A stretch of 64,000 bases of DNA from Yimella sp. cx-51 (GTDB lineage Bacteria > Actinomycetota > Actinomycetes > Actinomycetales > Dermatophilaceae). This document shows positions 1 to 64,000 of this stretch, one piece after another. Position 1 is the stretch's first letter. Each line of letters opens with the position of its first letter. A model generated the notes under the pieces. That model was not told where the DNA came from and ran no database searches. It saw only the letters and a program-made list of their open reading frames with translations. The stretch is taken from contig NZ_CP072113.1 in the NCBI RefSeq assembly GCF_017654605.1, positions 558,001-622,000 on the forward strand. The letters are read 5' to 3'. The position numbers and the translations under genes were made by a program.

Positions 1-1
1 C

Positions 2-643
2 TGGACCTGGCAGCCGATCATGATCGTCGTCTCGTTGCTGACGATGGTCGTCGGCGCGGTGATGACGGTGACCCAGACCGACATCAAGCGTCTGCTGGCC
101 TACAGCTCGATCTCGCACGCGGGCTTCTTGCTGCTGGCGCTCACGGCACTCGACCGTCAGACGGTGGCCGGGCTGCAGTTCTACGTCGCTGCCTACGGTG
201 TCTCGACCATCACCGCCTTCGCCCTGGTGGCACTGGTGCGCAAGTCGGGAGTCGAGGCGACCCACCTGTCCGAATGGGCGGGCCTGGGCAAGACACACCC
301 CGTCGTCGCTGGCGTGTTCGGCTTCCTGATGCTGTCGTTCGCCGGTATCCCGCTGACCGCAGGTTTCACGAGCAAGTTCGTCCTCTTCGCCCCTGTGGTG
401 AAGTTCGGCCCGGTCTGGCTGGTCGTCGTCGCGCTGGTGGTCTCGATCATCACCGCCTTCGCGTACGCCCGCGTGATCGTGCTGATGTTCTTCTCCGAGC
501 CGGCCGACGGCGTCCAAGTGGCGATTCCGTCGCCACTGAGCGGAGTGGCGATCGCCGTGGGCGCAGCGATGACGCTCGCGCTCGGTGTGATGCCCGCGCC
601 GCTGCTCGACATCGCAGGCCACGCCTCGCAGTTCCTGCGCTGA
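2..643 (+). CDS. nuoN: NADH-quinone oxidoreductase subunit N, C-terminal part (first copy)
   Basis: This is the 3' part of NuoN, one of the three antiporter-like proton-pumping membrane subunits of respiratory complex I. The reading frame is open from base 2 with no start in view, so the N-terminal half lies outside the window. The stretch TQTDIKRLLAYSSISHAGF is the conserved NuoN segment that follows the pumping channel, and hydrophobic helices continue to the stop. The stop lies 1 nt before the next ATG, so the polyprenyl synthase gene is probably co-transcribed. The position suggests that this is the end of a complete nuo operon, distinct from the second nuo cluster at 12.5-21.4 kb. Identification as NuoN rather than NuoM or NuoL rests on the local motif and on the end-of-operon position. 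Confidence 0.9.
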   Translation, partial: WTWQPIMIVVSLLTMVVGAVMTVTQTDIKRLLAYSSISHAGFLLLALTALDRQTVAGLQFYVAAYGVSTITAFALVALVRKSGVEATHLSEWAGLGKTHPVVAGVFGFLMLSFAGIPLTAGFTSKFVLFAPVVKFGPVWLVVVALVVSIITAFAYARVIVLMFFSEPADGVQVAIPSPLSGVAIAVGAAMTLALGVMPAPLLDIAGHASQFLR

Positions 644-644
644 G

Positions 645-1640
645 ATGAGCATCGCCACCGCTGCAATCGGGGTGCCCGGCGCGTCCGAGGCACTCACCGA
701 GCGCTTGGTCGACGGCCTGGCCGCCGTCGATGCCCGGTTGCGTGAGGTCGTCAGGCACGACGATCCGTTCATCGCCGAGGCGTCCACCCACCTGGTGGAC
801 GCCGGCGGTAAGCGGTTCCGTCCGCTGCTGACCTTGCTCGCCGCCGAGGTGGCGGGCGGCACCAACCCGCAGGTGATCGACGCCGCGGTGGGGGTCGAAC
901 TCACCCACCTGGCCTCGCTCTACCACGACGACGTGATGGACGAGGCCGACCTGCGTCGCGGCGTCACTAGCGCCAACGCGCGCTACGGCAACTCGACGGC
1001 GATCCTGGTCGGCGACCTGCTCTTCGGCAAGGCCTCGGCGATCGTGGCCGGGCTCGGCCCCGAGGCTGTCCTGATCCAGGCCGAGACCTTCGTCCGGTTG
1101 TGCACCGGTCAGATCGAGGACGACCGGCAGTCGCCGGGCGATGCCGACCCGATGGAGCACTACCTGGGTGTGCTGGCCGACAAGACCGGCTCGTTGATCG
1201 CCACCGCGGCGCGTTATGGCGCGATGTTCGGCGGTGCCCAGCCGGCGGTCGTCGAAGCGATGCGTCAGTACGGCGAACTGGTCGGCATGGTCTTCCAATT
1301 GGCCGACGACGTGCTCGACATCAGCTCCGATGTCTCCGGTAAGGAGCCGGGCACCGATCTGCGCGAAGGCGTGCGCACGCTCCCGGTGCTCTACGCCCTC
1401 GCGTCCACCGACCCGGCCGACGCGCGCTTGCAGGCGTTGATCAGCAAGCCGATCACAGATCCGGACGAACACGCGGAGGCGTTGGCGTTGCTGCGGCGGC
1501 ATCCGGCGCTGGAGCGTGCTCGTCAGCGCACCCTCGCCGTTGCGGCACAGGCGCGAGCCCTGCTGGAGCCTCTGGGCGAGAGCGATGCGCTGAGCGTCCT
1601 GCGCGAATTGCCTGATTCGGTGGCATCTCGCTCACTCTGA
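645..1640 (+). CDS. Polyprenyl (all-trans) diphosphate synthase
   Basis: A trans-prenyltransferase of 331 residues. It builds a long isoprenoid diphosphate by adding isopentenyl units, most likely the menaquinone side chain. Both aspartate-rich motifs are visible: the first as HDDVMDEAD (about residues 94-102) and the second as LADDVLDISSD (about 218-228). The GGKRFRPLL stretch (about 54-62) is the conserved isopentenyl-diphosphate binding region. Length is normal for heptaprenyl or octaprenyl synthases. It starts 1 nt after nuoN, which fits supply of quinone for complex I. Chain length cannot be read from the sequence, so no gene symbol is given. Confidence 0.92.
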   Translation: MSIATAAIGVPGASEALTERLVDGLAAVDARLREVVRHDDPFIAEASTHLVDAGGKRFRPLLTLLAAEVAGGTNPQVIDAAVGVELTHLASLYHDDVMDEADLRRGVTSANARYGNSTAILVGDLLFGKASAIVAGLGPEAVLIQAETFVRLCTGQIEDDRQSPGDADPMEHYLGVLADKTGSLIATAARYGAMFGGAQPAVVEAMRQYGELVGMVFQLADDVLDISSDVSGKEPGTDLREGVRTLPVLYALASTDPADARLQALISKPITDPDEHAEALALLRRHPALERARQRTLAVAAQARALLEPLGESDALSVLRELPDSVASRSL

Positions 1641-1696
1641 GTATGGGTACCGTCACCCAGTATGTGGAATGACATCTGAGATAGTTCTTTGGATAT

Positions 1697-1725
1697 TTGA
1701 CAAGAACTGTACGTTTGTTCAAGTA
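1697..1725 (+). promoter_or_regulatory. Candidate promoter/operator upstream of the TetR gene
   Basis: A TTGACA box lies at 1697-1702 in front of the TetR gene, with only a weak -10 region about 17 bp downstream. The stretch 1697-1722 begins with TTGA and ends with TCAA and is an imperfect dyad, so it could be the autoregulatory operator of the TetR protein. The AT-rich 1670-1730 stretch stands out from its GC-rich surroundings. Confidence 0.4.
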
Positions 1726-1745
1726 ATCCGACGGGGGAGGAGCTC

Positions 1746-2357
1746 ATGCCACGAACTCCAGCGGCTGTACGCCGCGCTGAGCTGGTCGAGGCGGCGATTC
1801 GCGTCTCCCTCGATGAAGGATTGGAAGCCGCGACGGTCCGCCGCATTGCGGCAGAAGCCGGTGTTTCACTCGGCACGGTTCACTACTGCTTCGGCTCCAA
1901 GCGAGCGTTGCTCGAGGCAGTGGTCGAATCGGTGTCGCAGCCGCAGTTGAATGTCGACCTCACCGGAGTCGAACCGGACGACCTCTACGGAACGATCCGC
2001 GCCGCCTTCCGCGCGTACTGGACCGAGGCCGGCGGCAACCGTGACCGCCAGCGACTGATCTACGAGCTGGTCAACCACTTGGTGCGCCAGGACGACCCGG
2101 GCCCGGATCTGGCTCGCATGATGTTCCGTCGTTCGTTCGCCACGGTCGAACACTTCATCGAGGAGCACCTGCAGGGACAAGCCAGCGTCCTGCCGCTGCC
2201 GACGGAGACGATCGCCCGCATGATCGTTTCGGTGACCGACGGCGTGGCGCTGGCGTGGATTGCTGATGGTGACGACGAGAAGGCGCTCGAGGTGCTCGAC
2301 GGCTACGCACTTGCTTTTGCCGCTGCGATCTCGGTGATGAGCCCGGCGCAGTCTTGA
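1746..2357 (+). CDS. TetR family transcriptional regulator
   Basis: A 203-residue TetR-type repressor. The N-terminal helix-turn-helix is clear: about residues 10-55 contain TVRRIAAEAGVSLGTVHYCF, the TetR recognition-helix signature. The remainder is a helical ligand-binding domain. A strong GGGGGAGGAG ribosome site precedes the ATG by a few bases. The stop codon overlaps the TTG start of the next gene by 4 nt, so it is translationally coupled to the PLP aldolase/deaminase gene and probably regulates this three-gene operon. The ligand is unknown. Confidence 0.9.
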   Translation: MPRTPAAVRRAELVEAAIRVSLDEGLEAATVRRIAAEAGVSLGTVHYCFGSKRALLEAVVESVSQPQLNVDLTGVEPDDLYGTIRAAFRAYWTEAGGNRDRQRLIYELVNHLVRQDDPGPDLARMMFRRSFATVEHFIEEHLQGQASVLPLPTETIARMIVSVTDGVALAWIADGDDEKALEVLDGYALAFAAAISVMSPAQS

Positions 2358-3499
2358 CCAGCGCATTTCGCGCCCTGGTCTCCGCATCGGCGCCCACCGC
2401 CGTCGTCGATCTGGACCTGCTCGACGAGAACGCTGCTTCGATGCAGCGTCGCGCCGGCGGGCTTCCGATCCGTCTGGCGTCCAAGTCGGTGCGGGTGCGT
2501 GGCCTCCTCGAGCGGGTGCTCGCGATGCCCGGCTACCACGGCGTCCTCGGCTACTCCCTGAGCGAAGCCATCTGGCTGGTCGAGCAGGGCGTCGACGATG
2601 TCGTGATCGCTTATCCGACGGTCGACCGGGAGGGTATCGCCCGCATCGCGGCAGACCAGCGGTTGGCCGAGCAGATCACATTCATGGTCGATCTGCCCGA
2701 GCACGTCGACCTCCTCGCGTCCGTGGACGGGCCGTTCGAGCGCCGCGTGGCGATCGACGTCGACTGCTCCTTCCGCCTGGGCCCTGTGGCCATCGGCGCA
2801 CACCGGTCACGGGTGAATGATGCCGAGAGTGCTACCGCTCTGGCCGCGCACATCACGCAGACTGCAGCTGTGCGCCTGGTCGGGATGATGTTCTACGAGG
2901 CGCACGTCGCGGGAGTGCCGGACGATCGGTTCGGGATGCGGCTGGTCAAGAAGCTCTCCAACGACCAGTTGGCCACTCGGCGCGGCCAGGTGCGCGCGGC
3001 GGTCGAGGAGTTCGGTCCGGTGGAGTTCGTCAACGGCGGCGGCACCGGAAGTCTGCACACCACACATCTCGATCCGACGGTCACCGAACTCGCAGCCGGC
3101 TCCGGACTCTTCGCACCCACCAGTTTCGACGGATTCGACGACCTGCGGGTCAAGCCCGCTGCGTTCTTCGCATCGCCGGTCACCCGAAAGCCGGCCGAGG
3201 ACGTCGTGGTCACCTTCAGTGGGGGCTACCTCGCCTCGGGTCAAGCCGACAAGTCGCGACTCCCCGAGCCCACCCACCCGCCGCAGCTGAAGTACTTCAC
3301 GCTCGAGGGCGCCGGTGAGGTGCAGAGCCCGTTGCGCGGCCCGGGCGCCCGTTCGCTCGGCCTGGGTGACCTGGTGTGGTTCCGGCATGCCAAGGCCGGC
3401 GAGATGTGCGAACGGTTCAACGAGGTGCAGTTGGTGAGCAACGGCGAGGTGGTCGATCGCATCCCCACCTATCGCGGTGAGGGGAAGAACTTTGGCTGA
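2354..3499 (+). CDS. PLP-dependent amino acid deaminase/aldolase (alanine racemase fold)
   Basis: A 381-residue protein of the fold-type III PLP family that contains alanine racemase and D-threonine aldolase. The N-terminal segment VVDLDLLDENAASM followed by IRLASKSVRVRGLLERV carries the PLP lysine (about residue 39) in the position typical of D-threonine aldolase-like enzymes. A glycine-rich phosphate-binding stretch, VNGGGTGSLH, lies near residue 225. The C-terminal domain ends with a region resembling the metal-containing part of D-threonine aldolases. The TTG start overlaps the TetR stop by 4 nt. It is coupled to a downstream FAD oxidase. The exact substrate cannot be deduced. Confidence 0.85.
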   Translation: MTSAFRALVSASAPTAVVDLDLLDENAASMQRRAGGLPIRLASKSVRVRGLLERVLAMPGYHGVLGYSLSEAIWLVEQGVDDVVIAYPTVDREGIARIAADQRLAEQITFMVDLPEHVDLLASVDGPFERRVAIDVDCSFRLGPVAIGAHRSRVNDAESATALAAHITQTAAVRLVGMMFYEAHVAGVPDDRFGMRLVKKLSNDQLATRRGQVRAAVEEFGPVEFVNGGGTGSLHTTHLDPTVTELAAGSGLFAPTSFDGFDDLRVKPAAFFASPVTRKPAEDVVVTFSGGYLASGQADKSRLPEPTHPPQLKYFTLEGAGEVQSPLRGPGARSLGLGDLVWFRHAKAGEMCERFNEVQLVSNGEVVDRIPTYRGEGKNFG

Positions 3500-4790
3500 G
3501 TGGAGCAACTGGTCGGGCACGACTCGGGCCGACGTCGAGATCGTGACCGTGCGCGATGTCGAGCACATCCAGCAGGTCGTTGCCGAAGCGTCGCAAGCCG
3601 GCCGCAAGGTCAAGCCGATCGGTGCCTCGCACTCGTTCACCGCCATCGGTCAGCCGGTCGATGTCCAGCTGCGGATGGACCACATTTGTGGGCTCATCTC
3701 GGCTGATCCGCACACCGGTCGAGCCTGGGTGCGCGCCGGCACGCGGTTGGCCGACGGCGTGAAGCTGCTGCACGGAGCCGGGCTGGGCCTTGCCAACCAG
3801 GGCGACTACGACCGGCAGACCTTGTCGGGTGCGACGTCCACCGGCACCCACGGCACCGGCATCGGCCTGACCGGCTTCTCAGGCATGGTGCGCGGCGTCG
3901 AGCTGGTGCTGGCCGACGGTTCGCTGATGCGGGTGACCGACGGCGAGAACGCCGAACTCCTACCTGCGGTGGCCTTGTCGCTCGGCGCGCTCGGTGTGGT
4001 GACCGCGATCGAGTACCAGTGCGAGCCGCGCTATTTGCTGACCGCCGCCGAGAAGCCCGCGGCCCTGCCCGACGTCCTGGCGCACATCGACGACCACGTC
4101 GACGGCAACGACCACTTCGAGTTCTTCTGGTTTCCCGACACCGATCGCGTGTTGATGAAGACGAACGAACGGCACCGCGACGAGTCGCGCCGCGCGCCCA
4201 TGCCGGCCTGGAAGGACCGTCTGGAGAACGACCTGCTCTCCAACAAGCTGTACGGCGCGCTCAACAAGTTCGTCACGCGAGTGCCCCGGGCGACCGCTGC
4301 CGTCAATCAGGTGAGTGCTCGCGCGTTGTCGGCCAAGACCTACACCGACTGGTCGCACATCGTGTTTCCCACCGACCGCGACGTACGTTTCCGCGAGTCG
4401 GAGTTTTCCGTGCCACGCGCTGATGTGGTTGAGGTCTTGGAGCGGCTGGACGCCTGGCACCGCGCCAACCCGTGCGCCACCGCCTTCCCGGTGGAGGTGC
4501 GTTTCACCGGCCCGGACGACGTGTGGATGTCGACCTCCTACGAGCGTGAGTCTGCGTACATCGCGGTGCACCAGTACGTCGATCGACCGCACGAGGAGTA
4601 CTTCGCGGCGTTCTGGAACATCCTGCGCGACTATGAAGCGCGTCCGCACTGGGGCAAGATGCACGACCTCTCAGCGGATGAACTGCGCCGGGTGTACCCG
4701 AAGTTCGACGACTTCGTGGCCGTGCGTGACCGCCTCGACCCGCAGCGCACCTTCGCCAACCCCTACCTCGACAAGGTGCTCGGCGCCTGA
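3492..4790 (+). CDS. FAD-linked oxidase of the D-arabinono-1,4-lactone/alditol oxidase family
   Basis: A VAO-type flavoprotein of about 432 residues. The FAD-binding PCMH domain occupies the N-terminal half: KPIGASHSFTAIG and the long SGATSTGTHGTG segment match sugar-lactone and alditol oxidases. The C-terminal ALO-type substrate domain ends with a motif like FDDFVAVRDRLDPQRTFANPYL, where sugar oxidases have a conserved RxxLDPxxxFxNxY signature. I prefer the TTG start at 3492, overlapping the previous stop, because a GAGGGGAAG ribosome site lies just upstream. An in-frame start at 3477 is also open. Pairing with the PLP aldolase in one TetR-led operon suggests a small catabolic unit. Confidence 0.88.
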   Translation: MAEWSNWSGTTRADVEIVTVRDVEHIQQVVAEASQAGRKVKPIGASHSFTAIGQPVDVQLRMDHICGLISADPHTGRAWVRAGTRLADGVKLLHGAGLGLANQGDYDRQTLSGATSTGTHGTGIGLTGFSGMVRGVELVLADGSLMRVTDGENAELLPAVALSLGALGVVTAIEYQCEPRYLLTAAEKPAALPDVLAHIDDHVDGNDHFEFFWFPDTDRVLMKTNERHRDESRRAPMPAWKDRLENDLLSNKLYGALNKFVTRVPRATAAVNQVSARALSAKTYTDWSHIVFPTDRDVRFRESEFSVPRADVVEVLERLDAWHRANPCATAFPVEVRFTGPDDVWMSTSYERESAYIAVHQYVDRPHEEYFAAFWNILRDYEARPHWGKMHDLSADELRRVYPKFDDFVAVRDRLDPQRTFANPYLDKVLGA

Positions 4791-4815
4791 GCCGCGTTGA
4801 GCCTGAACACCTTCC

Positions 4816-4866
4816 GCTGGTTGAGCCGCTCGACTCAGGAATGAAGTCGAGCGCGTCGAAACCTGG
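4816..4866. repeat. Intergenic inverted repeat of the GGTTGAGC/TCGAAACC type
   Basis: The arms GGTTGAGCCGCTCGACT (from 4819) and AGTCGAGCGCGTCGAAACC (to 4863) form an imperfect hairpin between two convergent genes. Similar GGTT...TCGA...AACC intergenic palindromes are widespread in Micrococcales genomes. Here it probably acts as a terminator or is a dispersed repeat copy. Confidence 0.6.
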
Positions 4867-4904
4867 TGCCTCGGGGGCTGGGACTCAGCCGACCGACAAT
4901 ACGC

Positions 4905-5870
4905 TCAGCCGCCTGTCGAAGCGGTCGCTGCGCGGGCCAACCTGCGCGACCGTGAGCCGCTCGCGATCGAGTCGATGCTGAGCACGATCAGTGCCACCCA
5001 AACGATGCCGAAGCCGACCCACCGCGCGGCCGGTAGATGCTCATCCAAGAAGAGAACGGCACACAGCAACTGCAGCACCGGGGTGATGAACTGCAGCAGC
5101 CCGATCGTCACCAAGGGCACTCGTGCCGCAGCGGCGGCGAAGAGCAGCAACGGGATGGCGGTCGCGATGCCGGACGAAGCCAGCCACAGGGAGTGGCCGA
5201 CGCCTTCGGAGCCGAAGGTGGTGTCACCGCGTCCGGCCAGGATGAAGAGCGCAACCAGTGCGATCGGCGCCAGGATCGCGGTCTCCGAGGCGAGGCTCTC
5301 GAACGCGGTGAGCGAACCGCCAAGGCGCTTCTTGGCCAGGCCGTAGGAGGCGAAGCTGCCCGCAAGCACCATCGAGATCCACGGGAAGGTGCCGCCCTCG
5401 ATCGTGAGATAGACACACGCGATCGCGCCGATGCCCACGGCGATCCATTGCAACGGACGTAGCCTCTCGCGCAGCACGATGACGCCGAGGGCGATGGTGA
5501 CCAGCGGGTTGAGGAAGTAGCCCAGCGAGGCCTGACTGGTGCGTCCGGTGTTGACGGCGAACACGTAGACCAGCCAGTTCGTCGCGATGAGCAGGCTGGC
5601 GATGGCGACCAGAGCAAACCGTCGCTTGTCGCGAATCAGCTTGCGGATGAACGCTGTTCGGCGCAACGCGACAACGCCGACCACGCAGACGACGAGCGTC
5701 CACAGGATGCGGTGGACGAGAATCTCCCAGGCGCCTGCCGGCAGCAGCTGGTGGAAGTAGAGCGGGAAGGCACCCCAGAGCAGATAGGCGGCGAACCCGT
5801 AGATCGTGCCCTTGCTGACCTCGTCGCGTTCCTTCCTCACCTGTGCACGGTAGGGCATCGCCTGATCCAC
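4905..5870 (-). CDS. rarD: EamA family transporter RarD
   Basis: A ten-helix drug/metabolite superfamily permease. The opening KGTIYGFAAYLLWGAFPLYF and the later WLVYVFAVNTGRTSQASLGYF are typical of the RarD subgroup, whose physiological substrate is not established. Hydrophobic segments are spread along the full length, in two EamA repeats. The true start is unsure: GTG at 5870, ATG at 5858 or a downstream GTG are all possible, and family alignments usually begin close to SKGTIYG. The gene is divergent from the enoyl-CoA hydratase gene. Confidence 0.9.
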   Translation of the reverse strand: MDQAMPYRAQVRKERDEVSKGTIYGFAAYLLWGAFPLYFHQLLPAGAWEILVHRILWTLVVCVVGVVALRRTAFIRKLIRDKRRFALVAIASLLIATNWLVYVFAVNTGRTSQASLGYFLNPLVTIALGVIVLRERLRPLQWIAVGIGAIACVYLTIEGGTFPWISMVLAGSFASYGLAKKRLGGSLTAFESLASETAILAPIALVALFILAGRGDTTFGSEGVGHSLWLASSGIATAIPLLLFAAAAARVPLVTIGLLQFITPVLQLLCAVLFLDEHLPAARWVGFGIVWVALIVLSIDSIASGSRSRRLARAATASTGG

Positions 5871-5988
5871 ACGCGCGGCCGGTGCAGGCTGCGAACCTGG
5901 CCCGGGGCGCGCTGTCGCCGGACGTCGTCGCCAGAGCGTTCACCCGCCAAGCCCAACTGCCTGCAATTCGGTGCGGCAGGATGACGCC

Positions 5989-6750
5989 ATGGCCGAACTC
6001 ACCCTCACCGTGCAAGATCATGTCGCGCTGATCGAGTGGAGCCGGCCGCCGGCCAACCACTTCGATCGCGACCTGTTGGTGTCGATCGCGGACGCCGGTG
6101 AGGCCGCCGCGAGCGACGGCGCCCGGGTGATTGTCCTTGCGTCCCAGGGGCGTCACTTCTGCGCCGGAGCCGACTTCTCGGCCGGGCAGATCCAGGCTGA
6201 TCCGGCCGGAGCGATCGGCGCGCTGTACGAAGCGGGTAAGCGCATCTTCGCGCTGCCGGTGCCGGTCATCGCGGCGGTGCAGGGAGCCGCGGTCGGCGGC
6301 GGACTCGGTCTGGCGTGCGCTGCCGACTTCCGGGTGGCCACCCCGCGGGCGCGCTTCCAGGCCAACTTCGCCCGGCTCGGCATTCACCAGGGCTTCGCCA
6401 CCTCGCTGACGCTGCCGCGCATCGTGGGTCAGCAGCATGCTGCCTCCATGCTCTACGGCGGCCACTCCGTGCGCGGCGAAGAAGCGCTGCGTATCGGACT
6501 GGTCGACCGGCTGGCGGCGGAAGGGGCGGAGCGGGACGAAGCACTGGCACTGGCGGGGGAGATTGCGGCGTCCGCGCCGTTGGCCGTCCGTTCGATCCGA
6601 TCGACGTTGCGGGCTGATCTGCTCGCCGGACTGGACGATGCGTTGGCCCGCGAGGTGGCCGAGCAGGCCCGCCTGATGACGACCGCCGACGCTGCGGCAG
6701 GCATCGAGGCGTCCTTGGCGCGCGAGGTGCCCACGTTCACCGGTCGGTGA
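5989..6750 (+). CDS. Enoyl-CoA hydratase/isomerase family protein
   Basis: A 253-residue crotonase-fold protein. The oxyanion-hole segments are visible: SQGRHFCAGADFS (about 49-61) and VQGAAVGGGLGLACAADFRV (about 88-107). The catalytic glutamate at the second canonical position is not obvious (the helix reads FARLGIHQGF), so the specific reaction could be hydration, isomerisation or another crotonase reaction. I choose ATG 5989 rather than GTG 5971. A CAGGAT box lies 6 nt before the ATG, and the GTG version adds six residues without family support. Confidence 0.85.
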   Translation: MAELTLTVQDHVALIEWSRPPANHFDRDLLVSIADAGEAAASDGARVIVLASQGRHFCAGADFSAGQIQADPAGAIGALYEAGKRIFALPVPVIAAVQGAAVGGGLGLACAADFRVATPRARFQANFARLGIHQGFATSLTLPRIVGQQHAASMLYGGHSVRGEEALRIGLVDRLAAEGAERDEALALAGEIAASAPLAVRSIRSTLRADLLAGLDDALAREVAEQARLMTTADAAAGIEASLAREVPTFTGR

Positions 6751-6759
6751 GTGCACACG

Positions 6760-6812
6760 TCGCGGACGCCGTGAGCAGTGTTCGCGAATCGGTCGACCCG
6801 CGGCGTCCGCGA
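6760..6812. terminator. Hairpin between convergent genes
   Basis: A perfect 12-bp inverted repeat, TCGCGGACGCCG (6760-6771) and CGGCGTCCGCGA (6801-6812), separates the enoyl-CoA hydratase gene from korB, which run toward each other. The loop is long (29 nt) and there is no clear T-tract, so it may be a bidirectional intrinsic-like or Rho-assisted terminator. Confidence 0.5.
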
Positions 6813-6837
6813 GTTGTGCCCTGCCAGGAAGGCGCGG

Positions 6838-7902
6838 TTAGCGGACGTCCCAGGTGTCGGAGCCTGCGAGCAGCTGCTGCAGGTCGGCGTCGCTGACGCT
6901 CTGACCGCCGGTGGCCTGGGCGATCTGCTCGCGCACGCCGTCGTCATAGGTCGGCACGTCCACCTGGCGGAAGATGCCCATCGGCACCTGCGCGAAGGAC
7001 GGGTCGTCGAGCCGGGAGAGCGCGAACGCCTGCGACAGGTCGGTCGGGTCGTGGCGCACGACGCGGTCGGCGTCCGCGGCTGATTCCAGCACGACCGCAC
7101 ATGCACCCGCGTCATCGCGTACTACCACGCGGGCGTCCTCGCCGGAGCCGGCTCGCACCGGCTCGCCGGGCACGAGGTGCATGATGCGTGCGGCCTGCTC
7201 GTCGCGGTCCTTCAGCAGTTCGAAGGCGCCGTCGTTGAAGATCGGGCAGTTCTGGTAGATCTCGACCAGCGACGTACCCCGATGTGCTGCAGCGGCTTTC
7301 AGGGTTTCGGTGAGGTGTTTGCGGTCGGAGTCCATCGTCCGCGCGACGAAGGTGCCTTCGGCGCCGAGGGCGAGCGAGACCGGGTTGAACGGGCGGTCGA
7401 CCGAACCTGCCGGGCTCGACTTGGTGATCGCGCCGACGTCGGACGTGGGGGAGTACTGACCCTTGGTGAGGCCGTAGATCTTGTTGTTGAACAGCAAGAT
7501 CGTCATGTTGACGTTGCGGCGCAGCGCGTGGATCAGGTGGTTGCCACCGATCGAGAGCGCGTCGCCGTCACCGGTGACGACCCACACCGACAGGTCACCA
7601 CGGGACGACGCAAGGCCGGTCGCGATGGCCGGCGCACGTCCGTGGATGGAGTGCATGCCGTAGGTGTCGAGGTAGTAGGGGAATCGGCTGGAGCAGCCGA
7701 TGCCGGAGACAAAGACGATGTTCTCGCGCTTGAGGCCGAGTTCGGGCAGGAAGCCCTGCACGGCGGCCAGGATCGCGTAGTCGCCGCAGCCGGGGCACCA
7801 GCGCACTTCCTGGTCGGAGGTGAAGTCTTTCTTGGTCTGCTTGGCGTCGGTGGTGGGCACACCCGCGGTGCCCAGGCTTGGCATGCCCAGTTCGATCGTC
7901 AC
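6838..7902 (-). CDS. korB: 2-oxoacid:ferredoxin oxidoreductase, beta subunit
   Basis: The thiamine-diphosphate subunit of a 2-oxoglutarate (or related 2-oxoacid) ferredoxin oxidoreductase, 354 residues. WCPGCGDYAIL (about residues 35-45) supplies iron-sulfur cluster ligands. GDGDALSIGGNHLIHAL (about 110-126) followed by a double Asn (FNNKIYGLT) is the TPP/Mg binding motif. The GTG start overlaps the korA stop by 4 nt, so the two subunits are translationally coupled. In actinobacteria KorAB can act as an oxygen-tolerant alternative to 2-oxoglutarate dehydrogenase and produces reduced ferredoxin. The neighbouring partial nuo cluster makes that ferredoxin of special interest here. Confidence 0.93.
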   Translation of the reverse strand: MTIELGMPSLGTAGVPTTDAKQTKKDFTSDQEVRWCPGCGDYAILAAVQGFLPELGLKRENIVFVSGIGCSSRFPYYLDTYGMHSIHGRAPAIATGLASSRGDLSVWVVTGDGDALSIGGNHLIHALRRNVNMTILLFNNKIYGLTKGQYSPTSDVGAITKSSPAGSVDRPFNPVSLALGAEGTFVARTMDSDRKHLTETLKAAAAHRGTSLVEIYQNCPIFNDGAFELLKDRDEQAARIMHLVPGEPVRAGSGEDARVVVRDDAGACAVVLESAADADRVVRHDPTDLSQAFALSRLDDPSFAQVPMGIFRQVDVPTYDDGVREQIAQATGGQSVSDADLQQLLAGSDTWDVR

Positions 7903-9776
7903 GCCGAAACCTCCTCAAGGTGCTCGATGATGACGGTGGCCAATTCGCTTGCCTGGAAGGGCAATCCACGAACAGCGGTGTGCGACTTGATGTCGACGAG
8001 ATACTTCGCGCGCAGCAGCATCGCGAGCTGGCCGAGGTTCATCTCCGGCACCACGACCCGGTCGTACGCCTTGAGCACCGCTTCCAGGTTGGCGGGGAAC
8101 GGGTTGACGTGACGGATGTGTGCGGTGGCGACCTCGGCGCCGCCCGCACGCACCAGGCGTGCCGCGGCCTGGATGGGGCCATAGGTCGAACCCCACCCGA
8201 GCACCAACACCTTCGCCTTGCCCGATGGGTTGTTGACCTCCAGATCGGGCACCGTGATGCCGTCGATCTTGGCCTGGCGGGTGCGCACCATGTGGTCGTG
8301 GTTGGCCGGGTCATAGCTGATGTTGCCGGTGATGTCGGCCTTCTCGATACCGCCGACGCGGTGCTCCAAGCCGGCAGTGCCAGGCACAGCCCACGGCCGG
8401 GCGAGGGTCTCGGGGTCGCGCTTGTAGCCGTGGAAGACCGGCTTGCCGTCGGCGTCCACATCATTGGGCTTCGTGGTGAATTCGACTGTCAGGTCAGGCA
8501 GTTCATCGACCGAAGGCACCTGCCACGGCTCCGAGCCATTGGCCAGGTAGCCGTCGGAGAGCACGATCACCGGGGTGCGATAGGCGGTGGCCATGCGCAC
8601 GGCGTCCAAGGCTGCGTCGAAGCAGTCGATGGGTGTGGACGGCGCGATCACGGCGACCGGCGATTCGCCGTTGCGACCGAACATCGCCTGCAGGAGGTCG
8701 GACTGCTCGGTCTTGGTCGGCAGGCCCGTGGAGGGTCCGCCGCGCTGGACGTCGATGATCACCAGCGGAAGCTCCAGCGAGACGGCCAAGCCGATCGTCT
8801 CCGACTTCAGTGCCAGGCCGGGGCCGCTGGTGGTGGTGACGCCGAGCGAGCCACCGAAGGCGGCACCGAGCGCGGCGCCGATGGCAGCGATCTCGTCCTC
8901 GGCCTGCAAGGTCATGACGCCGAAACGCTTGAGGCCCGACAGGGTGTGCAGCAGATCGGAGGCAGGGGTGATCGGGTAGCTGCCGAGCGTCAGGGGCAGC
9001 CCGCTGCGATGTGCGGCCGCGACCAATCCGTAGGCGAGGGCTGCATTTCCGGTGATGTTGCGGTAGGTGCCCTGCGGCATCGGTGCGGGAGCGATCTCGT
9101 AGCGCACCCCGAAGGCCTCAGTCGTTTCGCCGTAGGCGTGGCCGGCGTGCAGCGCCTTGAGGTTGGCCGCCAGGATCTCCGGCTTGTTGCCGAACTTCGC
9201 CGACAGGAACTTCTCGGTGCCCTCCAGCGGACGTGAGTACATCCACGACAGCAGCCCGAGCGAGAACATGTTCTTCGCCCGCTCCTTGTCTTTACGGGTG
9301 AGCGCCTCGAATTCGCTCAGCGCCTCGACGGTGATCGACGTCAGCGGCACGGCGTGCACCTGCCACGAGGCGAGGGTGTCGTCCTCCAGTGGGTTGGTGG
9401 CATAGCCGACCTTGGCCAGGTTGCGCTTGGTGAACTCATCGGTGTTCACGATGAGGGTCGCGCCGCGCGGCAGGTCGCCCAGGTTGGCCTTCAATGCGGC
9501 GGGGTTCATCGCGACCAGGACGTCGGGTGCGTCACCGGGCGTGAGCACGTCATGGTCGGCGAAGTGCAACTGGAAGCTGGAGACGCCGGGCAGCGTGCCC
9601 TGGGGGGCCCGGATCTCGGCCGGGAAGTTGGGCAGGGTCGAGAGGTCGTTGCCAAGTGCCGCGGTCTCGGCGGTGAACCGGTCACCGGTCAACTGCATGC
9701 CGTCGCCGGAGTCGCCGGCGAAACGAATGACCACGCGGTCGAGAACTTGCGATTGCTTGCTGCTCACAGAATCCAT
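7899..9776 (-). CDS. korA: 2-oxoacid:ferredoxin oxidoreductase, alpha subunit with fused gamma domain
   Basis: A 625-residue subunit with the gamma domain first (RFAGDSGDGMQLTGDRF, about residues 18-34) and the alpha domain after it, containing the pyrimidine-binding segment GSYPITPASDLLHTLSGL near residue 265. This fused gamma-alpha layout with a separate beta subunit is the actinobacterial KorA type. The reading frame is intact. An in-frame GTG four codons downstream is an alternative start. A TTAGGC/GCCTAA dyad lies 15 bp upstream of the start and may control the operon. Confidence 0.93.
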   Translation of the reverse strand: MDSVSSKQSQVLDRVVIRFAGDSGDGMQLTGDRFTAETAALGNDLSTLPNFPAEIRAPQGTLPGVSSFQLHFADHDVLTPGDAPDVLVAMNPAALKANLGDLPRGATLIVNTDEFTKRNLAKVGYATNPLEDDTLASWQVHAVPLTSITVEALSEFEALTRKDKERAKNMFSLGLLSWMYSRPLEGTEKFLSAKFGNKPEILAANLKALHAGHAYGETTEAFGVRYEIAPAPMPQGTYRNITGNAALAYGLVAAAHRSGLPLTLGSYPITPASDLLHTLSGLKRFGVMTLQAEDEIAAIGAALGAAFGGSLGVTTTSGPGLALKSETIGLAVSLELPLVIIDVQRGGPSTGLPTKTEQSDLLQAMFGRNGESPVAVIAPSTPIDCFDAALDAVRMATAYRTPVIVLSDGYLANGSEPWQVPSVDELPDLTVEFTTKPNDVDADGKPVFHGYKRDPETLARPWAVPGTAGLEHRVGGIEKADITGNISYDPANHDHMVRTRQAKIDGITVPDLEVNNPSGKAKVLVLGWGSTYGPIQAAARLVRAGGAEVATAHIRHVNPFPANLEAVLKAYDRVVVPEMNLGQLAMLLRAKYLVDIKSHTAVRGLPFQASELATVIIEHLEEVSA

Positions 9777-9790
9777 CTCGGGGCTGGAAG

Positions 9791-9812
9791 TTAGGCGGGA
9801 CTTAGTGCCTAA
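9791..9812. promoter_or_regulatory. Palindrome in the korA promoter region
   Basis: TTAGGC (9791-9796) and GCCTAA (9807-9812) form a perfect dyad with a 10-bp spacer immediately upstream of korA. Location and symmetry suggest a repressor or activator site. The cognate regulator is unknown. Confidence 0.4.
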
Positions 9813-9963
9813 CGTTACGCCTGTCCAGCCATGCTCCGAAACTCGTCCAAGTTATGAAATGCCAAATGTGACGTTATGGATTGGTGATCGGGCTCAAACG
9901 TGTGACGCCAGAAGTCCGCCGCGCGTACGCTCCAGCCGTGAACTAGTCGGGCAAGGGGGAACG

Positions 9964-10578
9964 ATGAGTGGTGGGTTCGGCAGTAAGGGGCAGCAGGCGA
10001 GGCCCGGCCGGTCTGGGGGCGACGGCCGCTGGCTGGCGCGGGTGGCATTCAGTGTCGCGGGCATCGCCGCAGCGCTCTTGGTGGTCTCCGTTCTCTTCGC
10101 CGGCCGGCAGGAGGGTTACGTCCACCTTCGTTGGATGGGTCACCCCGGATGGTGGGGATTGCCCTGTACCGCAGGTCTTTTCGTGGGTCTCCTGGCGATG
10201 GTCTTCGGTCGATTTGTCGGGCTCGTCGGCACGATCCTCAGCCTCGCGGCGGTAGCGGCTGCCTTCTTCGTGAGCTCCGTCTTTGGGCCGGGTGACATCG
10301 GTGACCAGACGATCGCGTCGCCGGACGGCAGGCGTGTGCTGTTCATTGACGGGCAGACGAAGATGATCGACCCCTACTGGGTGCTCTGGGTGCAAGATGC
10401 CCGCGGGCTCACCGCGAAGTACAGGTGCTTGGGAGCGCTCGACGGCGACCTCCACGGTCTCGACTCGGCGCGCTGGGTGACCGACGACGAGGTCGAACTG
10501 CGCATTGACGGTGAACCGGTGCGGATGACGCTGAGTGGAGACGCTGCCTCTCGTCCGCGCCGGCTTGCCGGCTGCTGA
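9964..10578 (+). CDS. Membrane protein of unknown function
   Basis: A 204-residue protein that I cannot assign to a family. The ATG at 9964 is chosen because GCAAGGGGGAACG just upstream is a good ribosome site; upstream in-frame codons overlap korA on the other strand. After a basic N-terminus there are three hydrophobic segments (about residues 27-47, 60-80 and 83-103). A soluble C-terminal part follows with the beta-like pattern DGRRVLFIDG and several acidic residues, ending with a Cys. It may be a small membrane protein with an extracytoplasmic C-terminal domain. Confidence 0.75.
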   Translation: MSGGFGSKGQQARPGRSGGDGRWLARVAFSVAGIAAALLVVSVLFAGRQEGYVHLRWMGHPGWWGLPCTAGLFVGLLAMVFGRFVGLVGTILSLAAVAAAFFVSSVFGPGDIGDQTIASPDGRRVLFIDGQTKMIDPYWVLWVQDARGLTAKYRCLGALDGDLHGLDSARWVTDDEVELRIDGEPVRMTLSGDAASRPRRLAGC

Positions 10579-10727
10579 ACCGTCCCGGGCGGGATGGAGT
10601 GGATCGCATTGATCCCCTGAGGAATGCCCACAAGCCCTCCCGCCGTGCGGTGAAGTATCAGAAGTAAGTCGACCTCGGGTCCGGCCGTGCGGACCGCAAC
10701 GAATAGGCGGTGCAGCGGCGTCGTGGA

Positions 10728-12410
10728 TCACTGGCTGCGGTGGATCGCCGTGAGGATCTTGGTCCGCTCTGCTGGACTGGGCGCCTTGTCGAGCACACCG
10801 GCCCACGCGTCCAGGATCTCGTCGCGATAGATGTGTCCGTGACCCTGCGGCGGACTGTTCCCGATCGCGAAGTCGACACCGACCATCCACATGGTCACCA
10901 GGGGCCACCAGCGTAGGTAAGGGTCGACGTCCCGGCCGGCCTTCTCGCCGATCCACGGCGGTTCGCGCCAGGCGAGCGACGGCGTCCACCACACGATCGG
11001 GTCGGACGCGTGTTGCAGGTAGACCACGCGCGGCGACTGCCAATCACCCAGCGGACGGCCATAACGATCAGCCGACAACTCTTCACGGGTGCTCGCGAAG
11101 CGAACGTGCTTGCCGTTGTCGATCACCGGCGTGATCTCGGGGCTGCCGCGCGTGCGCGATGCAGTGATCGAGCGCCAGAGCGGAGTGTCGTTCGGGGTGC
11201 CGATCCAGACCGCGCCGTCCACCGACTGCAGCATGTCCTGCTCTGAATCGAAGGCAGCTTGCATGCCGAAGCTGCCCAGTGACTCGCCGGAGACGTACAG
11301 CTTGGGTCGCTGGTCGACCGGCATCTTCGCCAGTTCGGCCTGCACGGCCTTCACCAGGGCTCGGCCGGTCTGTTGCGGCAGGGACTTGTTCGTCAAGAAC
11401 TGGACGGGGCTGGGCAGGAAGGAGTACTGCACGGCAACTGAAGCGCAGTTGCCGTCAAGCAGATACTCCGCCGACTGCACCGAGTAGTGGTTCACCCAAC
11501 CGCTGCCGGTCGTGCCGAACAGCGCGATCGCCGGGCGGTCGAATCCGCCCGTTCGCCGTAACTCCTTGACCGCGATCGCGGCGAGCTCTTCGGGTTCGGC
11601 GGCGCCGTCCGGAGGTGAGGCGTACACCCGGATCGGTTGCACCGCCGGACGTCCGGTGGCTGCTGAGATCTGGGCGGGGGTGGGCGTGCGGCCGGTGAAG
11701 TTCCGTCCTTGGCGGCCAAGTTCCTCCCACGTCTGGGTGGAGCCCGGACCCCCCGAGACAAGCTCGGTCGTCGGCTGCACGGCGCCTGGCGAGGTGCCCT
11801 GATCAGTCGAGAGGGCTGAGGACGACACCGACTCCAGCACCCTGCTGACGACATAGCTCTGGGTCAACCAGGTGGTCATGGCGATCACCAGCCCGGCAGC
11901 CAGCAGGCTCGCCACCGGACGCGGAAAGGTGCGACTCATGACCTGTCGGGATGCGCGGAAAGCCATGCGTATCAACCAGATCGGCATCAGCAGCAGAAGG
12001 GTCAACGCCAGTCCGCCGAGGAGCGCGCGGGTGTCGTCCCACCACGTCGGCGGCGGCAGGTCGACCAATCGCGCGGTCTGCTGGCGGCCCTGGTGTCCGG
12101 CCACCCATGCCCACAACGACAAGGTGGTCAACACCACCACCGCCACGATGGCGAACCGGCGCCGGCGCGGTGGGTCGATCGTGACTCGCACCCCGAGCCA
12201 ACCTGCGACGTCGGAGGTCAACGAACCCAACAATGCGCCCATGGCGTAACCGAGAAGTGCTGAAACTGCCGCCGCGACCGCCTGGAGTGCCCAAGGTCGC
12301 GGCAGCAGGCTGGGGGAGAAGCTGATCAGGAAGGCGCCGAGCGCGAGCAGGCCACCCGTGACTGAACGTCCGGCGATCATCGCCCCCGACGCACGGGCCA
12401 CCGTCCTCAT
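10728..12410 (-). CDS. Membrane-anchored alpha/beta hydrolase (Abhydrolase_9 type)
   Basis: A 560-residue protein with an N-terminal membrane region of about four hydrophobic segments (to about residue 190) and a C-terminal alpha/beta hydrolase domain. The nucleophile elbow is GESLGSFG (about residue 350), preceded by the family segment LLDGNCASVAVQYSFLPSP and followed by VWIGTPNDTPLW. These features match the actinobacterial membrane-hydrolase family Abhydrolase_9 with its N-terminal partner domain, of unknown substrate. A TAGGCT box lies 8 nt before the ATG with no obvious Shine-Dalgarno. The gene is divergent from nuoA. Confidence 0.85.
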   Translation of the reverse strand: MRTVARASGAMIAGRSVTGGLLALGAFLISFSPSLLPRPWALQAVAAAVSALLGYAMGALLGSLTSDVAGWLGVRVTIDPPRRRRFAIVAVVVLTTLSLWAWVAGHQGRQQTARLVDLPPPTWWDDTRALLGGLALTLLLLMPIWLIRMAFRASRQVMSRTFPRPVASLLAAGLVIAMTTWLTQSYVVSRVLESVSSSALSTDQGTSPGAVQPTTELVSGGPGSTQTWEELGRQGRNFTGRTPTPAQISAATGRPAVQPIRVYASPPDGAAEPEELAAIAVKELRRTGGFDRPAIALFGTTGSGWVNHYSVQSAEYLLDGNCASVAVQYSFLPSPVQFLTNKSLPQQTGRALVKAVQAELAKMPVDQRPKLYVSGESLGSFGMQAAFDSEQDMLQSVDGAVWIGTPNDTPLWRSITASRTRGSPEITPVIDNGKHVRFASTREELSADRYGRPLGDWQSPRVVYLQHASDPIVWWTPSLAWREPPWIGEKAGRDVDPYLRWWPLVTMWMVGVDFAIGNSPPQGHGHIYRDEILDAWAGVLDKAPSPAERTKILTAIHRSQ

Positions 12411-12418
12411 GGGTGCCT

Positions 12419-12424
12419 AGCCTA
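12419..12424 (-). promoter_or_regulatory. Candidate leaderless -10 box of the membrane hydrolase gene
   Basis: TAGGCT on the minus strand is followed by 8 nt and the ATG of the membrane hydrolase. There is no Shine-Dalgarno in the gap, which suggests a leaderless or near-leaderless transcript. Confidence 0.4.
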
Positions 12425-12539
12425 GAGACCCCGGACGCCTTCACGGTGCCCTCTCGCGGTGGTGTCGTGGACGTCTGCGCCGTAGATCACAGGCGGCACC
12501 GGCAGCCGTGGCGTTCCCGGCGATCCCGGGCAACTTGGT

Positions 12540-12545
12540 TAGGCT
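12540..12545 (+). promoter_or_regulatory. Candidate leaderless -10 box of the second nuo operon
   Basis: TAGGCT ends 6 nt before the GTG start of nuoA. No ribosome site fits between them and no good -35 box is seen. Transcription would start at or next to the GTG, so the whole nuo operon may begin with a leaderless message. Confidence 0.45.
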
Positions 12546-12551
12546 GCACTG

Positions 12552-12935
12552 GTGAATTCCGGACTCAGTGGCTACCTCGTGCTCGGCGGGGTCTGTGTCG
12601 GCGGAATCCTGCTTTTCGTGGCAGCGATGGTGGCCCGCAAGCTGCTCGCGCCGCACGATCCAAACCCGGCGAAGCTGACCACCTACGAGTCGGGCGTCGA
12701 CCCGGTTGGTTCCGGCTGGGCGCAGACGAAGGTGCGTTACCTGGCGTACGCCTTTCTTTATCTCGTCTTCGCGATCGACACCGTCTACCTGTTTCCGTGG
12801 GCGCTCGTGCTGCGCGACAGCCGGCTCGGCGTCGCGAGCCTGGCCGAGATGGCGATCTTCATCGCCGTCCTCCTGGTGGGCCTGGCGCACGCAGCACGAC
12901 GCGGAGTGTTGTCGTGGGTGAATGATGTCGACTGA
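12552..12935 (+). CDS. nuoA: NADH-quinone oxidoreductase subunit A (second cluster)
   Basis: Small three-helix membrane subunit of complex I, 127 residues. [14 protein letters not shown] is the conserved matrix/cytoplasmic loop of NuoA, and [25 protein letters not shown] is a canonical second helix with the conserved acidic residue ([11 protein letters not shown]). It is the first gene of a ten-gene run with overlapping ends. The start is a GTG directly preceded by a -10-like TAGGCT rather than by a ribosome site. It overlaps nuoB by 14 nt. Confidence 0.95.
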
Positions 12936-13560
12936 TCTGCCCATGCCCCGCGTCGGCCCGCTGCAATCAGCCGCGCCGAAGCCGATGCGCATCGTCCTCA
13001 ACTGGGGACGCCGTTACTCCCTGTGGGTCTTCAACTTCGGATTGGCCTGCTGCGCCATCGAATTCATTGCAGCATCGATGGCCCGGCACGATTTCATCCG
13101 GCTCGGTGTCATCCCCTTCGCGCCCGGCCCGCGGCAGGCCGACCTCATGGTTGTGAGTGGCACCGTCACCGACAAGATGGCGCCCGCGATCCGGCGTCTC
13201 TACGACCAGATGCCCGAGCCGAAGTACGTCATCTCCTTCGGGGCCTGCTCCAACTCCGGAGGGCCGTACTGGGACTCCTACTGCGTCACCAAGGGTGTCG
13301 ATCAGCTGATCCCGGTCGATGTCTACGTGCCCGGCTGCCCGCCACGTCCGGAGGCGTTGTTGCAGGGAATCCTCGTGCTGCAGGAGAAGATCGCCGCCGA
13401 GCGCGTGTCGACGAAGTCGTTGCGCGCCAAGGGTGCTCGGTACGCCGACCGCCGGGCCGCAGCGGCCGCGCTGCAGCGTCCGACGATCGCGCCACCCGCA
13501 GCCGCGTCAATCGAGGCGCCCGCAGCAACGGCGGCAAAGGACGAGGCAGCCGATGACTGA
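12922..13560 (+). CDS. nuoB: NADH-quinone oxidoreductase subunit B (second cluster)
   Basis: The 20-kDa type subunit that carries the terminal [4Fe-4S] cluster N2. The four cluster ligands are all present: the adjacent pair Cys43-Cys44 in GLACCAIEF, Cys109 in [10 protein letters not shown] and Cys139 in [11 protein letters not shown]. It has 212 residues, slightly longer than usual because of an Ala-rich C-terminal tail after residue 175. Two consecutive ATG codons open the frame. Its electron donor inside the complex would normally come through NuoI and its quinone site is shared with NuoD. NuoD is not encoded here. Confidence 0.95.
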
Positions 13561-14089
13561 CGACGCATCGACGCACACCTGCGAACCGGCTGAGTGGGTG
13601 CAGGAAGCCGGACGCTTGAAGGCCGAGGGCTTCGACTTCTTCGACTTCCTCACCGCGGTCGACCATCTCGACGACACCGAGCATCCGGGTTTTGACCTCG
13701 TGCTGCACCTGTACGACATCACTCCCGGAGCGCTGCGGGAGACCATCCTGATCACGCGGCTGCCCGACGGCGAGAGCGCCGCGAGCCTCACCTGGATCTG
13801 GCCGGGCGCCGCGTGGCACGAGCGGGAGACCTTCGAGATGTTCGGCATCTCCTTCGCCGGGTTCACCGATGCGTCCGGACGCGGCCTACGTCCGCTGCTC
13901 CTGCCCGACGGTTTCGAGGGCACGCCGCTTCGTAAATCGTTCGTGCTTGCCAGCCGCGCCAGCAAGCCGTGGCCTGGCGCCAAGGAGCCCGGCGAGGGCG
14001 CAGCCGCCCACGCCGCCAAGGCGGGCCGAGCACCACGTCGCAAACTGCAGCCGCCGGGCGTGCCCGACGAGTCGTGGGGTCCACGCTGA
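13553..14089 (+). CDS. nuoC: NADH-quinone oxidoreductase subunit C (second cluster)
   Basis: A 178-residue NuoC/30-kDa subunit. The conserved C-terminal signature is [16 protein letters not shown] followed by [19 protein letters not shown]. The ATG overlaps the nuoB stop. The stop overlaps the ATG of nuoH by 1 nt, so no nuoD lies between. The protein ends soon after the NuoC signature, with a basic Pro/Ala tail, so NuoD is not fused to it either. In ordinary complex I, NuoC and NuoD form the hydrogenase-like core together with NuoB. Confidence 0.92.
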
Positions 14090-15060
14090 TGGCGCTCTGG
14101 ATGGAGGTTGTGCTGCGCAGCGCCGCCGTACTGGCGGCGTTCCTGGTGTTGCCACTGGTCGTCGGCCAGGCCGAGCACAAGGTGATGGGCCACATGCAGG
14201 GGCGCGTCGGCCCTATGTACGCCGGTGGATTCCACGGCTGGGCACAACTCGTGGCCGACGGCGTGAAATTCGTGCAGAAGGAAGACATCGTCCCCCACGC
14301 GGCCGACAAGCGCGTCTTCCGGCTCGCGCCGGCGTTGGGCATCGTCGCCTACCTTCTGGCGCTCGCGGTCATACCGCTCGGACCTTCGACGGTTGCGGCC
14401 GGAGTGCCCGCGAGCCTGCTGGTCGTCCTGGCCGTCAGCGGCATCGGCACGGTCGGCACGCTCATGGCCGGCTGGAGCAGCGGCAACAAGTACTCACTGC
14501 TGGGCGGTCTGCGCTCCGCGGCTCAACTGGTCGCCTACGAGCTACCGCTCCTGCTGGCGAGCGCTTCCTTCGCGATCGCCGCAGGATCGTTGTCGCTCAT
14601 CGGAATTGCGCAAGCTTGGTCGCCCTGGTGGCTGCTGTGGCAACTGCCCGGCGCGCTGGTCTTCCTGATCGCCGCCACGGCCGAGTTGCAGCGTCCGCCC
14701 TTCGACATGCCGGTGGCCGACGCCGAACTCGTGATGGGCCCCTACACCGAGTACACCGGCCTGCGGTTCGGGCTCTTCCTGCTCGCCGAGTACGCCGGCA
14801 TCGTGGTGATGTCGCTGCTGTTCGCGGTGCTCTACCTCGGCGGCTGGGCCGGCCCGTTCGCCGGCACGCTCGGTTGGTTGTGGGTGCTGCTCAAGGGCTT
14901 CCTGGTGGCCTTCGTCGTCATCTGGATCCGCGTCGCCTGGCCCCGCATGCGCGAAGACCAACTGCAACGACTCGCGTGGCTCGGCCTGGTGCCGATCGCG
15001 CTCTTCCAGCTGGCGATCACGGCCGTCGGTGTCGTCTGGCTGGGCGGGGCCACCCCATGA
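14089..15060 (+). CDS. nuoH: NADH-quinone oxidoreductase subunit H (second cluster)
   Basis: The membrane subunit that links the peripheral arm to the pump and lines the quinone chamber, 323 residues, eight helices. Conserved elements are AEHKVMGHMQGRVGP near the N-terminus, AYELPLLLA, and AELQRPPFDMPVADAELV followed by GPYTEYTGLRFGLFLLAEYA. Charged residues known to matter in the family (Glu in the YELP and AELV segments) are retained. The ATG overlaps the nuoC stop by 1 nt. NuoH normally contacts NuoB and NuoD, so its presence without NuoD is notable. Confidence 0.95.
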   Translation: MALWMEVVLRSAAVLAAFLVLPLVVGQAEHKVMGHMQGRVGPMYAGGFHGWAQLVADGVKFVQKEDIVPHAADKRVFRLAPALGIVAYLLALAVIPLGPSTVAAGVPASLLVVLAVSGIGTVGTLMAGWSSGNKYSLLGGLRSAAQLVAYELPLLLASASFAIAAGSLSLIGIAQAWSPWWLLWQLPGALVFLIAATAELQRPPFDMPVADAELVMGPYTEYTGLRFGLFLLAEYAGIVVMSLLFAVLYLGGWAGPFAGTLGWLWVLLKGFLVAFVVIWIRVAWPRMREDQLQRLAWLGLVPIALFQLAITAVGVVWLGGATP

Positions 15061-15078
15061 CCAACGAGAGGAGCACCC

Positions 15079-15606
15079 ATGTCTGACAAGCGATCCGGCT
15101 TCGTGCCCGGGTTGGTCTCCGGCATGGTGACGACTGCCCGCACCGCACTGCGTCCGGCGCACACCCAGCACTACCCGGACGAGAAGCCGGCGCTGCCGCC
15201 GCGCAGTCGCGGCGTGATCGCGTTGCTGGCCGACAACTGCACCTCATGCATGTTGTGCGCCCGCGAATGCCCCGACTGGTGCATTTACATCGACTCGCAC
15301 AAGGAGACGATCCCGCCCGCGACCGAGGGCGGACGCGCGCGCCAGCAGAATGTGCTCGACCGGTTCGCGATCGACTTCAGCCTCTGCATGTACTGCGGCA
15401 TCTGTGTCGAGGTGTGTCCCTTCGACGCCCTCTACTGGAGCCCGCACTTCGAGTACGCCGAGACCGACATCCGCGAGCTGCTGCACGAGAAGGAGCGGCT
15501 GGGGGAGTGGATGGTCACCGTGCCGCCGCCGGCCGCGATCGACCCGGGCGCCATGGATGCAGGCGATGACGACGACGGCACGCCGACGGACGAGGCGGGT
15601 TCGTGA
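15079..15606 (+). CDS. nuoI: NADH-quinone oxidoreductase subunit I, 2x[4Fe-4S] ferredoxin type (second cluster)
   Basis: An 8Fe-8S ferredoxin-like subunit, 175 residues. Cluster motif one is Cys54-x2-Cys57-x2-Cys60-x3-Cys64 in [13 protein letters not shown]. Motif two is Cys103-x2-Cys106-x2-Cys109-x3-Cys113 in [16 protein letters not shown]. It would carry electrons to NuoB. A GAGAGGAGC ribosome site precedes the ATG, and the 18-nt gap from nuoH is the largest spacing in the operon. The acidic Asp/Gly-rich C-terminal tail after residue 150 could be a docking surface for an external donor, which is an inference. Confidence 0.95.
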
Positions 15607-16133
15607 CCACGCACGACGTCTTCTTCAGCATCGTCGGCCTGCTCTGCCTGGCCAGTGCGGTGCTCGCGGTCACCACCAAGCACATCCTGCACTCGGCGCT
15701 GTGGTTGGTCGTCAGCCTCGGCACCCTCGCCGGTTGTTACCTCGTGCTGGGCGCTGAGTTCGTGGCCCTCGTCCAACTGTTGGTGTACGTCGGGGCGGTG
15801 GTCATCCTGGTGCTCTTCGCGCTGATGCTCACCCGCGCTCCCATCGGACGCTCCACCGCGCACGACGCCTCGCCCGCGCAACGAGCGGCGGCGCTGGTGA
15901 TCAGCGCCGCAACTGCGATGCTGATCGGCGCGGTGCTGATCGTGGGTCTGGGCCCTGGGGTGGCATCGCTGCGCCCGAGCACCACCAGTGATCTCGCCAC
16001 CCAGATCTTCGCCACCTGGTCATGGCCCTTCGAGTTGTTGTCCTTGCTGTTGCTGATTGCGCTGGTGACGGCAATTTCGCTGTCGCGCATGCGGATCGAT
16101 GACTCGCTGGACGATGAGGCGGGCGACTCGTGA
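15603..16133 (+). CDS. nuoJ: NADH-quinone oxidoreductase subunit J (second cluster)
   Basis: A five-helix membrane subunit of 176 residues. [34 protein letters not shown] contains the conserved NuoJ helix with its acidic residue followed by YVGAV. The GTG start overlaps the nuoI stop by 4 nt, and the stop overlaps the nuoK start by 4 nt. Confidence 0.93.
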
Positions 16134-16438
16134 TCCATCTCTGGTTGCCGTTGGCGTTGTCCGCAGCGCTCTTCGGCGTCGGGCTCTACGGGGTGCTCGC
16201 TCGCCGCAACGCCGTGCTTGTGCTCGTGGGCGTCGAACTCATGCTCGGGGCCGTCGGACTGTTGCTGGTCACGGCCGGCGTCAAGCACGCGGACGCCTAC
16301 CTCGCCGGGCAGACGCTGACGATCTTCCTCATCACCATCGCTGCAGCCGAGATCGCGGTGGCGCTCGGCCTGGTCGTCCTGGCCTTCCGGGCCCGCGGGC
16401 AGATCGACGTCACGGCGGCACGGGGTGACGACGAGTGA
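16130..16438 (+). CDS. nuoK: NADH-quinone oxidoreductase subunit K (second cluster)
   Basis: A 102-residue three-helix subunit related to MnhC/MrpC. The conserved motif NAVLVLVGVELMLGAVGLLLV has the family glutamate in the second helix, and LTIFLITIAAAEIAVALGLVVL supplies the third helix with the second conserved glutamate. GTG start; 4-nt overlaps with both neighbours. Confidence 0.94.
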   Translation: MIHLWLPLALSAALFGVGLYGVLARRNAVLVLVGVELMLGAVGLLLVTAGVKHADAYLAGQTLTIFLITIAAAEIAVALGLVVLAFRARGQIDVTAARGDDE

Positions 16439-18483
16439 ATCTCATCGACACCCGCACCGGCGCGCTCGACCTGGTGCTGCAACCGAGCCATCTGACGATC
16501 CTGCTCCCCTCTGTCGGGGCCGTGTTGATCGTCCTACTCGTGCGCCGTTCCAACGCGGCGGCGGCCTGGCTGGCGGGCGTGACGGCGCTGCTGGGCCTGC
16601 TCGCCCCGGCCTGGCTGGTATGGCAGGCGATGCGCGGTGGCCTGCGCGCGGTCGTCGGCACGATCGGGGTGCCGATCAGCGGTGTGCAGATGACGCTGCC
16701 CATGCAGCTGCACGTGACCCGCCTGGGAATCATGGTGGCCGTCGCGGTCGGGGTGGTCTCCCTGGTCGTCCAGCTCTTCGCGCGGTGGTACCTCTACAAC
16801 GACCCGCGCTACCGCTCCTTCGCGGCCACCGTCGCACTCTTCACCGCTGCGATGCAGTTGGTGGTGCTCAGCGGTGATGTCGTGTTGACGCTCGTGGGCT
16901 GGGAGCTCATGGGTTGGTGCTCCTACGTGCTCATCGGCCACGAATCCGAACGCGCCAAGGCCAGACGGGCCGCCTTCAAGGCGTTCATGGTCACGCGCCT
17001 GGCCGATGCACCCTTCGTGGTGGGCCTGGTGATCCTGGCGACGGTCGCGCGGTCGACGTCGATCGAGCAGATCCTGCTGCACTGGAAGGCCATCGAGGTG
17101 CCCGGCCAGTTGCTGATCGGCGGACCAACCCCCGGCGCGGGCACCCTCGCGCTCGTCCTGCTGATCATCGGCGTCGCCGGCAAGTCGGCTCTCGTGCCCT
17201 TCCAGGACTGGTTGCCCGATGCCATGGAGGGGCCGACCCCGGCGTCCGCACTGATCCACGCCGCGACGATGGTTGCCGCCGGCACCTACGTCATCGCCGT
17301 GCTGCACCCACTGCTGATGATCACCCCGTACGCCGCCGTCGTGCTGGGTGCTCTTGCCGGTCTCACCACCGTCTTCGGCGCGGTGATGGCCTTCCTGCAG
17401 CACGACCTGAAGAAGTTGCTCGCGTGGTCGACCATCTCCCAGATGGGGCTCATGCTCGTGGGTCTCGCCGGGCTGCCGAACGGGGTGAGCCCGGACGTGG
17501 TGGTGCTGCACCTGCTGGCCCACGCCGGATTCAAGGCGCTGCTGTTCCTGATGATCGGCTGGTTGGCGGTGCTGGTCGGCGGCACCATCGTGGAGCGGAT
17601 GTCGGGAGCCGTCACCACGCATTTCAAGACCCGCTGGTACGTCGGCACCGGGCTGCTGGCGCTGGCCGGCATTCCGCCGTTGTTCGGTTTCGTCTCCAAA
17701 GACCTCATCGTCGACGAGGTGCTGCGGGGCGCAGCGGACGGGCGCAAAGCCTCCTACATCGCCGCGGTTGCGTTGCTGCTGGTCATCCCGTTGACCGCTG
17801 CCTATGCGATGCGCGCCTGGTTGGTGCTCACCCACCGCACCGTGCTGCAGCGCAACCAGGTGCTCGACGTCATGGACGACTCGCGCACCGTCGAGGACAT
17901 CGACCTGATGGACATGTTGGTCACCACCGCTGCGGTCGACGAGCGCGGACGCCCGATCGAGGTCGAACCCGAACCCGAACCGGAGCCCGAAGTCGTCCTG
18001 CCGCGCCCACCCGCGGTGACCCGCCTCGGTCTGAGCCTGCTGGCGCTCGCGAGCATCGTCGGCGGCGCGCTGGTCGTGAGTCCGTGGATGCGGGTCAACT
18101 ATGAACACCCGCAATGGCTGATCGTCGTCTCCGGGTTGCTCGCGATCGCCGCCGCGGGTCTGCTGGTGCGGGCGCTCTCGGTGCGCACCACCTTCGGTGA
18201 CGCCGCCTCCCGCTTGCCGTTGCGGCTGCGCCTCGGAGCCTCGCGCGGTGCAGGCTTCGACAGCCTCTACCAAGGAACGGTCGGACGCCCGGTGCTCGCG
18301 CTCGCACGCCTGGTGGCCGCTGCTGATGCGTTGATCGAGCGCGGCGTCCGCGGGCTCGGCACCCGCACCCTCGACCTCGCCGCACGCACCGACAACCGGC
18401 AAACCGGCGCACCTTCGACCGGGCTGGTCACCATCGCCGCCGGCATGTTGGTGGTCGCCGTGATCGGTGTGGCGCTGTGGTGA
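16435..18483 (+). CDS. nuoL: NADH-quinone oxidoreductase subunit L (second cluster)
   Basis: The largest antiporter-like pump subunit, 682 residues. Pump residues are in place: the helix-5 glutamate in GWELMGWCSYVLIGHE, and the channel lysine and broken helix in GKSALVPFQDWLPDAMEGP followed by TPASALIHAATMVAAGTY. FLQHDLKKLLAWSTISQMG is the conserved second-half motif. An unusual hydrophilic loop near residues 500-520 contains EVEPEPEPEPEV, a Glu-Pro repeat between C-terminal helices. The long lateral helix region expected of NuoL is represented by the C-terminal part. GTG start, overlapping neighbours. Confidence 0.95.
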   Translation: MNLIDTRTGALDLVLQPSHLTILLPSVGAVLIVLLVRRSNAAAAWLAGVTALLGLLAPAWLVWQAMRGGLRAVVGTIGVPISGVQMTLPMQLHVTRLGIMVAVAVGVVSLVVQLFARWYLYNDPRYRSFAATVALFTAAMQLVVLSGDVVLTLVGWELMGWCSYVLIGHESERAKARRAAFKAFMVTRLADAPFVVGLVILATVARSTSIEQILLHWKAIEVPGQLLIGGPTPGAGTLALVLLIIGVAGKSALVPFQDWLPDAMEGPTPASALIHAATMVAAGTYVIAVLHPLLMITPYAAVVLGALAGLTTVFGAVMAFLQHDLKKLLAWSTISQMGLMLVGLAGLPNGVSPDVVVLHLLAHAGFKALLFLMIGWLAVLVGGTIVERMSGAVTTHFKTRWYVGTGLLALAGIPPLFGFVSKDLIVDEVLRGAADGRKASYIAAVALLLVIPLTAAYAMRAWLVLTHRTVLQRNQVLDVMDDSRTVEDIDLMDMLVTTAAVDERGRPIEVEPEPEPEPEVVLPRPPAVTRLGLSLLALASIVGGALVVSPWMRVNYEHPQWLIVVSGLLAIAAAGLLVRALSVRTTFGDAASRLPLRLRLGASRGAGFDSLYQGTVGRPVLALARLVAAADALIERGVRGLGTRTLDLAARTDNRQTGAPSTGLVTIAAGMLVVAVIGVALW

Positions 18484-19973
18484 TCGCCCTCCTCGCGGTG
18501 CCTCTCCTGCCCCTGATCGCCGGCTTCGCCCTCATCGGCGGCGGACGCTGGCCCCGAGCCGTCTCCCGCGACACCGCATGGTGGAGCGCAGCTCTGGTCG
18601 CTGCGGCGACAGTGGTCGCCACGTCCGTCGTCGCCATCCGGCGTCCCAGCCTCGACCGCGAATGGGTGCCCTCGCTCGGGCTGCGTTTCCATCTCGGCGT
18701 CGACGGCATCAGCATCCCGTTGTTACTGCTCACCGCCGCGATCGGGCTCATCGTCGTGCTGCATGCTCGGGTCGAGCCGCCCACCGGGTCGGCTGCCACC
18801 TACTACGGCTGCCTCCTGATCGTCGTCGGGGGAGCGCTGCTCACCTTCCTCGCCCGGGACGCCGTGCTCTTCTTCATCGCCTTCGAGCTCGTCCTGGTGC
18901 CGATGTGGGTGCTCATCGGAGTCTTCGGCGACAGCCACGATCGGGGCCGGACGCGGCGCGCGGCCCTGACCTTCGTCCTCTACACCGTGCTCGGATCGAC
19001 GCTCATGCTCGTCGGCATCCTCGCGCTCGGCTACACCGTCGGCACCACCGATCTGGCGACGCTCGGCCGCGGCGTGAGCCTCGATCCGGCTCTGCAGACC
19101 ACGATCGCGGTGGTGCTCACCGTCGGACTCGCGATCAAGGTGCCCATGTGGCCGCTGCACTCGTGGCTCCCGGCCGCGCACACCAGCGCACCCACCGGCG
19201 GATCCGTCCTGCTGGCGGCGGTGCTGCTGAAGATGGGCACCTACGGAATCGTCCGGCTCGTGATCGGTCCGCTCGCCGACGGCTGGCTGACAATCGCCCC
19301 GTACGTCGGCGTCCTGGCCGTGGTCGCCATCTTCTGGGCCGGTCTGGTCTGCCTGGTCGAACCCAGCCTGAAGCGGGTGATCGCCTTCTCCTCGATCGGT
19401 CACATGGGCGTGGTGATGCTGGGGTTGGCCACCGGCACCGAGCTCGGCATCAAGGCCGCGCTCTTCGGCAACATCAGCCACGGCTTGATCTCGGCGCTGC
19501 TCTTCGTCGTGGTCGGCGGGCTGAAGCGCCGTTGGGGCGAGGACGACCTCGCCGTCGAACGCTTCGGTCTTCGCGACATCAGCCCTCGTCTGGGCTTCGC
19601 GCTGCTGCTCGGACTCGCCGCCTCGCTCGGTCTGCCCGCCATGGCCGGCTTCTGGTCGGAGTTCCTCACCGTGCTGGCCGCGTTCGAAGCACCGCCCCAT
19701 GTCGGACTGTTCCAGTGGCTGGGTGCGCTGGCCGCACTCGGAGCGGTGCTGGCGGCGGCGTACTCCTTGCGTGTGGCGCGTCTGGTTTGGGCCGGGTCGT
19801 CCGACACCCCTGAACCAGCACGACCCGACCCCGCCCCCTGGACGGACGCCGTCGGCATGGAGTGGCTGGTGGCCGCTGTGCTGGTCGTCGCCGTCGTCGT
19901 GCTCGGGGTCTGGCCCACCGGCCTGCTTGATCTGATGACTCCTGCGGTGAACGCGCTGGGGGTGCTGCGATGA
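18477..19973 (+). CDS. nuoM: NADH-quinone oxidoreductase subunit M (second cluster)
   Basis: The second antiporter-like pump subunit, 498 residues. Key motifs are the helix-5 glutamate in AFELVLVPMWVLIG, the lysine-containing AIKVPMWPLHSWLPAAHTSA followed by PTGGSVLLAAVLLKMGTYG, and VEPSLKRVIAFSSIGHMG. The start is one of two adjacent GTG codons overlapping the nuoL stop. It ends in a 4-nt overlap with nuoN. Confidence 0.95.
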   Translation: MVIALLAVPLLPLIAGFALIGGGRWPRAVSRDTAWWSAALVAAATVVATSVVAIRRPSLDREWVPSLGLRFHLGVDGISIPLLLLTAAIGLIVVLHARVEPPTGSAATYYGCLLIVVGGALLTFLARDAVLFFIAFELVLVPMWVLIGVFGDSHDRGRTRRAALTFVLYTVLGSTLMLVGILALGYTVGTTDLATLGRGVSLDPALQTTIAVVLTVGLAIKVPMWPLHSWLPAAHTSAPTGGSVLLAAVLLKMGTYGIVRLVIGPLADGWLTIAPYVGVLAVVAIFWAGLVCLVEPSLKRVIAFSSIGHMGVVMLGLATGTELGIKAALFGNISHGLISALLFVVVGGLKRRWGEDDLAVERFGLRDISPRLGFALLLGLAASLGLPAMAGFWSEFLTVLAAFEAPPHVGLFQWLGALAALGAVLAAAYSLRVARLVWAGSSDTPEPARPDPAPWTDAVGMEWLVAAVLVVAVVVLGVWPTGLLDLMTPAVNALGVLR

Positions 19974-21421
19974 ACATCTCGATCGACTGGGCGGTGCTGC
20001 TGCCCACCCTGATTCCCGCGCTCGGCGCCGTGTTGGTGTTGCTCGTCGACGCTATCGTGCCGCGGCGTCGCACACCGCACTTCGGCATCGCGGTCGTGAC
20101 CCTCGGCGCTGCGCTCGCCGCCACCGTCCCCGCGGTGTTGCAGGGCTTCGACCGTCCGCTGCGCTCGCTCTGTCTTCCCGAAGGCGGCTGCTTCTACGTC
20201 GTCGACGAGGTCGGCGCCGGCCTCCAGGCAGCGGCCATCGCATCCGCGCTGGTCATCGTCGTCATGGCGGCCCCGGTGCGCACCCAGAAGTCGCTCAGCG
20301 CCATCCAACTCTCGGCCATGCTCGCTGCGACGGCAGGCGCGGTCGGGGTGATCGCCGCGCGCGACCTCGCCGCCTGGTTGGTGCTGCTCGAGCTCGCGAC
20401 CCTTCCGACGATTTTCCTGGTGGCGCTGCGTGCTCGGCGTACCGCGATCGACGGTGCCCTCAATCTGCTGGTCACCTCGCTGTTGTCCTTCGCGGTCACC
20501 GCCATGGGGGTGGCGATGTGGTTCGCAGCCACCGGCGAAGCCACCTTCGACGCCGACGTCGTGCTCGCGGCGGTGGAGGTGCCGGAGACCCGCCGCGTGC
20601 TCGCGGCGTCCCTCATGCTGATCCTCGCCGGTGTCGGCTTCAAGCTGTCGCTGGCGCCGTTCCATCTCTGGACGCCGGAGGCCTACGCAGGTGCGTCCGC
20701 CCCCATGACGGCCTTCCTCGCCACGGTCTCGAAGGTCGCAGCGCTCGGCGCGTTGCTGGTGGTGGCACGTCCGCTGGTGCTCGTCGGGGGAGCGACCCTG
20801 GTGGCCGTCGGCGTACTCGCGGCGTTATCGATGACGGTCGGAAACGTGATGGCGTTGCGGGCCGACGACACCCTGCGTTTCATGGGTTGGTCGACCATCG
20901 CGCAGGGCGGCTGGGTGATCCTGCCGCTGCTGACGGCGTCCAGCCGGGCCGTGCATGCAGCCGCCGCCTACCTGCTGGTCTATCTCGTCGCGACGCTGGC
21001 GGTCTTCATCGCCCTGATCTGTATCGCCCATCAGCAGGGACGCGACGCCATGGTCTCGTTCGAGGGTCTGCGCGGGCTAGGACGCCGCCAGCCCTGGACC
21101 GGCGCGGTGCTCGGTCTCGGGTTGCTGATGTTGGCCGGACTTCCGCCGGCGATCGGCGGTCTGCTGGGCAAGGTGTACGCGCTGCAGCCGGTGGCCGACC
21201 AGCGGCACTGGGTGATGCTGGTGATCGCTGCGGTCAACGTGATGCTCGGCGTCGCGGCTTATCTGCGCTGGGTGTGGCAGATCTTCAGTTCGGTGCGGGA
21301 CGAGACGCCGGCGCGCGAGCTTCGTGCCCACCCGCTGCATCAGGCGATGCTCGCGATCGCGCTACCGGTGCTCGTACTCGTCAACCTCATGCCGCAGTGG
21401 TTGTTCGTCCTGCTCGATTGA
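19970..21421 (+). CDS. nuoN: NADH-quinone oxidoreductase subunit N (second cluster)
   Basis: The third antiporter-like pump subunit, 483 residues, and the last gene of the cluster. LLELATLPTIFLVALRARR has the conserved glutamate. GFKLSLAPFHLWTPEAYAG followed by ASAPMTAFLATVSKVAALG has the channel lysine and broken helix. ADDTLRFMGWSTIAQGGWV corresponds to the TDIKRLLAYSSISHAGF stretch of the first copy at the start of the window but is clearly diverged from it, so the two nuoN genes are not a recent duplication. Confidence 0.94.
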   Translation: MNISIDWAVLLPTLIPALGAVLVLLVDAIVPRRRTPHFGIAVVTLGAALAATVPAVLQGFDRPLRSLCLPEGGCFYVVDEVGAGLQAAAIASALVIVVMAAPVRTQKSLSAIQLSAMLAATAGAVGVIAARDLAAWLVLLELATLPTIFLVALRARRTAIDGALNLLVTSLLSFAVTAMGVAMWFAATGEATFDADVVLAAVEVPETRRVLAASLMLILAGVGFKLSLAPFHLWTPEAYAGASAPMTAFLATVSKVAALGALLVVARPLVLVGGATLVAVGVLAALSMTVGNVMALRADDTLRFMGWSTIAQGGWVILPLLTASSRAVHAAAAYLLVYLVATLAVFIALICIAHQQGRDAMVSFEGLRGLGRRQPWTGAVLGLGLLMLAGLPPAIGGLLGKVYALQPVADQRHWVMLVIAAVNVMLGVAAYLRWVWQIFSSVRDETPARELRAHPLHQAMLAIALPVLVLVNLMPQWLFVLLD

Positions 21422-21546
21422 ACGGCTTGACTCGGTGATCGCGGATTCGCTGACGACGGGTGATCTCTCAGTGGGTTCCGCCTCTGCCAACCGCGGTGTG
21501 CACCTGTCGGATGTCTCTCTTGCCCTCCTGCCGTTGGGGAAGCGGA

Positions 21547-21589
21547 CCGCCTCTGCGCACCGCGTCGGATGTCCCTCGGTGTGCAGAGG
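21547..21589. other. Hairpin and partial direct repeat downstream of the nuo operon
   Basis: CCTCTGCGCACCG (21550-21562) and CGGTGTGCAGAGG (21577-21589) pair with one mismatch across a 14-nt loop. Part of the sequence (CCGCCTCTGC, then TCGGATGT and CTC) also occurs as a looser direct copy at 21478-21519. It could terminate the nuo transcript. The rest of the 249-bp gap shows nothing else recognisable except the promoter of the next gene. Confidence 0.4.
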
Positions 21590-21656
21590 GGAAGCCGCCG
21601 CAATCCGTGGCTGGCAGAGCGTCCGAGGCGCTGTCCCGAATGGCGGACGCCGCCCG

Positions 21657-21662
21657 TAGACT
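21657..21662 (+). promoter_or_regulatory. Candidate leaderless -10 box
   Basis: TAGACT lies 8 nt upstream of the GTG start of the decarboxylase gene with no Shine-Dalgarno between, the arrangement expected for a leaderless transcript. Confidence 0.4.
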
Positions 21663-21670
21663 GCGCTCTC

Positions 21671-23011
21671 GTGCATCGCTTCGACGAGAACACCCAGCAG
21701 CTCTGTGACGCCATCGCCGACTACGCGGTGCAACGACTCCGGCTGAACCCCGTGCCCCTGGATGCGCCCGCAACCCCGCAGACATTGGACGAACTCGCGG
21801 GCGGCGCCATTACCGCCGAGGGTCTCGGCGGCCTGCCCGCCCTCGAACTCTTCACCGAGAAGCTCGCGCCCACCTGCCTGTCGACCGATCACCCGCGCTA
21901 CCTGTCGTTCATCCCGTCGGCCCCCACCCGTGAAGCGGCGATGTTCGATCTCATCGTCGGTGCCTCCGGTCTGTACGCCGGATCCTGGCTGGAAGGCGCT
22001 GGCGCCGTCTACGCCGAGAACCAAGCCCTGCGCTGGGTCGCCGATCTGGTCGGTCTGCCCGAGGGCGCCGGTGGTCAGTTCGTCCAGGGCGGCACCGTCG
22101 GCAACCTCTCGGCGCTGGTCGCCGCGCGCGACACCGTCCGCGCCCGCACCGGCAAGCGTCCCTACCGGGTGGCCGCCACCGTCGGCACCCACTCCTCGAT
22201 CGCCTCGGCCTGCAATGTGATGGACGCCGAGCTGGTCACGGTGCCAGTCGAGAACTGGCAGATGACCGGACCCAACCTGCGAAAGGTGTTGGAGCAGAAC
22301 GATCCTGACACTTTCTTCGCCGTGGTGGCGACGGCGGGCACCACCAACTTCGGCATCATCGACGACATCGAGTCGGTCGCGGACGTCTGTGATGAGTTCG
22401 GCATCTGGCTGCACGTCGACGGCGCCTACGGCGGCGCCGGCCTCGCGGCCCCGAGCGTCCGGGAAAAGTACCGCGGCATCGAACGCTGCGACTCCTTCAT
22501 CGTCGACCCGCACAAGTGGTTCTTCGCGCCCTTCGACTGCTGCGCGCTGATCTACCGCGATCCGGCTCTGGGCCGCGCCGCACACACCCAGCACGCCAGC
22601 TATCTCGACATCCTGACTGAATCGTCGGAGTGGAACCCGTCCGACTTCTCCGTCGGCCTCACCCGTCGCGCCCGCGGCTTGCCGTTCTGGTTCTCGTTGG
22701 TGGTCAACGGAACTGATGCCTACACCGCCGCGATCGAGCGCACCCTGGAGGTCGCGCGCTACGCCTCGGCGCAGATCGAGGAGCGGCCGTACGTCGAACT
22801 CGTGCGCGAAGGCGCCCTCACCGTCGTCGTCTTCCGTCGTCTCGGCTGGACGCCGGCCGACTACCAGCGCTGGTCGGACGATCTGCTGGAGCGACAGCTC
22901 GGCTTCGTCGTGCCCACCTCACACGACGGCGAGACGCTCGCCCGATTCGCGATCGTCAACCCGCTCACCACTGAGCAGGACATCAGCGACATCCTCGACA
23001 CGATGGCCTGA
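21671..23011 (+). CDS. Pyridoxal-dependent group II decarboxylase
   Basis: A fold-type I PLP enzyme of the aromatic-L-amino-acid, glutamate and diaminobutyrate decarboxylase family, 446 residues. The PLP lysine is in FIVDPHKWFFAPFDCCALIY (Lys at about residue 281). HVDGAYGGAGLAAP supplies the aspartate that contacts the pyridine ring (about 251-264), and QGGTVGNLSAL is the phosphate-binding segment. I place the start at GTG 21671 because a TAGACT box lies just upstream and the residues MHRFDENTQQLCDAIADYAV align with family N-termini; the frame is open further upstream but has no ribosome site. The substrate is not predictable from sequence. Confidence 0.88.
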   Translation: MHRFDENTQQLCDAIADYAVQRLRLNPVPLDAPATPQTLDELAGGAITAEGLGGLPALELFTEKLAPTCLSTDHPRYLSFIPSAPTREAAMFDLIVGASGLYAGSWLEGAGAVYAENQALRWVADLVGLPEGAGGQFVQGGTVGNLSALVAARDTVRARTGKRPYRVAATVGTHSSIASACNVMDAELVTVPVENWQMTGPNLRKVLEQNDPDTFFAVVATAGTTNFGIIDDIESVADVCDEFGIWLHVDGAYGGAGLAAPSVREKYRGIERCDSFIVDPHKWFFAPFDCCALIYRDPALGRAAHTQHASYLDILTESSEWNPSDFSVGLTRRARGLPFWFSLVVNGTDAYTAAIERTLEVARYASAQIEERPYVELVREGALTVVVFRRLGWTPADYQRWSDDLLERQLGFVVPTSHDGETLARFAIVNPLTTEQDISDILDTMA

Positions 23012-23034
23012 CCGGCCCGACCCGCCTGAACAAA

Positions 23035-23099
23035 CCACAAACCGGACGCAAAACGTACGGACTTCGTCGCGAAACGTGCTTTTTGCGTCCGGTTTGTGG
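23035..23099. terminator. Strong bidirectional terminator hairpin
   Basis: A perfect 19-bp inverted repeat (CCACAAACCGGACGCAAAA at 23035-23053 and its complement at 23081-23099) with a 27-nt loop lies between the convergent decarboxylase and VOC genes. The run of A/T at the loop-side ends gives a poly-U-like stretch on both strands. Confidence 0.75.
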
Positions 23100-23110
23100 C
23101 GGGCGGCGGT

Positions 23111-23825
23111 TCAGGAGGCGTGCACCTGCACGAGTTGTCCGTCCGGGTCGGTGATCTCCAGCATCGTGCCGAACGAGGTGTCGACGCGCACCTCGTGTCC
23201 GGCCTGCCGCAGCTGCCGCCAGGGCTTCGGCGTCACCGGTTAACGCGAAGGTCAGGTGTGTTCGGGCCCCGGCGTGACCGGTGAGGAATCGCTCGTACTC
23301 GACTAGCCGCGCGACGTGCACGCCAACGCTGCCGCGATCGGCGGTGAAACTGGCGAAGGCGTCATCGGCGTCGGCGGACGCGGGCAGCCCCAGCTTCTCC
23401 AAGAACTCCTTCCACGGGCCTGACGGGTCGGCGAAGACGACCGGGCAGACGCTCATGTTGTCGGCGGGATGGGCCTCGTGTTCGGCGTATCCGTAGAAGT
23501 CGGTCTGTGCTTCGTTGATCAGCAACTCTTGTCCGTCAGGGTCTGTGATCGTGACCGACCGGCCGTACGACTCGTCCAGCACGTGGGTGCCGAAGGCTTC
23601 AGCGACGGCCTGAGCGTCGGTGACCTCGAAAGTCAGATTCGTCTGCCCCTGGACGACATCGGTGTCGGCGCCGGAGTGGCTGTGCAGCAACACCTCACCA
23701 CCGGCCGAGCGCATCACCGCCCAACTGTCGCTGGCGGTGACAGTTGCGGCCAGGCCGAGCAACTCGCAGAAGCGACGCATGGCAGGGACGTTGTCGGCAA
23801 AGCGGATTGCGTGTGCGGTGATCAT
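23111..23825 (-). pseudogene. VOC family (glyoxalase/dioxygenase-like) protein, frameshifted near its C-terminus
   Basis: Reading from ATG 23825, the first 200 or so residues form two betaalphabetabetabeta VOC modules (AIRFADNVPAMRRFCELLGL at the start, HLTFALTGDAEALA at the end of the second module). Around 23203-23225 the frame breaks. The next frame continues as LRQAGHEVRVDTSFGTMLEI then TDPDGQLVQVHAS and a stop at 23111, exactly the expected end of a VOC module and matching the first module's ITDPDGQELLI. A single missing base explains it. Left unrepaired, the frame runs to 22983 with an unrelated tail. Either a real mutation or a sequencing error is possible. Confidence 0.8.
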
Positions 23826-23986
23826 GCGTTCGACTCCTCCAGGTAGGCGCGCAGGGCGCGTTCGACGAGCCCCGACAGGCTGGTGCCGTCGTCGATCGCC
23901 CGATGTTTGGTCGCTGTGACAAGTTCCTTGGGCAGGTACACGTTGAACTGCACCTTGCCTGCGGTTCTTTTCTGCTCGGTTCCCAT
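23822..23986 (-). CDS. Small ribbon-helix-helix (CopG-like) protein
   Basis: A 54-residue gene. Its sequence includes [20 protein letters not shown] followed by a helix with the pattern [16 protein letters not shown], the beta-strand/helix/helix layout of ribbon-helix-helix DNA-binding proteins. The stop overlaps the ATG of the VOC gene (ATGA), so the two are translationally coupled. A TAGCAT box lies 6 nt before its ATG, again without a ribosome site, suggesting a leaderless message. Proteins of this type act as antitoxins or autorepressors. A VOC partner is not a known toxin, so a regulatory role for the pair is more likely. Confidence 0.75.
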
Positions 23987-24065
23987 ACTCGAATGCTAGC
24001 AACATAGAAAGCAAGATGTCGAGAAGTTGGCGAAGCTACTGATGAGTCCGTGATTGAGTCGCCCC

Positions 24066-25553
24066 ATGAGCACCAGCACAGGCGTCGTTTTCCCGGTCAG
24101 CAACACCGCCACCATGGGTGAGGGGCGGGAGCAGCGCAGTTCCACCGCATTCGGGCGCGGAGTTGTGCACGACGCATTGAATGAGGTCGACCCTACCGGC
24201 GCGGCGGCCGTCCAGCGCGATACCAACTGGCGACGCGGTGACCCCAGGCACTTCCGCCGCCTGGTCGAGGTGGGTGCGGGTGATCACCAGGCTGCGATGA
24301 CGGTGGCGCGCGACGGCCTGGCCGGACTGCACCAGCGGATGTGCTGGCTGCCCGAGACCGGTGGCCACGACCGCGCCCTCGCCGAGGTGTTTGAGGGCGC
24401 GAGCGCCAAGGCGCCGCTGGAATCGGTGTCGATCGCCGGCGACAAGGAGCCGGAGCGCGAGCTGACCTTGCCCTACAAGGGCGCCCGTCTGGCCGGCGAC
24501 CGGCTGCGTGAACGGCTGGACGCCTGGGTCGAGGCAGGCACCATCGAGCCGGGCGTGCGTGATGCTGTCGGTCTCGTGCTCGACCACCCGGAGTGGCTCG
24601 ATGTGAGTGACCAGACCTTCGTCGTCCTCGGTGCAGGCGCGGAGATGGGGCCGCTGCGCTCCCTGTTGCGCTGGGGCGCCCACGTGGTCGGTGTCGACCT
24701 GCCGCGTCCGGCGTTGTGGGCGGGGCTGTTCGACATCGCCCATGACAGTGCCGGGTCGCTGACCGTGCCCGTGGAGGCAGCCGGGGTCGACGCCTCGAAC
24801 CCTGAGCAGCACGCCGGCGCCGACCTGTTGCACGACCTGCGCCGGGTCGGCGACTTCGTGCAGGAGCTGGCCGGACCGCTGGTGCTCGGTAACTACGTGT
24901 ACGCGGACGGCGGTGTGAACCTTCGGTTGTCGGCGGCCACTGACGCTCTTGCGTTGCAGCTGAGCCGGCGTCCGGACGTCGCGCTGGCCTATCTCGCCAC
25001 CCCGACCGATGTCTTCGTGGTTCCCGAAAGCGCTGTGGCACAAGCAAATACCAACCTTGACAAGGCCTTCCTGAAGTCGGTGCGCGCACCGCTGCGAACG
25101 CTCTCGGGTGGGCGTCTGCTGCAGCGCCAGTACCCACCGCGTCACGCAGGCTCCTCAATCAGTGACACCGTCGTGCCACAGCAGGGTCCGAACTACCTGC
25201 TGGCCAAGCGAATTCATCGCTGGCGGGCGATGAGCGCCGCCGCCGACGGTCAACTGGTGTCGATGAACATCGCCCCACCCACCCGCACGGTCAGCGTCAC
25301 TAAGAACCGCGCCCTCGCAGCGGCGTACGCCGGTGCCCACCGGTTCGGTGTCGAGGTCTTCGATCCGTCGACCGCCAACACCCTGATGGCCGCGATGCTG
25401 GTGCACGACCTGCGCACCGGTGGGTACGCGTCCAAGGGAGGCGTCTGGGAGGCCGAGGCGGCCGGCGCCGCTCACGGCGGCTTGTGGCGCTCGCCGTACG
25501 ACCCGCGTTCGGCCCTCGGCATCGCGGCGCTGCTCGGTCTTGGCGCCCGCTGA
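24066..25553 (+). CDS. Conserved-looking protein of unknown function with a Rossmann-like motif
   Basis: A 495-residue protein that I cannot assign. The first ATG is at 24066; a TTG four codons earlier is also open. Near residue 185 the sequence FVVLGAGAEMGPLRSLLRWG followed by AHVVGVDLPRP resembles a nucleotide-binding betaalphabeta unit (GxGxxxG then an acidic residue after the second strand). Other segments such as LVLGNYVYADGGVNLRLS and LSRRPDVALAYLATPTDVFV look structured and conserved. No signal peptide or membrane helix is seen. It stands alone, divergent from the ribbon-helix-helix/VOC pair. A dehydrogenase- or methyltransferase-like enzyme is possible but unproven. Confidence 0.75.
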   Translation: MSTSTGVVFPVSNTATMGEGREQRSSTAFGRGVVHDALNEVDPTGAAAVQRDTNWRRGDPRHFRRLVEVGAGDHQAAMTVARDGLAGLHQRMCWLPETGGHDRALAEVFEGASAKAPLESVSIAGDKEPERELTLPYKGARLAGDRLRERLDAWVEAGTIEPGVRDAVGLVLDHPEWLDVSDQTFVVLGAGAEMGPLRSLLRWGAHVVGVDLPRPALWAGLFDIAHDSAGSLTVPVEAAGVDASNPEQHAGADLLHDLRRVGDFVQELAGPLVLGNYVYADGGVNLRLSAATDALALQLSRRPDVALAYLATPTDVFVVPESAVAQANTNLDKAFLKSVRAPLRTLSGGRLLQRQYPPRHAGSSISDTVVPQQGPNYLLAKRIHRWRAMSAAADGQLVSMNIAPPTRTVSVTKNRALAAAYAGAHRFGVEVFDPSTANTLMAAMLVHDLRTGGYASKGGVWEAEAAGAAHGGLWRSPYDPRSALGIAALLGLGAR

Positions 25554-25605
25554 TCTCCCGCGCGGCGGGTTGCACGCGTGCGCGTCTCCTGGGGCGCCCT
25601 CGTCC

Positions 25606-26012
25606 CAAACGCGACCTTTGTTCGCAAACGCGACCTTTGTTCGCAAACGCGGTAGCTGCAACCGCCGCACCTGCGAGGAGGCGCCGCGTTTGGCGCTGGA
25701 ACCGCCGCGTTTGTGTGTGGGCGGGAACCTCGGAGCTGTCGGCACGTGTCGTGCCGCGTTCGGCGCAAACGCGACCTTTGTTCGCAAACGCGGTAGCTGC
25801 AACCGCCGCGCCTGCGAGGAGGCGCCGCGTTTGGCGCTGGAGCCGCCGCGTTTCTGGGGGAGCGGGAACCTCGGAGCTGTCGGCACGTGTGGTGCCGCGT
25901 TCGGCGCAAACGCGACCTTTGTTCGCAAACGCGGTAGCTGCAACCGCCGCGCCTGCGAGGAGGCGCCGCGTTTGGTGCTGGAGCCGCCGCGTTTCTGGGG
26001 GAGCGGGAACCT
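25606..26012. repeat. Three tandem copies of a 141-bp palindrome-rich repeat
   Basis: The landmark GGTAGCTGCAACCGCC recurs at about 25651, 25792 and 25933, a period of 141 bp. Each unit contains several ACGCGG/CCGCGT palindromic segments, TTGTTCGCAAACGCG and a GGAGCGGGAACCTCGGA block; the first copy has one extra AACGCGACCTTTGTTCGCA duplication. Because 141 is a multiple of three, long reading frames stay open through it on both strands, but they encode only repeats and no gene is supported. Related palindromes occur at 26461-26545 and 43593-43675. This fills most of the 615-bp gap. Confidence 0.85.
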
Positions 26013-26066
26013 CGGACGATCTCGTTTGTCTCAGTTTTCACACGAGTCACAGCGACGCGCGAGAGA

Positions 26067-26096
26067 ATGACAACGATGTGATTCGACTCGTAGTAT
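26067..26096 (+). promoter_or_regulatory. Promoter of the DUF3263 gene
   Basis: ATGACA (26067-26072) and TAGTAT (26091-26096) with an 18-bp spacer form a convincing housekeeping-type promoter about 70 bp upstream of the DUF3263 start codon. Confidence 0.5.
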
Positions 26097-26168
26097 CGGA
26101 CTCGGTCGGCGTCCCGCCTTGGGGTTTGCCGCGCACCGAAGCACCGAAGTTTGACGGAAGGGTCATCG

Positions 26169-26456
26169 ATGAGCGCCGCACAGGAGGCTGCCGCACCGAT
26201 CGGTGCACAGCTGTCGGAGCGGGATCAGCGCATCCTCGAGCTCGAGCGCGACTGGTTTCGCGCGCAGGGTTCCAAGGAGGACGCGATCCGCGAGCGTCTG
26301 GGGATGAGCTCAACCGCCTACTACCAGGCGCTCAACGCGCTGATCGACAATCCCGTCGCGCTTAAGGCCGACCCGCTGCTGGTCAAGCGACTTCGCCGGC
26401 TCCGCGCGAGTCGTATGCGGCAGCGCAACGCCCGCCGCTTCGGTTTCGACAACTGA
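26169..26456 (+). CDS. DUF3263 domain-containing protein
   Basis: A 95-residue actinobacterial protein. LSERDQRILELERDWFRAQG then KEDAIRERLGMSSTAYYQAL then NALIDNPVAL is the DUF3263 signature, a helix-turn-helix-like fold; the C-terminus is strongly basic (RRLRASRMRQRNARR). It is probably a small nucleic acid-binding protein, but its function is not established. The ATG at 26169 follows a GGAAGGG ribosome site. Confidence 0.9.
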   Translation: MSAAQEAAAPIGAQLSERDQRILELERDWFRAQGSKEDAIRERLGMSSTAYYQALNALIDNPVALKADPLLVKRLRRLRASRMRQRNARRFGFDN

Positions 26457-26460
26457 GCAG

Positions 26461-26545
26461 ACGCGGCCCTTACATCCACAAACGCGGCGGTTGTCCGCAG
26501 ATGCGCTAGTTGTAACTACCGCGTCCGCGAACAACCGCCGCGTTA
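26461..26545. repeat. Dispersed ACGCGG palindrome, large hairpin
   Basis: AACGCGGCGGTTGT (26481-26494) pairs perfectly with ACAACCGCCGCGTT (26531-26544), and an inner near-palindrome centred on AGTTGTAACT sits in the loop. It lies between convergent genes (DUF3263 and an SDR), so it may terminate both. Its core resembles the repeats at 25606-26012 and 43593-43675. Confidence 0.7.
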
Positions 26546-26617
26546 TTGATTGGTGGCGAGGCTCGGCGAAGTGCGCTTCCGCTGCCGTCCACGCCCGACG
26601 AAGCGTCGATCAGACGA

Positions 26618-27364
26618 TCAGATCCCACCGGCGAGCAGGACGCCGCCGTCGACGGTGATGGTCTGCCCGGTCATCCAGCTCGAGTCGTCCGAAGCGAGGA
26701 AGGCCACGACGCTGCCGATGTCGTCCGGCTCGCCCAGGCGCTTGAGCGGGTAGGGCGCCGAGACCTGTTCTTCGCGGCCGGCGTACAGCGCCTCGGCGAA
26801 CTTCGTCTTCACCACGGCCGGGGCGACGGCGTTGACACGGATCTTCGGTCCGAGCTCGACGGCGAGTTCCTCGGTGAGGTGGACGACCGCCGCCTTGCTC
26901 ACGCCGTACATCGCGATGCCGGGTGCCGGACGCAGGCCGGCCACCGAGGCGACGTTGACGATCGAGCCGCCGCTCTCCTTCATACCTGCGGCGTACACGA
27001 GCTTGACCCACTCCAGCGCCGAGATGATGTTGACCTCGAAGATCTTGCGCGAGACCTCGGGGTCGACGTCGATCAACTTGCCGTAGACAGGGTTGATGCC
27101 GGTGTTGTTGACCAGGATGTCGACGCTGCCGTGCTTCTCCAGCGTCGTCCGCACCACTTCTTCGCGGTGCGCGGCATCGTCGGCCTTGCCCGCTACGAAG
27201 GACGCCCGCTCACCGAGTTGGGCGACCGCTTGCTGCAAGGCTTCCTCGCCGCGCGCGGTGATGACGACGTTGGCGCCTTCATCCACCAGGCGCGCAGCGA
27301 TGGCCAGGCCGATGCCGCGGCTGGCTCCGGTGACGATGGCGGTCTTGCCGGACAGACCCTTCAT
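26618..27364 (-). CDS. SDR family oxidoreductase (FabG-like)
   Basis: A classical short-chain dehydrogenase/reductase, 248 residues. The cofactor motif TGASRGIGLAIA is at about residues 12-23, NNTG near 90, and the catalytic YGVSKAA (Tyr-x3-Lys) near 155. The C-terminal WMTGQTITVDGG is typical of FabG-type enzymes. The arginine after TGAS suggests NADP(H) preference. A GAAGGAGAAC ribosome site precedes the ATG. Substrate unknown; no fatty-acid genes adjoin it. Confidence 0.92.
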   Translation of the reverse strand: MKGLSGKTAIVTGASRGIGLAIAARLVDEGANVVITARGEEALQQAVAQLGERASFVAGKADDAAHREEVVRTTLEKHGSVDILVNNTGINPVYGKLIDVDPEVSRKIFEVNIISALEWVKLVYAAGMKESGGSIVNVASVAGLRPAPGIAMYGVSKAAVVHLTEELAVELGPKIRVNAVAPAVVKTKFAEALYAGREEQVSAPYPLKRLGEPDDIGSVVAFLASDDSSWMTGQTITVDGGVLLAGGI

Positions 27365-27701
27365 GGGTGTTCTCCTTCGCAGAGGTGCGTTCGTTCAGGT
27401 GGGCTCTGACCGCCAAGCTAGTCGCAGGTGCGCCAGGTGCACTCAGTGGCCTACCGGCGAGCGCCGAAGCGCCAACCGAGGCACTTCTCGCCCACGTCGC
27501 CGCCTGCCGGTACGTGCAGCGGGACGGCTTACACCCTCGCGATGTGCACTCCACTGGCGACGTCCTGGCAGTTGAGATGGTGCGGCCGCGTCGCGATGAT
27601 CCGACCTCGATCGCCTCGTTGCTGTCGTATCTTGCATGCACTCGTTCCGCCACCGCGCATGACGCGTCGGTGGGCCCCGCCCGTAGACCCGAAAGGCGAC
27701 C
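27365..27701. other. Intergenic region without a recognisable gene
   Basis: This 337-bp gap between divergent genes has no frame with a credible start, ribosome site and protein-like composition. It must hold the promoters of the SDR gene and of the YbaK-type gene, but no clear -35/-10 pair stands out. Confidence 0.5.
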
Positions 27702-28232
27702 ATGCCCTCAGCCCGCGGAAACCTCGACTGGCAGCCCCTCGCCGACCACTCAGACCTGGTCGCGCCGCCGGTGATCGCGGCCGGAGTGGACGGACTGCTG
27801 GTCACACCGATCGACGAGACGCTCGCCGACACCGCTGCGTTCTGCGCGGCCTACGACGTCGACCCGGCAGCGTCGGCCAACTGCGTGGTTGTCGAAGCCC
27901 GCCGCGGCGAACGCACCACCTACGCCGCGGTCATGGTGCTGGCCACCCACCGAGCCGACGTCAACAAGACGATCCGCAAGCACCTGGACGCCCGCAAGAT
28001 CAGCTTCGCCGATCAGGAGCACACCCAGCAGCAGACCGGCATGACCTCGGGCGGCATCACGCCGGTCGGACTGCCGGACGACTGGCCGATCCTCATCGAC
28101 ACCGCCGTCGCCGCATCCGGTGAACTGGTGATCGGCGGGGGAGTGCGTGGGTCGAAGCTGCTCATCACCGGTGCGGAGCTTGCTGTACTGCCCGGCGCCG
28201 AAGTGCTCGACCTCGCGCACCCGATCGAATGA
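27702..28232 (+). CDS. YbaK/EbsC family aminoacyl-tRNA deacylase-like protein
   Basis: A 176-residue protein of the YbaK/ProX family, which hydrolyses mischarged aminoacyl-tRNA such as Cys- or Ala-tRNA(Pro). CVVVEARRGERTTYAAVMVL forms the central strands; SGGITPVGLP (about residues 111-120) and GGGVRGSKLLI (about 146-156) match the conserved GGxxPxG and GxG...K substrate-pocket motifs. An AAAGGCGACC ribosome site precedes the ATG. The stop overlaps the start of the AlkD-like gene by 4 nt. Confidence 0.88.
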   Translation: MPSARGNLDWQPLADHSDLVAPPVIAAGVDGLLVTPIDETLADTAAFCAAYDVDPAASANCVVVEARRGERTTYAAVMVLATHRADVNKTIRKHLDARKISFADQEHTQQQTGMTSGGITPVGLPDDWPILIDTAVAASGELVIGGGVRGSKLLITGAELAVLPGAEVLDLAHPIE

Positions 28233-28930
28233 GTGCGGACGCCGCGCAGCTCGTCGCGGCCGTGCGAGCTGCTCTGGCAGATGCAGGCGATCCCGAGCGG
28301 GCTGCCGCACAACAGAAGTACATGAAGTCGTCGATGCCCTACTACGGCATCAGCGCGTCCGCGTTGCGCGCACTTCTCAAGCAGCCGCTTTCCGAGCACC
28401 GACTGGCCGAAGTAGCCGAGTGGCAACGGGCCATTCGTACGCTCTGGGACGAGGCATCGCACCGCGAGCACTGGTACGCCGCGCTCGCCGTGGCGCGGCA
28501 TCGCTACTACAAGGTGTGGCGCACCGACCTGAAGTCGCTGCCGCTCTACGAACACCTCGTCCGCGCCGGATGCTGGTGGGATGTCTGCGACGAGACCGCC
28601 AGTCACCTGATCGCACCGTTGCTCGACGCGCACCGAGGCACGATCGAACCGGTGATGCGGCAGTGGTCGCGCGACCCCGAACTCTGGATCCGCCGAGTCG
28701 CCGTACAGTCACAACTGAGCCTCAAGGCTGACACCGACCCGGCGCTGCTCGGTGAGCTCATCGTCCCCAATCTGGGCGTCACCACTTTCTGGATGCGCAA
28801 GGCGATCGGATGGTCGTTGCGCGAGTACTCCAAGGTCGACCCGGAGTGGGTGCGTGATTTCGTTGCTGAGCACGAGGCACGGCTTTCGGGGCTGAGCCGG
28901 CGAGAGGCACTTCGGCTGATCGACCGCTGA
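28229..28930 (+). CDS. DNA alkylation repair protein, AlkD-like HEAT-repeat family
   Basis: A 233-residue all-helical protein. Signature segments are KSSMPYYGISASALRALLK, WWDVCDETASHLIAPLL, DPELWIRRVAVQSQL and TTFWMRKAIGWSLREYSKVD, matching the AlkD/DUF1061 family, whose characterised members excise bulky or cationic alkylated bases. The ATG overlaps the YbaK-type stop, so the pair is an operon. Confidence 0.9.
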   Translation: MSADAAQLVAAVRAALADAGDPERAAAQQKYMKSSMPYYGISASALRALLKQPLSEHRLAEVAEWQRAIRTLWDEASHREHWYAALAVARHRYYKVWRTDLKSLPLYEHLVRAGCWWDVCDETASHLIAPLLDAHRGTIEPVMRQWSRDPELWIRRVAVQSQLSLKADTDPALLGELIVPNLGVTTFWMRKAIGWSLREYSKVDPEWVRDFVAEHEARLSGLSRREALRLIDR

Positions 28931-29110
28931 GGCAGCCCCTGGCTGGTGTGCCCGAGGTCACCCTTGTAGGTGGGATGAGTTTCTGCGAATCCGTGGGCAG
29001 CCGTTCAGGTGTGGCCGTACGGCACACTGACCGTGTGCCATGTTGCAAGCGTTCAAGGGTGGAGATTGCAGCACGATTCGGCTGCGTCTCCGGGGGAAGG
29101 TACAAGGGGC

Positions 29111-31039
29111 ATGAGCCACATCGCTATCCATTCGCGCGCCAAGAAGGTTGCGCTCGCCACACTCGCAGCAGTTGTCATCTCAACCGGTCTGTCAGCGCCC
29201 GCTCAGGCCGAAGGCGCCGCGGTCGGCGCTCACTTCACCACCACTGACCCAGTGCTGCTGGCCCAGATGGGCGCTCCGCTTGCGCACGAGCAGGAAGTCA
29301 CCGCTGCCGGTCAGACCGGTTGGACGCAGACCTTCGAGAACGGCACGCTGTACGCCTCCAGCTTCGGCACCTACCCGGTGTTCAACGACGCCAAGGCCGT
29401 ATTCGTCGGCCGTGGCGCCATCGCCGGAGTCGGTTGGCCCACCAGCTCGCCCGCCCTCACAAGCGGTGACGGCATCACCGGCACCACGCAGTCGTTCTCG
29501 ATCTACCCGACCATGCGCGAGACCGGCCGCATCCTCGCTCATACCGGCGGCATCGCTGTGGTGAAGGGCCACCCGTACGTCGAGGTGCGTGACAAGGGTT
29601 TGAACTTCACCGGATGGCCGCTGGAGAACGAGGTGTACCACTTCGTCGGCGGTCAGGTCGGGTGGCAGCAGAAGTTCACGCGGGGCTTGGTGTCGCTCAT
29701 CAAGGACACGCCTACCCCGTACCACGTGCAGGGCGACCTCTACAAGCGTTTCGTTGCCACCGGGGACGTTGCGGTCAATGGCTGGCCGACGAGCACGTAT
29801 CAGTGGCTCACCAGATGTGGCTATTGGACCCAACACTTCACCAAGGCCGGACTTTTCGGGGCCGACGACCGCTGGTGCCCGGTTTCGACCAACGCGCAGC
29901 CCACCCAGGCACAGCCGGCTGCGGGCGCTGGCTACACCCTCTTTTCGGGCTACAACGGCACGGCAGTGTACTTCGCGCAGCGGGCGCTTCGGATGAGTCC
30001 GAGCGTCACCACGAAACTCGGACCTGCGACGCAGAGCGCGCTGAAATCTTTCAAGGTGCGCAAGGGGCTACCGAACACCGCGGTGATTGACACCGCCACC
30101 TGGAATGCTTTGAAAACGGGCATGCCGTTCAGTACGTCGACGTGGTCCAAGTGGTCCGACGTTCCGACCAATGCCAACGCACAGCAGCGGATCCAGGCCA
30201 TGGTCAACTACGCCAAGGCTCAGATCGGCAAGCCGTACATGTGGGGCGGAACGGGCAACTCGGGCAACCCGGTCGGATTCGACTGCTCGGGCCTGATGCT
30301 CCAGGCCGCTCGCGCCGCCGGGGTGAAGTTCACCCAGGTCTCCAACTGGTACGACGTCTACGCCGCTTCGGACCTCAGCAACAAGATGTTCCACTCCACC
30401 GAACTGCAGCGGGTGAACTCCTCGGAGCTACGCGTCGGCGACTGGGTCTTCTACGGCGACACCGAGAACGGCGTCCTTCGTTCCCGCCACGTCGCCCTTT
30501 ACATCGGCAACGGCCAGGCTGTGCAGGCAACGCAGGCGACCGTATTGATCAATGGCAAATCGGTCACGAAGAACATGGTGGAGGTGTACCCGGTTTCGTA
30601 TACCTCGGGGTACAACAGGATCATCGGAGTACGCCGGCCCATCGCCAATACCGGAGCGTCTGCGGGTATCCCGGCACTGTCCGCCATGGCGCCGAAGATG
30701 GCTCCCAGCAACACCACCACGGTGGCGCCCGTGCAGTCGCCCACGATGTTCATCGACAACGTGCCGTGGGCGCCGGTCACGGTCAAGATCAGTGCCGGCA
30801 AGGTCAACGCAACGAGCGCACAGATCACCGGCTCGGGCGTCATCGCCGCTGTCGGCACAGGGCAGTCGTTCGCAGTGCCGGCAGGCGCCAAGGTGCTGTT
30901 CATCGGCGGCGGCTGGGTCGTGGGAGCTTCCACCGGCACGTCAGTGACGGTGCCCGCGGGCGCAACCCAGGTGCTGGTCGTCGACGCTGGCAAGGTTGCC
31001 GGTGTTGGTATCGACTCCAAGGTCGAATACCGCAAGTGA
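29111..31039 (+). CDS. Secreted NlpC/P60 cell-wall hydrolase with N-terminal LGFP-like and peptidoglycan-binding modules
   Basis: A 642-residue exported protein. A basic N-terminus and hydrophobic core end at SAPAQA, a Sec signal peptide of about 34 residues. Residues about 40-260 hold LGFP-like repeats (TLYASSFGTYPVFNDAKAVF, then IAGVGWPTS). A peptidoglycan-binding-like segment follows near 285-340 (YFAQRALRMSP then KLGPATQSALKSF). The NlpC/P60 domain has the catalytic Cys in GFDCSGLML (about residue 391) and His in SRHVALYIG (about 459). A Thr/Ala-rich C-terminal part may form one more beta domain. AAGGGG precedes the ATG. It probably cleaves peptide bonds in peptidoglycan. Confidence 0.88.
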   Translation: MSHIAIHSRAKKVALATLAAVVISTGLSAPAQAEGAAVGAHFTTTDPVLLAQMGAPLAHEQEVTAAGQTGWTQTFENGTLYASSFGTYPVFNDAKAVFVGRGAIAGVGWPTSSPALTSGDGITGTTQSFSIYPTMRETGRILAHTGGIAVVKGHPYVEVRDKGLNFTGWPLENEVYHFVGGQVGWQQKFTRGLVSLIKDTPTPYHVQGDLYKRFVATGDVAVNGWPTSTYQWLTRCGYWTQHFTKAGLFGADDRWCPVSTNAQPTQAQPAAGAGYTLFSGYNGTAVYFAQRALRMSPSVTTKLGPATQSALKSFKVRKGLPNTAVIDTATWNALKTGMPFSTSTWSKWSDVPTNANAQQRIQAMVNYAKAQIGKPYMWGGTGNSGNPVGFDCSGLMLQAARAAGVKFTQVSNWYDVYAASDLSNKMFHSTELQRVNSSELRVGDWVFYGDTENGVLRSRHVALYIGNGQAVQATQATVLINGKSVTKNMVEVYPVSYTSGYNRIIGVRRPIANTGASAGIPALSAMAPKMAPSNTTTVAPVQSPTMFIDNVPWAPVTVKISAGKVNATSAQITGSGVIAAVGTGQSFAVPAGAKVLFIGGGWVVGASTGTSVTVPAGATQVLVVDAGKVAGVGIDSKVEYRK

Positions 31040-31045
31040 TCGTCT

Positions 31046-31075
31046 CGGCCAGGCCGCTCATTCGCGGCCGGGCCG
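31046..31075 (+). terminator. Terminator hairpin after the NlpC/P60 gene
   Basis: CGGCCAGGCCGC (31046-31057) and GCGGCCGGGCCG (31064-31075) pair with one mismatch around a 6-nt loop, a few bases after the stop codon. No T-tract follows. Confidence 0.55.
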
Positions 31076-31182
31076 AACCACATCGGGCACGAATACCGAA
31101 TGCCCAAGCTGCCTTTCCTGCGCGCCCCAACCCATCGACAGAGCCTTATTGGCCGAGCACCCTTTGCGGTGAGGAGAACGAT

Positions 31183-32146
31183 TTGCCCACAACGACTGCT
31201 GTGAAGACCAAGGTGAAGCTTGCAACGCTTGCACTCACGTTCACGACCGGCATTGCGATTCTCGGCGCTGCTGCGCCCGCGTAGGCGACCGGCTTCACCG
31301 TCGGGTCGCACATCAAAGCGTGGGGTGCTCTGCTGACAGAGGTCGGTGCGCCGGTAGCCGCCGAGGTGCAGGCCACCGCGTCCGGCCGGACGGGCTGGAG
31401 TCAAGCCTTCGAGCGGGGCGCGCTCTACGCGTCCGGGCACGGCACCTGGCCGGTGGTGCTCGCTCGGGACAAGGCCGCCTTCGACGGCAGATCTGGGCTG
31501 GACGGGGTGGGCTGGCCGATGGGCATGCCGACCTCCACCACCGGTCACGGCATCACCGGCACCACACAGTCCTTCTCCGGCAACTCGGCGCTGCGCGAGA
31601 CCGCGCGAATCCTGGTGCACGACAACAAGAGTGCGGTGGTGAAGGCCACCCGTACGTCGAGGTGCGCGACAAGGGACTCAACTTCACCGGCTGGCCGTTG
31701 GCGAACGAGTTCTACATCTACGAGGGCGGCAGCGTCGGCTGGCAGCAGAAGTTCACCCGCGGCTTCGTGGCGCTTCGACCCGGGGTGCACCCCGCTGACC
31801 CAGCGGTACCTGAACTGCTACGCGCTCAAACAACTCGACCTGCTGCAGGGCGCCTACCGAGCCCACTTCGGTCGGTACGCCAGGATCGATCTGACTTACC
31901 GCCCGCTGGCCGAGCAGTGGTACTGGTTCAACAAGTTCGGCTCACCTCGGGCAGCGACTCCGGGGACATCCCCGCACGGCTTCGGCATCTCGATCGACTT
32001 CCAGGAGAACCGACGGCTGGAGCACCTTCGACTGGGGTCAGCCGGGCAACCGATGGCTGCTGGCCAACTCCGAGAAGTACGGGTTCGGCAACCCGTTCCC
32101 GTACGGCACCTGGGGCGAGTCGTACCACTTCGATTTCCAGGGCTGA
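31183..32146 (+). pseudogene. Degenerate secreted peptidase (LGFP-like repeats plus M15/VanY-type D,D-carboxypeptidase domain)
   Basis: A TTG start at 31183 behind a GAGGAG ribosome site opens a signal peptide that is cut by TAG at 31282-31284 (codon 34). It falls exactly where APAQA would end the signal, so one C-to-T change (CAG to TAG) explains it. The following LGFP-like part parallels the 29111 gene. Frame is lost near 31644, where GAAGGCC stands against GAAGGGCC in that homologue, shifts back near 31780, and shifts again near 32015. The pieces end with [13 protein letters not shown] and, in the last frame, [20 protein letters not shown], which resembles the zinc-binding SxHxxGxAxD and WHxx motifs of M15 peptidases. 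One nonsense and about three indels point to real decay. Confidence 0.85.
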
Positions 32147-32151
32147 GTTCG

Positions 32152-32178
32152 TTTGCACTCTCATGGTGAGAGTGCCAA
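32152..32178. promoter_or_regulatory. CIRCE operator 1 (HrcA site) of groEL
   Basis: TTTGCACTC-N9-GAGTGCCAA matches the CIRCE consensus TTAGCACTC-N9-GAGTGCTAA at 16 of 18 arm positions. A TTGCAC box inside it and an AATAAT box just after it could be the -35 and -10 of the groEL promoter, so HrcA binding would block RNA polymerase. Confidence 0.8.
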
Positions 32179-32186
32179 TAATGGCG

Positions 32187-33965
<1,779 letters not shown>

Positions 33966-33967
33966 CG

Positions 33968-34355
33968 AAGGGTCGACCGTAGGTTGGCGGTGCCGCGACG
34001 AAGGAGTGGTGCCGCCGGCCGCAGGTTGGCACGAGCAAGAAGCCAGAGGGTTTCGTTCCTGATGAAGGGTCGACCGTAGGTTGGCGGTGCCGCGACGTAG
34101 GAGTGGTGCCGCCGGCCGCAGGTTGGCACGCGGAAGAAGCCAGAGGGTTTCGTTCCTGATGAAGGGTCGACCGTAGGTTGGCGGTGCCGCGACGTAGGAG
34201 TGGTGCCGCCGGCCGCAGGTTGGCACGCGGAAGAAGCCAGAGGGTTTCGTTCCTGATGAAGGGTCGACCGTAGGTTGGCGGTGCCGCGACGTAGGAGTGG
34301 TGCCGCTGGCCGCAGGTTGGCACAAGGAAGAAGCTAGAGGGCTTCTTCTGACGAA
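33968..34355. repeat. Four tandem copies of a 96-97-bp repeat downstream of groEL
   Basis: Units begin with GAAGGGTCGACCGTAGGTTG at 33968, 34064, 34161 and 34258. Each also carries GGAGTGGTGCCGC and GGCCGCAGGTTGGCAC and ends with GAGGGTTTCGTTCCTGAT. Copies two and three are nearly identical; the last diverges at its end. The array starts 3 nt after the groEL stop and ends before the groEL terminator, so it should be transcribed as the 3' untranslated region. It has no repeat-spacer pattern, so it is not a CRISPR. Reading frames across it are not conserved, because 97 is not a multiple of three. Confidence 0.9.
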
Positions 34356-34368
34356 GCGCCGAACAACA

Positions 34369-34413
34369 AGAGCTGGGCCCCGATCGGATCATCCGGTTGG
34401 GGCCCAGCTCTTT
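34369..34413 (+). terminator. Intrinsic terminator of groEL
   Basis: A perfect 13-bp stem, AGAGCTGGGCCCC (34369-34381) with GGGGCCCAGCTCT (34399-34411), is followed by TT and AT-rich sequence. It is the first strong terminator after groEL and lies beyond the tandem repeats. Confidence 0.8.
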
Positions 34414-34427
34414 GAATGTGTTGCCGA

Positions 34428-34646
34428 TCAGCCGGGGACGGTCGCCACCATCAGGAGTCGACAAGCGTTTTCGATGTGATCCATCGCAGCGTCCTCGTCT
34501 CCGGCGACGGCGGAACGCGCCGATTGCAGGAGCGTTCCTTCGAACATCAAGAAGATGGCGTCGAAAGGCAGGAACGCGGCACTCTTCTCGAGCTCGGCGT
34601 AACGCTCGAGCACCAATTCCACCCGTTCGCGAAGCGTCGGTCGCAC
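34428..34646 (-). CDS. Short uncharacterised ORF, possible TetR C-terminal remnant
   Basis: A 72-residue frame (GTG start) reading RPTLRERVELVLERYAELEK followed by a helical, Ala-rich sequence ending RLLMVATVPG. The composition is protein-like and resembles the C-terminal helices of TetR-type regulators, but no DNA-binding domain is present. It continues in the same frame directly after the WXG100 stop codon, with a strong hairpin between the two. No ribosome site is evident. It is either a remnant or a small gene. Confidence 0.35.
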   Translation of the reverse strand: MRPTLRERVELVLERYAELEKSAAFLPFDAIFLMFEGTLLQSARSAVAGDEDAAMDHIENACRLLMVATVPG

Positions 34647-34647
34647 C

Positions 34648-34701
34648 AGCTCGGCGTGGTCGCCCGCGCTGCGCGATGAGCTGGGCGGGCGACCACGAGC
34701 T
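34648..34701 (-). terminator. Terminator hairpin after the WXG100 gene
   Basis: GTGGTCGCCCGC (34656-34667) pairs perfectly with GCGGGCGACCAC (34685-34696). The stem is extended by AGCTCG/CGAGCT with a 2-nt bulge. It sits just downstream of the WXG100 stop on the minus strand. Confidence 0.6.
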
Positions 34702-34712
34702 CTAGCAGCCGC

Positions 34713-35015
34713 CTATTTGGGCGTGAAGGAGTTGCGGACGTCCGTCTCGGTGGTGGAGTACGCACGGCTCGCCCCATTGAGGGCGAGTCCGATCTGGGTG
34801 AGCGTGGTGCGCACTGCTCCCTGATTGCGCTGCCAGTCGGCGTGCAGGGTTGCGTACTGACCGGCGGCGGCGCCGGTCCACGTGCCCTGCAGCGCTTCGA
34901 GTTTGCGCCGCATGGTGTCCATCGAGCCCTGGATCTGTCCGGCGATGATGCGTACGTCGTTGGCGTGCTGGGCGATGTCGCCGGCATTGACGGTGTACTG
35001 ACCCGGATTGGCCAC
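34713..35015 (-). CDS. WXG100 family (ESAT-6-like) protein
   Basis: A 100-residue helical-hairpin protein. LQGTWTGAAAGQYATLHADW carries the W-x-G turn (about residues 46-48), flanked by two amphipathic helices; the C-terminal YSTTETDVRNSF contains a YxxxD-like export motif (Tyr-Ser-Thr-Thr-Glu with Asp two residues on). Such proteins are substrates or chaperones of type VII (ESX) secretion. GTG start with GAGGGAGGAAG upstream. No partner WXG100 gene or ESX component is present in the window, so it is an orphan. Confidence 0.9.
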   Translation of the reverse strand: MANPGQYTVNAGDIAQHANDVRIIAGQIQGSMDTMRRKLEALQGTWTGAAAGQYATLHADWQRNQGAVRTTLTQIGLALNGASRAYSTTETDVRNSFTPK

Positions 35016-35153
35016 TGGTCTTCCTCCCTCTCGGCCCGCCCGGACGGCGGACGATGCAGGGAGATTAGGTCAGCGAGCGCGACCGGCTCAGAAGTTATCC
35101 ACAGCCGCGGAGCCGTCGCACGATCGTCGCCTGCCTCGCCCATACAGCTGTTG

Positions 35154-36542
35154 TTATGAATCGGCCTTGCCCAGCGAGACCATGATCTTCTTCTGCTCGC
35201 CGTCACGGACGATGGTGAGTTCGACCTTGTCGCCGACGGTCTTGGCGCGCACATATCCGACCAGTGCCTCGGAGGAGACGATGGGGCGGCCGTCCGCGGC
35301 GATGATCGCGTCGCCCACCTTCACGCCGGCCCGGGCGGCCGCTGAATTCGGGACGACTTCGGCCACCTTCGCGGCGGTCTCCGAGGCGTCGCCGATCTGC
35401 ACCGAGCCGGTGCTCGCCTTCACACCGAGTTGGGCGTGGGTGACCGAGCCCTTGCTGACCAGCTGCGAGGTGATCGACTTGACGACGGACACCGGGATGG
35501 CGAAGCCGATGCCGATGTTGCCCGACTGGGACGAGCCGGACGAGCCGCCCAACGAGGCGATCGAGGAGTTGATGCCGATCAGCTGGCCGGAGGCATTGAC
35601 GAGCGCCCCGCCGGAGTTGCCCGGGTTGATGGGTGCACTGGTCTGGATCGCGTTGGTGGTCGCGCTCCCGGAGCCACTGGAGGTGCCGGCCGTGACGGGC
35701 CGGTTCAGCGCGCTGATGATGCCGGTGGTCACGGTGCCTGCGTAACCCAGTGGGTTGCCTATCGCCATCACCGGTTGGCCCACCAGCAGCGCTGCGTCCT
35801 CACCAAGTGCGACCGGCTTGAGGCCGTTCGGCGGCTTCTCCAGCCGGATCACCGCGAGGTCGGTGGCGGGGTCGGCCCCGACGAGCTTGGCCTTGTAGGT
35901 GAGGTTGTTAGACAACGTGACATTGATCTGCGAGCCGGAGGCGGCCCCTGCGACGTGGTTGTTGGTCACGATGTTGCCCTTGGTGTCGAGCACGACGCCA
36001 GACCCTTCACCACCGCTGGATCCCTCTGCCGACCCCACCGTGATCGAGACGACGCTGTCGGTCACCTTGCTCGCGGTCGCGGCCCAGTTGACCCCGCTGC
36101 CGTCCTTGAAGTCGGCCGGGTTGGCCTGGACGACCTTGGTGGTGGTCGACGAACTCGGGGTCGTGTCGCGATCGGTCAACGCGTACGTCGTGCCGCTGGC
36201 AAGACCCGCGGCCAGCACGGCAGCGACGGGCACTGCAATCCACGGTGCACTTCTGTTGCGGCGCTGCGGCGAAGCGGCGGGCGGCGCGAACGACTGGTCG
36301 GCGTACATCGGGGCCGGGCCGCCGGACGGCGTCGCCCACGGGTCGTTGCGAGGCGCGTTCGGGGGCTGACCCGGGCCGGGTGCACCGGTGGCTCCGGGCA
36401 TGGCAAAGGCCCGCGTCCGGTCGCCGCCGGAGGGCTGTCCAGCGCCGTACTGCGGTCGTTCTCCCGGTGCGGGGAGGGGTCCGGTGATGTCTGCGTCGGA
36501 CCCCGAAGGGTTGGACGGGTCGTGCGGCCGATCTGCCGGCAT
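35154..36542 (-). CDS. Membrane-anchored HtrA/DegP-type serine protease with PDZ domain
   Basis: A 462-residue protein. The N-terminal 95 residues are Pro/Gly-rich and cytoplasmic, followed by one membrane helix (IAVPVAAVLAAGLASGTTYA). The trypsin-like domain shows the triad His in TNNHVAG (about 195), Asp in PATDLAVIRL (about 226) and Ser in INPGNSGGALV (about 311). The PDZ domain near the C-terminus contains PNSAAARAGVKVGDAIIAAD. It would degrade or refold damaged exported proteins. Single gene, no adjacent two-component system. Confidence 0.93.
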   Translation of the reverse strand: MPADRPHDPSNPSGSDADITGPLPAPGERPQYGAGQPSGGDRTRAFAMPGATGAPGPGQPPNAPRNDPWATPSGGPAPMYADQSFAPPAASPQRRNRSAPWIAVPVAAVLAAGLASGTTYALTDRDTTPSSSTTTKVVQANPADFKDGSGVNWAATASKVTDSVVSITVGSAEGSSGGEGSGVVLDTKGNIVTNNHVAGAASGSQINVTLSNNLTYKAKLVGADPATDLAVIRLEKPPNGLKPVALGEDAALLVGQPVMAIGNPLGYAGTVTTGIISALNRPVTAGTSSGSGSATTNAIQTSAPINPGNSGGALVNASGQLIGINSSIASLGGSSGSSQSGNIGIGFAIPVSVVKSITSQLVSKGSVTHAQLGVKASTGSVQIGDASETAAKVAEVVPNSAAARAGVKVGDAIIAADGRPIVSSEALVGYVRAKTVGDKVELTIVRDGEQKKIMVSLGKADS

Positions 36543-36726
36543 CGTCGCTCCTGATCATCGAACTTGTCGTCTGCGGCCCCAACTCAAGACACCCGGCCTG
36601 GGTCGTTGCTGGCCCGAGGCTGTGAGGGAGCTATGCGTCGGGGGCAACGGTATGCGCTGCGTGGATGTTCCGCCGCCACCAGGGGAGGCATCCGAAGTCC
36701 GGAGGAGTGGCGCCCACGGGGAATAT

Positions 36727-36752
36727 TTAGCTAATCTATTGAGTTGAGCTAA
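36727..36752. promoter_or_regulatory. Candidate MarR operator/promoter
   Basis: A palindromic TTAGCTAA (36727-36734) and a related TGAGCTAA (36745-36752) lie 18 bp apart in an AT-rich island 40-65 bp upstream of the marR-type gene. This suggests autoregulation of the MarR/MFS operon. Confidence 0.45.
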
Positions 36753-36792
36753 CTATTGCGACCAGTGATGCCCAGGAGGCGAACCCACTCGA

Positions 36793-37215
36793 ATGACCCC
36801 GGACGAACGCCGCACGATGGCCGAACAGCTACGCATGGTCTGCATGCGGATCAGCCGTCGCACCCGTTTCGAGAACGTCGAGGACGTTGCGCCACATCAG
36901 TTCTCGGTGCTGCGTTGGCTGCGTGAGGAGCCGTCGACGATCGGCGCGCTTGCCGATGCCGAATGTGTCAGTAGGCCGTCGATGACTCGAACGATCGATG
37001 GGTTGGCCGCCGACGGTCTGGTGCAGCGTCGTGCTGACCAGGACGATCGTCGCCGGGTGTGGGTGGAACTCACCAGCTCCGGGCGGGACGCCGTCGACCG
37101 CACCAGGGCGTCGCGGGCGGCCTGGATGAACGAGCGGATCTCGGCGCTCACCGAGCAGGAATGCGACGTGCTGGCCGAGGCGACGAGGATCCTCGACAAG
37201 GTGGTGGCGCGATGA
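36793..37215 (+). CDS. MarR family transcriptional regulator
   Basis: A 140-residue winged-helix regulator. TIGALADAECVSRPSMTRTI (about residues 50-69) is the recognition helix region and RADQDDRRRVWVELT (about 81-95) the wing with the family DxR motif. CAGGAGGCGAAC precedes the ATG. The stop overlaps the MFS transporter start by 4 nt, so it most likely controls that exporter in response to a small aromatic or toxic compound. Confidence 0.92.
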   Translation: MTPDERRTMAEQLRMVCMRISRRTRFENVEDVAPHQFSVLRWLREEPSTIGALADAECVSRPSMTRTIDGLAADGLVQRRADQDDRRRVWVELTSSGRDAVDRTRASRAAWMNERISALTEQECDVLAEATRILDKVVAR

Positions 37216-38501
37216 GCCCCACCTTCGCCTCGCTCTCGATCTACAACTACCGGGTGTACGCCGCAGGTGCCCTGATCTCCAACATCGGCACCTGGATGGG
37301 GCGGGTGGCCCAGGACTGGCTGGTGCTCACCGAACTCACCGATCACGACGCGACCGCACTCGGCATCGTCACCGGTCTGCAGTTCGCGCCAGTCGTCCTG
37401 CTGGCCCCGCTGGCCGGAGCCTTCGCCGATCGCTTCGACAAGCGTCGCCTCCTGGTGCTCTCGCAGACCTCGCTGGCGCTCACGGCGGCGATCCTGGCCG
37501 CGCTGGTGATCACCGACTCGGCGCAGTTGTGGCACGTGTACGTGCTGGCCGGCCTGCAAGGAGTTGCCACCGCGCTCGACAACCCCACCCGTCAGGCCTT
37601 CGTCTCCGAGATGGTGCCGCCAGACAAGCTGTCGAACGCGGTAGGGCTCAACAGTGCGTCCTTCAACGGTGCGCGTCTCATCGGGCCGGCCGTCGCCGGT
37701 CTGCTGATCGCGGCCGTCGGCACGGGTATCACGTTGGCCGTCAACGCAATCAGCTTCGTGACCGTCCTCTTTGCGCTGGCCAGCATGCGTGGTGGCGAGC
37801 TCACCCGTCCACCGCGCGGCAAGGGTCGCGGCGGCGTGCGAGAGGGGCTGGCCTATGTGCGTGGACGCAGCGACATCAAGCTGCTGATGTTCATTGTGTT
37901 CATGCTCGGCACCTTCGGCATGAACTTCCAGATCACCATCGCGCTGATGTCGACCTCCGTCTTCCACAAGGGCGCCAGTGAGTACGGTGTTCTCGGCTCG
38001 GTGATGGCGATCGGCTCGTTGTCGGCGGCGCTGATGACCGCCCGGCGTCCGCGTCCTCGACTGCGGGTGCTGTTCACCGCGCTGATCGGCTTCACCGTCT
38101 TCTCGACCGCCGCTGCCCTCGCGCCGTCGTTCTGGGTGTTCGGCCTGATGTTGATTCCGACCGGCTGGTGCGCACTCACCGTCGTGACCACCGCCAACTC
38201 AGCGGTCCAACTCGCCGTGACCCCGCAGATGCGCGGACGCGTGATGGCGCTCTACATGGCGATCTTCCTCGGTGGCACGCCGCTGGGCGCCCCGATGATC
38301 GGGTGGATCGGTTCGGCCTACGGAGCCCGATGGACGATCCTGGTCGGGAGCCTCGCTGTGGGCCTCGCCACCGGTGCTGCGATTCTTTATGTCATGCGCA
38401 CCGATGAACTCACGGTCACCCTTGAGCGGCACCCCTGGCATCTCGAGGTCGTGTCGGCTCGCCAGGCCGCCGACGCCCTGACTCCCGAGCAGGTGCGCTG
38501 A
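37212..38501 (+). CDS. MFS transporter
   Basis: A 429-residue permease of the major facilitator superfamily with about 12 hydrophobic segments. The N-terminal YNYRVYAAGALISNIGTWMG and PLAGAFADRFDKRRLLVLSQ (the loop 2-3 motif with D-R-x-x-K/R) match the actinobacterial MFS_3-type exporters. The ATG at 37212 overlaps the MarR stop (ATGA), and a 28-codon ORF starts on the last base of its stop codon. It is likely an efflux pump. Substrate unknown. Confidence 0.92.
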   Translation: MSPTFASLSIYNYRVYAAGALISNIGTWMGRVAQDWLVLTELTDHDATALGIVTGLQFAPVVLLAPLAGAFADRFDKRRLLVLSQTSLALTAAILAALVITDSAQLWHVYVLAGLQGVATALDNPTRQAFVSEMVPPDKLSNAVGLNSASFNGARLIGPAVAGLLIAAVGTGITLAVNAISFVTVLFALASMRGGELTRPPRGKGRGGVREGLAYVRGRSDIKLLMFIVFMLGTFGMNFQITIALMSTSVFHKGASEYGVLGSVMAIGSLSAALMTARRPRPRLRVLFTALIGFTVFSTAAALAPSFWVFGLMLIPTGWCALTVVTTANSAVQLAVTPQMRGRVMALYMAIFLGGTPLGAPMIGWIGSAYGARWTILVGSLAVGLATGAAILYVMRTDELTVTLERHPWHLEVVSARQAADALTPEQVR

Positions 38502-38587
38502 TGACACCTCACTCGCGCCGCCTGCTCGTGGTCGGGGTGCTGCTCGGCATGCTGATCGTCGCGATCGTCGCGCAGTTCGTCGGCTGA
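38501..38587 (+). CDS. 28-residue single-helix membrane peptide
   Basis: A short ORF whose ATG shares one base with the MFS stop codon (TGATG). The peptide starts MTPHSRR and continues with a single hydrophobic segment, LLVVGVLLGMLIVAIVAQFV, ending in Gly. It has a positive-inside N-terminus followed by one helix and nothing else. Translational coupling to the exporter suggests a small accessory subunit. Alternatively it could be a chance ORF, but composition and position argue for a real gene. Confidence 0.6.
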   Translation: MTPHSRRLLVVGVLLGMLIVAIVAQFVG

Positions 38588-38604
38588 GTAGCCCCGCACA
38601 CTCA

Positions 38605-38646
38605 GAAGGAGGATCACCCGTGCAACAGCGCGGGTGATCCTCCTTC
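38605..38646. terminator. Bidirectional intrinsic terminator
   Basis: A perfect 16-bp stem, GAAGGAGGATCACCCG (38605-38620) and its complement (38631-38646), with a 10-nt loop, lies between the MFS operon and the convergent pepN gene. Confidence 0.85.
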
Positions 38647-38673
38647 GTTCGGTTACCGGGTTTCGGCGTCCGA

Positions 38674-41271
38674 TCAGTCCTTCTGGGCTCGCTGGGCGCG
38701 GAGCGCTCGCTGCGCTTGGTCGATCTGCTCCAGCACCACCCGGCGCAGCGCTGCCGGTGCCTGCGGGTGCTCGTCGTACCAACGCTGCACCGCGGCGAGT
38801 GCCTCGCGACCGGCCTCGTTGTCATCGATCGTCGGGAAGAGTTCGATCACCAGACGCTGGGCCATGGTTTGCGCCCGGTCGGTCCAGACGGTGTCGAGCA
38901 AGCCCAGGTAGTCGCTGCTGAATTCGACGCCCGAGCCGGTGAGCGCCCAGCCGGCCAGCAACGCGCGCTGCTCGTCGTTGGTGAGGTCGTCCTCCACCAG
39001 TCGGCGCCACGTCTGCCCGGCGTGCGCCGGTGCGGCGGCCCGTGCGGTGAGGGCATGAGTGCGTCCGATGAGGGTGTCGTCCTGCGCCAAGACTGCATCG
39101 ACGTCGCTCTCGTGCCAGACGCCGCGTCGCACGAGCGCAGTGGCCAGCTGCCAGCGCAGCTCGTCGGTGAGCTCCAGGCCGTCCGGCGTGGTGCCACCAG
39201 CCAGTCCGCGCATCGACTGCGTCGTCGCGTCGGTGTGTGCACCGAGCTCGGCGGTGATCTCTGCCCAGGTGCGTTGCAGGTCCGAGCCAGCGGGCGCCGA
39301 GGACAGCGCAGCATCGGCGAGCTGCGCGACCTGCGTCCACGCCTGCGGACGCTCGTTGGCGGGCAGGTAGCGCCCGATCGCTGTCTTGAGCTGCCCGGCG
39401 AAGATGCGCAGCAGCATCGAGTTGGGTTCGGTCGGAGCCTGCGAGCTGAATGCCGCGACGAACTCCGCAGCGGGCACGATGCCATCGCGGGTGAGGTTCC
39501 ACAGCGCGGTCCACACTGCGCCGCGGTCGAGGTCGTCCTCGATGGTGGACGCGTACTTCGCGGCGGTTTCGCGCGAGTGGTCGTCGAGGCGGCAGATGGC
39601 GTAGGTGAGGTCGCCGGAGTTGAGCACGACCAGGTCGGCTCGCTTGCCGAGCGCCTCGGTCAGTTCGGCCTGGGTCCCGGTGAGGGTGAGCTCCGCCGCG
39701 AAGAAGCGCGTCAGGCGGTCACCGTCCACCATGTAGCCCGCAACACGGAAGGCATGCGGCCGGACGACCTCCTCGCCGGTGATGCGATCGGTGCAGGCCT
39801 GGCGCACAACGAGTTCGGTGATGCTGCCGTCCTCTCCGCGTGACACATGCGCAGTGAGCTCGGTCGGGGTGGTGGTGCGCAGCCACAGATCGGCCCACGC
39901 GTGCAGGTCGTGCTCGGTGTGCGGCTGCAGCGCGGTGAGCAGGTCGTTGAAGGTCGCCGCACCGAAGGCGTGGTCGCGGAAGTAATCACGCGATCCCGCG
40001 AAGAAGGCGTCCGTGCCGACGATGGCCTGTAGCTGGCGCAGCACGGAGGCGCCCTTGGCGTAGGTGATGCCGTCGAAGTTCTGCCGCGCCGCTTCCAGAT
40101 CGTCGATCCGGGCGATCACCGGGTGCGTCGTCGGCAACTGGTCATGGGCGTAGGCCCACAGCTTGCGGCTGGTCGCGAACTGCAACCACGCCTGGTCGAA
40201 ACGGGTCTGCTCCTGGCTGACCTGGTAGCCCATGAGGTCGGCGAACGACTCCTTCAACCACAGGTCGTCCCACCACTTCGGCGTCACCAGGTCGCCGAAC
40301 CACATGTGCGCCATCTCGTGCAGTATCACCTCCGACCGGGACGTGCGCTGGATGGCTGTGGCGCCGCCGCGGAAGAGATAGCTCTCCTTGAAGGTCACCA
40401 GGCCGGGGTTCTCCATGGCGCCGATGTTGTACTCCGGCACGAACACCTGGTCGTACTTCGCGACCTGGTGGCCCGCGTCGTCCTTCGGGTCAAGACCCCA
40501 CGGGAAGGGATAGCCGAAGGCGCTGTCGTAGAAGCTGAACCCGGCCTTGGTGATCTCGAAGATCTCCTCGTGCTCCAGGTGCTCGCGCATGCCGCGCCGA
40601 CAGAGCGCAGTCAGCGCGATCCGTTGGGTGGTGCCGTCGGCGCGTTCGACGCTCCATTCGTCCTCCACCGATGCGTACGGGCCCGCGATGAGTGCGATCA
40701 GGTAGGTCGACAGCGGAGGCGTGGGCGCGAAGGTATGCACGCTGTGCTCACCCCTCGCGCTTGCCTGCACCTCAGGCTGGTTGGAGCGCACCACCCAGCC
40801 GGTCGGCGCGGTGACCTCGAAGGTGAACTCGCCCTTGAGGTCGGGCTGCTCGAAGCAGGCGAACACCCGGCGGGCGTCGGTCGGCTCGCAGTGGGTGTAG
40901 AGATAGGTCGAGTCGTCCTCGGGGTCGGTGAACCGGTGCAGGCCCTCACCGGTGCGGCTGTAGTAGCAGTGCGCGACGACGGTCACGATGTTGGAGCCAA
41001 TCGTCAAGTCGTGCAACAAGACTCGTGCACCGTCGTAGGAGAAGGGCGCAACCGTCTCGCCGTTGATCGTGATCTCTTCGACGTAGTCGGCCACAAGATC
41101 GAGCCAGGTGGAGTCGCCGGTCGAGTCGAAGACGACCGTCGTCTCCGAACGGAAGGTCTTGGCGTCATCGGGTGCGCCGGTGAGGTCGAGCGCCACGCGG
41201 TAGCTGCGCACGTCGAGTTGGTCGCCGCGAGCGGCGCATTCCTGGCGAGTGAGGTTCAGGTTGGAGGCCAC
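38674..41271 (-). CDS. pepN: Aminopeptidase N (M1 family zinc metallopeptidase)
   Basis: An 865-residue cytoplasmic peptidase that removes N-terminal residues from peptides. GAMENPG (about residue 280) is the substrate-binding motif. HEMAHMWFGDLV with the downstream LKESFADL gives the HExxH-x18-E zinc site (about residues 312-335). The C-terminal half is helical, ending in basic RALRAQRAQKD. The GTG start begins MASNLNLTRQECAARGDQL, a typical actinobacterial PepN N-terminus. Confidence 0.95.
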   Translation of the reverse strand: MASNLNLTRQECAARGDQLDVRSYRVALDLTGAPDDAKTFRSETTVVFDSTGDSTWLDLVADYVEEITINGETVAPFSYDGARVLLHDLTIGSNIVTVVAHCYYSRTGEGLHRFTDPEDDSTYLYTHCEPTDARRVFACFEQPDLKGEFTFEVTAPTGWVVRSNQPEVQASARGEHSVHTFAPTPPLSTYLIALIAGPYASVEDEWSVERADGTTQRIALTALCRRGMREHLEHEEIFEITKAGFSFYDSAFGYPFPWGLDPKDDAGHQVAKYDQVFVPEYNIGAMENPGLVTFKESYLFRGGATAIQRTSRSEVILHEMAHMWFGDLVTPKWWDDLWLKESFADLMGYQVSQEQTRFDQAWLQFATSRKLWAYAHDQLPTTHPVIARIDDLEAARQNFDGITYAKGASVLRQLQAIVGTDAFFAGSRDYFRDHAFGAATFNDLLTALQPHTEHDLHAWADLWLRTTTPTELTAHVSRGEDGSITELVVRQACTDRITGEEVVRPHAFRVAGYMVDGDRLTRFFAAELTLTGTQAELTEALGKRADLVVLNSGDLTYAICRLDDHSRETAAKYASTIEDDLDRGAVWTALWNLTRDGIVPAAEFVAAFSSQAPTEPNSMLLRIFAGQLKTAIGRYLPANERPQAWTQVAQLADAALSSAPAGSDLQRTWAEITAELGAHTDATTQSMRGLAGGTTPDGLELTDELRWQLATALVRRGVWHESDVDAVLAQDDTLIGRTHALTARAAAPAHAGQTWRRLVEDDLTNDEQRALLAGWALTGSGVEFSSDYLGLLDTVWTDRAQTMAQRLVIELFPTIDDNEAGREALAAVQRWYDEHPQAPAALRRVVLEQIDQAQRALRAQRAQKD

Positions 41272-41317
41272 GAGGCCTCAGTCAAACATGTGACTCAGAG
41301 GTATGGGCGAGCCGGGC

Positions 41318-42439
41318 TCAACCGATCTGCGCGTCGATGACGTAATCGATGCAGCGGGTCAGTGCGCTGACATCGTCGGGCGCGACCGCGGGGTACATGC
41401 CGATACGTAGTTGATTGCGGCCGAGCTTGCGATAGGGCTCGGTGTCGACGATTCCGTTGACGCGCAGAGACTTTGCCACCGCGGCAGCATCGACCGACTC
41501 GGTGAAGTCGATCGTGCCGACCACCTGCGAACGGTTCATCGAGTCAGTGATGAACGGTGACGCGTACGAGGACGCCTCGGCCCAGTCGTACAAGCGCGAG
41601 CTGCTGTCGCGGGTGCGCTCGTCGCACCACGCCAGGCCGCCCTGGTCAAGCATCCAGCCGAGCTGTTCGTCCAGCATGACGAGCGTCGCAAGCGCCGGAG
41701 TGTTGAGCGTCTGGTGCTTGCGCGAGTTGTCGATCGCCAACTGCAGATTGAGGGTGTCAGGCACCCAGCGTGAAGCGTCGCTGGTCACCTCGCCGGCTCG
41801 TTCGATCGCGGCGGGGGAGAGCAACGCGAGCCAGAGCCCGCCGTCCGAGGCGAACGACTTCTGCGGCGCGAAGTAGTACGCGTCGCATTGGCTGACGTCC
41901 AGTGACATGCCGCCGGCCGCCGAGGTGCCGTCGACGACCGTCAGGGCGTCGGCGTGCACGCGTTGCACCTGGATCGAGGCTCCGGTCGAGGTCTCGTTGT
42001 GCGCAGTGGCGTAGAGATCGACGCCGTCGACCGGTTCGAGATCGGCGACGCCGCCCGGTGCGACCGAGCGCACCAGCGGCTCGTCCAGGAATGGTGCGCG
42101 CTGGACGACGGCGGCGAACTTGGAGCTGAACTCGCCGAAGATCGCGTGCTGCGATTTCGCGCGCACCAGACTGCAGGCGGCGACATCCCAGAACGAGGTC
42201 GAACCGCCCAGGCCGAGCACCACCTCATACCCATCAGGCAGCGAGTAGAGAGCCGCGAGGCGTTCCTGCACGCTGCGCACCAGGTTGAGCACGGGTGCCT
42301 GGCGGTGGCTGGTGCCGATCACCGAACGACCCTGTGCCACAAGCGCATCCAACTGATCGGTGCGCACCTTGGAGGGCCCGCTGCCGAAGCGTCCGTCGGC
42401 GGGGAGCAGGTCGGTGGGGATCTTCACGGCATCGCTCAC
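41318..42439 (-). CDS. serC: Phosphoserine aminotransferase
   Basis: A 373-residue PLP enzyme of serine biosynthesis (3-phosphohydroxypyruvate plus glutamate to phosphoserine). RFGSGPSKVRTDQLDAL near the N-terminus and YYFAPQKSFASDGGLWLALL with the PLP lysine (about residue 193) identify the actinobacterial SerC class. The GTG at 42439 is chosen: CACAAT lies 6 nt upstream, and IPTDLLPADGRFGSGPSK aligns with known N-termini. Five additional upstream codons are open. It is divergent from pdxH with only a 32-bp gap. Confidence 0.93.
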   Translation of the reverse strand: MSDAVKIPTDLLPADGRFGSGPSKVRTDQLDALVAQGRSVIGTSHRQAPVLNLVRSVQERLAALYSLPDGYEVVLGLGGSTSFWDVAACSLVRAKSQHAIFGEFSSKFAAVVQRAPFLDEPLVRSVAPGGVADLEPVDGVDLYATAHNETSTGASIQVQRVHADALTVVDGTSAAGGMSLDVSQCDAYYFAPQKSFASDGGLWLALLSPAAIERAGEVTSDASRWVPDTLNLQLAIDNSRKHQTLNTPALATLVMLDEQLGWMLDQGGLAWCDERTRDSSSRLYDWAEASSYASPFITDSMNRSQVVGTIDFTESVDAAAVAKSLRVNGIVDTEPYRKLGRNQLRIGMYPAVAPDDVSALTRCIDYVIDAQIG

Positions 42440-42445
42440 CCCACG

Positions 42446-42465
42446 ATTGTGCACCGGCGTAGTTT
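42446..42465. promoter_or_regulatory. Back-to-back leaderless -10 boxes for serC and pdxH
   Basis: On the minus strand CACAAT (42446-42451) is 6 nt before the serC GTG. On the plus strand TAGTTT (42460-42465) is 6 nt before the pdxH ATG. No ribosome sites fit in either gap. Two divergent, apparently leaderless promoters are packed into about 30 bp, so they are likely to influence each other. Confidence 0.45.
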
Positions 42466-42471
42466 GGGCTC

Positions 42472-43152
42472 ATGGAACCGATCGAACGTTGGGACTACGC
42501 GGGCGAAAGCCTCGATGAAACAGGGTTGCCGGCTGCGCCCTGGCCGATCGTGCGGGAGTGGGTCGACCAGGCCCGCGCTCGAAATCGAGAGCAGGGTGAC
42601 GTGCCCGAGCCGGACGCGATCGCCGTGGCAACCGTGGACGCCGATGCTCGCCCGAGCCTGCGCGTGGTGCTCATGCGCTACCTCGAGCCCGCCGGTCCGG
42701 GATTCTTCACCAACCTCGAGTCGCGCAAAGCCGTTGAACTGCAGTCGAATCCGCACATCGCAGCGACACTCACCTGGCAGTCGATGTTCCGCGCGATCCG
42801 CTTCGAAGGCACGGCGCGGCAACTCGATCGCGACACCGTCGAGCGCTACTTCGGGTCGCGCCCTTGGGCCAGCAGGGTGGGCGCGTGGGCGTCCGCGCAG
42901 TCGCGTCCGCTGGCCTCCCGGGCCGAACTGGAGCAACGGGTCGCCGAACTCGAACAACGGTGGCCCGACACCGGCCGCGAGGACGATGTGCCGCTGCCGG
43001 ACGGATGGGGCGGCTTCGTGGTCGACTGCGAGCGGGTGGAGTTGTGGGCCGGGCGCAGATCGAGACTGCACGATCGGCTGGTCTACCGACGCACCGGCGA
43101 CGGTGATCTCTCGACCGACGGCGTGTGGGCGATCGAGCGTCTCCAGCCCTGA
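42472..43152 (+). CDS. pdxH: Pyridoxamine/pyridoxine 5'-phosphate oxidase
   Basis: A 226-residue FMN enzyme that makes pyridoxal 5'-phosphate. RVVLMRYLEPAGPGFFTNLE and SRKAVELQSNPHIAATLTWQ are the FMN/PLP-binding segments; the C-terminal WAGRRSRLHDRLVYRR followed by LSTDGVWAIERLQP is the PdxH signature. PLP made here is the cofactor of SerC, encoded divergently next door, and of two further PLP enzymes in this window. The leader is probably absent. Confidence 0.95.
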   Translation: MEPIERWDYAGESLDETGLPAAPWPIVREWVDQARARNREQGDVPEPDAIAVATVDADARPSLRVVLMRYLEPAGPGFFTNLESRKAVELQSNPHIAATLTWQSMFRAIRFEGTARQLDRDTVERYFGSRPWASRVGAWASAQSRPLASRAELEQRVAELEQRWPDTGREDDVPLPDGWGGFVVDCERVELWAGRRSRLHDRLVYRRTGDGDLSTDGVWAIERLQP

Positions 43153-43176
43153 CCGAACTCGACAAATTTTAATCCG

Positions 43177-43205
43177 TTGCCTCGGCCGGAACGCCGTCCT
43201 AATCT
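43177..43205 (+). promoter_or_regulatory. Strong promoter of the structured RNA/12-codon ORF region
   Basis: TTGCCT (43177-43182), a 17-bp spacer and TAATCT (43200-43205) make one of the best housekeeping promoters in the window. The predicted start, about 43211, gives a short leader ending in a very strong ribosome site. Confidence 0.6.
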
Positions 43206-43210
43206 CGTGG

Positions 43211-43555
43211 GTACACGAGAAAGGAGGTGGTCCGACTCATGATTTCTACTCGGACGCGTGAGGTGGTTGCGCGCTAGCGCAATCCGTTCGGTCCGCCGTA
43301 GTGGCAGACCATCGGACGTGGCGGCCTTTCGCCTTTGGCGGGGGTAGCGGAAACCAACGCAATCGCCGCAGCCCGTGGGAGTGTGCATCGTCCAGCACAC
43401 GCCGGTGGAAGCCGGAGCCCACGGGCTGTTTCCGTGTGGGCCCTCGATGCTGTAGAAATAACCGCAGACGAAGATCTACCCCTTGGATCTTCGTCCTTGC
43501 GCCCGCTCCGCGGGCGCGACGGCCGGTGCGCACCCCTTGGCGTGCCGGCCGTCCT
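43211..43555 (+). ncRNA. Putative structured RNA between pdxH and the iron regulator gene
   Basis: The region has its own promoter and a chain of perfect helices. TTGCGC/GCGCAA encloses the stop of the 12-codon ORF. A three-way junction follows, with P1 CAGCCCGTGGG (43369-43379) pairing CCCACGGGCTG (43418-43428), P2 GTGTGC/GCACAC (43381-43400) and P3 CCGG/CCGG (43402-43415). Then come three hairpins: 43468-43494 (9 bp), 43499-43517 (7 bp) and 43518-43553 (9 bp). The last may terminate it. Two of these loops share ACCCCTTGG. I do not recognise an established RNA family. Confidence 0.5.
43239..43277 (+). CDS. 12-residue peptide ORF with a consensus ribosome site
   Basis: An ATG preceded at good distance by AAAGGAGGTGG opens a 12-codon frame, MISTRTREVVAR, ending in TAG. 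The stop codon lies inside a TTGCGC/GCGCAA hairpin. The near-perfect Shine-Dalgarno and strong promoter imply efficient translation of a tiny basic peptide, or use of its translation as a regulatory signal for the RNA downstream. No antibiotic-resistance or amino-acid biosynthesis gene follows, so it is not an ordinary leader peptide. Confidence 0.55.
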   Translation: MISTRTREVVAR

Positions 43556-43592
43556 CATTCTCTCGGGCACGCTCTGTGGCCTGCTCGCACAA

Positions 43593-43675
43593 ACGCGGCC
43601 CTTCCATTGACAGACGCGGCGGACGCTCGCAGACGCGGTAGCTGCAACTGCCGCGTCCGCGAAGAAGGGCCGCGT
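43593..43675. repeat. Dispersed ACGCGG palindrome, third locus
   Basis: ACGCGGCCCTTC (43593-43604) pairs perfectly with GAAGGGCCGCGT (43664-43675). The loop holds the near-palindrome GACGCGGTAGCTGCAACTG followed by CCGCGTC (43632-43657). The core is almost identical to those at 25606-26012 and related to 26461-26545. Between it and the regulator gene at 43842 nothing else is recognisable. Confidence 0.75.
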
Positions 43676-43841
43676 CTGCGACGAGCAGCCGCGTTCGTGC
43701 CGGCGGTGCAGCTGGGTAGCGGGTCCGGCACGAATATGCGCTGGTGCTGGAGGGCGGATGCTTGTCCGCTAGGTGGGCCGTTCCTGGCCAGTTCCGATGC
43801 CAATGGCCCAGTTGTCGGCAGCGGGTGGCAGGCTTGAGGGC

Positions 43842-44531
43842 GTGAGCGACCTGATCGATACCACCGAGATGTACTTGCGCACGATCTTCGACCTTGAGGA
43901 AGAAGGCATCGTGCCGTTGCGTGCGCGCATCGCCGAGCGGCTCGGTCATTCCGGTCCCACGGTGTCGCAGACGGTCGCCCGCATGGAGCGCGACGGACTG
44001 CTGACGCTCGCCGGCGATCGTCATCTCGAGCTCACCGCCGAAGGGCGTCTGCTCGCCACGCGTGTGATGCGCAAGCACCGCATCGCCGAGCGACTGCTGG
44101 TCGACGTCCTCGGGCTTGAGCTCGAATATGTCCACGACGAGGCGTGCCGCTGGGAGCACGTCATGAGCGACCGGGTAGAGCGCAAGATCCTCGGCATGTT
44201 GAGCGAGACCGAGCTGTCGCCGTTCGGCAACCCGATTCCCGGCCTTGACGAGCTCGGCCTGGAAGCCAGCAGCATCAAGTTCCGCGACGGCGTGGTTCCG
44301 TTGGCCACTGTCGTGGCCGACCAGGAGTCGGTGCACACCGTGCGGCGGATCGGCGAACCTGCGCAGGCCGAACAAGACACCCTGGCGGTGCTGACCGGCG
44401 CCGGCGTCGTGCCCGGAGCCTCCGTCACCGCCGTTCGTGAAGGTGACCGGGTGCTGGTGCACAGCGGCGACGAGGACGCCAAGATCTCCTTGCCGCTGGA
44501 CATCGCGGGCCACGTCTTCGTCGACGCCTGA
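43842..44531 (+). CDS. ideR: Iron-dependent transcriptional regulator, DtxR/IdeR type
   Basis: A 229-residue metalloregulator. The N-terminal winged helix begins LIDTTEMYLRTIFDLEEEG, with RIAERLGHSGPTVSQTVARM as recognition helix. The dimerisation domain holds EACRWEHVMSD, carrying the Cys-x2-Glu-His ligands of the iron-type (DtxR/IdeR) rather than the manganese-type (MntR) proteins. A C-terminal SH3-like domain follows. The GTG at 43842 gives the family's standard N-terminus and length. IdeR proteins repress iron uptake genes when Fe2+ is bound. No siderophore genes adjoin it here. Confidence 0.92.
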   Translation: MSDLIDTTEMYLRTIFDLEEEGIVPLRARIAERLGHSGPTVSQTVARMERDGLLTLAGDRHLELTAEGRLLATRVMRKHRIAERLLVDVLGLELEYVHDEACRWEHVMSDRVERKILGMLSETELSPFGNPIPGLDELGLEASSIKFRDGVVPLATVVADQESVHTVRRIGEPAQAEQDTLAVLTGAGVVPGASVTAVREGDRVLVHSGDEDAKISLPLDIAGHVFVDA

Positions 44532-44588
44532 GCGGTCCCCACAACTCTCGCGCGGAGAGTGAGTTTGTCCACAGTCGCTGTTACCGGC

Positions 44589-44619
44589 TTGTGATCTTCG
44601 GGGCTCTTTTGTGTACGGT
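44589..44619 (+). promoter_or_regulatory. Candidate promoter of the riboswitch transcript
   Basis: TTGTGA (44589-44594) and TACGGT (44614-44619) with a 19-bp spacer precede the riboswitch by about 35 bp. The spacing is slightly long and the match is moderate. Confidence 0.35.
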
Positions 44620-44654
44620 GTCTGCGGTCGTCCGACCCGGACGGCCCCGCCTGG

Positions 44655-44847
44655 TGTTGCCGAGTCCTGTCCGCCAGGTGGATCGATGAACACCGCCGGG
44701 CAGGAGCGGGGGACCCAATTCCGGGCGATTCCAGTGGAATCGTCCTTGGGGCTAAGTCACTGCACGTGCCGCTCGGGAGACACGCGCGCCAAGTGACCGG
44801 AGGACCTCCCTCCGAGCCCGACAGCTCACCTCGTAGGCGCAGGAGAG
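44655..44847 (+). ncRNA. ydaO/yuaA-type (c-di-AMP) riboswitch
   Basis: Conserved blocks of the ydaO/yuaA aptamer are visible in order: TTGCCGAGTCCTGTCCGCC, CAGGAGCGGGGGACCCAAT, TTGGGGCTAAGTC, then CCTCCGAGCCCGACAGCTCA and CCTCGTAGGCGCAGGAGAGG. In actinobacteria this riboswitch commonly lies upstream of cell-wall hydrolases such as NlpC/P60 and Rpf proteins, as here, and switches them off when c-di-AMP is bound. The last block merges with the ribosome site of the following gene, so translation control or termination at the end of the aptamer are both possible. Confidence 0.85.
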
Positions 44848-44856
44848 GTATTTCAC

Positions 44857-45681
44857 GTGTCGTTCTTCAACCGATCCCGGGGTCGCCACCGCGCCGCCGG
44901 GAAGCTGTCCACCAGCATGACCCGCTCGATGCAGGCGACCGCCGCGATCGCAGCGGCCGGTGGAATCGCCGCCACCGCCGGTGCTTCGAGCGCCTCGGCA
45001 ACGGGCACTGCCACTTTCGCCCAGCCTGCCGCTGCTGCGCAGGCAAAGGCCGCCAAGCCGGCCAACCCGGCAGCTACCGCGCTGACCTCGGTCGCTGCTC
45101 GTCCGCACCTGAATGTCGTGTTCGCCAAGTCGCTGTCGGCGCAGGCCCAGCGTCCGGCACAGGCCGAGACCCGCGCCTCGCAGGCACCCTCGCGTGCCGC
45201 TGAGCGCGCCACCTCGCGTTCCGCACAGCGTCCGGCGACCACGACCCGCAGCACCGCCACCACGAGCCAGCGCTCGGGCTTCACCGGCGGCTCGACCACC
45301 AGCACTGCGCCGCGCTCGACCACCACGACAACGCCTTCGGCGCCGTCGTCGGCCAGCGGCATCGTGGCCATCGCTCAGCGTTACCTCGGCGTGCCCTACG
45401 TCTGGGGCGGCACGACGCCCGGTGGCTTCGACTGCTCGGGCCTGACCCAGTACGTCTACGCCCAGGCCGGCATCTCCATCCCGCGCACCGCCACCGCCCA
45501 GGCGGCCGCGATGCGTCACGTCAGCAACCCGCAGCCGGGCGACCTGGTCGTCTTCGGCTCGCCGGCGACACACATCGGCATCTACGTCGGCCCCGGCCAG
45601 ATGATCGCCGCTCCGCGTCCGGGCACCGTCGTTCGGCTCCAGCCGATCTACGCAACTCCCACCGCTTACCTGCGCGCCTGA
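44857..45681 (+). CDS. NlpC/P60 family cell-wall endopeptidase
   Basis: A 274-residue exported hydrolase. The N-terminus is basic then Ala-rich (signal or anchor, about residues 20-50). A long Ala/Thr/Ser/Arg-rich linker (about 60-165) may span the wall. The C-terminal NlpC/P60 domain has the catalytic Cys in GGFDCSGLTQYVY (about 191) and His in SPATHIGIYVG (about 238). GTG start with GGAGAGG directly upstream. Its mRNA leader is the c-di-AMP riboswitch, tying wall remodelling to the second messenger that also governs potassium and turgor. Confidence 0.92.
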   Translation: MSFFNRSRGRHRAAGKLSTSMTRSMQATAAIAAAGGIAATAGASSASATGTATFAQPAAAAQAKAAKPANPAATALTSVAARPHLNVVFAKSLSAQAQRPAQAETRASQAPSRAAERATSRSAQRPATTTRSTATTSQRSGFTGGSTTSTAPRSTTTTTPSAPSSASGIVAIAQRYLGVPYVWGGTTPGGFDCSGLTQYVYAQAGISIPRTATAQAAAMRHVSNPQPGDLVVFGSPATHIGIYVGPGQMIAAPRPGTVVRLQPIYATPTAYLRA

Positions 45682-45706
45682 GTGGCCTGACCTAGTTCCT
45701 GAACGA

Positions 45707-45742
45707 CAAGGGCCGCCCGATCTGTTGATCGGGCGGCCCTTG
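45707..45742 (+). terminator. Intrinsic terminator
   Basis: A perfect 16-bp stem, CAAGGGCCGCCCGATC (45707-45722) with its complement (45727-45742) and a TGTT loop, lies between the NlpC/P60 gene and kup. It should separate the riboswitch-controlled unit from kup. Confidence 0.85.
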
Positions 45743-45811
45743 TGGCATCCAGGAGTGCCGCTACTAATGTAGCCGTCCCTGACCTGCGCACAGCGGTGGT
45801 GCAGGAGCACA

Positions 45812-47728
45812 ATGTCGCGAGTGAACGCACATCACTCAGGTGCAGGGGCCGGAAAGCGAGCCGGTGCCCTCGGGCTCGTCGTCGGAGCCCTGGGAGTGGC
45901 CTTCGGTGACATCGGCACCAGCCCGCTGTACGCCATGCAGACGGTTTTCAACATCGATCACGGAGATGTGAAGCCGACGCTGCCGCACATCCTCGGCATC
46001 ATCTCGCTCATCTTCTGGTCGATCACCGGCATCGTGAGCGTCAAGTACATCGTCTTCGTGTTGCGAGCCGACAATGACGGTGAAGGCGGTGTCATGGCGT
46101 TGTCACACCTGACCCGGCGAGCGGTGAAACCCGGTGGTAGGCGCTTCCGCACCGTTGTTGTCCTTGGCGTGATCGGGGCGGCGCTCTTCTATGGCGACAG
46201 CGTCATCACTCCGGCGATCTCGGTGCTGTCGGCGGTCGAGGGTGTGCAAATCGCGGCGCCGCAGGTGCACGACTGGGTGCTGCCCATCTCGGTGGTCATC
46301 ATCACCGCGCTGTTCGCCGCGCAGCGCTTCGGCACCGCGATCATCGGCCGAGCCTTCGGTCCGATCATGGTGCTCTGGTTCGTCACTCTGGCCGTGCTGG
46401 GCATCCCGCACATCGCCCAGACGCCGAGCATCCTGCGCGGACTCTCGCCGAGCTATGCAGTGGCCTTCATCGCCGACGACCCGTTCATTGCCTTCGTGGC
46501 CATGGGTGCAGTCGTCCTGGCCATCACCGGCGCCGAATCGCTCTACGCCGACATGGGCCACTTCGGACGTCCGCCGATCAGCCGGGCGTGGTTCTTCCTG
46601 GTGATGCCCTGCCTGGTCACCAACTATCTGGGGCAGGCAGCGATGCTCAGCAAAGACCCCACCAAGATCGACAGTCCCTTCTTCCATCTCGCCCCGACCT
46701 GGGCGACCCTGCCGTTGGTCGTGCTCGCCACGATGGCCACGACGATTGCCTCGCAGGCGGTCATCTCCGGTGCCTTCTCGATGTCCAGGCAGGCTGAACG
46801 ACTTGGCTATCTGCCTCGATTGACGGTTCGACAGACCTCTGAACACGAGGGTGGTCAGATCTACGTGCCGGCGATCAACTGGCTGCTTTTTGGCGGAGTC
46901 GTGGTGCTGATGCTGTCCTTCAAGTCATCGGAGCGGCTGGCGGCCGCCTACGGTGTCGCGGTCACCAGCATGTTCATCATCACCACGATCATGGTGCTGC
47001 TGTTGGCAAGCACCCGCTGGAAATGGCCGCGCTGGAAGATCGTGCTCCTGGCGTTGTTGTTCGCGCCCCTCGAACTGGTCTACGTCAGCGCCAACCTCAC
47101 CAAGGTCGCGCACGGCGGCTGGCTGCCGTTGCTCATCGCTTCGTGTGTCGCGGTGGTGATGTTCACCTGGCGTCGCGGGCAGCAGATCGTGACCGACCGT
47201 CGCAACGCCCTCGAAGGTCCGCTGCTGCCCTTCCTCGACCGGTTGCACACCGACCCGCTGATGCGCGTCCCGGGCACGGCTGTCTTCCTGCACCCGACCA
47301 AACAGACCGCGCCGCTGGCTTTGCGTGAGAACGCCAGCTTCAACCACGTGATCCACGAGAACGTGCTCATCGTGTCGACCGTCTCGGCGAACGTCCCGCA
47401 CGTGCCGCTCGAGGAGCGCGTGACCATCGACGATCTCGGCGACCCCTACGACCATGTCACCCACCTCACGGTGAAGTTCGGCTTCCAGGACGACCAGGAC
47501 GTCCCCTCGGCGCTGGAGCAGGCACGGGAGAGCGGCGTCGAGTTCGACGCCGGCGATGTCACCTACTTCCTGTCGCGCATCAGCATTCAGCAGTCGAACG
47601 ACAAGTCGATGCCGAAGTGGCGCAAGCGAATCTTCATCGGGCTGGCCCACAACGCCGCCACCCCGGTGCAGTATTTCCGGCTGCCGGAGGAGCGCACCGT
47701 GATCATGGGCGCCAATGTCTCACTCTGA
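45812..47728 (+). CDS. kup: Potassium uptake transporter Kup
   Basis: A 638-residue K+/H+ symporter. The opening VVGALGVAFGDIGTSPLYAM and VLRADNDGEGGVMALSHL are invariant Kup/HAK/KUP motifs. About 12 membrane helices run to residue 460, followed by a cytoplasmic C-terminal domain. A strong terminator separates it from the upstream gene, and a TAATGT box near 45757 may be its own -10. It follows a c-di-AMP riboswitch-controlled gene; c-di-AMP commonly regulates potassium uptake, but this kup has no riboswitch of its own in view. Confidence 0.95.
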   Translation: MSRVNAHHSGAGAGKRAGALGLVVGALGVAFGDIGTSPLYAMQTVFNIDHGDVKPTLPHILGIISLIFWSITGIVSVKYIVFVLRADNDGEGGVMALSHLTRRAVKPGGRRFRTVVVLGVIGAALFYGDSVITPAISVLSAVEGVQIAAPQVHDWVLPISVVIITALFAAQRFGTAIIGRAFGPIMVLWFVTLAVLGIPHIAQTPSILRGLSPSYAVAFIADDPFIAFVAMGAVVLAITGAESLYADMGHFGRPPISRAWFFLVMPCLVTNYLGQAAMLSKDPTKIDSPFFHLAPTWATLPLVVLATMATTIASQAVISGAFSMSRQAERLGYLPRLTVRQTSEHEGGQIYVPAINWLLFGGVVVLMLSFKSSERLAAAYGVAVTSMFIITTIMVLLLASTRWKWPRWKIVLLALLFAPLELVYVSANLTKVAHGGWLPLLIASCVAVVMFTWRRGQQIVTDRRNALEGPLLPFLDRLHTDPLMRVPGTAVFLHPTKQTAPLALRENASFNHVIHENVLIVSTVSANVPHVPLEERVTIDDLGDPYDHVTHLTVKFGFQDDQDVPSALEQARESGVEFDAGDVTYFLSRISIQQSNDKSMPKWRKRIFIGLAHNAATPVQYFRLPEERTVIMGANVSL

Positions 47729-49093
47729 GCGGTCACCCGAGGAGCCCTTGGCGGGCACGAGGTAGGTGCGGCTCGAGACGATGCGCTTGGCCGACTTCTT
47801 GGGTGCGGCAGCCGGCTGATCGGGGGAGGTGTCGAAGCGTCCGGTGATGTCGACGACGAAATCGGCAGAGGCCGTCCGGTTGAAGACGGCGTAGCGGAGC
47901 CGGGTGGCGTTGTCGTTCAGCATGGTCAGCACGAGGGCGCCGTTGGCGCGGTCGTAGCCGGGTTCGACATTGGTGGTGCTGCTGTCGGTGGGCGCGGTGC
48001 CTGACCAGATCGTCTGGTAGGTGCTCTTCGTCGCGCCGGTGGCGGTGAGATTTCCGGCGAAGGCCTGCGTGCGGCTCAGGCTCACCAGCGTGCTCGGCAG
48101 CAGCAGATTGGTGGTGCTGTTGGTGCCGCGCTTGCCGCTGACACCACCGGCGCCCGTGCGGGTGTCGGCCAGCCGGGTCGGGCTGAGCGGCACGAAGACG
48201 GCCCCGACGCCGTCCGCGGCCGTGGTGTAGTAGCCGGCGATGTCGACGATGACATTCACCGAACCGTGCCCGCCCGGGGTGATCGCGTAGCGGTACCAGC
48301 TGTTGCCCAGGGCATCGGTGCGGTTGTAGACAACGGGGATCGTCGTGGTGTTGGGCGACACCTCACCCGGTGCGTAGTTGAGCGTCGAGGTGCCCGGACG
48401 CGTGCCCTCACCACTCCACGCGGTGAGATAGCCGCCGCTGCCGGACGTCGGGATCGCGGTGATGTTGGCGACCACCGCTTTCAGGCGCGAACCGCTGCCG
48501 TCGTAGAAGCTGAACTCGTTGATCGCGGTGCGTCCGACCGGGATTGCGCCGCCCCCTGCGCGGGTGTCGATCGACCGGTACGGATCCTGGGGGTTGAGCA
48601 GGGTGCCGCCCGTCGCAGTGGACGTCGCAGAGGAGTACCACCCGATGACGTCGACCAGCAGATTGGCCGAACCCCGCCCACCCCGCACTGCGATCTTGCC
48701 GTCGGCGCCGACCGGGATGGTCGCGGTCACCGCGCCGGTGCGGGCGCTGCGGAAGTTGAGCGTGGAGGTCTGCGGGACGGTGCCGCCGAACGGGTACGCG
48801 GTGAACCAACCGCTGCTGGCGGGATCAACCGCCGTGAGGTTGACGACGACGGCCTGGACGCCGCCCGCCGGGATGGCGCCCTGACCGGTCACCGGCACGG
48901 TCACCACCTGCCCGGCGTGCACCATGCCACCGGCACTTCGGGTGTCGACCACACGCTGCGGAGAGACAGGATGGAAATTGCCCGCCGGGGTGCGGGTGAC
49001 GGCCGCAGGCATGAGCGCCTGGCTGGGTGCCGGAGCGGCGAGAACCACCGCGGAGAATGCCATCACGGCGCTGCTGGCAAGGAGACGCTTCAT
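47720..49093 (-). CDS. Secreted protein with three tandem beta-rich DTR modules
   Basis: A 457-residue exported protein. The ATG at 49093 opens a Sec signal peptide (MKRLLASSAVMAFSAVVLAA, cleaved after APSQA). Three related modules of about 120-130 residues follow, each starting with a P-x-R-x-x-DTR motif (SPQRVVDTRSAGG, DPYRSIDTRAGGG, SPTRLADTRTGAG) and ending with VDxxGxY/F (LLVDVIGWYS, VIVDIAGYYT, FVVDITGRFD). Such modules occur in actinobacterial extracellular proteins; their function is not settled, and adhesion or carbohydrate binding is a guess. It overlaps the 3' end of kup by 9 nt in convergent orientation. Confidence 0.8.
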   Translation of the reverse strand: MKRLLASSAVMAFSAVVLAAPAPSQALMPAAVTRTPAGNFHPVSPQRVVDTRSAGGMVHAGQVVTVPVTGQGAIPAGGVQAVVVNLTAVDPASSGWFTAYPFGGTVPQTSTLNFRSARTGAVTATIPVGADGKIAVRGGRGSANLLVDVIGWYSSATSTATGGTLLNPQDPYRSIDTRAGGGAIPVGRTAINEFSFYDGSGSRLKAVVANITAIPTSGSGGYLTAWSGEGTRPGTSTLNYAPGEVSPNTTTIPVVYNRTDALGNSWYRYAITPGGHGSVNVIVDIAGYYTTAADGVGAVFVPLSPTRLADTRTGAGGVSGKRGTNSTTNLLLPSTLVSLSRTQAFAGNLTATGATKSTYQTIWSGTAPTDSSTTNVEPGYDRANGALVLTMLNDNATRLRYAVFNRTASADFVVDITGRFDTSPDQPAAAPKKSAKRIVSSRTYLVPAKGSSGDRSE

Positions 49094-49167
49094 CGCGGTG
49101 TCGCTTCCTGGTGGAGGTTCGGCCCCCTGCAGAGTAGCGACACCGCGAGGCCTGCGCCGCAGCTCGA

Positions 49168-49599
49168 TCAGCTGGGGCGCATCGACTTCCAGGGCCGGTG
49201 CATCTGGAAGCGTCGACCGGTCGTTTCGGAGGGCACGATCGCCACGACGTTGAACTTCGGTGTGTCGAGCCAAGGTCGCAGCGGCACGGTGTCGGCCACG
49301 TACGCCGCTTCGCCCTCGAGCACCTGGGCCCGGCCGCGTACGACCACGCTCGTGGCACGCTCGCCGTCCAGTTCGTCGACCTCGAACGCGACATCGTCAT
49401 TCATCGTGACGGCAAGGAGTTTGCTGCCCTCGGCGGTGCGGAAGATGATGCGGCCGTCGGAGTCGAGGGCGTAATTGATCGGGACGATGTGCACCTCCCC
49501 GAGCAGGTGGAAGGCGAGGCGGCCGAGCTCCTGGCTGCGCAGGAATTCCACGCACTCCAGATCGCTGATCTCGCCCGGCTGGAACGTGTCGTCGGTCAT
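49168..49599 (-). CDS. Pyridoxamine 5'-phosphate oxidase-like (PPOX) flavin/F420-type protein
   Basis: A 143-residue split-barrel protein. ECVEFLRSQELGRLAFHLLG and VPINYALDSDGRIIFRTAEG then KLLAVTMNDDVAFEVDELD match the Pyridox_ox_2 family, which in actinobacteria binds FMN, F420 or heme and often acts as a nitroreductase-like enzyme. A perfect 12-bp palindrome lies just upstream (49619-49647) and overlaps its likely promoter. RBS AGAGGGCC. Confidence 0.85.
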   Translation of the reverse strand: MTDDTFQPGEISDLECVEFLRSQELGRLAFHLLGEVHIVPINYALDSDGRIIFRTAEGSKLLAVTMNDDVAFEVDELDGERATSVVVRGRAQVLEGEAAYVADTVPLRPWLDTPKFNVVAIVPSETTGRRFQMHRPWKSMRPS

Positions 49600-49618
49600 G
49601 ACAGGCCCTCTTTCACGA

Positions 49619-49647
49619 GTTGAGTACTACTCATCGTAGTACTCAAC
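49619..49647. promoter_or_regulatory. Perfect palindromic operator between divergent genes
   Basis: GTTGAGTACTAC (49619-49630), a 5-bp spacer and GTAGTACTCAAC (49636-49647) form a perfect 12-bp dyad 20 bp upstream of the PPOX start and about 50 bp upstream of the beta-lactamase-like gene. This has the size and symmetry of a dimeric repressor site. No regulator gene adjoins it. Confidence 0.65.
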
Positions 49648-49686
49648 AGCTTCGCTGAACAGGTGTTCTTCGTGCTCGGTGCCGGG

Positions 49687-49692
49687 TAGTTT
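49687..49692 (+). promoter_or_regulatory. Candidate leaderless -10 box
   Basis: TAGTTT lies 7 nt before the GTG at 49700. The same hexamer precedes pdxH at nearly the same distance. Confidence 0.35.
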
Positions 49693-49699
49693 CAGGAGC

Positions 49700-50542
49700 G
49701 TGCGCGAATGTGGGCAGGTCAACCGTCGGCAGGTAGTTCTGGGTGCGCTGGGTGTTGCGGCAGTGCCGGTGCTCGGGGTGGCGAGCGCCCCTGCGGCTGA
49801 AGCGGTGACGGCCTCGCGGCTCACCTCGCAGCTGTCGGCTTATCTCAACGCCCGGGGCGGCACCGTTGGTATCGCCTTGTGGGACAACAGGTCTGGTAAG
49901 TACTACACCTACAACAACTTCCAGAACGAGACGCTCAGCACGGTCAAGGTGCTCATTCTGTGTGCATTGTTGCGGGTGTGGCGGGAGCAGCGGCGACCCA
50001 TCACCGAGAGTCAGCGCTACCAGATCGGGCGCATGATGGATTACAGCGACAACGCCGCGACCGACTCGCTGCTGGCGCAGGTGGGGCTGGCGAATGTGCA
50101 GCGGGTCGCCCGCCTGATGGGGCTCACTGCGACCACGGTCCGCGGTGGGGGAGCAGCGGGCACCGCCACCTGGTGGGGCTACTCGACCACTACCGCCTGG
50201 GACTGGCTGAAGCTCGAGACCTACCTGGTCAACGGGACGCCGGTGCTCACGCCAGCCGAGCGCACCTTCGTCCGATCGTGGATGTCGCACGTCACGCAGT
50301 CGCAGATCTGGGGCGTGGTGCTGCCCGGCTACAAGGGCTTCGTAAACCTTGAACTGAAGAACGGCTGGGGTCCGCGCACGGGCGGCTACCGACTCAACTC
50401 GATCGGGCACGTGAAGGGTTTTGGTCGTGATTACCAAATGGCGATGCTCTCGCGTGCGCCGGGCGGTTTCTACTACGGACGCGACACGTTGAACGGAGCC
50501 AGCGGCATCATCTACCGCGAGCTGGCGACGCCGCTGGCCTAG
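49700..50542 (+). CDS. Exported serine hydrolase, class A beta-lactamase-like, with Tat-type signal
   Basis: A 280-residue protein starting at GTG 49700. The N-terminus NRRQVVLGALGVAAVPVLG has a twin-arginine pair and a weakly hydrophobic core ending at APAAEA, as in Tat signal peptides. The beta-lactamase/transpeptidase fold shows Ser-x-x-Lys in LSTVKVLIL (about residue 80) and Ser-Asp-Asn in DYSDNAATDSLL (about 115). A third motif is unclear, GHVKGFG being the best candidate. It may act on peptidoglycan or on beta-lactams; sequence alone cannot separate these. Confidence 0.82.
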   Translation: MRECGQVNRRQVVLGALGVAAVPVLGVASAPAAEAVTASRLTSQLSAYLNARGGTVGIALWDNRSGKYYTYNNFQNETLSTVKVLILCALLRVWREQRRPITESQRYQIGRMMDYSDNAATDSLLAQVGLANVQRVARLMGLTATTVRGGGAAGTATWWGYSTTTAWDWLKLETYLVNGTPVLTPAERTFVRSWMSHVTQSQIWGVVLPGYKGFVNLELKNGWGPRTGGYRLNSIGHVKGFGRDYQMAMLSRAPGGFYYGRDTLNGASGIIYRELATPLA

Positions 50543-50651
50543 CACCACTGGGCGGGCCCACGGGCGCTTCACGCTCTTCACATTCAAGTTACCCAGCAGA
50601 CTGTACGAGCGTTCAAGTTCGCCTGATTTCTCTGCGGCCCCTGGAGTGCCC

Positions 50652-51944
50652 ATGCCCTACGTACGCCGTACCGCCGCGCTCGCCGCAGCACTCGCCCTCA
50701 TGGCCACTGCCACTCCGGCAGAAGCTGCCGTCTCCCGTGGTGTCGTCATCCCGGCCTTCTACGACGTCCCCGCTTCGCTGCCCGCGGCCAACGGTGCGAT
50801 CGTGCGCAGCCAGCCGATGACCATCGCGTGGTGGCTGCCCGGCATCCTCTCCTCCTTGCCGGCCAAGGCCACCCGCGTCATGTACAAGACCACTGACTCG
50901 ACCGGCGCTCCGGCCGGCGTGACCGGCGCCTACCTGGAGCCGAAGACCGCCTGGAGCGGGCCTGGTCCTCGTCCGCTCGTCGTGCTCTCGCCCGGCACCC
51001 AGGGTCAGGGTGACCAGTGCGCACCGAGCATGGGTCTGGAGCGCCCGATCACTGTGACCGGCGAGACGTTCACGATCGGCTACGAGAACATCGCGATGAA
51101 CAAGCTGCTGTCCAAGGGGGTCGCCGTCATGGTGACCGACTACGTCGGACTCGGCGCTACCGACCGCCTGCACACCTACGTCAACAGGATCGACCAGGGT
51201 CACGCCGCACTCGACGCCGCGCGAGCTGCTCGCTCCGTGCCCGGTGCCACCGTCACGGCTCAGAGCAAGGTCGGCCTTTACGGCTACAGCCAGGGTGGCG
51301 GATCGACTGCCTCCGCAGCAGAACTGCAACCTACGTACGCACCCGATGTGCAACTGGCCGGCGCGGCAGCAGGAGCACCCCCGGCCGACCTCAAGGAGAC
51401 CCTCAAGGGCATCGACGGCAGTGCCATCGCCGGTGCCGCCGGGTGGTCGCTCAACGGGTTCGTGCAGGCATACCCGCAGTTGCGTCCGTACGTCGATGCC
51501 GAGACCAATGCTGCCGGCAAGGCGGCCCTGAAGGATCTGTCGACGATGTGCACGGGCGACATCATCTTCAAGTACCCCTTCGCCAAGAGTTCTTCGTGGA
51601 CCGTGAGCGGGAAGCCGATGTCCGCAGTGATTGACGCCAACCCGGCGGTGGGCGCTGTGCTCGACCAGCAGCGCCTGGGCCGTCTGCGCCCGACCGCGCC
51701 GGTGCGGGTGAGCACCGGTGTCGTCGACGACATCGTTCCGCACGCCCAGGCCCGGCAGCTCGCCGTCGACTGGTGCGCGCGTGGCGCGAATGTCACCTAC
51801 GTGCCGGTTCCTGGCCTCAACCTCGGCAACAAGACCGTGCTCAACCACGTCACGCCGATGATCAAGGACCTCGACCCGGCCACGACCTGGCTGATGGACC
51901 GCTTCGCCGCAAAGCCCATCGCCACCAACTGCGGCACGGTCTGA
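50652..51944 (+). CDS. Secreted lipase of the LIP (secretory lipase) family
   Basis: An exported protein of about 430 residues. The signal peptide (AALAAALALMATATPAEA) is followed by a mature alpha/beta hydrolase. PLVVLSPGTQGQGDQCAPS and VTDYVGLGATDRLHTYVN are characteristic of the LIP family. The nucleophile elbow is VGLYGYSQGGGSTA (Ser at about residue 216), the acid is likely in VDDIVPHAQ and the His near LNHVTPM. Two TTCAAGTT direct repeats (50583-50590, 50612-50619) upstream may be regulatory. It is the first of four lipid-related genes. Confidence 0.88.
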   Translation: MPYVRRTAALAAALALMATATPAEAAVSRGVVIPAFYDVPASLPAANGAIVRSQPMTIAWWLPGILSSLPAKATRVMYKTTDSTGAPAGVTGAYLEPKTAWSGPGPRPLVVLSPGTQGQGDQCAPSMGLERPITVTGETFTIGYENIAMNKLLSKGVAVMVTDYVGLGATDRLHTYVNRIDQGHAALDAARAARSVPGATVTAQSKVGLYGYSQGGGSTASAAELQPTYAPDVQLAGAAAGAPPADLKETLKGIDGSAIAGAAGWSLNGFVQAYPQLRPYVDAETNAAGKAALKDLSTMCTGDIIFKYPFAKSSSWTVSGKPMSAVIDANPAVGAVLDQQRLGRLRPTAPVRVSTGVVDDIVPHAQARQLAVDWCARGANVTYVPVPGLNLGNKTVLNHVTPMIKDLDPATTWLMDRFAAKPIATNCGTV

Positions 51945-51997
51945 CCGGCCACGTTCGTACGCCGTTCTCGCCGCTATCCGGCGACGAAAACGGCAAG

Positions 51998-52861
51998 ATG
52001 GGAACCGTGGAGACAGAAGCGACCACCCCGGACGACGTGTCCGCATCGTTCCGCGCCTCGGCTGCGGACCTGCTGGCGCGGGCTCCGTCCGCGGTGCGCC
52101 TCGCCACGGAATTCCCACGCGCCGCTCTCGGAGTACAGCTGATGCTGGCGTCCGTGCCCCTGCTGCCGAAAACGGCAGTAGGGGACGGGCATCCGGTGCT
52201 GGTGCTGCCGGGGCTTTCGGCGAACGACACCTCGACGCTCGCGCTGCGGCAGTTCCTACGGCTGCGTGGGTTCCGGCCGTACGCGTGGCATCTTGGCCGC
52301 AATGTCGGACCGACCGCCGCGGTACGCGCCGAACTGCCGGTCGCGCTGCAGCGCATTGCGCGTCGCAACCGGTCGAAGGTGTCGATCATCGGCTGGAGCC
52401 TGGGCGGCATCTACGCCCGCCAACTGGCCCACGAATTCCCCGACTCGGTACGGCAGGTGATCACCCTCGCCACTCCCTACCGGCTGCAGCGTTTCGACCA
52501 GTCGCGCGCCGATTCGATCTACACCCGTTTCAGGCACCTGCACGCCGTCGACGAAACGCAGACGACGGCCACCGGCCGCAGCGCCTTCCCACTGAGCGTG
52601 CCGACCACCTCCATCTACTCGCGGGAGGACGGCATCGTTGCCTGGCAGCACTGCATCGAACCTCCGACCGACCACTCCGAGAACATCAGGGTCTGTTCGA
52701 GCCATCTCTCGATCGGGTTCGACCCCCACGTCCTCTTCGCGATCGCCGATCGCCTCGCGCAACCCGAAGGAGACTGGCAGCCCTTCCGGCCCCCGAGTCT
52801 CCTGCGCCCCTTCTTCCCCCGTCCCGACAACCCACATGGAGCAGCCGATGTCGTCGCTTGA
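51998..52861 (+). CDS. Alpha/beta hydrolase (esterase/lipase, PGAP1-like)
   Basis: A 287-residue hydrolase without a signal peptide. VLVLPGLSANDTSTLALRQF is the oxyanion-region strand/turn and SIIGWSLGGIYARQLAHEFP holds the nucleophile Ser in GWSLGG (about residue 132). VTTLATPY-type sequence (ITLATPYRL) and SIYSREDGIVAW supply the acid region; the likely His is in SSHLSIGFDP. The start could be ATG 51998 or GTG 52007. The end overlaps the next hydrolase by 14 nt. It probably acts on acylglycerols together with its neighbours. Confidence 0.85.
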   Translation: MGTVETEATTPDDVSASFRASAADLLARAPSAVRLATEFPRAALGVQLMLASVPLLPKTAVGDGHPVLVLPGLSANDTSTLALRQFLRLRGFRPYAWHLGRNVGPTAAVRAELPVALQRIARRNRSKVSIIGWSLGGIYARQLAHEFPDSVRQVITLATPYRLQRFDQSRADSIYTRFRHLHAVDETQTTATGRSAFPLSVPTTSIYSREDGIVAWQHCIEPPTDHSENIRVCSSHLSIGFDPHVLFAIADRLAQPEGDWQPFRPPSLLRPFFPRPDNPHGAADVVA

Positions 52862-53780
52862 CACCTCCCTTCCGCAGTTGGCGCAGAAGTGGGGTGGTGA
52901 ATATCGATCGATCGATCTCGACGGTCCCGTTGCCTACATCGACTTCGGCGGACCCTCCGACGCGGTGCCCTTCGTGTTGGTGCACGGGCTCGGCGGCATG
53001 GCGCTCAACTACGTGCTCCTCGCGCCGTACCTGCGCGAGGCCGGCTACCGCGTCTACGCAGTCGATCTTGCCGGGCACGGTCTGACCCGGGCGGTCGAAC
53101 GCAGTTCGTCGGTGCGCAACAACGCCAAACTCGTGCGCCAGTTCATCGAGGAGGTCCTCGGCGAGCCCGCCGTCGTTGCCGGCAACTCCATGGGCGGGCT
53201 CATCGTCTCGATGCTCGCCTCCACCCACCCGGACGCCGTGCGTGGCGTGGTGCTGCTCAACCCCGCCATGCCGGCCCCGCGGCGCTACCCCGGGCGCCAA
53301 CTCGCCTCCCTCCGATCGCTCATCACGCCGGCGGCGCGCGGCGTCGTGGGCAAGGCCCGCAAGCGTCCGATCACGCCGGAGGCGGAGATCGAGCACACCA
53401 TGCGCCTCTGCTTCGCCGACTGGACCATCCGCGACCAGGAGATGTTCGACGCCCATGTCGACATGGCCAAGGCGCGGCGCAGGTTTCCCGAAGCCTTGGC
53501 AGCCCTCGGCGTCGCTGCGCGCACGATGTTCCAGGAGACAATCGCTCACCGCGCCGTCATGGACCGCTACCACCGCATCAAGGCACCGGTGCTGCTGATC
53601 CACGGCACGCACGACCGGCTGGTCGACATCGAGGCGGCGCGCTGGGCGAAGAAGGGCAACCCGCGCTGGCTCTACGCCGAGTGGGACGACACAGGGCACG
53701 TGCCGATGATGGAACACCCCGAACGCACCGCCAAGACCATGCTCTCCTGGGTGGAGTCGCACGGCATACTCGCTGCATGA
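52848..53780 (+). CDS. Alpha/beta hydrolase
   Basis: A 310-residue classical alpha/beta hydrolase. VLVHGLGGMALNYVLLAPYL is the HG oxyanion motif, VVAGNSMGGLIVSMLASTHP the nucleophile elbow (Ser at about 111), HGTHDRLVDIEAARW the acid region and DDTGHVPMMEHPE the catalytic His (about 292). The ATG at 52848 has a GGAGCAG ribosome site inside the previous gene; ATG 52836 is also possible. It is coupled to the WS/DGAT gene by an ATGA overlap. A monoacylglycerol or other acyl lipid substrate is likely from context. Confidence 0.88.
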   Translation: MSSLDTSLPQLAQKWGGEYRSIDLDGPVAYIDFGGPSDAVPFVLVHGLGGMALNYVLLAPYLREAGYRVYAVDLAGHGLTRAVERSSSVRNNAKLVRQFIEEVLGEPAVVAGNSMGGLIVSMLASTHPDAVRGVVLLNPAMPAPRRYPGRQLASLRSLITPAARGVVGKARKRPITPEAEIEHTMRLCFADWTIRDQEMFDAHVDMAKARRRFPEALAALGVAARTMFQETIAHRAVMDRYHRIKAPVLLIHGTHDRLVDIEAARWAKKGNPRWLYAEWDDTGHVPMMEHPERTAKTMLSWVESHGILAA

Positions 53781-55201
53781 AGCAACTCTCGCCGATGGAT
53801 TCGGCGTTCCTGGCTCTCGAGACGGCCACCATGACCGGCAACATCAGCAGCCTGTTGATTCTCGATCCCAGCGACGTCGACGGCAAGTTCGACCTGGCGC
53901 GTTTAACCTCGTTCGTGGCGACCCGGATCGAACGCGTGCCGGTCTTCCGGCAGCGGCTGGCGACCGTGCCGCTCGGGCTCGACCGGCCGTACTGGGTCGA
54001 TGACGACCGGTTCGACCTGTCGTACCACGTGCGCGAGAGTGCCCTGCCGTCTCCGGGTGAGATGAGCCAACTTCTCGAACTCGTGGGACGACTGCAGGAG
54101 CGTCCCCTCGACATGAGCCGTCCGCTCTGGGAGACCTACCTGATCACCGGTCTGCCTGACGACCGCGTGGCGATCTTCACCAAGACCCACCACGTCGTCA
54201 TCGACGGGATGTCAGGCATGGAGGTGCTGGGCGCCCTGATCGACCTCGACCCGGACGCTCCGGCCGGTGAGGCGGCGGTCTTCGAGCCGCGATCGGCGCC
54301 CTCCGGCGCAGGCATGGTGGCACGCTCGCTGGTGCACCTGGCCGGACGGCCCGGGGACGCGTGGACCATCGCCACCGGGCTGGCCCGCTGGCTACCGGGA
54401 CTTGTTGCCCTTACCGCCGCGAAACCGCGAAATCCGTTGCAGCGCAAACCTTCCCAGCAGAGTCAGGCAGGAGACTCGTTGCCGGTTCGCACGCCGGTCA
54501 CCTCTTTCAACGCGAAGATCTCGCGGCGCCGCCGCGTCGGGGTGACCGACCTGCCGCTCGCTGATATCAAGCAGGTGAAGACAGCCTTCGGCACATCGGT
54601 CAACGACGTCGTGATGGCCGTTGTCGCCGGGGCGCTGCGACGCTGGCTGCTGCACGACGGCGGAGTGTTGTCGCAGCCGTTGGTGGCGATGGTGCCGGTC
54701 GCGGTGCACTCACCCGATCGTTCGACGCAGGGCAACTACGTGACCGCGATGTTGGCGACGCTGCCCACCCATCTGGACGACCCGCTGCGCCGGCTGAAGC
54801 GCAGCAGCAAGTTCAGCAAGGCCGCCAAGCGCAGCGGGGGAGCGGTACCACCGAACGTCCTGGTGTCGGCGATGGAGTTCGCGCCGCCGATGATCCTCGG
54901 CGCGGCGAGCCGGGCTGTCTGGGACGGCGGGCTCTTCCGGGCGATGCGGCCCTTCAACCTGGTGATCTCCAACGTCCCGGGCGGCACCCAGGACGTCTAC
55001 CTCGCCGGTGCCCGGTTGGAACGCATGTATCCGGTCTCCGTCGTCGCGGACGGCATGGGCATGAATGTGACCCTGCTCGGGCACAAGGACACCTTGCATC
55101 TTGGCATCACGACGTGTCCTGAACTCGTGCCTGATCCGCAGCAGATCTGCGACTGGGCCCGCGAAGAACTGCAGTTGCTGCTCGAGGCATCGACGGCGTA
55201 A
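53777..55201 (+). CDS. Wax ester synthase/acyl-CoA:diacylglycerol acyltransferase
   Basis: A 474-residue WS/DGAT enzyme that makes triacylglycerol or wax esters from acyl-CoA. The N-terminus MKQLSPMDSAFLALETATM is standard. KTHHVVIDGMSGMEVL carries the HHxxxDG active site (about residues 138-144). GTSVNDVVMAVVAGALRRWL and the NLVISNVPG motif near residue 395 (FNLVISNVPGGTQDVYLAGA) confirm the family. It overlaps the upstream hydrolase by 4 nt, so a lipid-making and a lipid-cleaving enzyme are co-expressed, suggesting storage-lipid turnover. Confidence 0.94.
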   Translation: MKQLSPMDSAFLALETATMTGNISSLLILDPSDVDGKFDLARLTSFVATRIERVPVFRQRLATVPLGLDRPYWVDDDRFDLSYHVRESALPSPGEMSQLLELVGRLQERPLDMSRPLWETYLITGLPDDRVAIFTKTHHVVIDGMSGMEVLGALIDLDPDAPAGEAAVFEPRSAPSGAGMVARSLVHLAGRPGDAWTIATGLARWLPGLVALTAAKPRNPLQRKPSQQSQAGDSLPVRTPVTSFNAKISRRRRVGVTDLPLADIKQVKTAFGTSVNDVVMAVVAGALRRWLLHDGGVLSQPLVAMVPVAVHSPDRSTQGNYVTAMLATLPTHLDDPLRRLKRSSKFSKAAKRSGGAVPPNVLVSAMEFAPPMILGAASRAVWDGGLFRAMRPFNLVISNVPGGTQDVYLAGARLERMYPVSVVADGMGMNVTLLGHKDTLHLGITTCPELVPDPQQICDWAREELQLLLEASTA

Positions 55202-55262
55202 CCCGTAGCTCAGGTCGGCCGGTTGCCTTGTCCGGAGGGTGATGCCTGACATGCTGCACTCA

Positions 55263-57019
55263 TGCATTTCATCGGTGTCGATCTGGCCTGGGGCGAGAAG
55301 AGCCGCACCGGCGTCGCCGTCATCGACGATCACGGTGTGCTGCAACATCTTTCGTCGGTGATCACTGACGAGGAGATCGCAGCAGCGGTCACGCCTTATC
55401 TCTCCGACTGGGCGGTTGCGGGCATCGATGCTCCTTTGGTGGTCACGAACGAGACGGGCACTCGTCGGGCAGAGAAGCTGCTCAACCACGACTTCGCGAA
55501 GTTCGACGCGGGAGCGCACCCGGCCAACCGCACCAACCCGGCATTCACCGAGCGTCCTCGAGGTGCCCGGGTCTGTGCCTTGTTGGGGTTCGCCATCGAC
55601 CCGTCATCCAGCGCTCCGCGACGCGCAGTCGAGGTCTACCCACACGCCGCCACGGTGGCGTTGTTCCGCCTCGGCCGCACGCTGAAGTACAAGAACAAGC
55701 AGGGGCGCTCGGTCGACGACATGCGCACCGAATTGCTCGCCCTGACCCGGCTGGTGGAATCGCTGTCGTCCGCCCAACCCGCGGCGCACGTCGCGCTGAA
55801 CACCGAGTGGCGTGAGTTGGTCGCTTCCATCGAGGGGGCGTCGCGCAAGTCGCAGTTGCGGATGGCCGAGGACCAGGTCGATGCCGTCATCTGTGCCTAT
55901 GTCGTCTATTACCGCGAGCACCGCCCAACCGATGTCGTCACCTACGGGCAATATCCGGACGGCTACATCGTCACCCCGCGCCTGCCGGCTGATCTCGTGC
56001 CCTCGCCCCGACCACCGCGTGCAGCCCAACACGTCGAGGTGGTGCGTCGCGCGACCCGGCGTTACGCCGGCACCTACCCCCTCCTGCGTCGGGCGGCGGA
56101 CGAGGCGAGCGCCGTGGTCGTCGGCATCCTCGACGAAGCCGGCCTGAACTATCTGAGCGTCACCGGGCGGGCCAAGTCGATCGAGTCGTTCGCCGAGAAG
56201 GCCGGACGAATGGCTGACGGAGTGCCGCTCTACGCCGACCCGATCGCACAGATCGGCGACACCATCGGGCTGCGCGTCATCACCTACGTCCACAGTGACG
56301 TTGCCGCCGTGGCGCAACTGCTGGCGTCCGAGGCCGAGGTGCTCGACGACCGCGACATGGGGCAGGAGACCGCCAGCGAAGGACGCTTCGGGTACGCCAG
56401 CCGGCACCTGCAGATCCGTTTGGCCCCGGCGGATCAGGCCGTGCACCCGGCGGTGGGTGATCGTCCGGTGCAGGTGCAGATCCGCACGGTGCTGCAGCAC
56501 GCGTGGGCGGAGTTCGAGCACGACATCCGTTACAAGGGAACGGTGCCCGACGAATACCGTTCCGACTTCGACCGCCGGTTCAGCCTGGCTGCGGGTCTGC
56601 TCGAACTCGCCGATCAAGAGTTCTCCACGATCCGCGAACGCCTGCGCAGCGGGGTCCACGAGGTGCCCGAGGCGCAGCCCGAGGAAGACCCGCGGATCAG
56701 CCCGCGCGAGCTGGCAGCGTTCCTGGCCGGTCAGTACGCCGACTCCAGTTGGTCGCGTCCGGAGCACTACGCCTGGATCGCCGGGCTCGTGCTCGAGCTG
56801 GGCATCACCTCGCTGGCGGAGCTGGCGGAGTCGATCCGGGCGGTCGACATGTCGGTGATCGATCACCGCATGGGTTATCGCAGCGTGCCGGGTGCTGTAC
56901 GCCGACTGGACGACGCCCTGCTGGTCGCGCACGGTGAGCGATACATTGCGCTGCACGACAATGCGCATCGGGTTGACCGGTTGAAGGCTCGACTGGTCAA
57001 GATGACCAAAGCCGCCTGA
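55263..57019 (+). CDS. DUF429 domain fused to a RelA/SpoT-type (p)ppGpp synthetase domain
   Basis: A 585-residue two-domain protein. Residues 1 to about 240 match DUF429, an RNase H-like fold (FIGVDLAWGEKSRTGVAVI with the first Asp; AVAGIDAPL; AEDQVDAVICAYVVYY with the closing Asp). Residues about 260-430 are a small-alarmone-synthetase-like domain: RAKSIESFAEKAGR (about 302), DTIGLRVITYV (about 336), GRFGYASRHLQIRL (about 374) and VQVQIRTVLQHAWAEFEHDI followed by RYKG (about 400-423). No hydrolase domain is present. The glutamate normal in the E-x-Q-I-R-T motif is Gln (CAG) here, so activity may be altered. A helical C-terminal region follows. Confidence 0.88.
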
Positions 57020-57035
57020 TCCATCTCGTCACCGA

Positions 57036-57080
57036 CCCGGCCCGCCGAGCGGTGATCTGTGCGTGAACCTGTGGGCCGGG
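57036..57080 (+). terminator. Possible terminator after the DUF429-synthetase gene
   Basis: CCCGGCCC (57036-57043) and GGGCCGGG (57073-57080) pair perfectly over a 29-nt loop shortly after the stop. No T-tract is present, so this is tentative. Confidence 0.35.
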
Positions 57081-57173
57081 CTCAGTAGGATCGGCGGTCA
57101 AGAAGTCGGTCCGCGTCGCTCGCTGTTGCGTGTGGCTCCGCGGATCGGCCATCGACAAGGGGATACTCACATC

Positions 57174-58373
57174 ATGCGCCGTCACGCCACGCTCGCTGCC
57201 CTGGCCGCCTCCTGCCTGCTGGCCGGCTGTTCACTCGGATCCGGCGAGTCGGGTGGCTCTGCGTCCACCACCGGTGGTGGCAAGGGCTCGTCGTCCAGTT
57301 CGAGCGGTGCGGGTGGCACGACCTCCGAGGCAGGCCCGAAGGTCACCGGTAAACCTGTCACTTTGACCATTGCGGCGTCCGGCGACATCCTTCCGCACCC
57401 CGGTGTGCTGTCGACGGCCCGCGCGAACGGGACGGGCGGCAAGTACGACTTCAACCCGATGTTCGCCCAGGTGGCACCGATCCTGAAGAAGGCCGATCTC
57501 GCGATCTGCCAGCTTGAGACGCCGCTGAGCAGCAATGACACCAATCTGTCGCTGCGGGTGGCAGCCACTGCGCCGATCATCAACTCGCCGCACACTGTGG
57601 CCGACGCGGTGAAGAACGCTGGTTTCGACGGGTGCAGCACCGCGAACAACCACACCTACGACGCCAAGGAAACCGGCATCCAGCAGACCCGCAACGAGAT
57701 GGACCGGGTGGGCCTGAAGGCCTCCGGGCCGGCGCCGGATCCGAAGGACCAGACGGCGGTGTACGACGTGAAGGGCGTGAAGGTCGCCCAACTCTCGTAC
57801 TCGTTCACGTTGTCGAACGCGATCGGTGACCAGGTGTTCGTCCCGGCTGCCGTGCCGTGGATGAAGGACAACATGTACGAACTGCGCGGTGTCGAAGGCC
57901 TGAAAGCCGACGCCAAGCGGGCACGCGACGCCGGTGCCGACTTCGTCGTGGTGTCGATCCACTGGGGCATCGAGCAGACCCGACAGTTGTCGCCCGACCA
58001 GTTGCGCATCGCCCCTGCGCTGTTGAACTCCGGGATGGTCGACTACATCATCGGCAATCACCCGCACGTCGTGCAGCAGTGCGCCAAGATCAACGGCCGG
58101 TACGTCGTCTACTCCAACGGAAACATGCTGTCGCAGCAGGGGCCGTCCGTCGGTTTTGCTCCGATGGCGCAGGACGGCGTCCTCACCACCGTCACGTTGA
58201 GCCGAGACAAGGACGGCAAGACCTCCCAGAAGCTCACGTACAACCCGACCTATGTCGATCACAACGGCTACGTCATCACGCCGGTCAGCCAGACGAAGAA
58301 CCCCGCGTCCTACCAGCGCACCGTCGAGGCGATGCGCGGTGACGGGTCGTGCGACGCGACCCCGGCCGGCTGA
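57174..58373 (+). CDS. CapA family lipoprotein (poly-gamma-glutamate synthesis-like metallophosphoesterase)
   Basis: A 399-residue lipoprotein. The lipobox LAASCLLAGC ends at Cys20, followed by a Gly/Ser-rich linker (about 22-55). The CapA-type domain shows IAASGDILPHPGV (start of the metal site), QLETPLS, STANNHTYD (the NNH motif, about residue 160), VVVSIHWGIEQ and YIIGNHPHVVQQ with a closing His pair. CapA homologues are linked to poly-gamma-glutamate or other surface polymers, but no capBC genes adjoin it, so the substrate is unknown. AAGGGG precedes the ATG. Confidence 0.88.
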   Translation: MRRHATLAALAASCLLAGCSLGSGESGGSASTTGGGKGSSSSSSGAGGTTSEAGPKVTGKPVTLTIAASGDILPHPGVLSTARANGTGGKYDFNPMFAQVAPILKKADLAICQLETPLSSNDTNLSLRVAATAPIINSPHTVADAVKNAGFDGCSTANNHTYDAKETGIQQTRNEMDRVGLKASGPAPDPKDQTAVYDVKGVKVAQLSYSFTLSNAIGDQVFVPAAVPWMKDNMYELRGVEGLKADAKRARDAGADFVVVSIHWGIEQTRQLSPDQLRIAPALLNSGMVDYIIGNHPHVVQQCAKINGRYVVYSNGNMLSQQGPSVGFAPMAQDGVLTTVTLSRDKDGKTSQKLTYNPTYVDHNGYVITPVSQTKNPASYQRTVEAMRGDGSCDATPAG

Positions 58374-58514
58374 GTTCGGCTCGATTCATCGGCCGGGTGC
58401 AGGCCGTTTTCCCTCGTCGGATCGCGGCCATCGTCGTCGCGATTCCACAACTTCAATGATTGACCTGTCCGATCGGGTGACTCCTCCGTCTTAGTGGATG
58501 GAAGAGGTGAACTG

Positions 58515-58661
58515 ATGAAAGCCGAAGAAGAAGAACAGTTCAGGCTGTTCGTCCTTGAAGCGGGACCCATGCTGCGCCGCATGCCGGTTGCTGTCTGCCG
58601 CGATCCGCATCGCGCGGACGACGCCGTTCAGCCCGGGCGGACGAACTGCGATCCTGGCTGA
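58515..58661 (+). pseudogene. Truncated sigma-70 family (SigE/ECF-like) N-terminal fragment
   Basis: An ATG with an AAGAGGTGAACTG ribosome site opens 48 codons. Residues 5-38 (EEEQFRLFVLEAGPMLRR, then CRDPHRADDAVQ) closely follow the region-2 start of SigE/ECF sigma factors, which read roughly EEFxxFVxxxxPxLLRxAxLLxGDxHxADDLVQ. The frame then ends without the -10 recognition region or region 4. Expression signals are intact but the gene is a fragment, probably a decayed sigma factor. An unrelated frame continues downstream. Confidence 0.55.
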
Positions 58662-58726
58662 AGGCAATCAACATCGTTCGCAGCGTCGTTCCCCACCACG
58701 GTCGCCTCTGGAACCGCGCGATCGGC

Positions 58727-59104
58727 ATGAAGCCGCAGCTCAACCGGCGCAAGGGCGATCCACTCCTCGATCACGCCCGCGCTCGCGTAGACCGCGTCTA
58801 CGGCACACTCGCAGTCATCGCGTACCTGCTGCGCCACGACGACCGACACGGCCTCGTCGGCCAGCTGCGCCACACGCTAGAGCAGTTCGCCTCGATCCGA
58901 ACTCAGAGTCCGGACATGATGATGCTGCCGGAAGACTGGCAAGACTTGGAGCTTTGGTCTCGCCCGGTAGCGATCAGGGAGTCGCAAGCATCAGCCGAAC
59001 CCCTGTCAGGCGTTAACCGAAGACCAAAGTCAACCATCAGGCGAAGTAACTACTCGCTGGGAATGCGGCAGCGTCTCGACAAGCTTTTGGTGCCCCCGGC
59101 ATGA
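58727..59104 (+). CDS. Uncharacterised ORF overlapping the tRNA-Arg locus
   Basis: A frame of 125 codons from ATG 58727 that is also open upstream to about 58562. The first 80 residues look protein-like (DHARARVDRVYGTLAVIAYL, then GQLRHTLEQFASIRTQ), but the last part becomes arbitrary and the stop lies inside the tRNA-Arg gene on the other strand. No ribosome site is clear. It may be the distal part of a decayed gene downstream of the sigma-factor fragment. Confidence 0.3.
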   Translation: MKPQLNRRKGDPLLDHARARVDRVYGTLAVIAYLLRHDDRHGLVGQLRHTLEQFASIRTQSPDMMMLPEDWQDLELWSRPVAIRESQASAEPLSGVNRRPKSTIRRSNYSLGMRQRLDKLLVPPA

Positions 59105-59163
59105 TTCGAACATGCGACACCCGCTTTAGGAGAGCGGTGCTCTATCCCCTGAGCTACGAGGGC
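59088..59163 (-). tRNA. tRNA-Arg (anticodon CCU)
   Basis: The minus strand folds into a full cloverleaf. The acceptor stem GCCCTCG pairs CGGGGGC with one G-T pair. The D-arm is AGCTCAGGGGATAGAGC, the anticodon arm CCGCT-CTCCTAA-AGCGG places CCT at positions 34-36, and the T-arm contains GTTCGAATC. The 3' CCA is encoded. CCU reads the Arg codon AGG, rare in this GC-rich genome. Confidence 0.96.
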
Positions 59164-59205
59164 GGGGGCCGGTGTGCACCGGCCGTAGCAGTGTAGATGC
59201 TGGCT

Positions 59206-59237
59206 GGGCGCTCGCTGAATCCAACCAGCGAGCGCCC
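59206..59237 (-). terminator. Terminator of the AI-2E family permease gene
   Basis: A perfect 12-bp stem, GGGCGCTCGCTG (59206-59217) and CAGCGAGCGCCC (59226-59237), with an 8-nt loop begins just after the stop of the minus-strand permease gene and separates it from tRNA-Arg. Confidence 0.75.
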
Positions 59238-59244
59238 CGCCAGC

Positions 59245-60588
59245 TCAGAGATCGGTGAGTTTGTCGGCCAGGTCGGGCTTCGTCTCCGGGTGGATGTCGT
59301 CCCGTGCCTGTTCGACGGCGTACTTACCTTCCGGGGTCAGTGGCTTGACCGATTCTGGGTCGAGATCGCCGGTGCGCAGGTCGATCTGTTCGCCGAGGTA
59401 GCGCAGCGTGACCGCGACGGTCGCCGCCACCGGCACCGCGAAGAAGGCACCTACGATGCCGAAGAGCTGACCACCCAGGGCAATACCCAGCAGGATGAGC
59501 GCGGGATGCAGCGCCATCGAACGGCTCTGCAGCAGCGGCTGCAGCACGTGTCCTTCGATCTGCTGCACGAGCACGACGATCAACAGCACCAGCAGTGCCG
59601 TCGTGACGCTCTTGGTCACCAGCGCCACCAGCACCGCCAGCGAGCCGGCGACGAAAGCACCGACGATGGGTATGAACCCACCGAAGAAGGTGATGATCGC
59701 CAGCGGGATCGCGAGCGGCACCCGCAGCGCGATCAGGCCGATACCGATGAAGGTGGCATCGACCGCGCTCACGATCGCCTGGGTGCGAATGAATCCGCAC
59801 AAGGTCTGCCACACGCGGTTGAGCAACTCGGTCAGGTGTGCGCCCGCCCCCCGGCCGGCCACCGAGCGGAGCCACGGCAGGAAGTTGGGGCCGTCCTTGA
59901 GCATGAGGAAGGTCAGGATGGCCGCGACCAACAGGGTGACCAGGATTTCGCTGGCGACCGACACGCCGGAGAAGACGCCCGAGGCGATCTTGTCGCCGGA
60001 GGTCTGCAGTTTGTCGGTGACGGCCTTGACGGCGTTGTCGATCTGATCGGGCTGCACGTTGAACGGCGGACCCTGCAACCAGTCCTGCACCTTGCGGACG
60101 CCGTCGATGGAGTTCTTGGTGAGCTCAGGCACTTGGGACGACACCGACGGCGCCATGAGCGCGAAGATGCTGCTCACCACCGCAATCGAGGAGAGCAACA
60201 CAGTGGCGGCGGCTGCGGCCGGACGGAAGCCGTTCTGGCGCAGCCAGCGCACCGGCGGCCACAAGACCGTCGACACGGTCAGGGCGAGGAAGACCGGGAG
60301 CAGCGCCGACCAGAAGAGCCCGATGATCTTCAACGAGACCCACAACGCCGCGAAGATCAGCAAGCCGCGCAATGCCCAGCTGGAGGTCCACCGCAGCCCG
60401 CGTCCGATGACCATGCCCCGGTCGACACCTTCGTTCGGGGTGCGGACGACGGGGTCTTCCGGCGTGGCGGGGCGCAAACGTCCCCGCAGGCGCGCAGCAC
60501 CGGTCGCGGGCACCGCGTCGTCCTGGCTGGCTGCCTTGTTCGCGGCGTCGTCAGAACGCCCCATGCGCGGAATGCGCAACTTTCCCAC
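59245..60588 (-). CDS. AI-2E family (PerM/TqsA-type) membrane protein
   Basis: A 447-residue permease. A cytoplasmic N-terminal tail of about 80 residues is followed by about eight membrane helices. The C-terminal ITFFGGFIPIVGAFVAGSLA and the segment IEGHVLQPLLQSRSMALHPA are the AI-2E transporter signature. Members transport autoinducer-2, ions or unknown substrates. The start is the GTG at 60588, seven bases after a GAGGAG ribosome site; longer upstream frames are not supported. Confidence 0.9.
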   Translation of the reverse strand: MGKLRIPRMGRSDDAANKAASQDDAVPATGAARLRGRLRPATPEDPVVRTPNEGVDRGMVIGRGLRWTSSWALRGLLIFAALWVSLKIIGLFWSALLPVFLALTVSTVLWPPVRWLRQNGFRPAAAAATVLLSSIAVVSSIFALMAPSVSSQVPELTKNSIDGVRKVQDWLQGPPFNVQPDQIDNAVKAVTDKLQTSGDKIASGVFSGVSVASEILVTLLVAAILTFLMLKDGPNFLPWLRSVAGRGAGAHLTELLNRVWQTLCGFIRTQAIVSAVDATFIGIGLIALRVPLAIPLAIITFFGGFIPIVGAFVAGSLAVLVALVTKSVTTALLVLLIVVLVQQIEGHVLQPLLQSRSMALHPALILLGIALGGQLFGIVGAFFAVPVAATVAVTLRYLGEQIDLRTGDLDPESVKPLTPEGKYAVEQARDDIHPETKPDLADKLTDL

Positions 60589-60697
60589 CGTCAATCTCCT
60601 CGGTTGGCACTGCTGGATTACGTCGGCGTCATCACCCAACCAGCTTGGAGGGCTCGTCGGGGACGCCGCGCTGAACCGACAGGTAACCTTCTCATCG

Positions 60698-62350
60698 ATG
60701 ACCTCGCCCGTTGCTCCGCAGAAGCGTTCAGTGCCGCGCCGCCGCCGTGTCGCCGCCGGTGCGGGATTGCTCGCGCTTGCGCTCGGTTCCACCGCTGCGG
60801 TCGCGGGGATGACCACTGCCGCCGATTCGACCGCCTCCTGTGCCGCCCCCGCAAAGGTGAGTGTCGCCGTCGCTCCCGAGTTGTACGGCACGGTCGCCGC
60901 GCAGGCGCAGGAACTCGCCAAGAACCCCGCGGTCTGCGCGCAGTACGTCGTGACCCGCGCGTCAGGTGAATCGACCAACAAGGCGGTCAAGGCCGGCGGC
61001 ACGGGCATCCCTGACGTGTGGATCCCCGACTCCTCGGTGTGGGTCGACGACGCCACCGCCACCCTGGGCGCCGGCTGGGTCAGCAGCAGCGGTTCGATCG
61101 CCAGCTCACCGATCGTGATCGGGGTGCCGGACGCACAGAAGGCACTTCCCGGCCTGGACACGGCTGCTACCTGGGGCGAGGTGATGGCCGCCGGACAGCT
61201 TCCGGTCTCGCTGCAGAACACCGGGGCTTCGGCGTCCGCGCTCGAGACGCTGGCAATGGCCAATCGCACCGCCACCAACCGGGAAGACCGCACTAACCTC
61301 TTGCGTGCAGTCATCAGGTTGAGCCGGTCCACCCTGTCGCCCGAGGGTCTGGCCCAGCGAGCAGCAGCCGGCCCCCATCAAGCGCGTGCCTACCCGCTCT
61401 CGGAGCAGCAGCTGATGGCCTTCGACAAGGCCAACCCGGGTAAACCGATGCGGGCATTGGTGCCGGACGAGGGCGCACCGAGCCTCGACTATCCCTTCGT
61501 GCGGCCGATCAAGGGCAGCGGCGCACCGACGACGGCGACGGACGCCCTCCTGGCCGCGCTGCGTTCGCCGGCCGCAAAGACCAGCCTGGAGAGCGCCGGT
61601 CTGCGCGTTCCCGGCGGACAAGCTCCGGCCGGCTCGCCTCTACCCACCGATCTGCGTGCTGCGCGCACCCCGAGCCCGACGGAGAACGTCAGCTCGGTGA
61701 AGTCGTGGAACGACCTCGCCAAGGACGCCCGCATGCTGGTGCTGGTCGACGTCTCCGGATCGATGAACATCGAGGTGAGCCCGGGGCAGACGAGGGCCGA
61801 CCTGCTGGGCAACACCGCCAAGCTCGCCTTGAACGCGCTGCCCGGCACCACGCAGATCGGTGCCTGGGCCTTCAGCACCAACCTCGACGGCAGGGGGAAG
61901 GACTACCTGGCGATGGTGCCGAATGTCGCGGAGATCGGGAACACCCCTGCAGGCATCAAGCACAAGAACGAACTCATCACCAAGCTCGGTCTGCTCCCGG
62001 GCCTGGTGGCGCGCAACGGCGACACCGGTCTGTACGACTCGATCTGGGCGGCGTATCAGTCGGCGACCAAGACCTACCGCGACGGTTACGTCAACTCGAT
62101 CGTCGTGCTCACCGACGGCAAGAACGACGATCCGGGCGGCGGCCTGTCATTGCAGCAACTGCTCGGCAACCTTCGCAAGGCGTACAACGCCGACAAACCG
62201 ATCAAGATCGTCGCGATCTCCATGGGTGACGAAACCGACCCGGAGGCGCTGAAGCAGGTCGCGAAGTCGACCGACGGTCTTTCCTACGTCACCAAGAACC
62301 CCGCAGAGATTTCGACGGTCTTCGTCGATGCCTTCCTGCACCGAAGCTGA
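60698..62350 (+). CDS. Exported substrate-binding and VWA domain protein
   Basis: A 550-residue protein. The basic N-terminus PQKRSVPRRRRVAAGAGLLA and hydrophobic core form a signal peptide or anchor. Residues about 50-310 resemble a periplasmic-type solute-binding fold (SVAVAPELYGTVAAQAQELA, IPDVWIPDSSVWVD). The C-terminal von Willebrand A domain has the metal-site motif LVLVDVSGSMNIEV (about 348-361) and later VVLTDGKNDDPGG. A TAACCT box lies 8 nt before the ATG. Its stop shares a base with the next ATG, so it is coupled to the helicase gene. Confidence 0.85.
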   Translation: MTSPVAPQKRSVPRRRRVAAGAGLLALALGSTAAVAGMTTAADSTASCAAPAKVSVAVAPELYGTVAAQAQELAKNPAVCAQYVVTRASGESTNKAVKAGGTGIPDVWIPDSSVWVDDATATLGAGWVSSSGSIASSPIVIGVPDAQKALPGLDTAATWGEVMAAGQLPVSLQNTGASASALETLAMANRTATNREDRTNLLRAVIRLSRSTLSPEGLAQRAAAGPHQARAYPLSEQQLMAFDKANPGKPMRALVPDEGAPSLDYPFVRPIKGSGAPTTATDALLAALRSPAAKTSLESAGLRVPGGQAPAGSPLPTDLRAARTPSPTENVSSVKSWNDLAKDARMLVLVDVSGSMNIEVSPGQTRADLLGNTAKLALNALPGTTQIGAWAFSTNLDGRGKDYLAMVPNVAEIGNTPAGIKHKNELITKLGLLPGLVARNGDTGLYDSIWAAYQSATKTYRDGYVNSIVVLTDGKNDDPGGGLSLQQLLGNLRKAYNADKPIKIVAISMGDETDPEALKQVAKSTDGLSYVTKNPAEISTVFVDAFLHRS

Positions 62351-64000
62351 TGGGCTCCGCACCGTTCGCGCCTGACTCCTCGGTGGGTTATATCGAGCAG
62401 TGGCGCCGTGAGCTGGCCGAACTCGGTGGCGCCAACACGTTGCTGTGGTTCGACGACCACGGGCGCGGGGTGCTCGACCTGACCGGTGCCCACCCGGCGG
62501 GCACTGCGCGCTTCTTCTCCTCCGGCAGCGCTCGCCTCTCGGAGTTGGTGCGCGAGTCGTACGCCTATTCCGAAGCAGCCCGCCGGGGTCGATTGATCCG
62601 CTCCAAATCCGTTGAGCTGCAAGAGGATCGCGGCATCGACTCCTGCTGGCTCGGCATCGGGCTCGCGCACTGGGAGGTTCGTGGTGCCGGACGCCGCCCG
62701 CTGGCTCCGGTGCTGCTGCGCAGAGTGCGCATGCGGCCGGTGGTCGGGCACACCGATGACCTTGCCCTGACGCTGGACAGTGACCCGGGCGTCAACCCCG
62801 CCTTTGTGGCTTACCTCTCGGGCGAACACGGCGTCGAACTGGACGTCGAGGCGCTCGCTGCCTTGGCCAAGGCCGGCTCCGCGTCCGACCCGCGCAAGGT
62901 CTTCGAGGAGATCGCCCGGGCGTGCGAGTCGGTGCGGGGCTTCGCGATCGATCATCGCTTCGTGATCAGCACCTTCAACGTCAGCAAGACCGATCTCGTG
63001 GCCGACCTGATGGACCCCGGTGCGCTGGCACCGATGCATCCGGTGGTGAGCGCCCTGTGCGCAGACCCGGAGGCGACCGACGCGGTGCGGGCCGTGCCGC
63101 CGCCGGTCGACCCGACCGGGGTGCAGAGCGCCCCGGCCGTCCTGCCGATCGACTCGGCCCAGCGGGCTGCACTGGACGCCGTCCTGGCCGGGGCTCATCT
63201 GACCGTCTCAGGAGCACCCGGCACCGGCAAGACGCAGACAATCGCCGCGCTCATCGCCGAACTCGCCGCGCAGGGGCGTCCGATCTTGCTGGTCAGCCAC
63301 AAGCTGGCCGCCATCGAGTCGGTGCAGCATCGTCTTGCGCAGGTCGGGCTGGACGATCTGGTCATGCACCTCGGCGACGGTCGGCCGGGTCCTGAGTTCG
63401 AGGCCTTCTTCAACCGTCGCATCCAGGAGGCGGTGGCGGCGGAGGGCGCGCAGGTCGATTCGTTGCCCGAACCCGATGTGACCGCGGCGAGATTGCAGGC
63501 GCACCACGAGGCGATGCATGCTCCGCAGCGGCCCTGGGACGTGTCGCTGCGGGAGACGATCGAGAAGATCACCGAACTCGGCCACCGTCGGCCGGCGCCC
63601 CACTCACGCGCGCGTCTGTCGTCCGATGACCTGCAGGCGATGTCGCCGACCCAGCGGGACGAGGCCGGACGCCGCCTGCTCGGTGTGGCGCGGGCCGGCG
63701 CGTGGTCGACCGGTCCAGAGGGTGACCCGTGGTACGGCGCGACGATCGTGGGCGAGCAGCAGGCAGAACGCGCTCGCACCAGCGTCGCCGAACTGGCCGA
63801 AGGCCGGTTGGCTGCACACCGCGCACTCATCGAAGAACTCTTCGACCAGGTGGGTCTGCCGACTCCGTCCACGATGCGCGAGGAGGAGGACTGCCTCGAC
63901 CTGATCCGTCAGGTCGAGACGACGCTGGAAGTCTTCCGACCCGAGGTTTTCAGCGCTCCTTTGGCAGACCTCGCCGCCGCCACCGGTGCACGTGGTTATC
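62350..64000 (+). CDS. P-loop helicase/ATPase with N-terminal DUF4011-like region (partial)
   Basis: An open frame of 550 codons that continues past the window edge. The N-terminal part includes ELGGANTLLWFDDHGRGVLD, similar to the DUF4011 motif of large actinobacterial superfamily 1 helicases. The Walker A motif is LTVSGAPGTGKTQTIAALIA (P-loop at about residues 288-295), with ILLVSHKLAAIESVQHRL following as in SF1 DNA/RNA helicases. Walker B and the later helicase motifs would lie beyond the window. The ATG overlaps the VWA gene's TGA by 1 nt, suggesting joint function. Confidence 0.85.
   Translation, partial: MGSAPFAPDSSVGYIEQWRRELAELGGANTLLWFDDHGRGVLDLTGAHPAGTARFFSSGSARLSELVRESYAYSEAARRGRLIRSKSVELQEDRGIDSCWLGIGLAHWEVRGAGRRPLAPVLLRRVRMRPVVGHTDDLALTLDSDPGVNPAFVAYLSGEHGVELDVEALAALAKAGSASDPRKVFEEIARACESVRGFAIDHRFVISTFNVSKTDLVADLMDPGALAPMHPVVSALCADPEATDAVRAVPPPVDPTGVQSAPAVLPIDSAQRAALDAVLAGAHLTVSGAPGTGKTQTIAALIAELAAQGRPILLVSHKLAAIESVQHRLAQVGLDDLVMHLGDGRPGPEFEAFFNRRIQEAVAAEGAQVDSLPEPDVTAARLQAHHEAMHAPQRPWDVSLRETIEKITELGHRRPAPHSRARLSSDDLQAMSPTQRDEAGRRLLGVARAGAWSTGPEGDPWYGATIVGEQQAERARTSVAELAEGRLAAHRALIEELFDQVGLPTPSTMREEEDCLDLIRQVETTLEVFRPEVFSAPLADLAAATGARGY

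Follow-up and report, generated by a model that had tools for sequence, protein, structure and literature searches.

In the 64,000-nucleotide stretch of the Yimella sp. cx-51 genome that we analyzed (the window), a predicted promoter occupies positions 43177 to 43205 of the forward strand, with a −35 element TTGCCT at 43177 to 43182, a 17-nt spacer, a −10 element TAATCT at 43200 to 43205, and AT-rich DNA upstream. Comparison of homologues supports this assignment, as TAnnnT is found at the matching position in 159 of 186 homologues, and 118 of the 186 have TTG 17 to 18 nt (rarely 19 nt) upstream of it. On the same strand, we predict an RNA of ~225 nt (43213 to 43437), with a 5′ end, ACAC, placed from the promoter spacing and a 3′ end placed past a terminator-like stem. 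Positions 43213 to 43435 of this strand match Rfam family RF02471 (Ms_IGR-5) over model positions 1 to 184, with a score of 62.1 bits against a cutoff of 45 and an E value of 2.2e-11. We therefore identify the region as this genome's copy of Ms_IGR-5, a published small RNA of mycobacteria and Streptomyces. A sequence-only reading of this DNA had named a known Rfam family as a refutation of its proposal; the match removes the novelty of the RNA and leaves standing the claim that it is coding. The promoter, ribosome site, and 12-codon open reading frame (ORF) described in that reading were confirmed in place when the sequence was checked, and the homologues bear out its view that the RNA is a separate unit that has a strong promoter, a real 12-codon ORF, and an elaborate structure.

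In the published sections that we consulted, IGR-5 is presented as a discrete small RNA, first named in an M. smegmatis paper that we know through PMC10454040; it has RNA-seq support in S. lividans (PMC8079986) and appears as a small RNA transcription unit in S. avermitilis (PMC8780764). The section of PMC4974804 that reports ribosome footprints describes them for the M. abscessus and M. smegmatis homologues of MS_IGR-5, states that footprints cover most small RNAs and may partly be RNPs, and names no ORF for MS_IGR-5. In the parts of the text that were searched, PMC3828370 does not list IGR-5, a survey of coding small RNAs (PMC5521070) does not mention Ms_IGR-5, and PMC11678152, PMC6418233, and PMC10654065 contain nothing on it. 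As far as we searched, a conserved ORF, a full 16S rRNA complement, or a pseudoknot of Ms_IGR-5 was not found in print. Thus, the RNA is known, whereas its character as a coding, ribosome-docking, and pseudoknotted molecule appears to be undescribed. It has long been filed as noncoding, and both RNA-seq and Ribo-seq have detected it in mycobacteria and Streptomyces, yet it appears to be a micro-mRNA with an elaborate structure.

Matches to the Rfam RF02471 model were found in 37 of 58 related genomes and, across the phylum, in 88 of 396 genomes, at one copy each, and in none of 14 control genomes. A phage or mobile origin was rejected on the basis of this single copy per genome in the 37 and 88 genomes and of zero matches in viral contigs. 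The R1 model, which covers the 5′ domain, matched 181 of the 396 phylum genomes at an E value of ≤0.001, with the matches between 1e-3 and 1e-8 accepted by E value alone; among the matches listed, ~155 of the 181 genomes have one at ≤1e-8. Detection of Ms_IGR-5 would approximately double with a broader model and a corrected structure. Six genomes (G036, G111, G157, G168, G189, and G345) have two R1 matches each, and G382 and G422 of genus group g61 have none, in contrast to most of the g61 genomes listed. A scan with a DNA pattern found at least 120 stretches in named genomes, and among the matches listed (80 titles), nearly all are from Actinomycetota, including Acidimicrobiia and Thermoleophilia; the RNA appears to be kept from these classes to Streptomyces. 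One pattern locus, L120, is labeled Acidobacteriota; its peptide is identical to that of an Actinomycetota locus, L074, and it may be misbinned.

For comparative analysis, removal of 12 duplicates gave 186 distinct homologues, 180 of which were aligned by sequence only (L075 and five short loci were left out). L075 and L073, the latter with no start inside the scanned range, were left out of the tables of start-codon triplets. Adding 40 further loci gave an enlarged set of 226, from which five loci with short downstream DNA were removed for the pseudoknot test (n = 221). Since the loci found by the DNA pattern had been preselected for the Shine-Dalgarno (SD) sequence and GAGGTG, 75 homologues obtained without the pattern served as the fair set.

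We compared the start, frame, and stop of the 12-codon ORF (MISTRTREVVAR*; 43239 to 43277, forward strand) among these homologues. In 225 of the 226 loci of the enlarged set, the SD sequence is followed at suitable spacing by a start codon, and an in-frame stop codon lies 14 to 15 nt past GAGGUR; the sole failure, L073, has a TTG just beyond the scanned range that is in frame by eye. The distance from GAG to the stop is 15 nt in 214 of the 225 and 14 nt in 11, and the stop lies exactly five codons past GAG in 185 of the 186 homologues (TAG in 155, TGA in 18, and TAA in 12). Of 170 ATG, GTG, or TTG triplets located 11 to 18 nt past GGAGG, 164 are in frame. In the pattern-free set, the stop is in place in 74 of 75 loci, and start triplets are in frame in 66 of 68. 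A chance ORF is ruled out by this conservation of start, stop, and frame (164/170 triplets; 225/226 homologues), and we have little doubt that the ORF is translated. The start codons (n = 225) are TTG (88), ATG (71), GTG (42), CTG (13), ATC (4), ATT (4), and ACG (3); these, as well as all three stop codons, interchange among homologues, and the ORF is mostly 10 to 15 codons long. In six loci (L061, L064, L066, L067, L113, and L192), an ATC, ATT, or ACG start is combined with a full-length SD sequence; these are the kind of start codon that IF3, the product of infC, discriminates against.

Eleven loci of deep clades read the shared GGAGGTGG core in a different frame; their stop codon remains 14 nt past GAG, and the peptides encoded in this other frame, such as MSDHSGGGSS, are unrelated to the usual M(x)3RTREVAAR. 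Judged by these alignments, conservation extends to the start, the stop, and the length of the ORF but not to its peptide. The codon-level comparison of the 12-mer that had been suggested earlier thus found start, frame, and stop kept but not the peptide, and it gives no support to the peptide-sensing riboregulator that had been suggested with it, since the peptide is unconserved and the frame itself differs in one set of clades. The 11 loci with unrelated peptides argue that translation, not the peptide, appears conserved, and it is likely that translation, rather than its product, is what matters. Among distinct 12-codon ORFs, 54% have Ser at codon 3 versus 25% expected, and this excess, which arises through two codon families (TCN in 43 and AGY in 21), may reflect some selection on the peptide.

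Upstream of the ORF lies SD1 (AGAAAGGAGGTGGTCC; 43218 to 43233, forward strand), a 16-nt complement, with one G-U pair, of the 3′ tail of 16S rRNA, which in this organism reads GGATCACCTCCTTTCT. Genome-wide, the exact sequence GAAAGGAGGTGRTCC occurs only at SD1, apart from two 16S ends; the 15-nt core of SD1 has copies elsewhere only at these two ends, and near matches to the core are at the level of a reversed-pattern control. SD1 pairs all 16 nt of the 16S tail in 163 of the 186 homologues and at least 14 nt in 185 of them, and full 16-nt pairing is seen in 67 of the 75 homologues that were not selected by pattern. The predicted duplex of SD1 with 16S rRNA has a free energy of −27.8 kcal/mol versus −9.2 kcal/mol for AGGAGG. 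The 5′ GUCC that follows the SD sequence is mostly kept in the frame-shifted clade, where the GGAC of the ORF is lost or changed, which suggests that it is probably retained for pairing with 16S rRNA and not with the ORF. A second site, SD2 (GAGGTG, codons 8 and 9; 43260 to 43265, forward strand), lies 15 nt before the stop codon and ends six nt ahead of the last sense codon. This site hardly varies among homologues, though it is partly base paired to a variable partner; GAGGTA replaces it in two of them, L249 and L275.

The homologues also make it highly likely that the RNA adopts a new fold made of P1, P3, and a pseudoknot between the GGAC of the ORF and a 3′ loop, all on the forward strand. 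In P1, CACG (43214 to 43217) pairs with CGTG inside the ORF (43257 to 43260); columns 4-47 and 5-46 of the alignment of 180 homologues are 99 to 100% paired, have three or more pair types, and give the strongest covariation, and three of the four pairs change on both sides among 44 diverse sequences. The covariation score of P1 plus P2 was matched in 0 of 500 shuffles. P2, which would pair the 5′ GUCC with the ORF GGAC, was rejected as the main pairing because it has no double change in the 44 sequences, its flanking signal is weak, and GUCC outlasts GGAC. In outer P3, GGTGGTTGCG (codons 8 to 11; 43262 to 43271) forms 10 of 10 pairs with CGCAATCGCC (43358 to 43367), and columns 56-116, 58-114, and 59-113 covary in the 180 homologues. 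In inner P3, CGCTAGC, which spans the stop codon (43272 to 43278), forms 6 of 7 pairs with GGTAGCG (43343 to 43349); this helix also covaries and is present in the Rfam structure. The 3′ domain (43369 to 43428) is an 11-bp stem (43369 to 43379 with 43418 to 43428) around two hairpins, then TTT, and is terminator-like; its stem columns, 124-182 to 133-173, covary.

The predicted pseudoknot pairs GGACG of the ORF (codons 5 and 6; 43252 to 43256) with CGTCC in a loop of the 3′ domain (43389 to 43393). Columns 44-145, which adjoin GGAC/GUCC, and 39-150 covary in the 180 homologues, and the complement of a locus's own ORF 6-mer occurs downstream in 73 of the 221 loci versus 21.9 ± 4.0 after permutation (0 of 1,000), in tests that, like our other permutation tests, ignore phylogeny. 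Three shifted controls of this test gave no signal. Compensated changes in the pseudoknot include GUGACC/GGUCAC, GUGACG/CGUCAC, GCGACC/GGUCGC, and GGAUG/CAUCC. For most members of the frame-shifted clade (among them L241, L242, L245 to L247, and L256), no partner was found, although the ORF and SD1 remain, so the pseudoknot, by this comparison, is not universal in the family.

For the copy in the window, the minimum free energy (MFE) was −112.3 kcal/mol, compared to −93.0 ± 5.0 kcal/mol for shuffled sequences (z = −3.83), and none of 200 shuffles was as stable. The unconstrained MFE structure is without P1 or P3, and imposing both gave −97.1 kcal/mol, a gap of ~15 kcal/mol with the pseudoknot uncounted. 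The MFE fold does contain two elements described in the sequence-only reading, namely, a stop-codon hairpin and an 11-bp stem closing two inner hairpins; the former competes with the better supported long-range P3. Three further hairpins that it described (~43455 to 43555) do exist but are not part of the conserved RNA, because they are outside the Rfam match and the two homologues of the same genus, L007 and L022, have a different sequence past the 3′ stem. Two neighboring hairpins at 43455 to 43560 have in common the loop word ACCCCTTGG, which is present in a single copy in the genome.

The window sequence lies above the Rfam gathering cutoff from end to end, and inner P3 and the 3′ stem agree with the Ms_IGR-5 entry. 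In contrast to our model, the entry is filed as a small RNA ("Actinobacteria sRNA Ms_IGR-5"), and its structure pairs the SD sequence with the end of the ORF and is without P1, outer P3, and the pseudoknot. The Rfam helix between the SD sequence and the ORF end can pair in 71 to 99% of alignment cells, never above the expectation from column composition. Identity with the Streptomyces RNA scr2736 was rejected, as scr2736 is RF02831. We found no tRNA-like domain of the tmRNA type; ARAGORN, when run on the window, gave one tRNA-Arg only, which lies elsewhere.

These features can be joined in a candidate mechanism. When the RNA is folded, the loop between P1 and the pseudoknot would contain SD1 and the start codon, and because of this position, a 30S subunit could dock through its anti-SD sequence and leave the RNA fold unmelted. 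On geometric grounds, the pseudoknot at +14 to +18 would block the mRNA entry side, and the 30S subunit would be held until initiation. Translation of the short ORF would then melt the pseudoknot, followed by P1 and P3, and the GAGGUG of SD2, which by a similar geometric argument is spaced to pair with the last sense codon in the P site, could hold the terminating ribosome. Since the fold and ribosome occupancy would exclude each other, the RNA would be a ribosome-gated switch or trap with its effect in trans, and we assign this 30S-trap or ribosome-gated mode a probability of roughly 0.5. The fuller proposal, that a phylum-wide RNA is kept for translation and not for its peptide, that the whole 16S tail docks, that the 30S subunit is held against a pseudoknot that the ORF builds, that translation of the micro-ORF in whichever frame is alone able to unlock it, and that the RNA, acting in trans, senses or buffers free ribosomes, is tentative, and we place it somewhat below even odds. 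If the ribosome-gated reading is true, Ms_IGR-5 would be an RNA device that senses or holds ribosomes on its own. The chances are about evenly balanced that this account as a whole, of an independent transcript that is a micro-mRNA as much as a small RNA and works as such a switch or trap, is correct.

The nearest mechanism is ribosome entrapment by E. coli rpsO/S15, as an analogy and not as membership. The section of PMC8470358 that we consulted describes a pseudoknot by the start codon and a ribosome held in a nonproductive complex; the predicted pseudoknot strand of the window, at +14 to +18, is placed comparably, with an SD sequence that would be accessible. Unlike rpsO, the RNA is followed by no ribosomal-protein gene, its SD sequence is super-complementary, and it has no known protein ligand. 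Within the window, no ribosomal-protein gene lies beside it.

SgrS and RNAIII are dual-function small RNAs, that is, separate small RNAs with a short ORF, and their peptides are conserved and functional. A classical RNA of this type, in which a regulator that base pairs through, for example, the GUCC loop or the 3′ strand of P3 also encodes a bioactive micropeptide, would account for an independent transcript with a translated-looking ORF and for the excess of Ser at codon 3 through two codon families. However, of the features of this class, the conserved ORF is present and the conserved functional peptide is absent: unlike in SgrS and RNAIII, neither frame nor peptide is conserved, the peptides being variable and the frame changed in 11 homologues. 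The GUCC loop, moreover, has an internal partner, and we regard this explanation as unlikely. We also doubt that the ORF serves to keep the RNA coated with ribosomes, and thus stable or correctly terminated, with the 3′ domain as the functional part of an ordinary small RNA. Conservation of start and stop without a conserved peptide fits this idea, as does the covarying 3′ stem, but the ORF codons covary with the 5′ end and the 3′ loop, beyond the needs of protection. It is very improbable that the RNA is noncoding and the ORF a by-product of constraints on the RNA sequence. The GAGGUG and GGAC codons are indeed constrained by pairing, but start and stop codons interchange and yet the frame is strict (164/170 triplets, 225/226 homologues).

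A leader-peptide attenuator would control the downstream gene, which in the window is a co-oriented gene of the DtxR family located ~340 to 400 nt from the RNA. Leader peptides of the whiB7 or amino acid type have a short ORF, alternative pairings, and a terminator-like stem, as does this RNA; unlike them, it has no conserved co-oriented gene. By gene calls that relied on a simple GC-position rule, 100 of 170 loci have a convergent downstream gene and 70 a co-oriented one. In several relatives, the RNA lies between PdxH and DtxR-family genes in both orientations (one way in L007, L011, L015, L019, L022, and L028 and inverted between the same neighbors in L010 and L016), and the neighbors vary between families. 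Gene order largely refutes the attenuator, leaving it hardly credible, and agrees with the absence of an obvious target gene noted in the sequence-only reading. Convergent neighbors and flipped orientation indicate that the RNA is its own transcription unit and not a leader or attenuator.

Elsewhere in this part of the window, a c-di-AMP (ydaO) riboswitch (53.5 bits) was found at 44684 to 44854, directly ahead of an NlpC/P60-like gene. Positions 43590 to 43710 hold a palindromic repeat with 56 matches in the genome itself (both strands, 68 to 100% identity), which recurs in the window at about 25606 to 25993 and 26458 to 26543 and looks like a dispersed REP/MITE-like element.

What the first reader, a model, noticed from the sequence alone, without database searches (positions are those of the whole stretch)
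55263..57019. Fusion of an RNase H-fold DUF429 domain to a RelA/SpoT synthetase with a changed catalytic residue
One gene joins DUF429 (predicted nuclease-like fold) to a small alarmone synthetase domain with no hydrolase. Most synthetase motifs are intact, but the glutamate of the usual ExQIRT motif is Gln. Some single-domain synthetases act as toxins that make ppApp or modify tRNA. A nuclease-fold partner on the same chain suggests a signalling, RNA-processing or abortive-defence function not yet described.
Basis: partly seen in the sequence, partly recalled or inferred. Interest (0 to 1): 0.8.

Follow-up and report, generated by a model that had tools for sequence, protein, structure and literature searches.

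The report
RelZ-type RNase H–alarmone synthetase fusion
This gene is an actinobacterial version of the already described mycobacterial stress enzyme RelZ, which joins an RNase H-like domain to a small alarmone synthetase; its one odd feature, a missing 'catalytic' glutamate, is shared by the whole RelZ group, which includes a lineage reported to be active.

Summary
The gene (window 55262-57019, +, 585 aa) encodes an N-terminal DUF429 domain with an RNase H-like fold and a C-terminal RelQ-like small alarmone synthetase. The ExQIRT glutamate is Gln (Q404), and it is not shifted. The architecture is known: "actRel with DUF429" (2011) and MS_RHII-RSD/RelZ of Mycobacterium smegmatis (2012 onward), reported to cleave RNA:DNA hybrids and R-loops and to make pGpp, ppGpp and pppGpp. 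The fusion is common in Actinomycetes: the best 80 of 460 related genome loci are all fusions, and 90 of 297 Mycobacterium genomes carry one. There is no conserved neighbour, no room for an antitoxin and no defence-type neighbour. What is less obvious is the missing glutamate. None of 135 fusions keeps it (Q 78, S 47, A 9, T 1), nor do 17 close standalone relatives, while 30 other small synthetases all have Glu. The mycobacterial orthologues checked, about 40, carry Ser. The change is therefore clade-wide and sits in a lineage reported to be active, which makes a decayed or retargeted toxin unlikely. It may relate to RelZ's reported Mg-independent activity and GMP preference; that link is untested. 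Best reading: a RelZ orthologue.

The parts
55262..57019 (+). Whole fusion gene, 585 aa: DUF429 plus RelA/SpoT synthetase plus C-terminal helical extension (RelZ/actRel type)
   Evidence: full-length relatives
55262..55999 (+). DUF429 domain (aa 1-246), RNase H-like fold; invariant or near-invariant acidic residues D7, D56, E124, E203, D204, D207
   Evidence: Pfam PF04250 E 3e-25; PADLOC PDC-S44 E 1.6e-77; AF2 pLDDT 95.4; Foldseek TEFM, phage terminase nuclease, Rv2228c RNase H, Spt6, all at low TM; conservation
56159..56536 (+). RelA_SpoT synthetase core (about aa 300-425); RelQ-like
   Evidence: Pfam PF04607 E 3.3e-15; best PDB match B. subtilis SAS1/RelQ 5dec
56471..56473 (+). Codon of Q404, which takes the place of the Glu of ExQIRT; Q, S, A or T in all fusions
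   Evidence: alignment to RelQ
56684..57016 (+). Conserved C-terminal helical extension (about aa 475-585; ...GAVRRLDDALL...), no Pfam match
   Evidence: a similar tail is seen in Glu-bearing standalone synthetases L102 and L103

Best explanation
The gene is a RelZ-type (actRel subgroup) dual-domain small alarmone synthetase. By orthology, the DUF429/RNase H-like domain cleaves RNA in RNA:DNA hybrids and R-loops. The synthetase domain moves pyrophosphate from ATP to the 3'-OH of guanine nucleotides (GMP, GDP, GTP; pGpp favoured in M. smegmatis RelZ), giving a low-level alarmone signal linked to replication/transcription stress. The cell's bifunctional long Rel can remove the product. The Glu of ExQIRT is genuinely absent in this clade, so the enzyme would have to hold Mg-ATP with the remaining invariant Asp (D333) and basic residues. 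Shown here: the anatomy, clade membership, conservation of every other motif, and lack of a partner gene. Shown by others for M. smegmatis RelZ: both activities, hexamer, inhibition by ssRNA and pppGpp. Inferred: that this orthologue does the same, and that loss of the Glu changes metal or donor handling rather than abolishing catalysis.
For: Domain hits. End-to-end relatives, 54-72% identical, in Dermacoccaceae, Nocardioides, Geodermatophilaceae, Kineosporiaceae and Mycobacterium. RelZ/MS_RHII-RSD described as exactly this architecture, with RNase H, R-loop and pGpp/(p)ppGpp synthetase activity and DUF429 named as the domain. Mycobacterial fusions group with the window protein in one starred clade. 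Catalytic motifs other than the Glu are invariant. The synthetase model matches RelQ/RelP structures. The own genome has one long Rel-type protein and one true RNase HII.
Against: No biochemistry exists for this protein; identity to mycobacterial orthologues is only about 55%. The M. smegmatis RelZ sequence itself could not be fetched, so its residue at this position is inferred from about 40 mycobacterial orthologues. The RelZ activities come largely from one laboratory. Glu at this position coordinates Mg in SaRelP, so its loss could in principle inactivate the enzyme. DUF429 can be lost while the synthetase is kept, so the two functions are not inseparable in this group.
Confidence: 0.83

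Rival explanations
1. Pseudo-synthetase: with the Glu gone, the domain no longer makes alarmones and serves as a nucleotide or RNA sensor that regulates the RNase H-like domain.
For: The Glu is a Mg ligand in SaRelP and is kept by all 30 other small synthetases examined. The M. tuberculosis SAS Rv1366 is reported inactive.
Against: All other catalytic and substrate-binding motifs are invariant. Standalone synthetases of the same clade persist without DUF429, so the synthetase is kept for its own sake. RelZ, in the same clade, is reported active, and mycobacterial orthologues carry Ser here.
Confidence: 0.1
2. Toxin or abortive-defence effector: a toxSAS-like enzyme that makes (p)ppApp or pyrophosphorylates tRNA, with the nuclease-fold half as sensor or second effector.
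For: The DUF429 half matches PADLOC candidate defence model PDC-S44 at 1.6e-77 and the synthetase weakly matches PDC-S33. CapRel appears among Foldseek hits.
Against: No antitoxin: 60-bp gap upstream, about 155 bp downstream, no conserved flanking ORF in close relatives. Neighbours are lipid and envelope genes. Best structural match is RelQ (2.7e-9) rather than CapRel (7.6e-6). FaRel2 uses the Glu missing here for adenine binding. PDC-S44 is only an unproven candidate.
Confidence: 0.05
3. The Glu-to-Gln change is a strain-specific mutation or sequencing error.
For: None found.
Against: None of 135 fusions and none of 17 close standalone relatives has Glu.
Confidence: 0.01

Closest known systems
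RelZ / MS_RHII-RSD (MSMEG_5849) of Mycobacterium smegmatis
   Same: N-terminal DUF429 plus C-terminal small alarmone synthetase in one chain of similar size; mycobacterial orthologues fall in the same clade, and those examined also lack the ExQIRT Glu.
   Different: About 55% identity to mycobacterial orthologues; Gln rather than Ser at the Glu position; no activity shown for this protein; different gene neighbourhood.
actRel subgroup of small alarmone synthetases (Atkinson 2011), including RelS of C. glutamicum
   Same: Actinobacterial small synthetase; the subgroup was defined as including members with DUF429.
   Different: RelS has no DUF429. actRel appears heterogeneous: Glu-bearing standalone relatives such as L102 branch outside the Glu-less clade.
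RelQ/SAS1 (YjbM)
   Same: Closest solved fold and sequence for the synthetase domain; shared RxK, D, GY, QIR and EH motifs.
   Different: RelQ is single-domain and has the Glu; about 25% identity.
RNase HII (PF01351)
   Same: RelZ is reported to have RNase HII-type activity.
   Different: The domain is DUF429, placed with RuvC/YqgF-type RNase H-like proteins; no PF01351 match. The genome has a separate true RNase HII.

Membership tests
RelZ/actRel with DUF429 | DUF429 N-terminal and RelA_SpoT C-terminal in one ORF | tested here: met
   intact ORF
RelZ/actRel with DUF429 | Groups with mycobacterial fusions to the exclusion of other small synthetases | tested here: met
   71-row clade of fusions and near relatives, support 97/93, all Glu-bearing rows outside
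RelZ/actRel with DUF429 | RNase H activity and pGpp/(p)ppGpp synthesis | not testable with these tools
   Reported for M. smegmatis RelZ
Active RSH pyrophosphotransferase | RxK, catalytic Asp, G-loop Tyr, QIR and EH motifs | tested here: met
Active RSH pyrophosphotransferase | Glu of ExQIRT | tested here: not met
   Q404; absent in the whole clade
toxSAS (FaRel, PhRel, CapRel) | Adjacent or fused antitoxin | tested here: not met
   no antitoxin-type domain in the Pfam scan
toxSAS (FaRel, PhRel, CapRel) | Toxicity, or tRNA or adenosine 3'-pyrophosphorylation | not testable with these tools
   No assay possible
RNase HII (PF01351) | Match to the RNase HII family model | tested here: not met
   Only DUF429 passes in 46 members
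RNase H-like superfamily (DUF429, clade D of Majorek 2014) | RNase H-like fold with conserved acidic residues | tested here: met
   fold matches are weak in TM score (about 0.4)
PADLOC PDC-S44 candidate | Profile match | tested here: met
   E 1.6e-77 over aa 1-244; the candidate itself has no shown function that I could find

The most novel reading that the evidence does not exclude
The RelZ clade is a natural family of pyrophosphotransferases that has dispensed with the second acidic ligand (the ExQIRT Glu) regarded as part of the catalytic site. It would work with a single Asp ligand, which would account for RelZ's reported Mg-independent activity and unusual GMP preference.
Probability: 0.35. 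Interest if true: 0.5.

Novelty: new member of a known kind. Interest (0 to 1): 0.3.

Why it matters
It extends RelZ from environmental mycobacteria to a broad set of Actinomycetes. It also shows that a residue treated as catalytic in alarmone synthetases is absent from an entire, apparently functional clade. That gives a sharp test of what the Glu does: metal binding, donor-base recognition or acceptor choice. It also shows that DUF429 was probably lost several times while the synthetase was kept, so the two activities are separable in evolution.

Tried and rejected
Shifted-Glu idea: rejected; alignment to RelQ has no gap beside the motif and no acidic residue lies close by. Strain-specific mutation: rejected. 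Compensating new acidic residue: E417, D363, D421 and D437 are enriched in the Glu-less clade, but E417 is already present in about a third of Glu-bearing proteins, so it is not a clear replacement. Toxin-antitoxin partner: none found. Conserved operon or defence island: no neighbour cluster is shared with the window; neighbours are ordinary. M. smegmatis itself was sought through its porin MspA but was not identified with certainty; a near relative with a porin 99% identical to MspA has the fusion with Ser. The two primary RelZ papers looked up by identifier (2012, 2020) are not in the library, so their results are cited through reviews. A sequence-profile search of PDB with DUF429 found nothing credible.

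Full report
WHAT IS THERE. The gene runs from 55262 to 57019 on the + strand and encodes 585 residues. Pfam gives DUF429 at residues 5-217 (E 3e-25) and RelA_SpoT at 302-426 (E 3.3e-15), and nothing else, so there is no hydrolase domain. NCBIfam finds the RelQ/YjbM synthetase model below its cut-off. The gene is intact and single-copy in a complete 3.2-Mb actinobacterial genome. That genome also has one long Rel-type protein (768-aa frame, 153 bits for RelA_SpoT) and one conventional RNase HII. The start in the finding is one base late.

THE CHANGED RESIDUE. The motif is PVQVQIRT. Against solved RelQ proteins (VEIQIRT) the Gln stands exactly opposite the Glu. By constant offset from His190/H420, Q404 corresponds to Glu174 of S. 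aureus RelP, which with Asp107 coordinates the Mg of bound ATP analogue (the numbering match is my inference). In FaRel2 the equivalent E145 hydrogen-bonds the adenine amino group (position inferred from the E-x-Q spacing). So this residue is expected to act on the donor side. In 81 fusion proteins (the window and 80 loci) none has Glu: Q 62, A 9, S 9, T 1. In a wider set, 135 fusions have Q 78, S 47, A 9, T 1; 17 close standalone relatives have S 16, Q 1; and 30 other actinobacterial small synthetases all have E. About 40 mycobacterial fusions were read and all have Ser. The maximum-likelihood tree puts all Glu-bearing rows on one side of a supported branch (97/93) and all Glu-less rows on the other. 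Every other motif residue is invariant. The substitution is therefore ancestral to the clade, and it varies among Q, S, A and T, which suggests that the site has lost a strict role rather than gained a new one.

THE DUF429 HALF. Majorek and colleagues placed DUF429 in the RNase H-like superfamily, clade D with RuvC/YqgF-type proteins, and noted the RelA/SpoT combination in Actinobacteria. The model of residues 1-246 is of high confidence (pLDDT 95.4, pTM 0.93). Foldseek gives weak but consistent matches to RNase H-like or resolvase-like folds: TEFM, a phage terminase nuclease, the RNase H domain of Rv2228c and Spt6 (TM about 0.4). Acidic residues D7, E124, E203, D204 and D207 are invariant and D56 nearly so, as expected of an active metal-dependent nuclease. 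It is not a member of the RNase HII sequence family, although the literature calls the domain RNase HII by activity.

DISTRIBUTION AND HISTORY. 460 relatives were found in the genome collection, and the best 80 are all full-length fusions, from Dermacoccaceae, Nocardioidaceae, Geodermatophilaceae, Kineosporiaceae, Georgenia, Cellulomonas, Mycobacterium and others. The fusion occurs in 90 of 297 sampled Mycobacterium genomes. In the window's own family 60 of 100 genomes have a relative; about 16 are fusions and most of the rest are standalone synthetases. A genome of the same genus has a standalone synthetase 72-74% identical to the window's, starting just after the DUF429 boundary and keeping the Gln. 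On the tree the fused state needs five changes, at least three of them forced by well-supported branches. DUF429 has therefore probably been lost repeatedly, and the synthetase is maintained on its own.

CONTEXT. Neighbours are a wax-ester synthase/DGAT, alpha/beta hydrolases and a secretory lipase upstream, and a PGA_cap protein and an AI-2E transporter downstream. No gene family in the window's flanks is shared with other loci, and no ORF of 35 aa or more in the 1.5-kb flanks is conserved in 16 close relatives. This speaks against a toxin-antitoxin pair or a defence operon. The remaining defence lead is that the DUF429 half strongly matches PADLOC's candidate model PDC-S44, for which I found only one passing literature mention.

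WHAT IS KNOWN. Atkinson 2011 reported DUF429 at the N-terminus of some actRel proteins, M. smegmatis included. MS_RHII-RSD, renamed RelZ, is reported to cleave RNA:DNA hybrids and R-loops; to make pGpp, ppGpp and pppGpp with preference GMP > GDP > GTP; to be a hexamer; to need both domains in one chain; to be inhibited by ssRNA and pppGpp; and to be induced by UV. [quoted passage not shown] glutamicum deviate slightly from ExQIRT. I found no text in the open library that points out that the RelZ clade lacks this Glu; absence from that library is not proof that it was never noticed.

VERDICT. This is a RelZ orthologue: a new member of a known kind. The likely mechanism is R-loop removal plus low-level alarmone synthesis under replication/transcription stress, inferred by orthology. 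The clade-wide missing Glu is a real and testable point about alarmone synthetase chemistry. Linking it to Mg independence or GMP preference is a hypothesis.

Noticed in passing
window 55262-55999 (aa 1-244): DUF429 half matches PADLOC candidate defence model PDC-S44 at E 1.6e-77, although the context shows no sign of defence; the candidate may partly reflect RelZ-type or standalone DUF429 proteins.
   Followed up: partly
L186 (same genus, G863): Closest relative of the synthetase half (72-74% identity, Gln kept) is a standalone protein that begins just after the DUF429 boundary, suggesting a recent clean loss of the nuclease domain.
   Followed up: partly
G850, G832, G845, G882, G884: Genomes of the same family that carry a standalone RelZ-type synthetase and, elsewhere, a separate DUF429 protein about 40% identical.
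   Followed up: no
L093-L101: Several Mycobacterium genomes have a standalone DUF429 protein about 50% identical to the fused domain.
   Followed up: no
window 56684-57016 (aa 475-585): Strongly conserved C-terminal helical extension without any Pfam match; a similar tail occurs in some Glu-bearing standalone synthetases (L102, L103).
   Followed up: partly
window 50646-55201: Run of same-strand lipid-type genes upstream: secretory lipase, two alpha/beta hydrolases and a wax-ester synthase/DGAT, ending 60 bp before the fusion gene.
   Followed up: no
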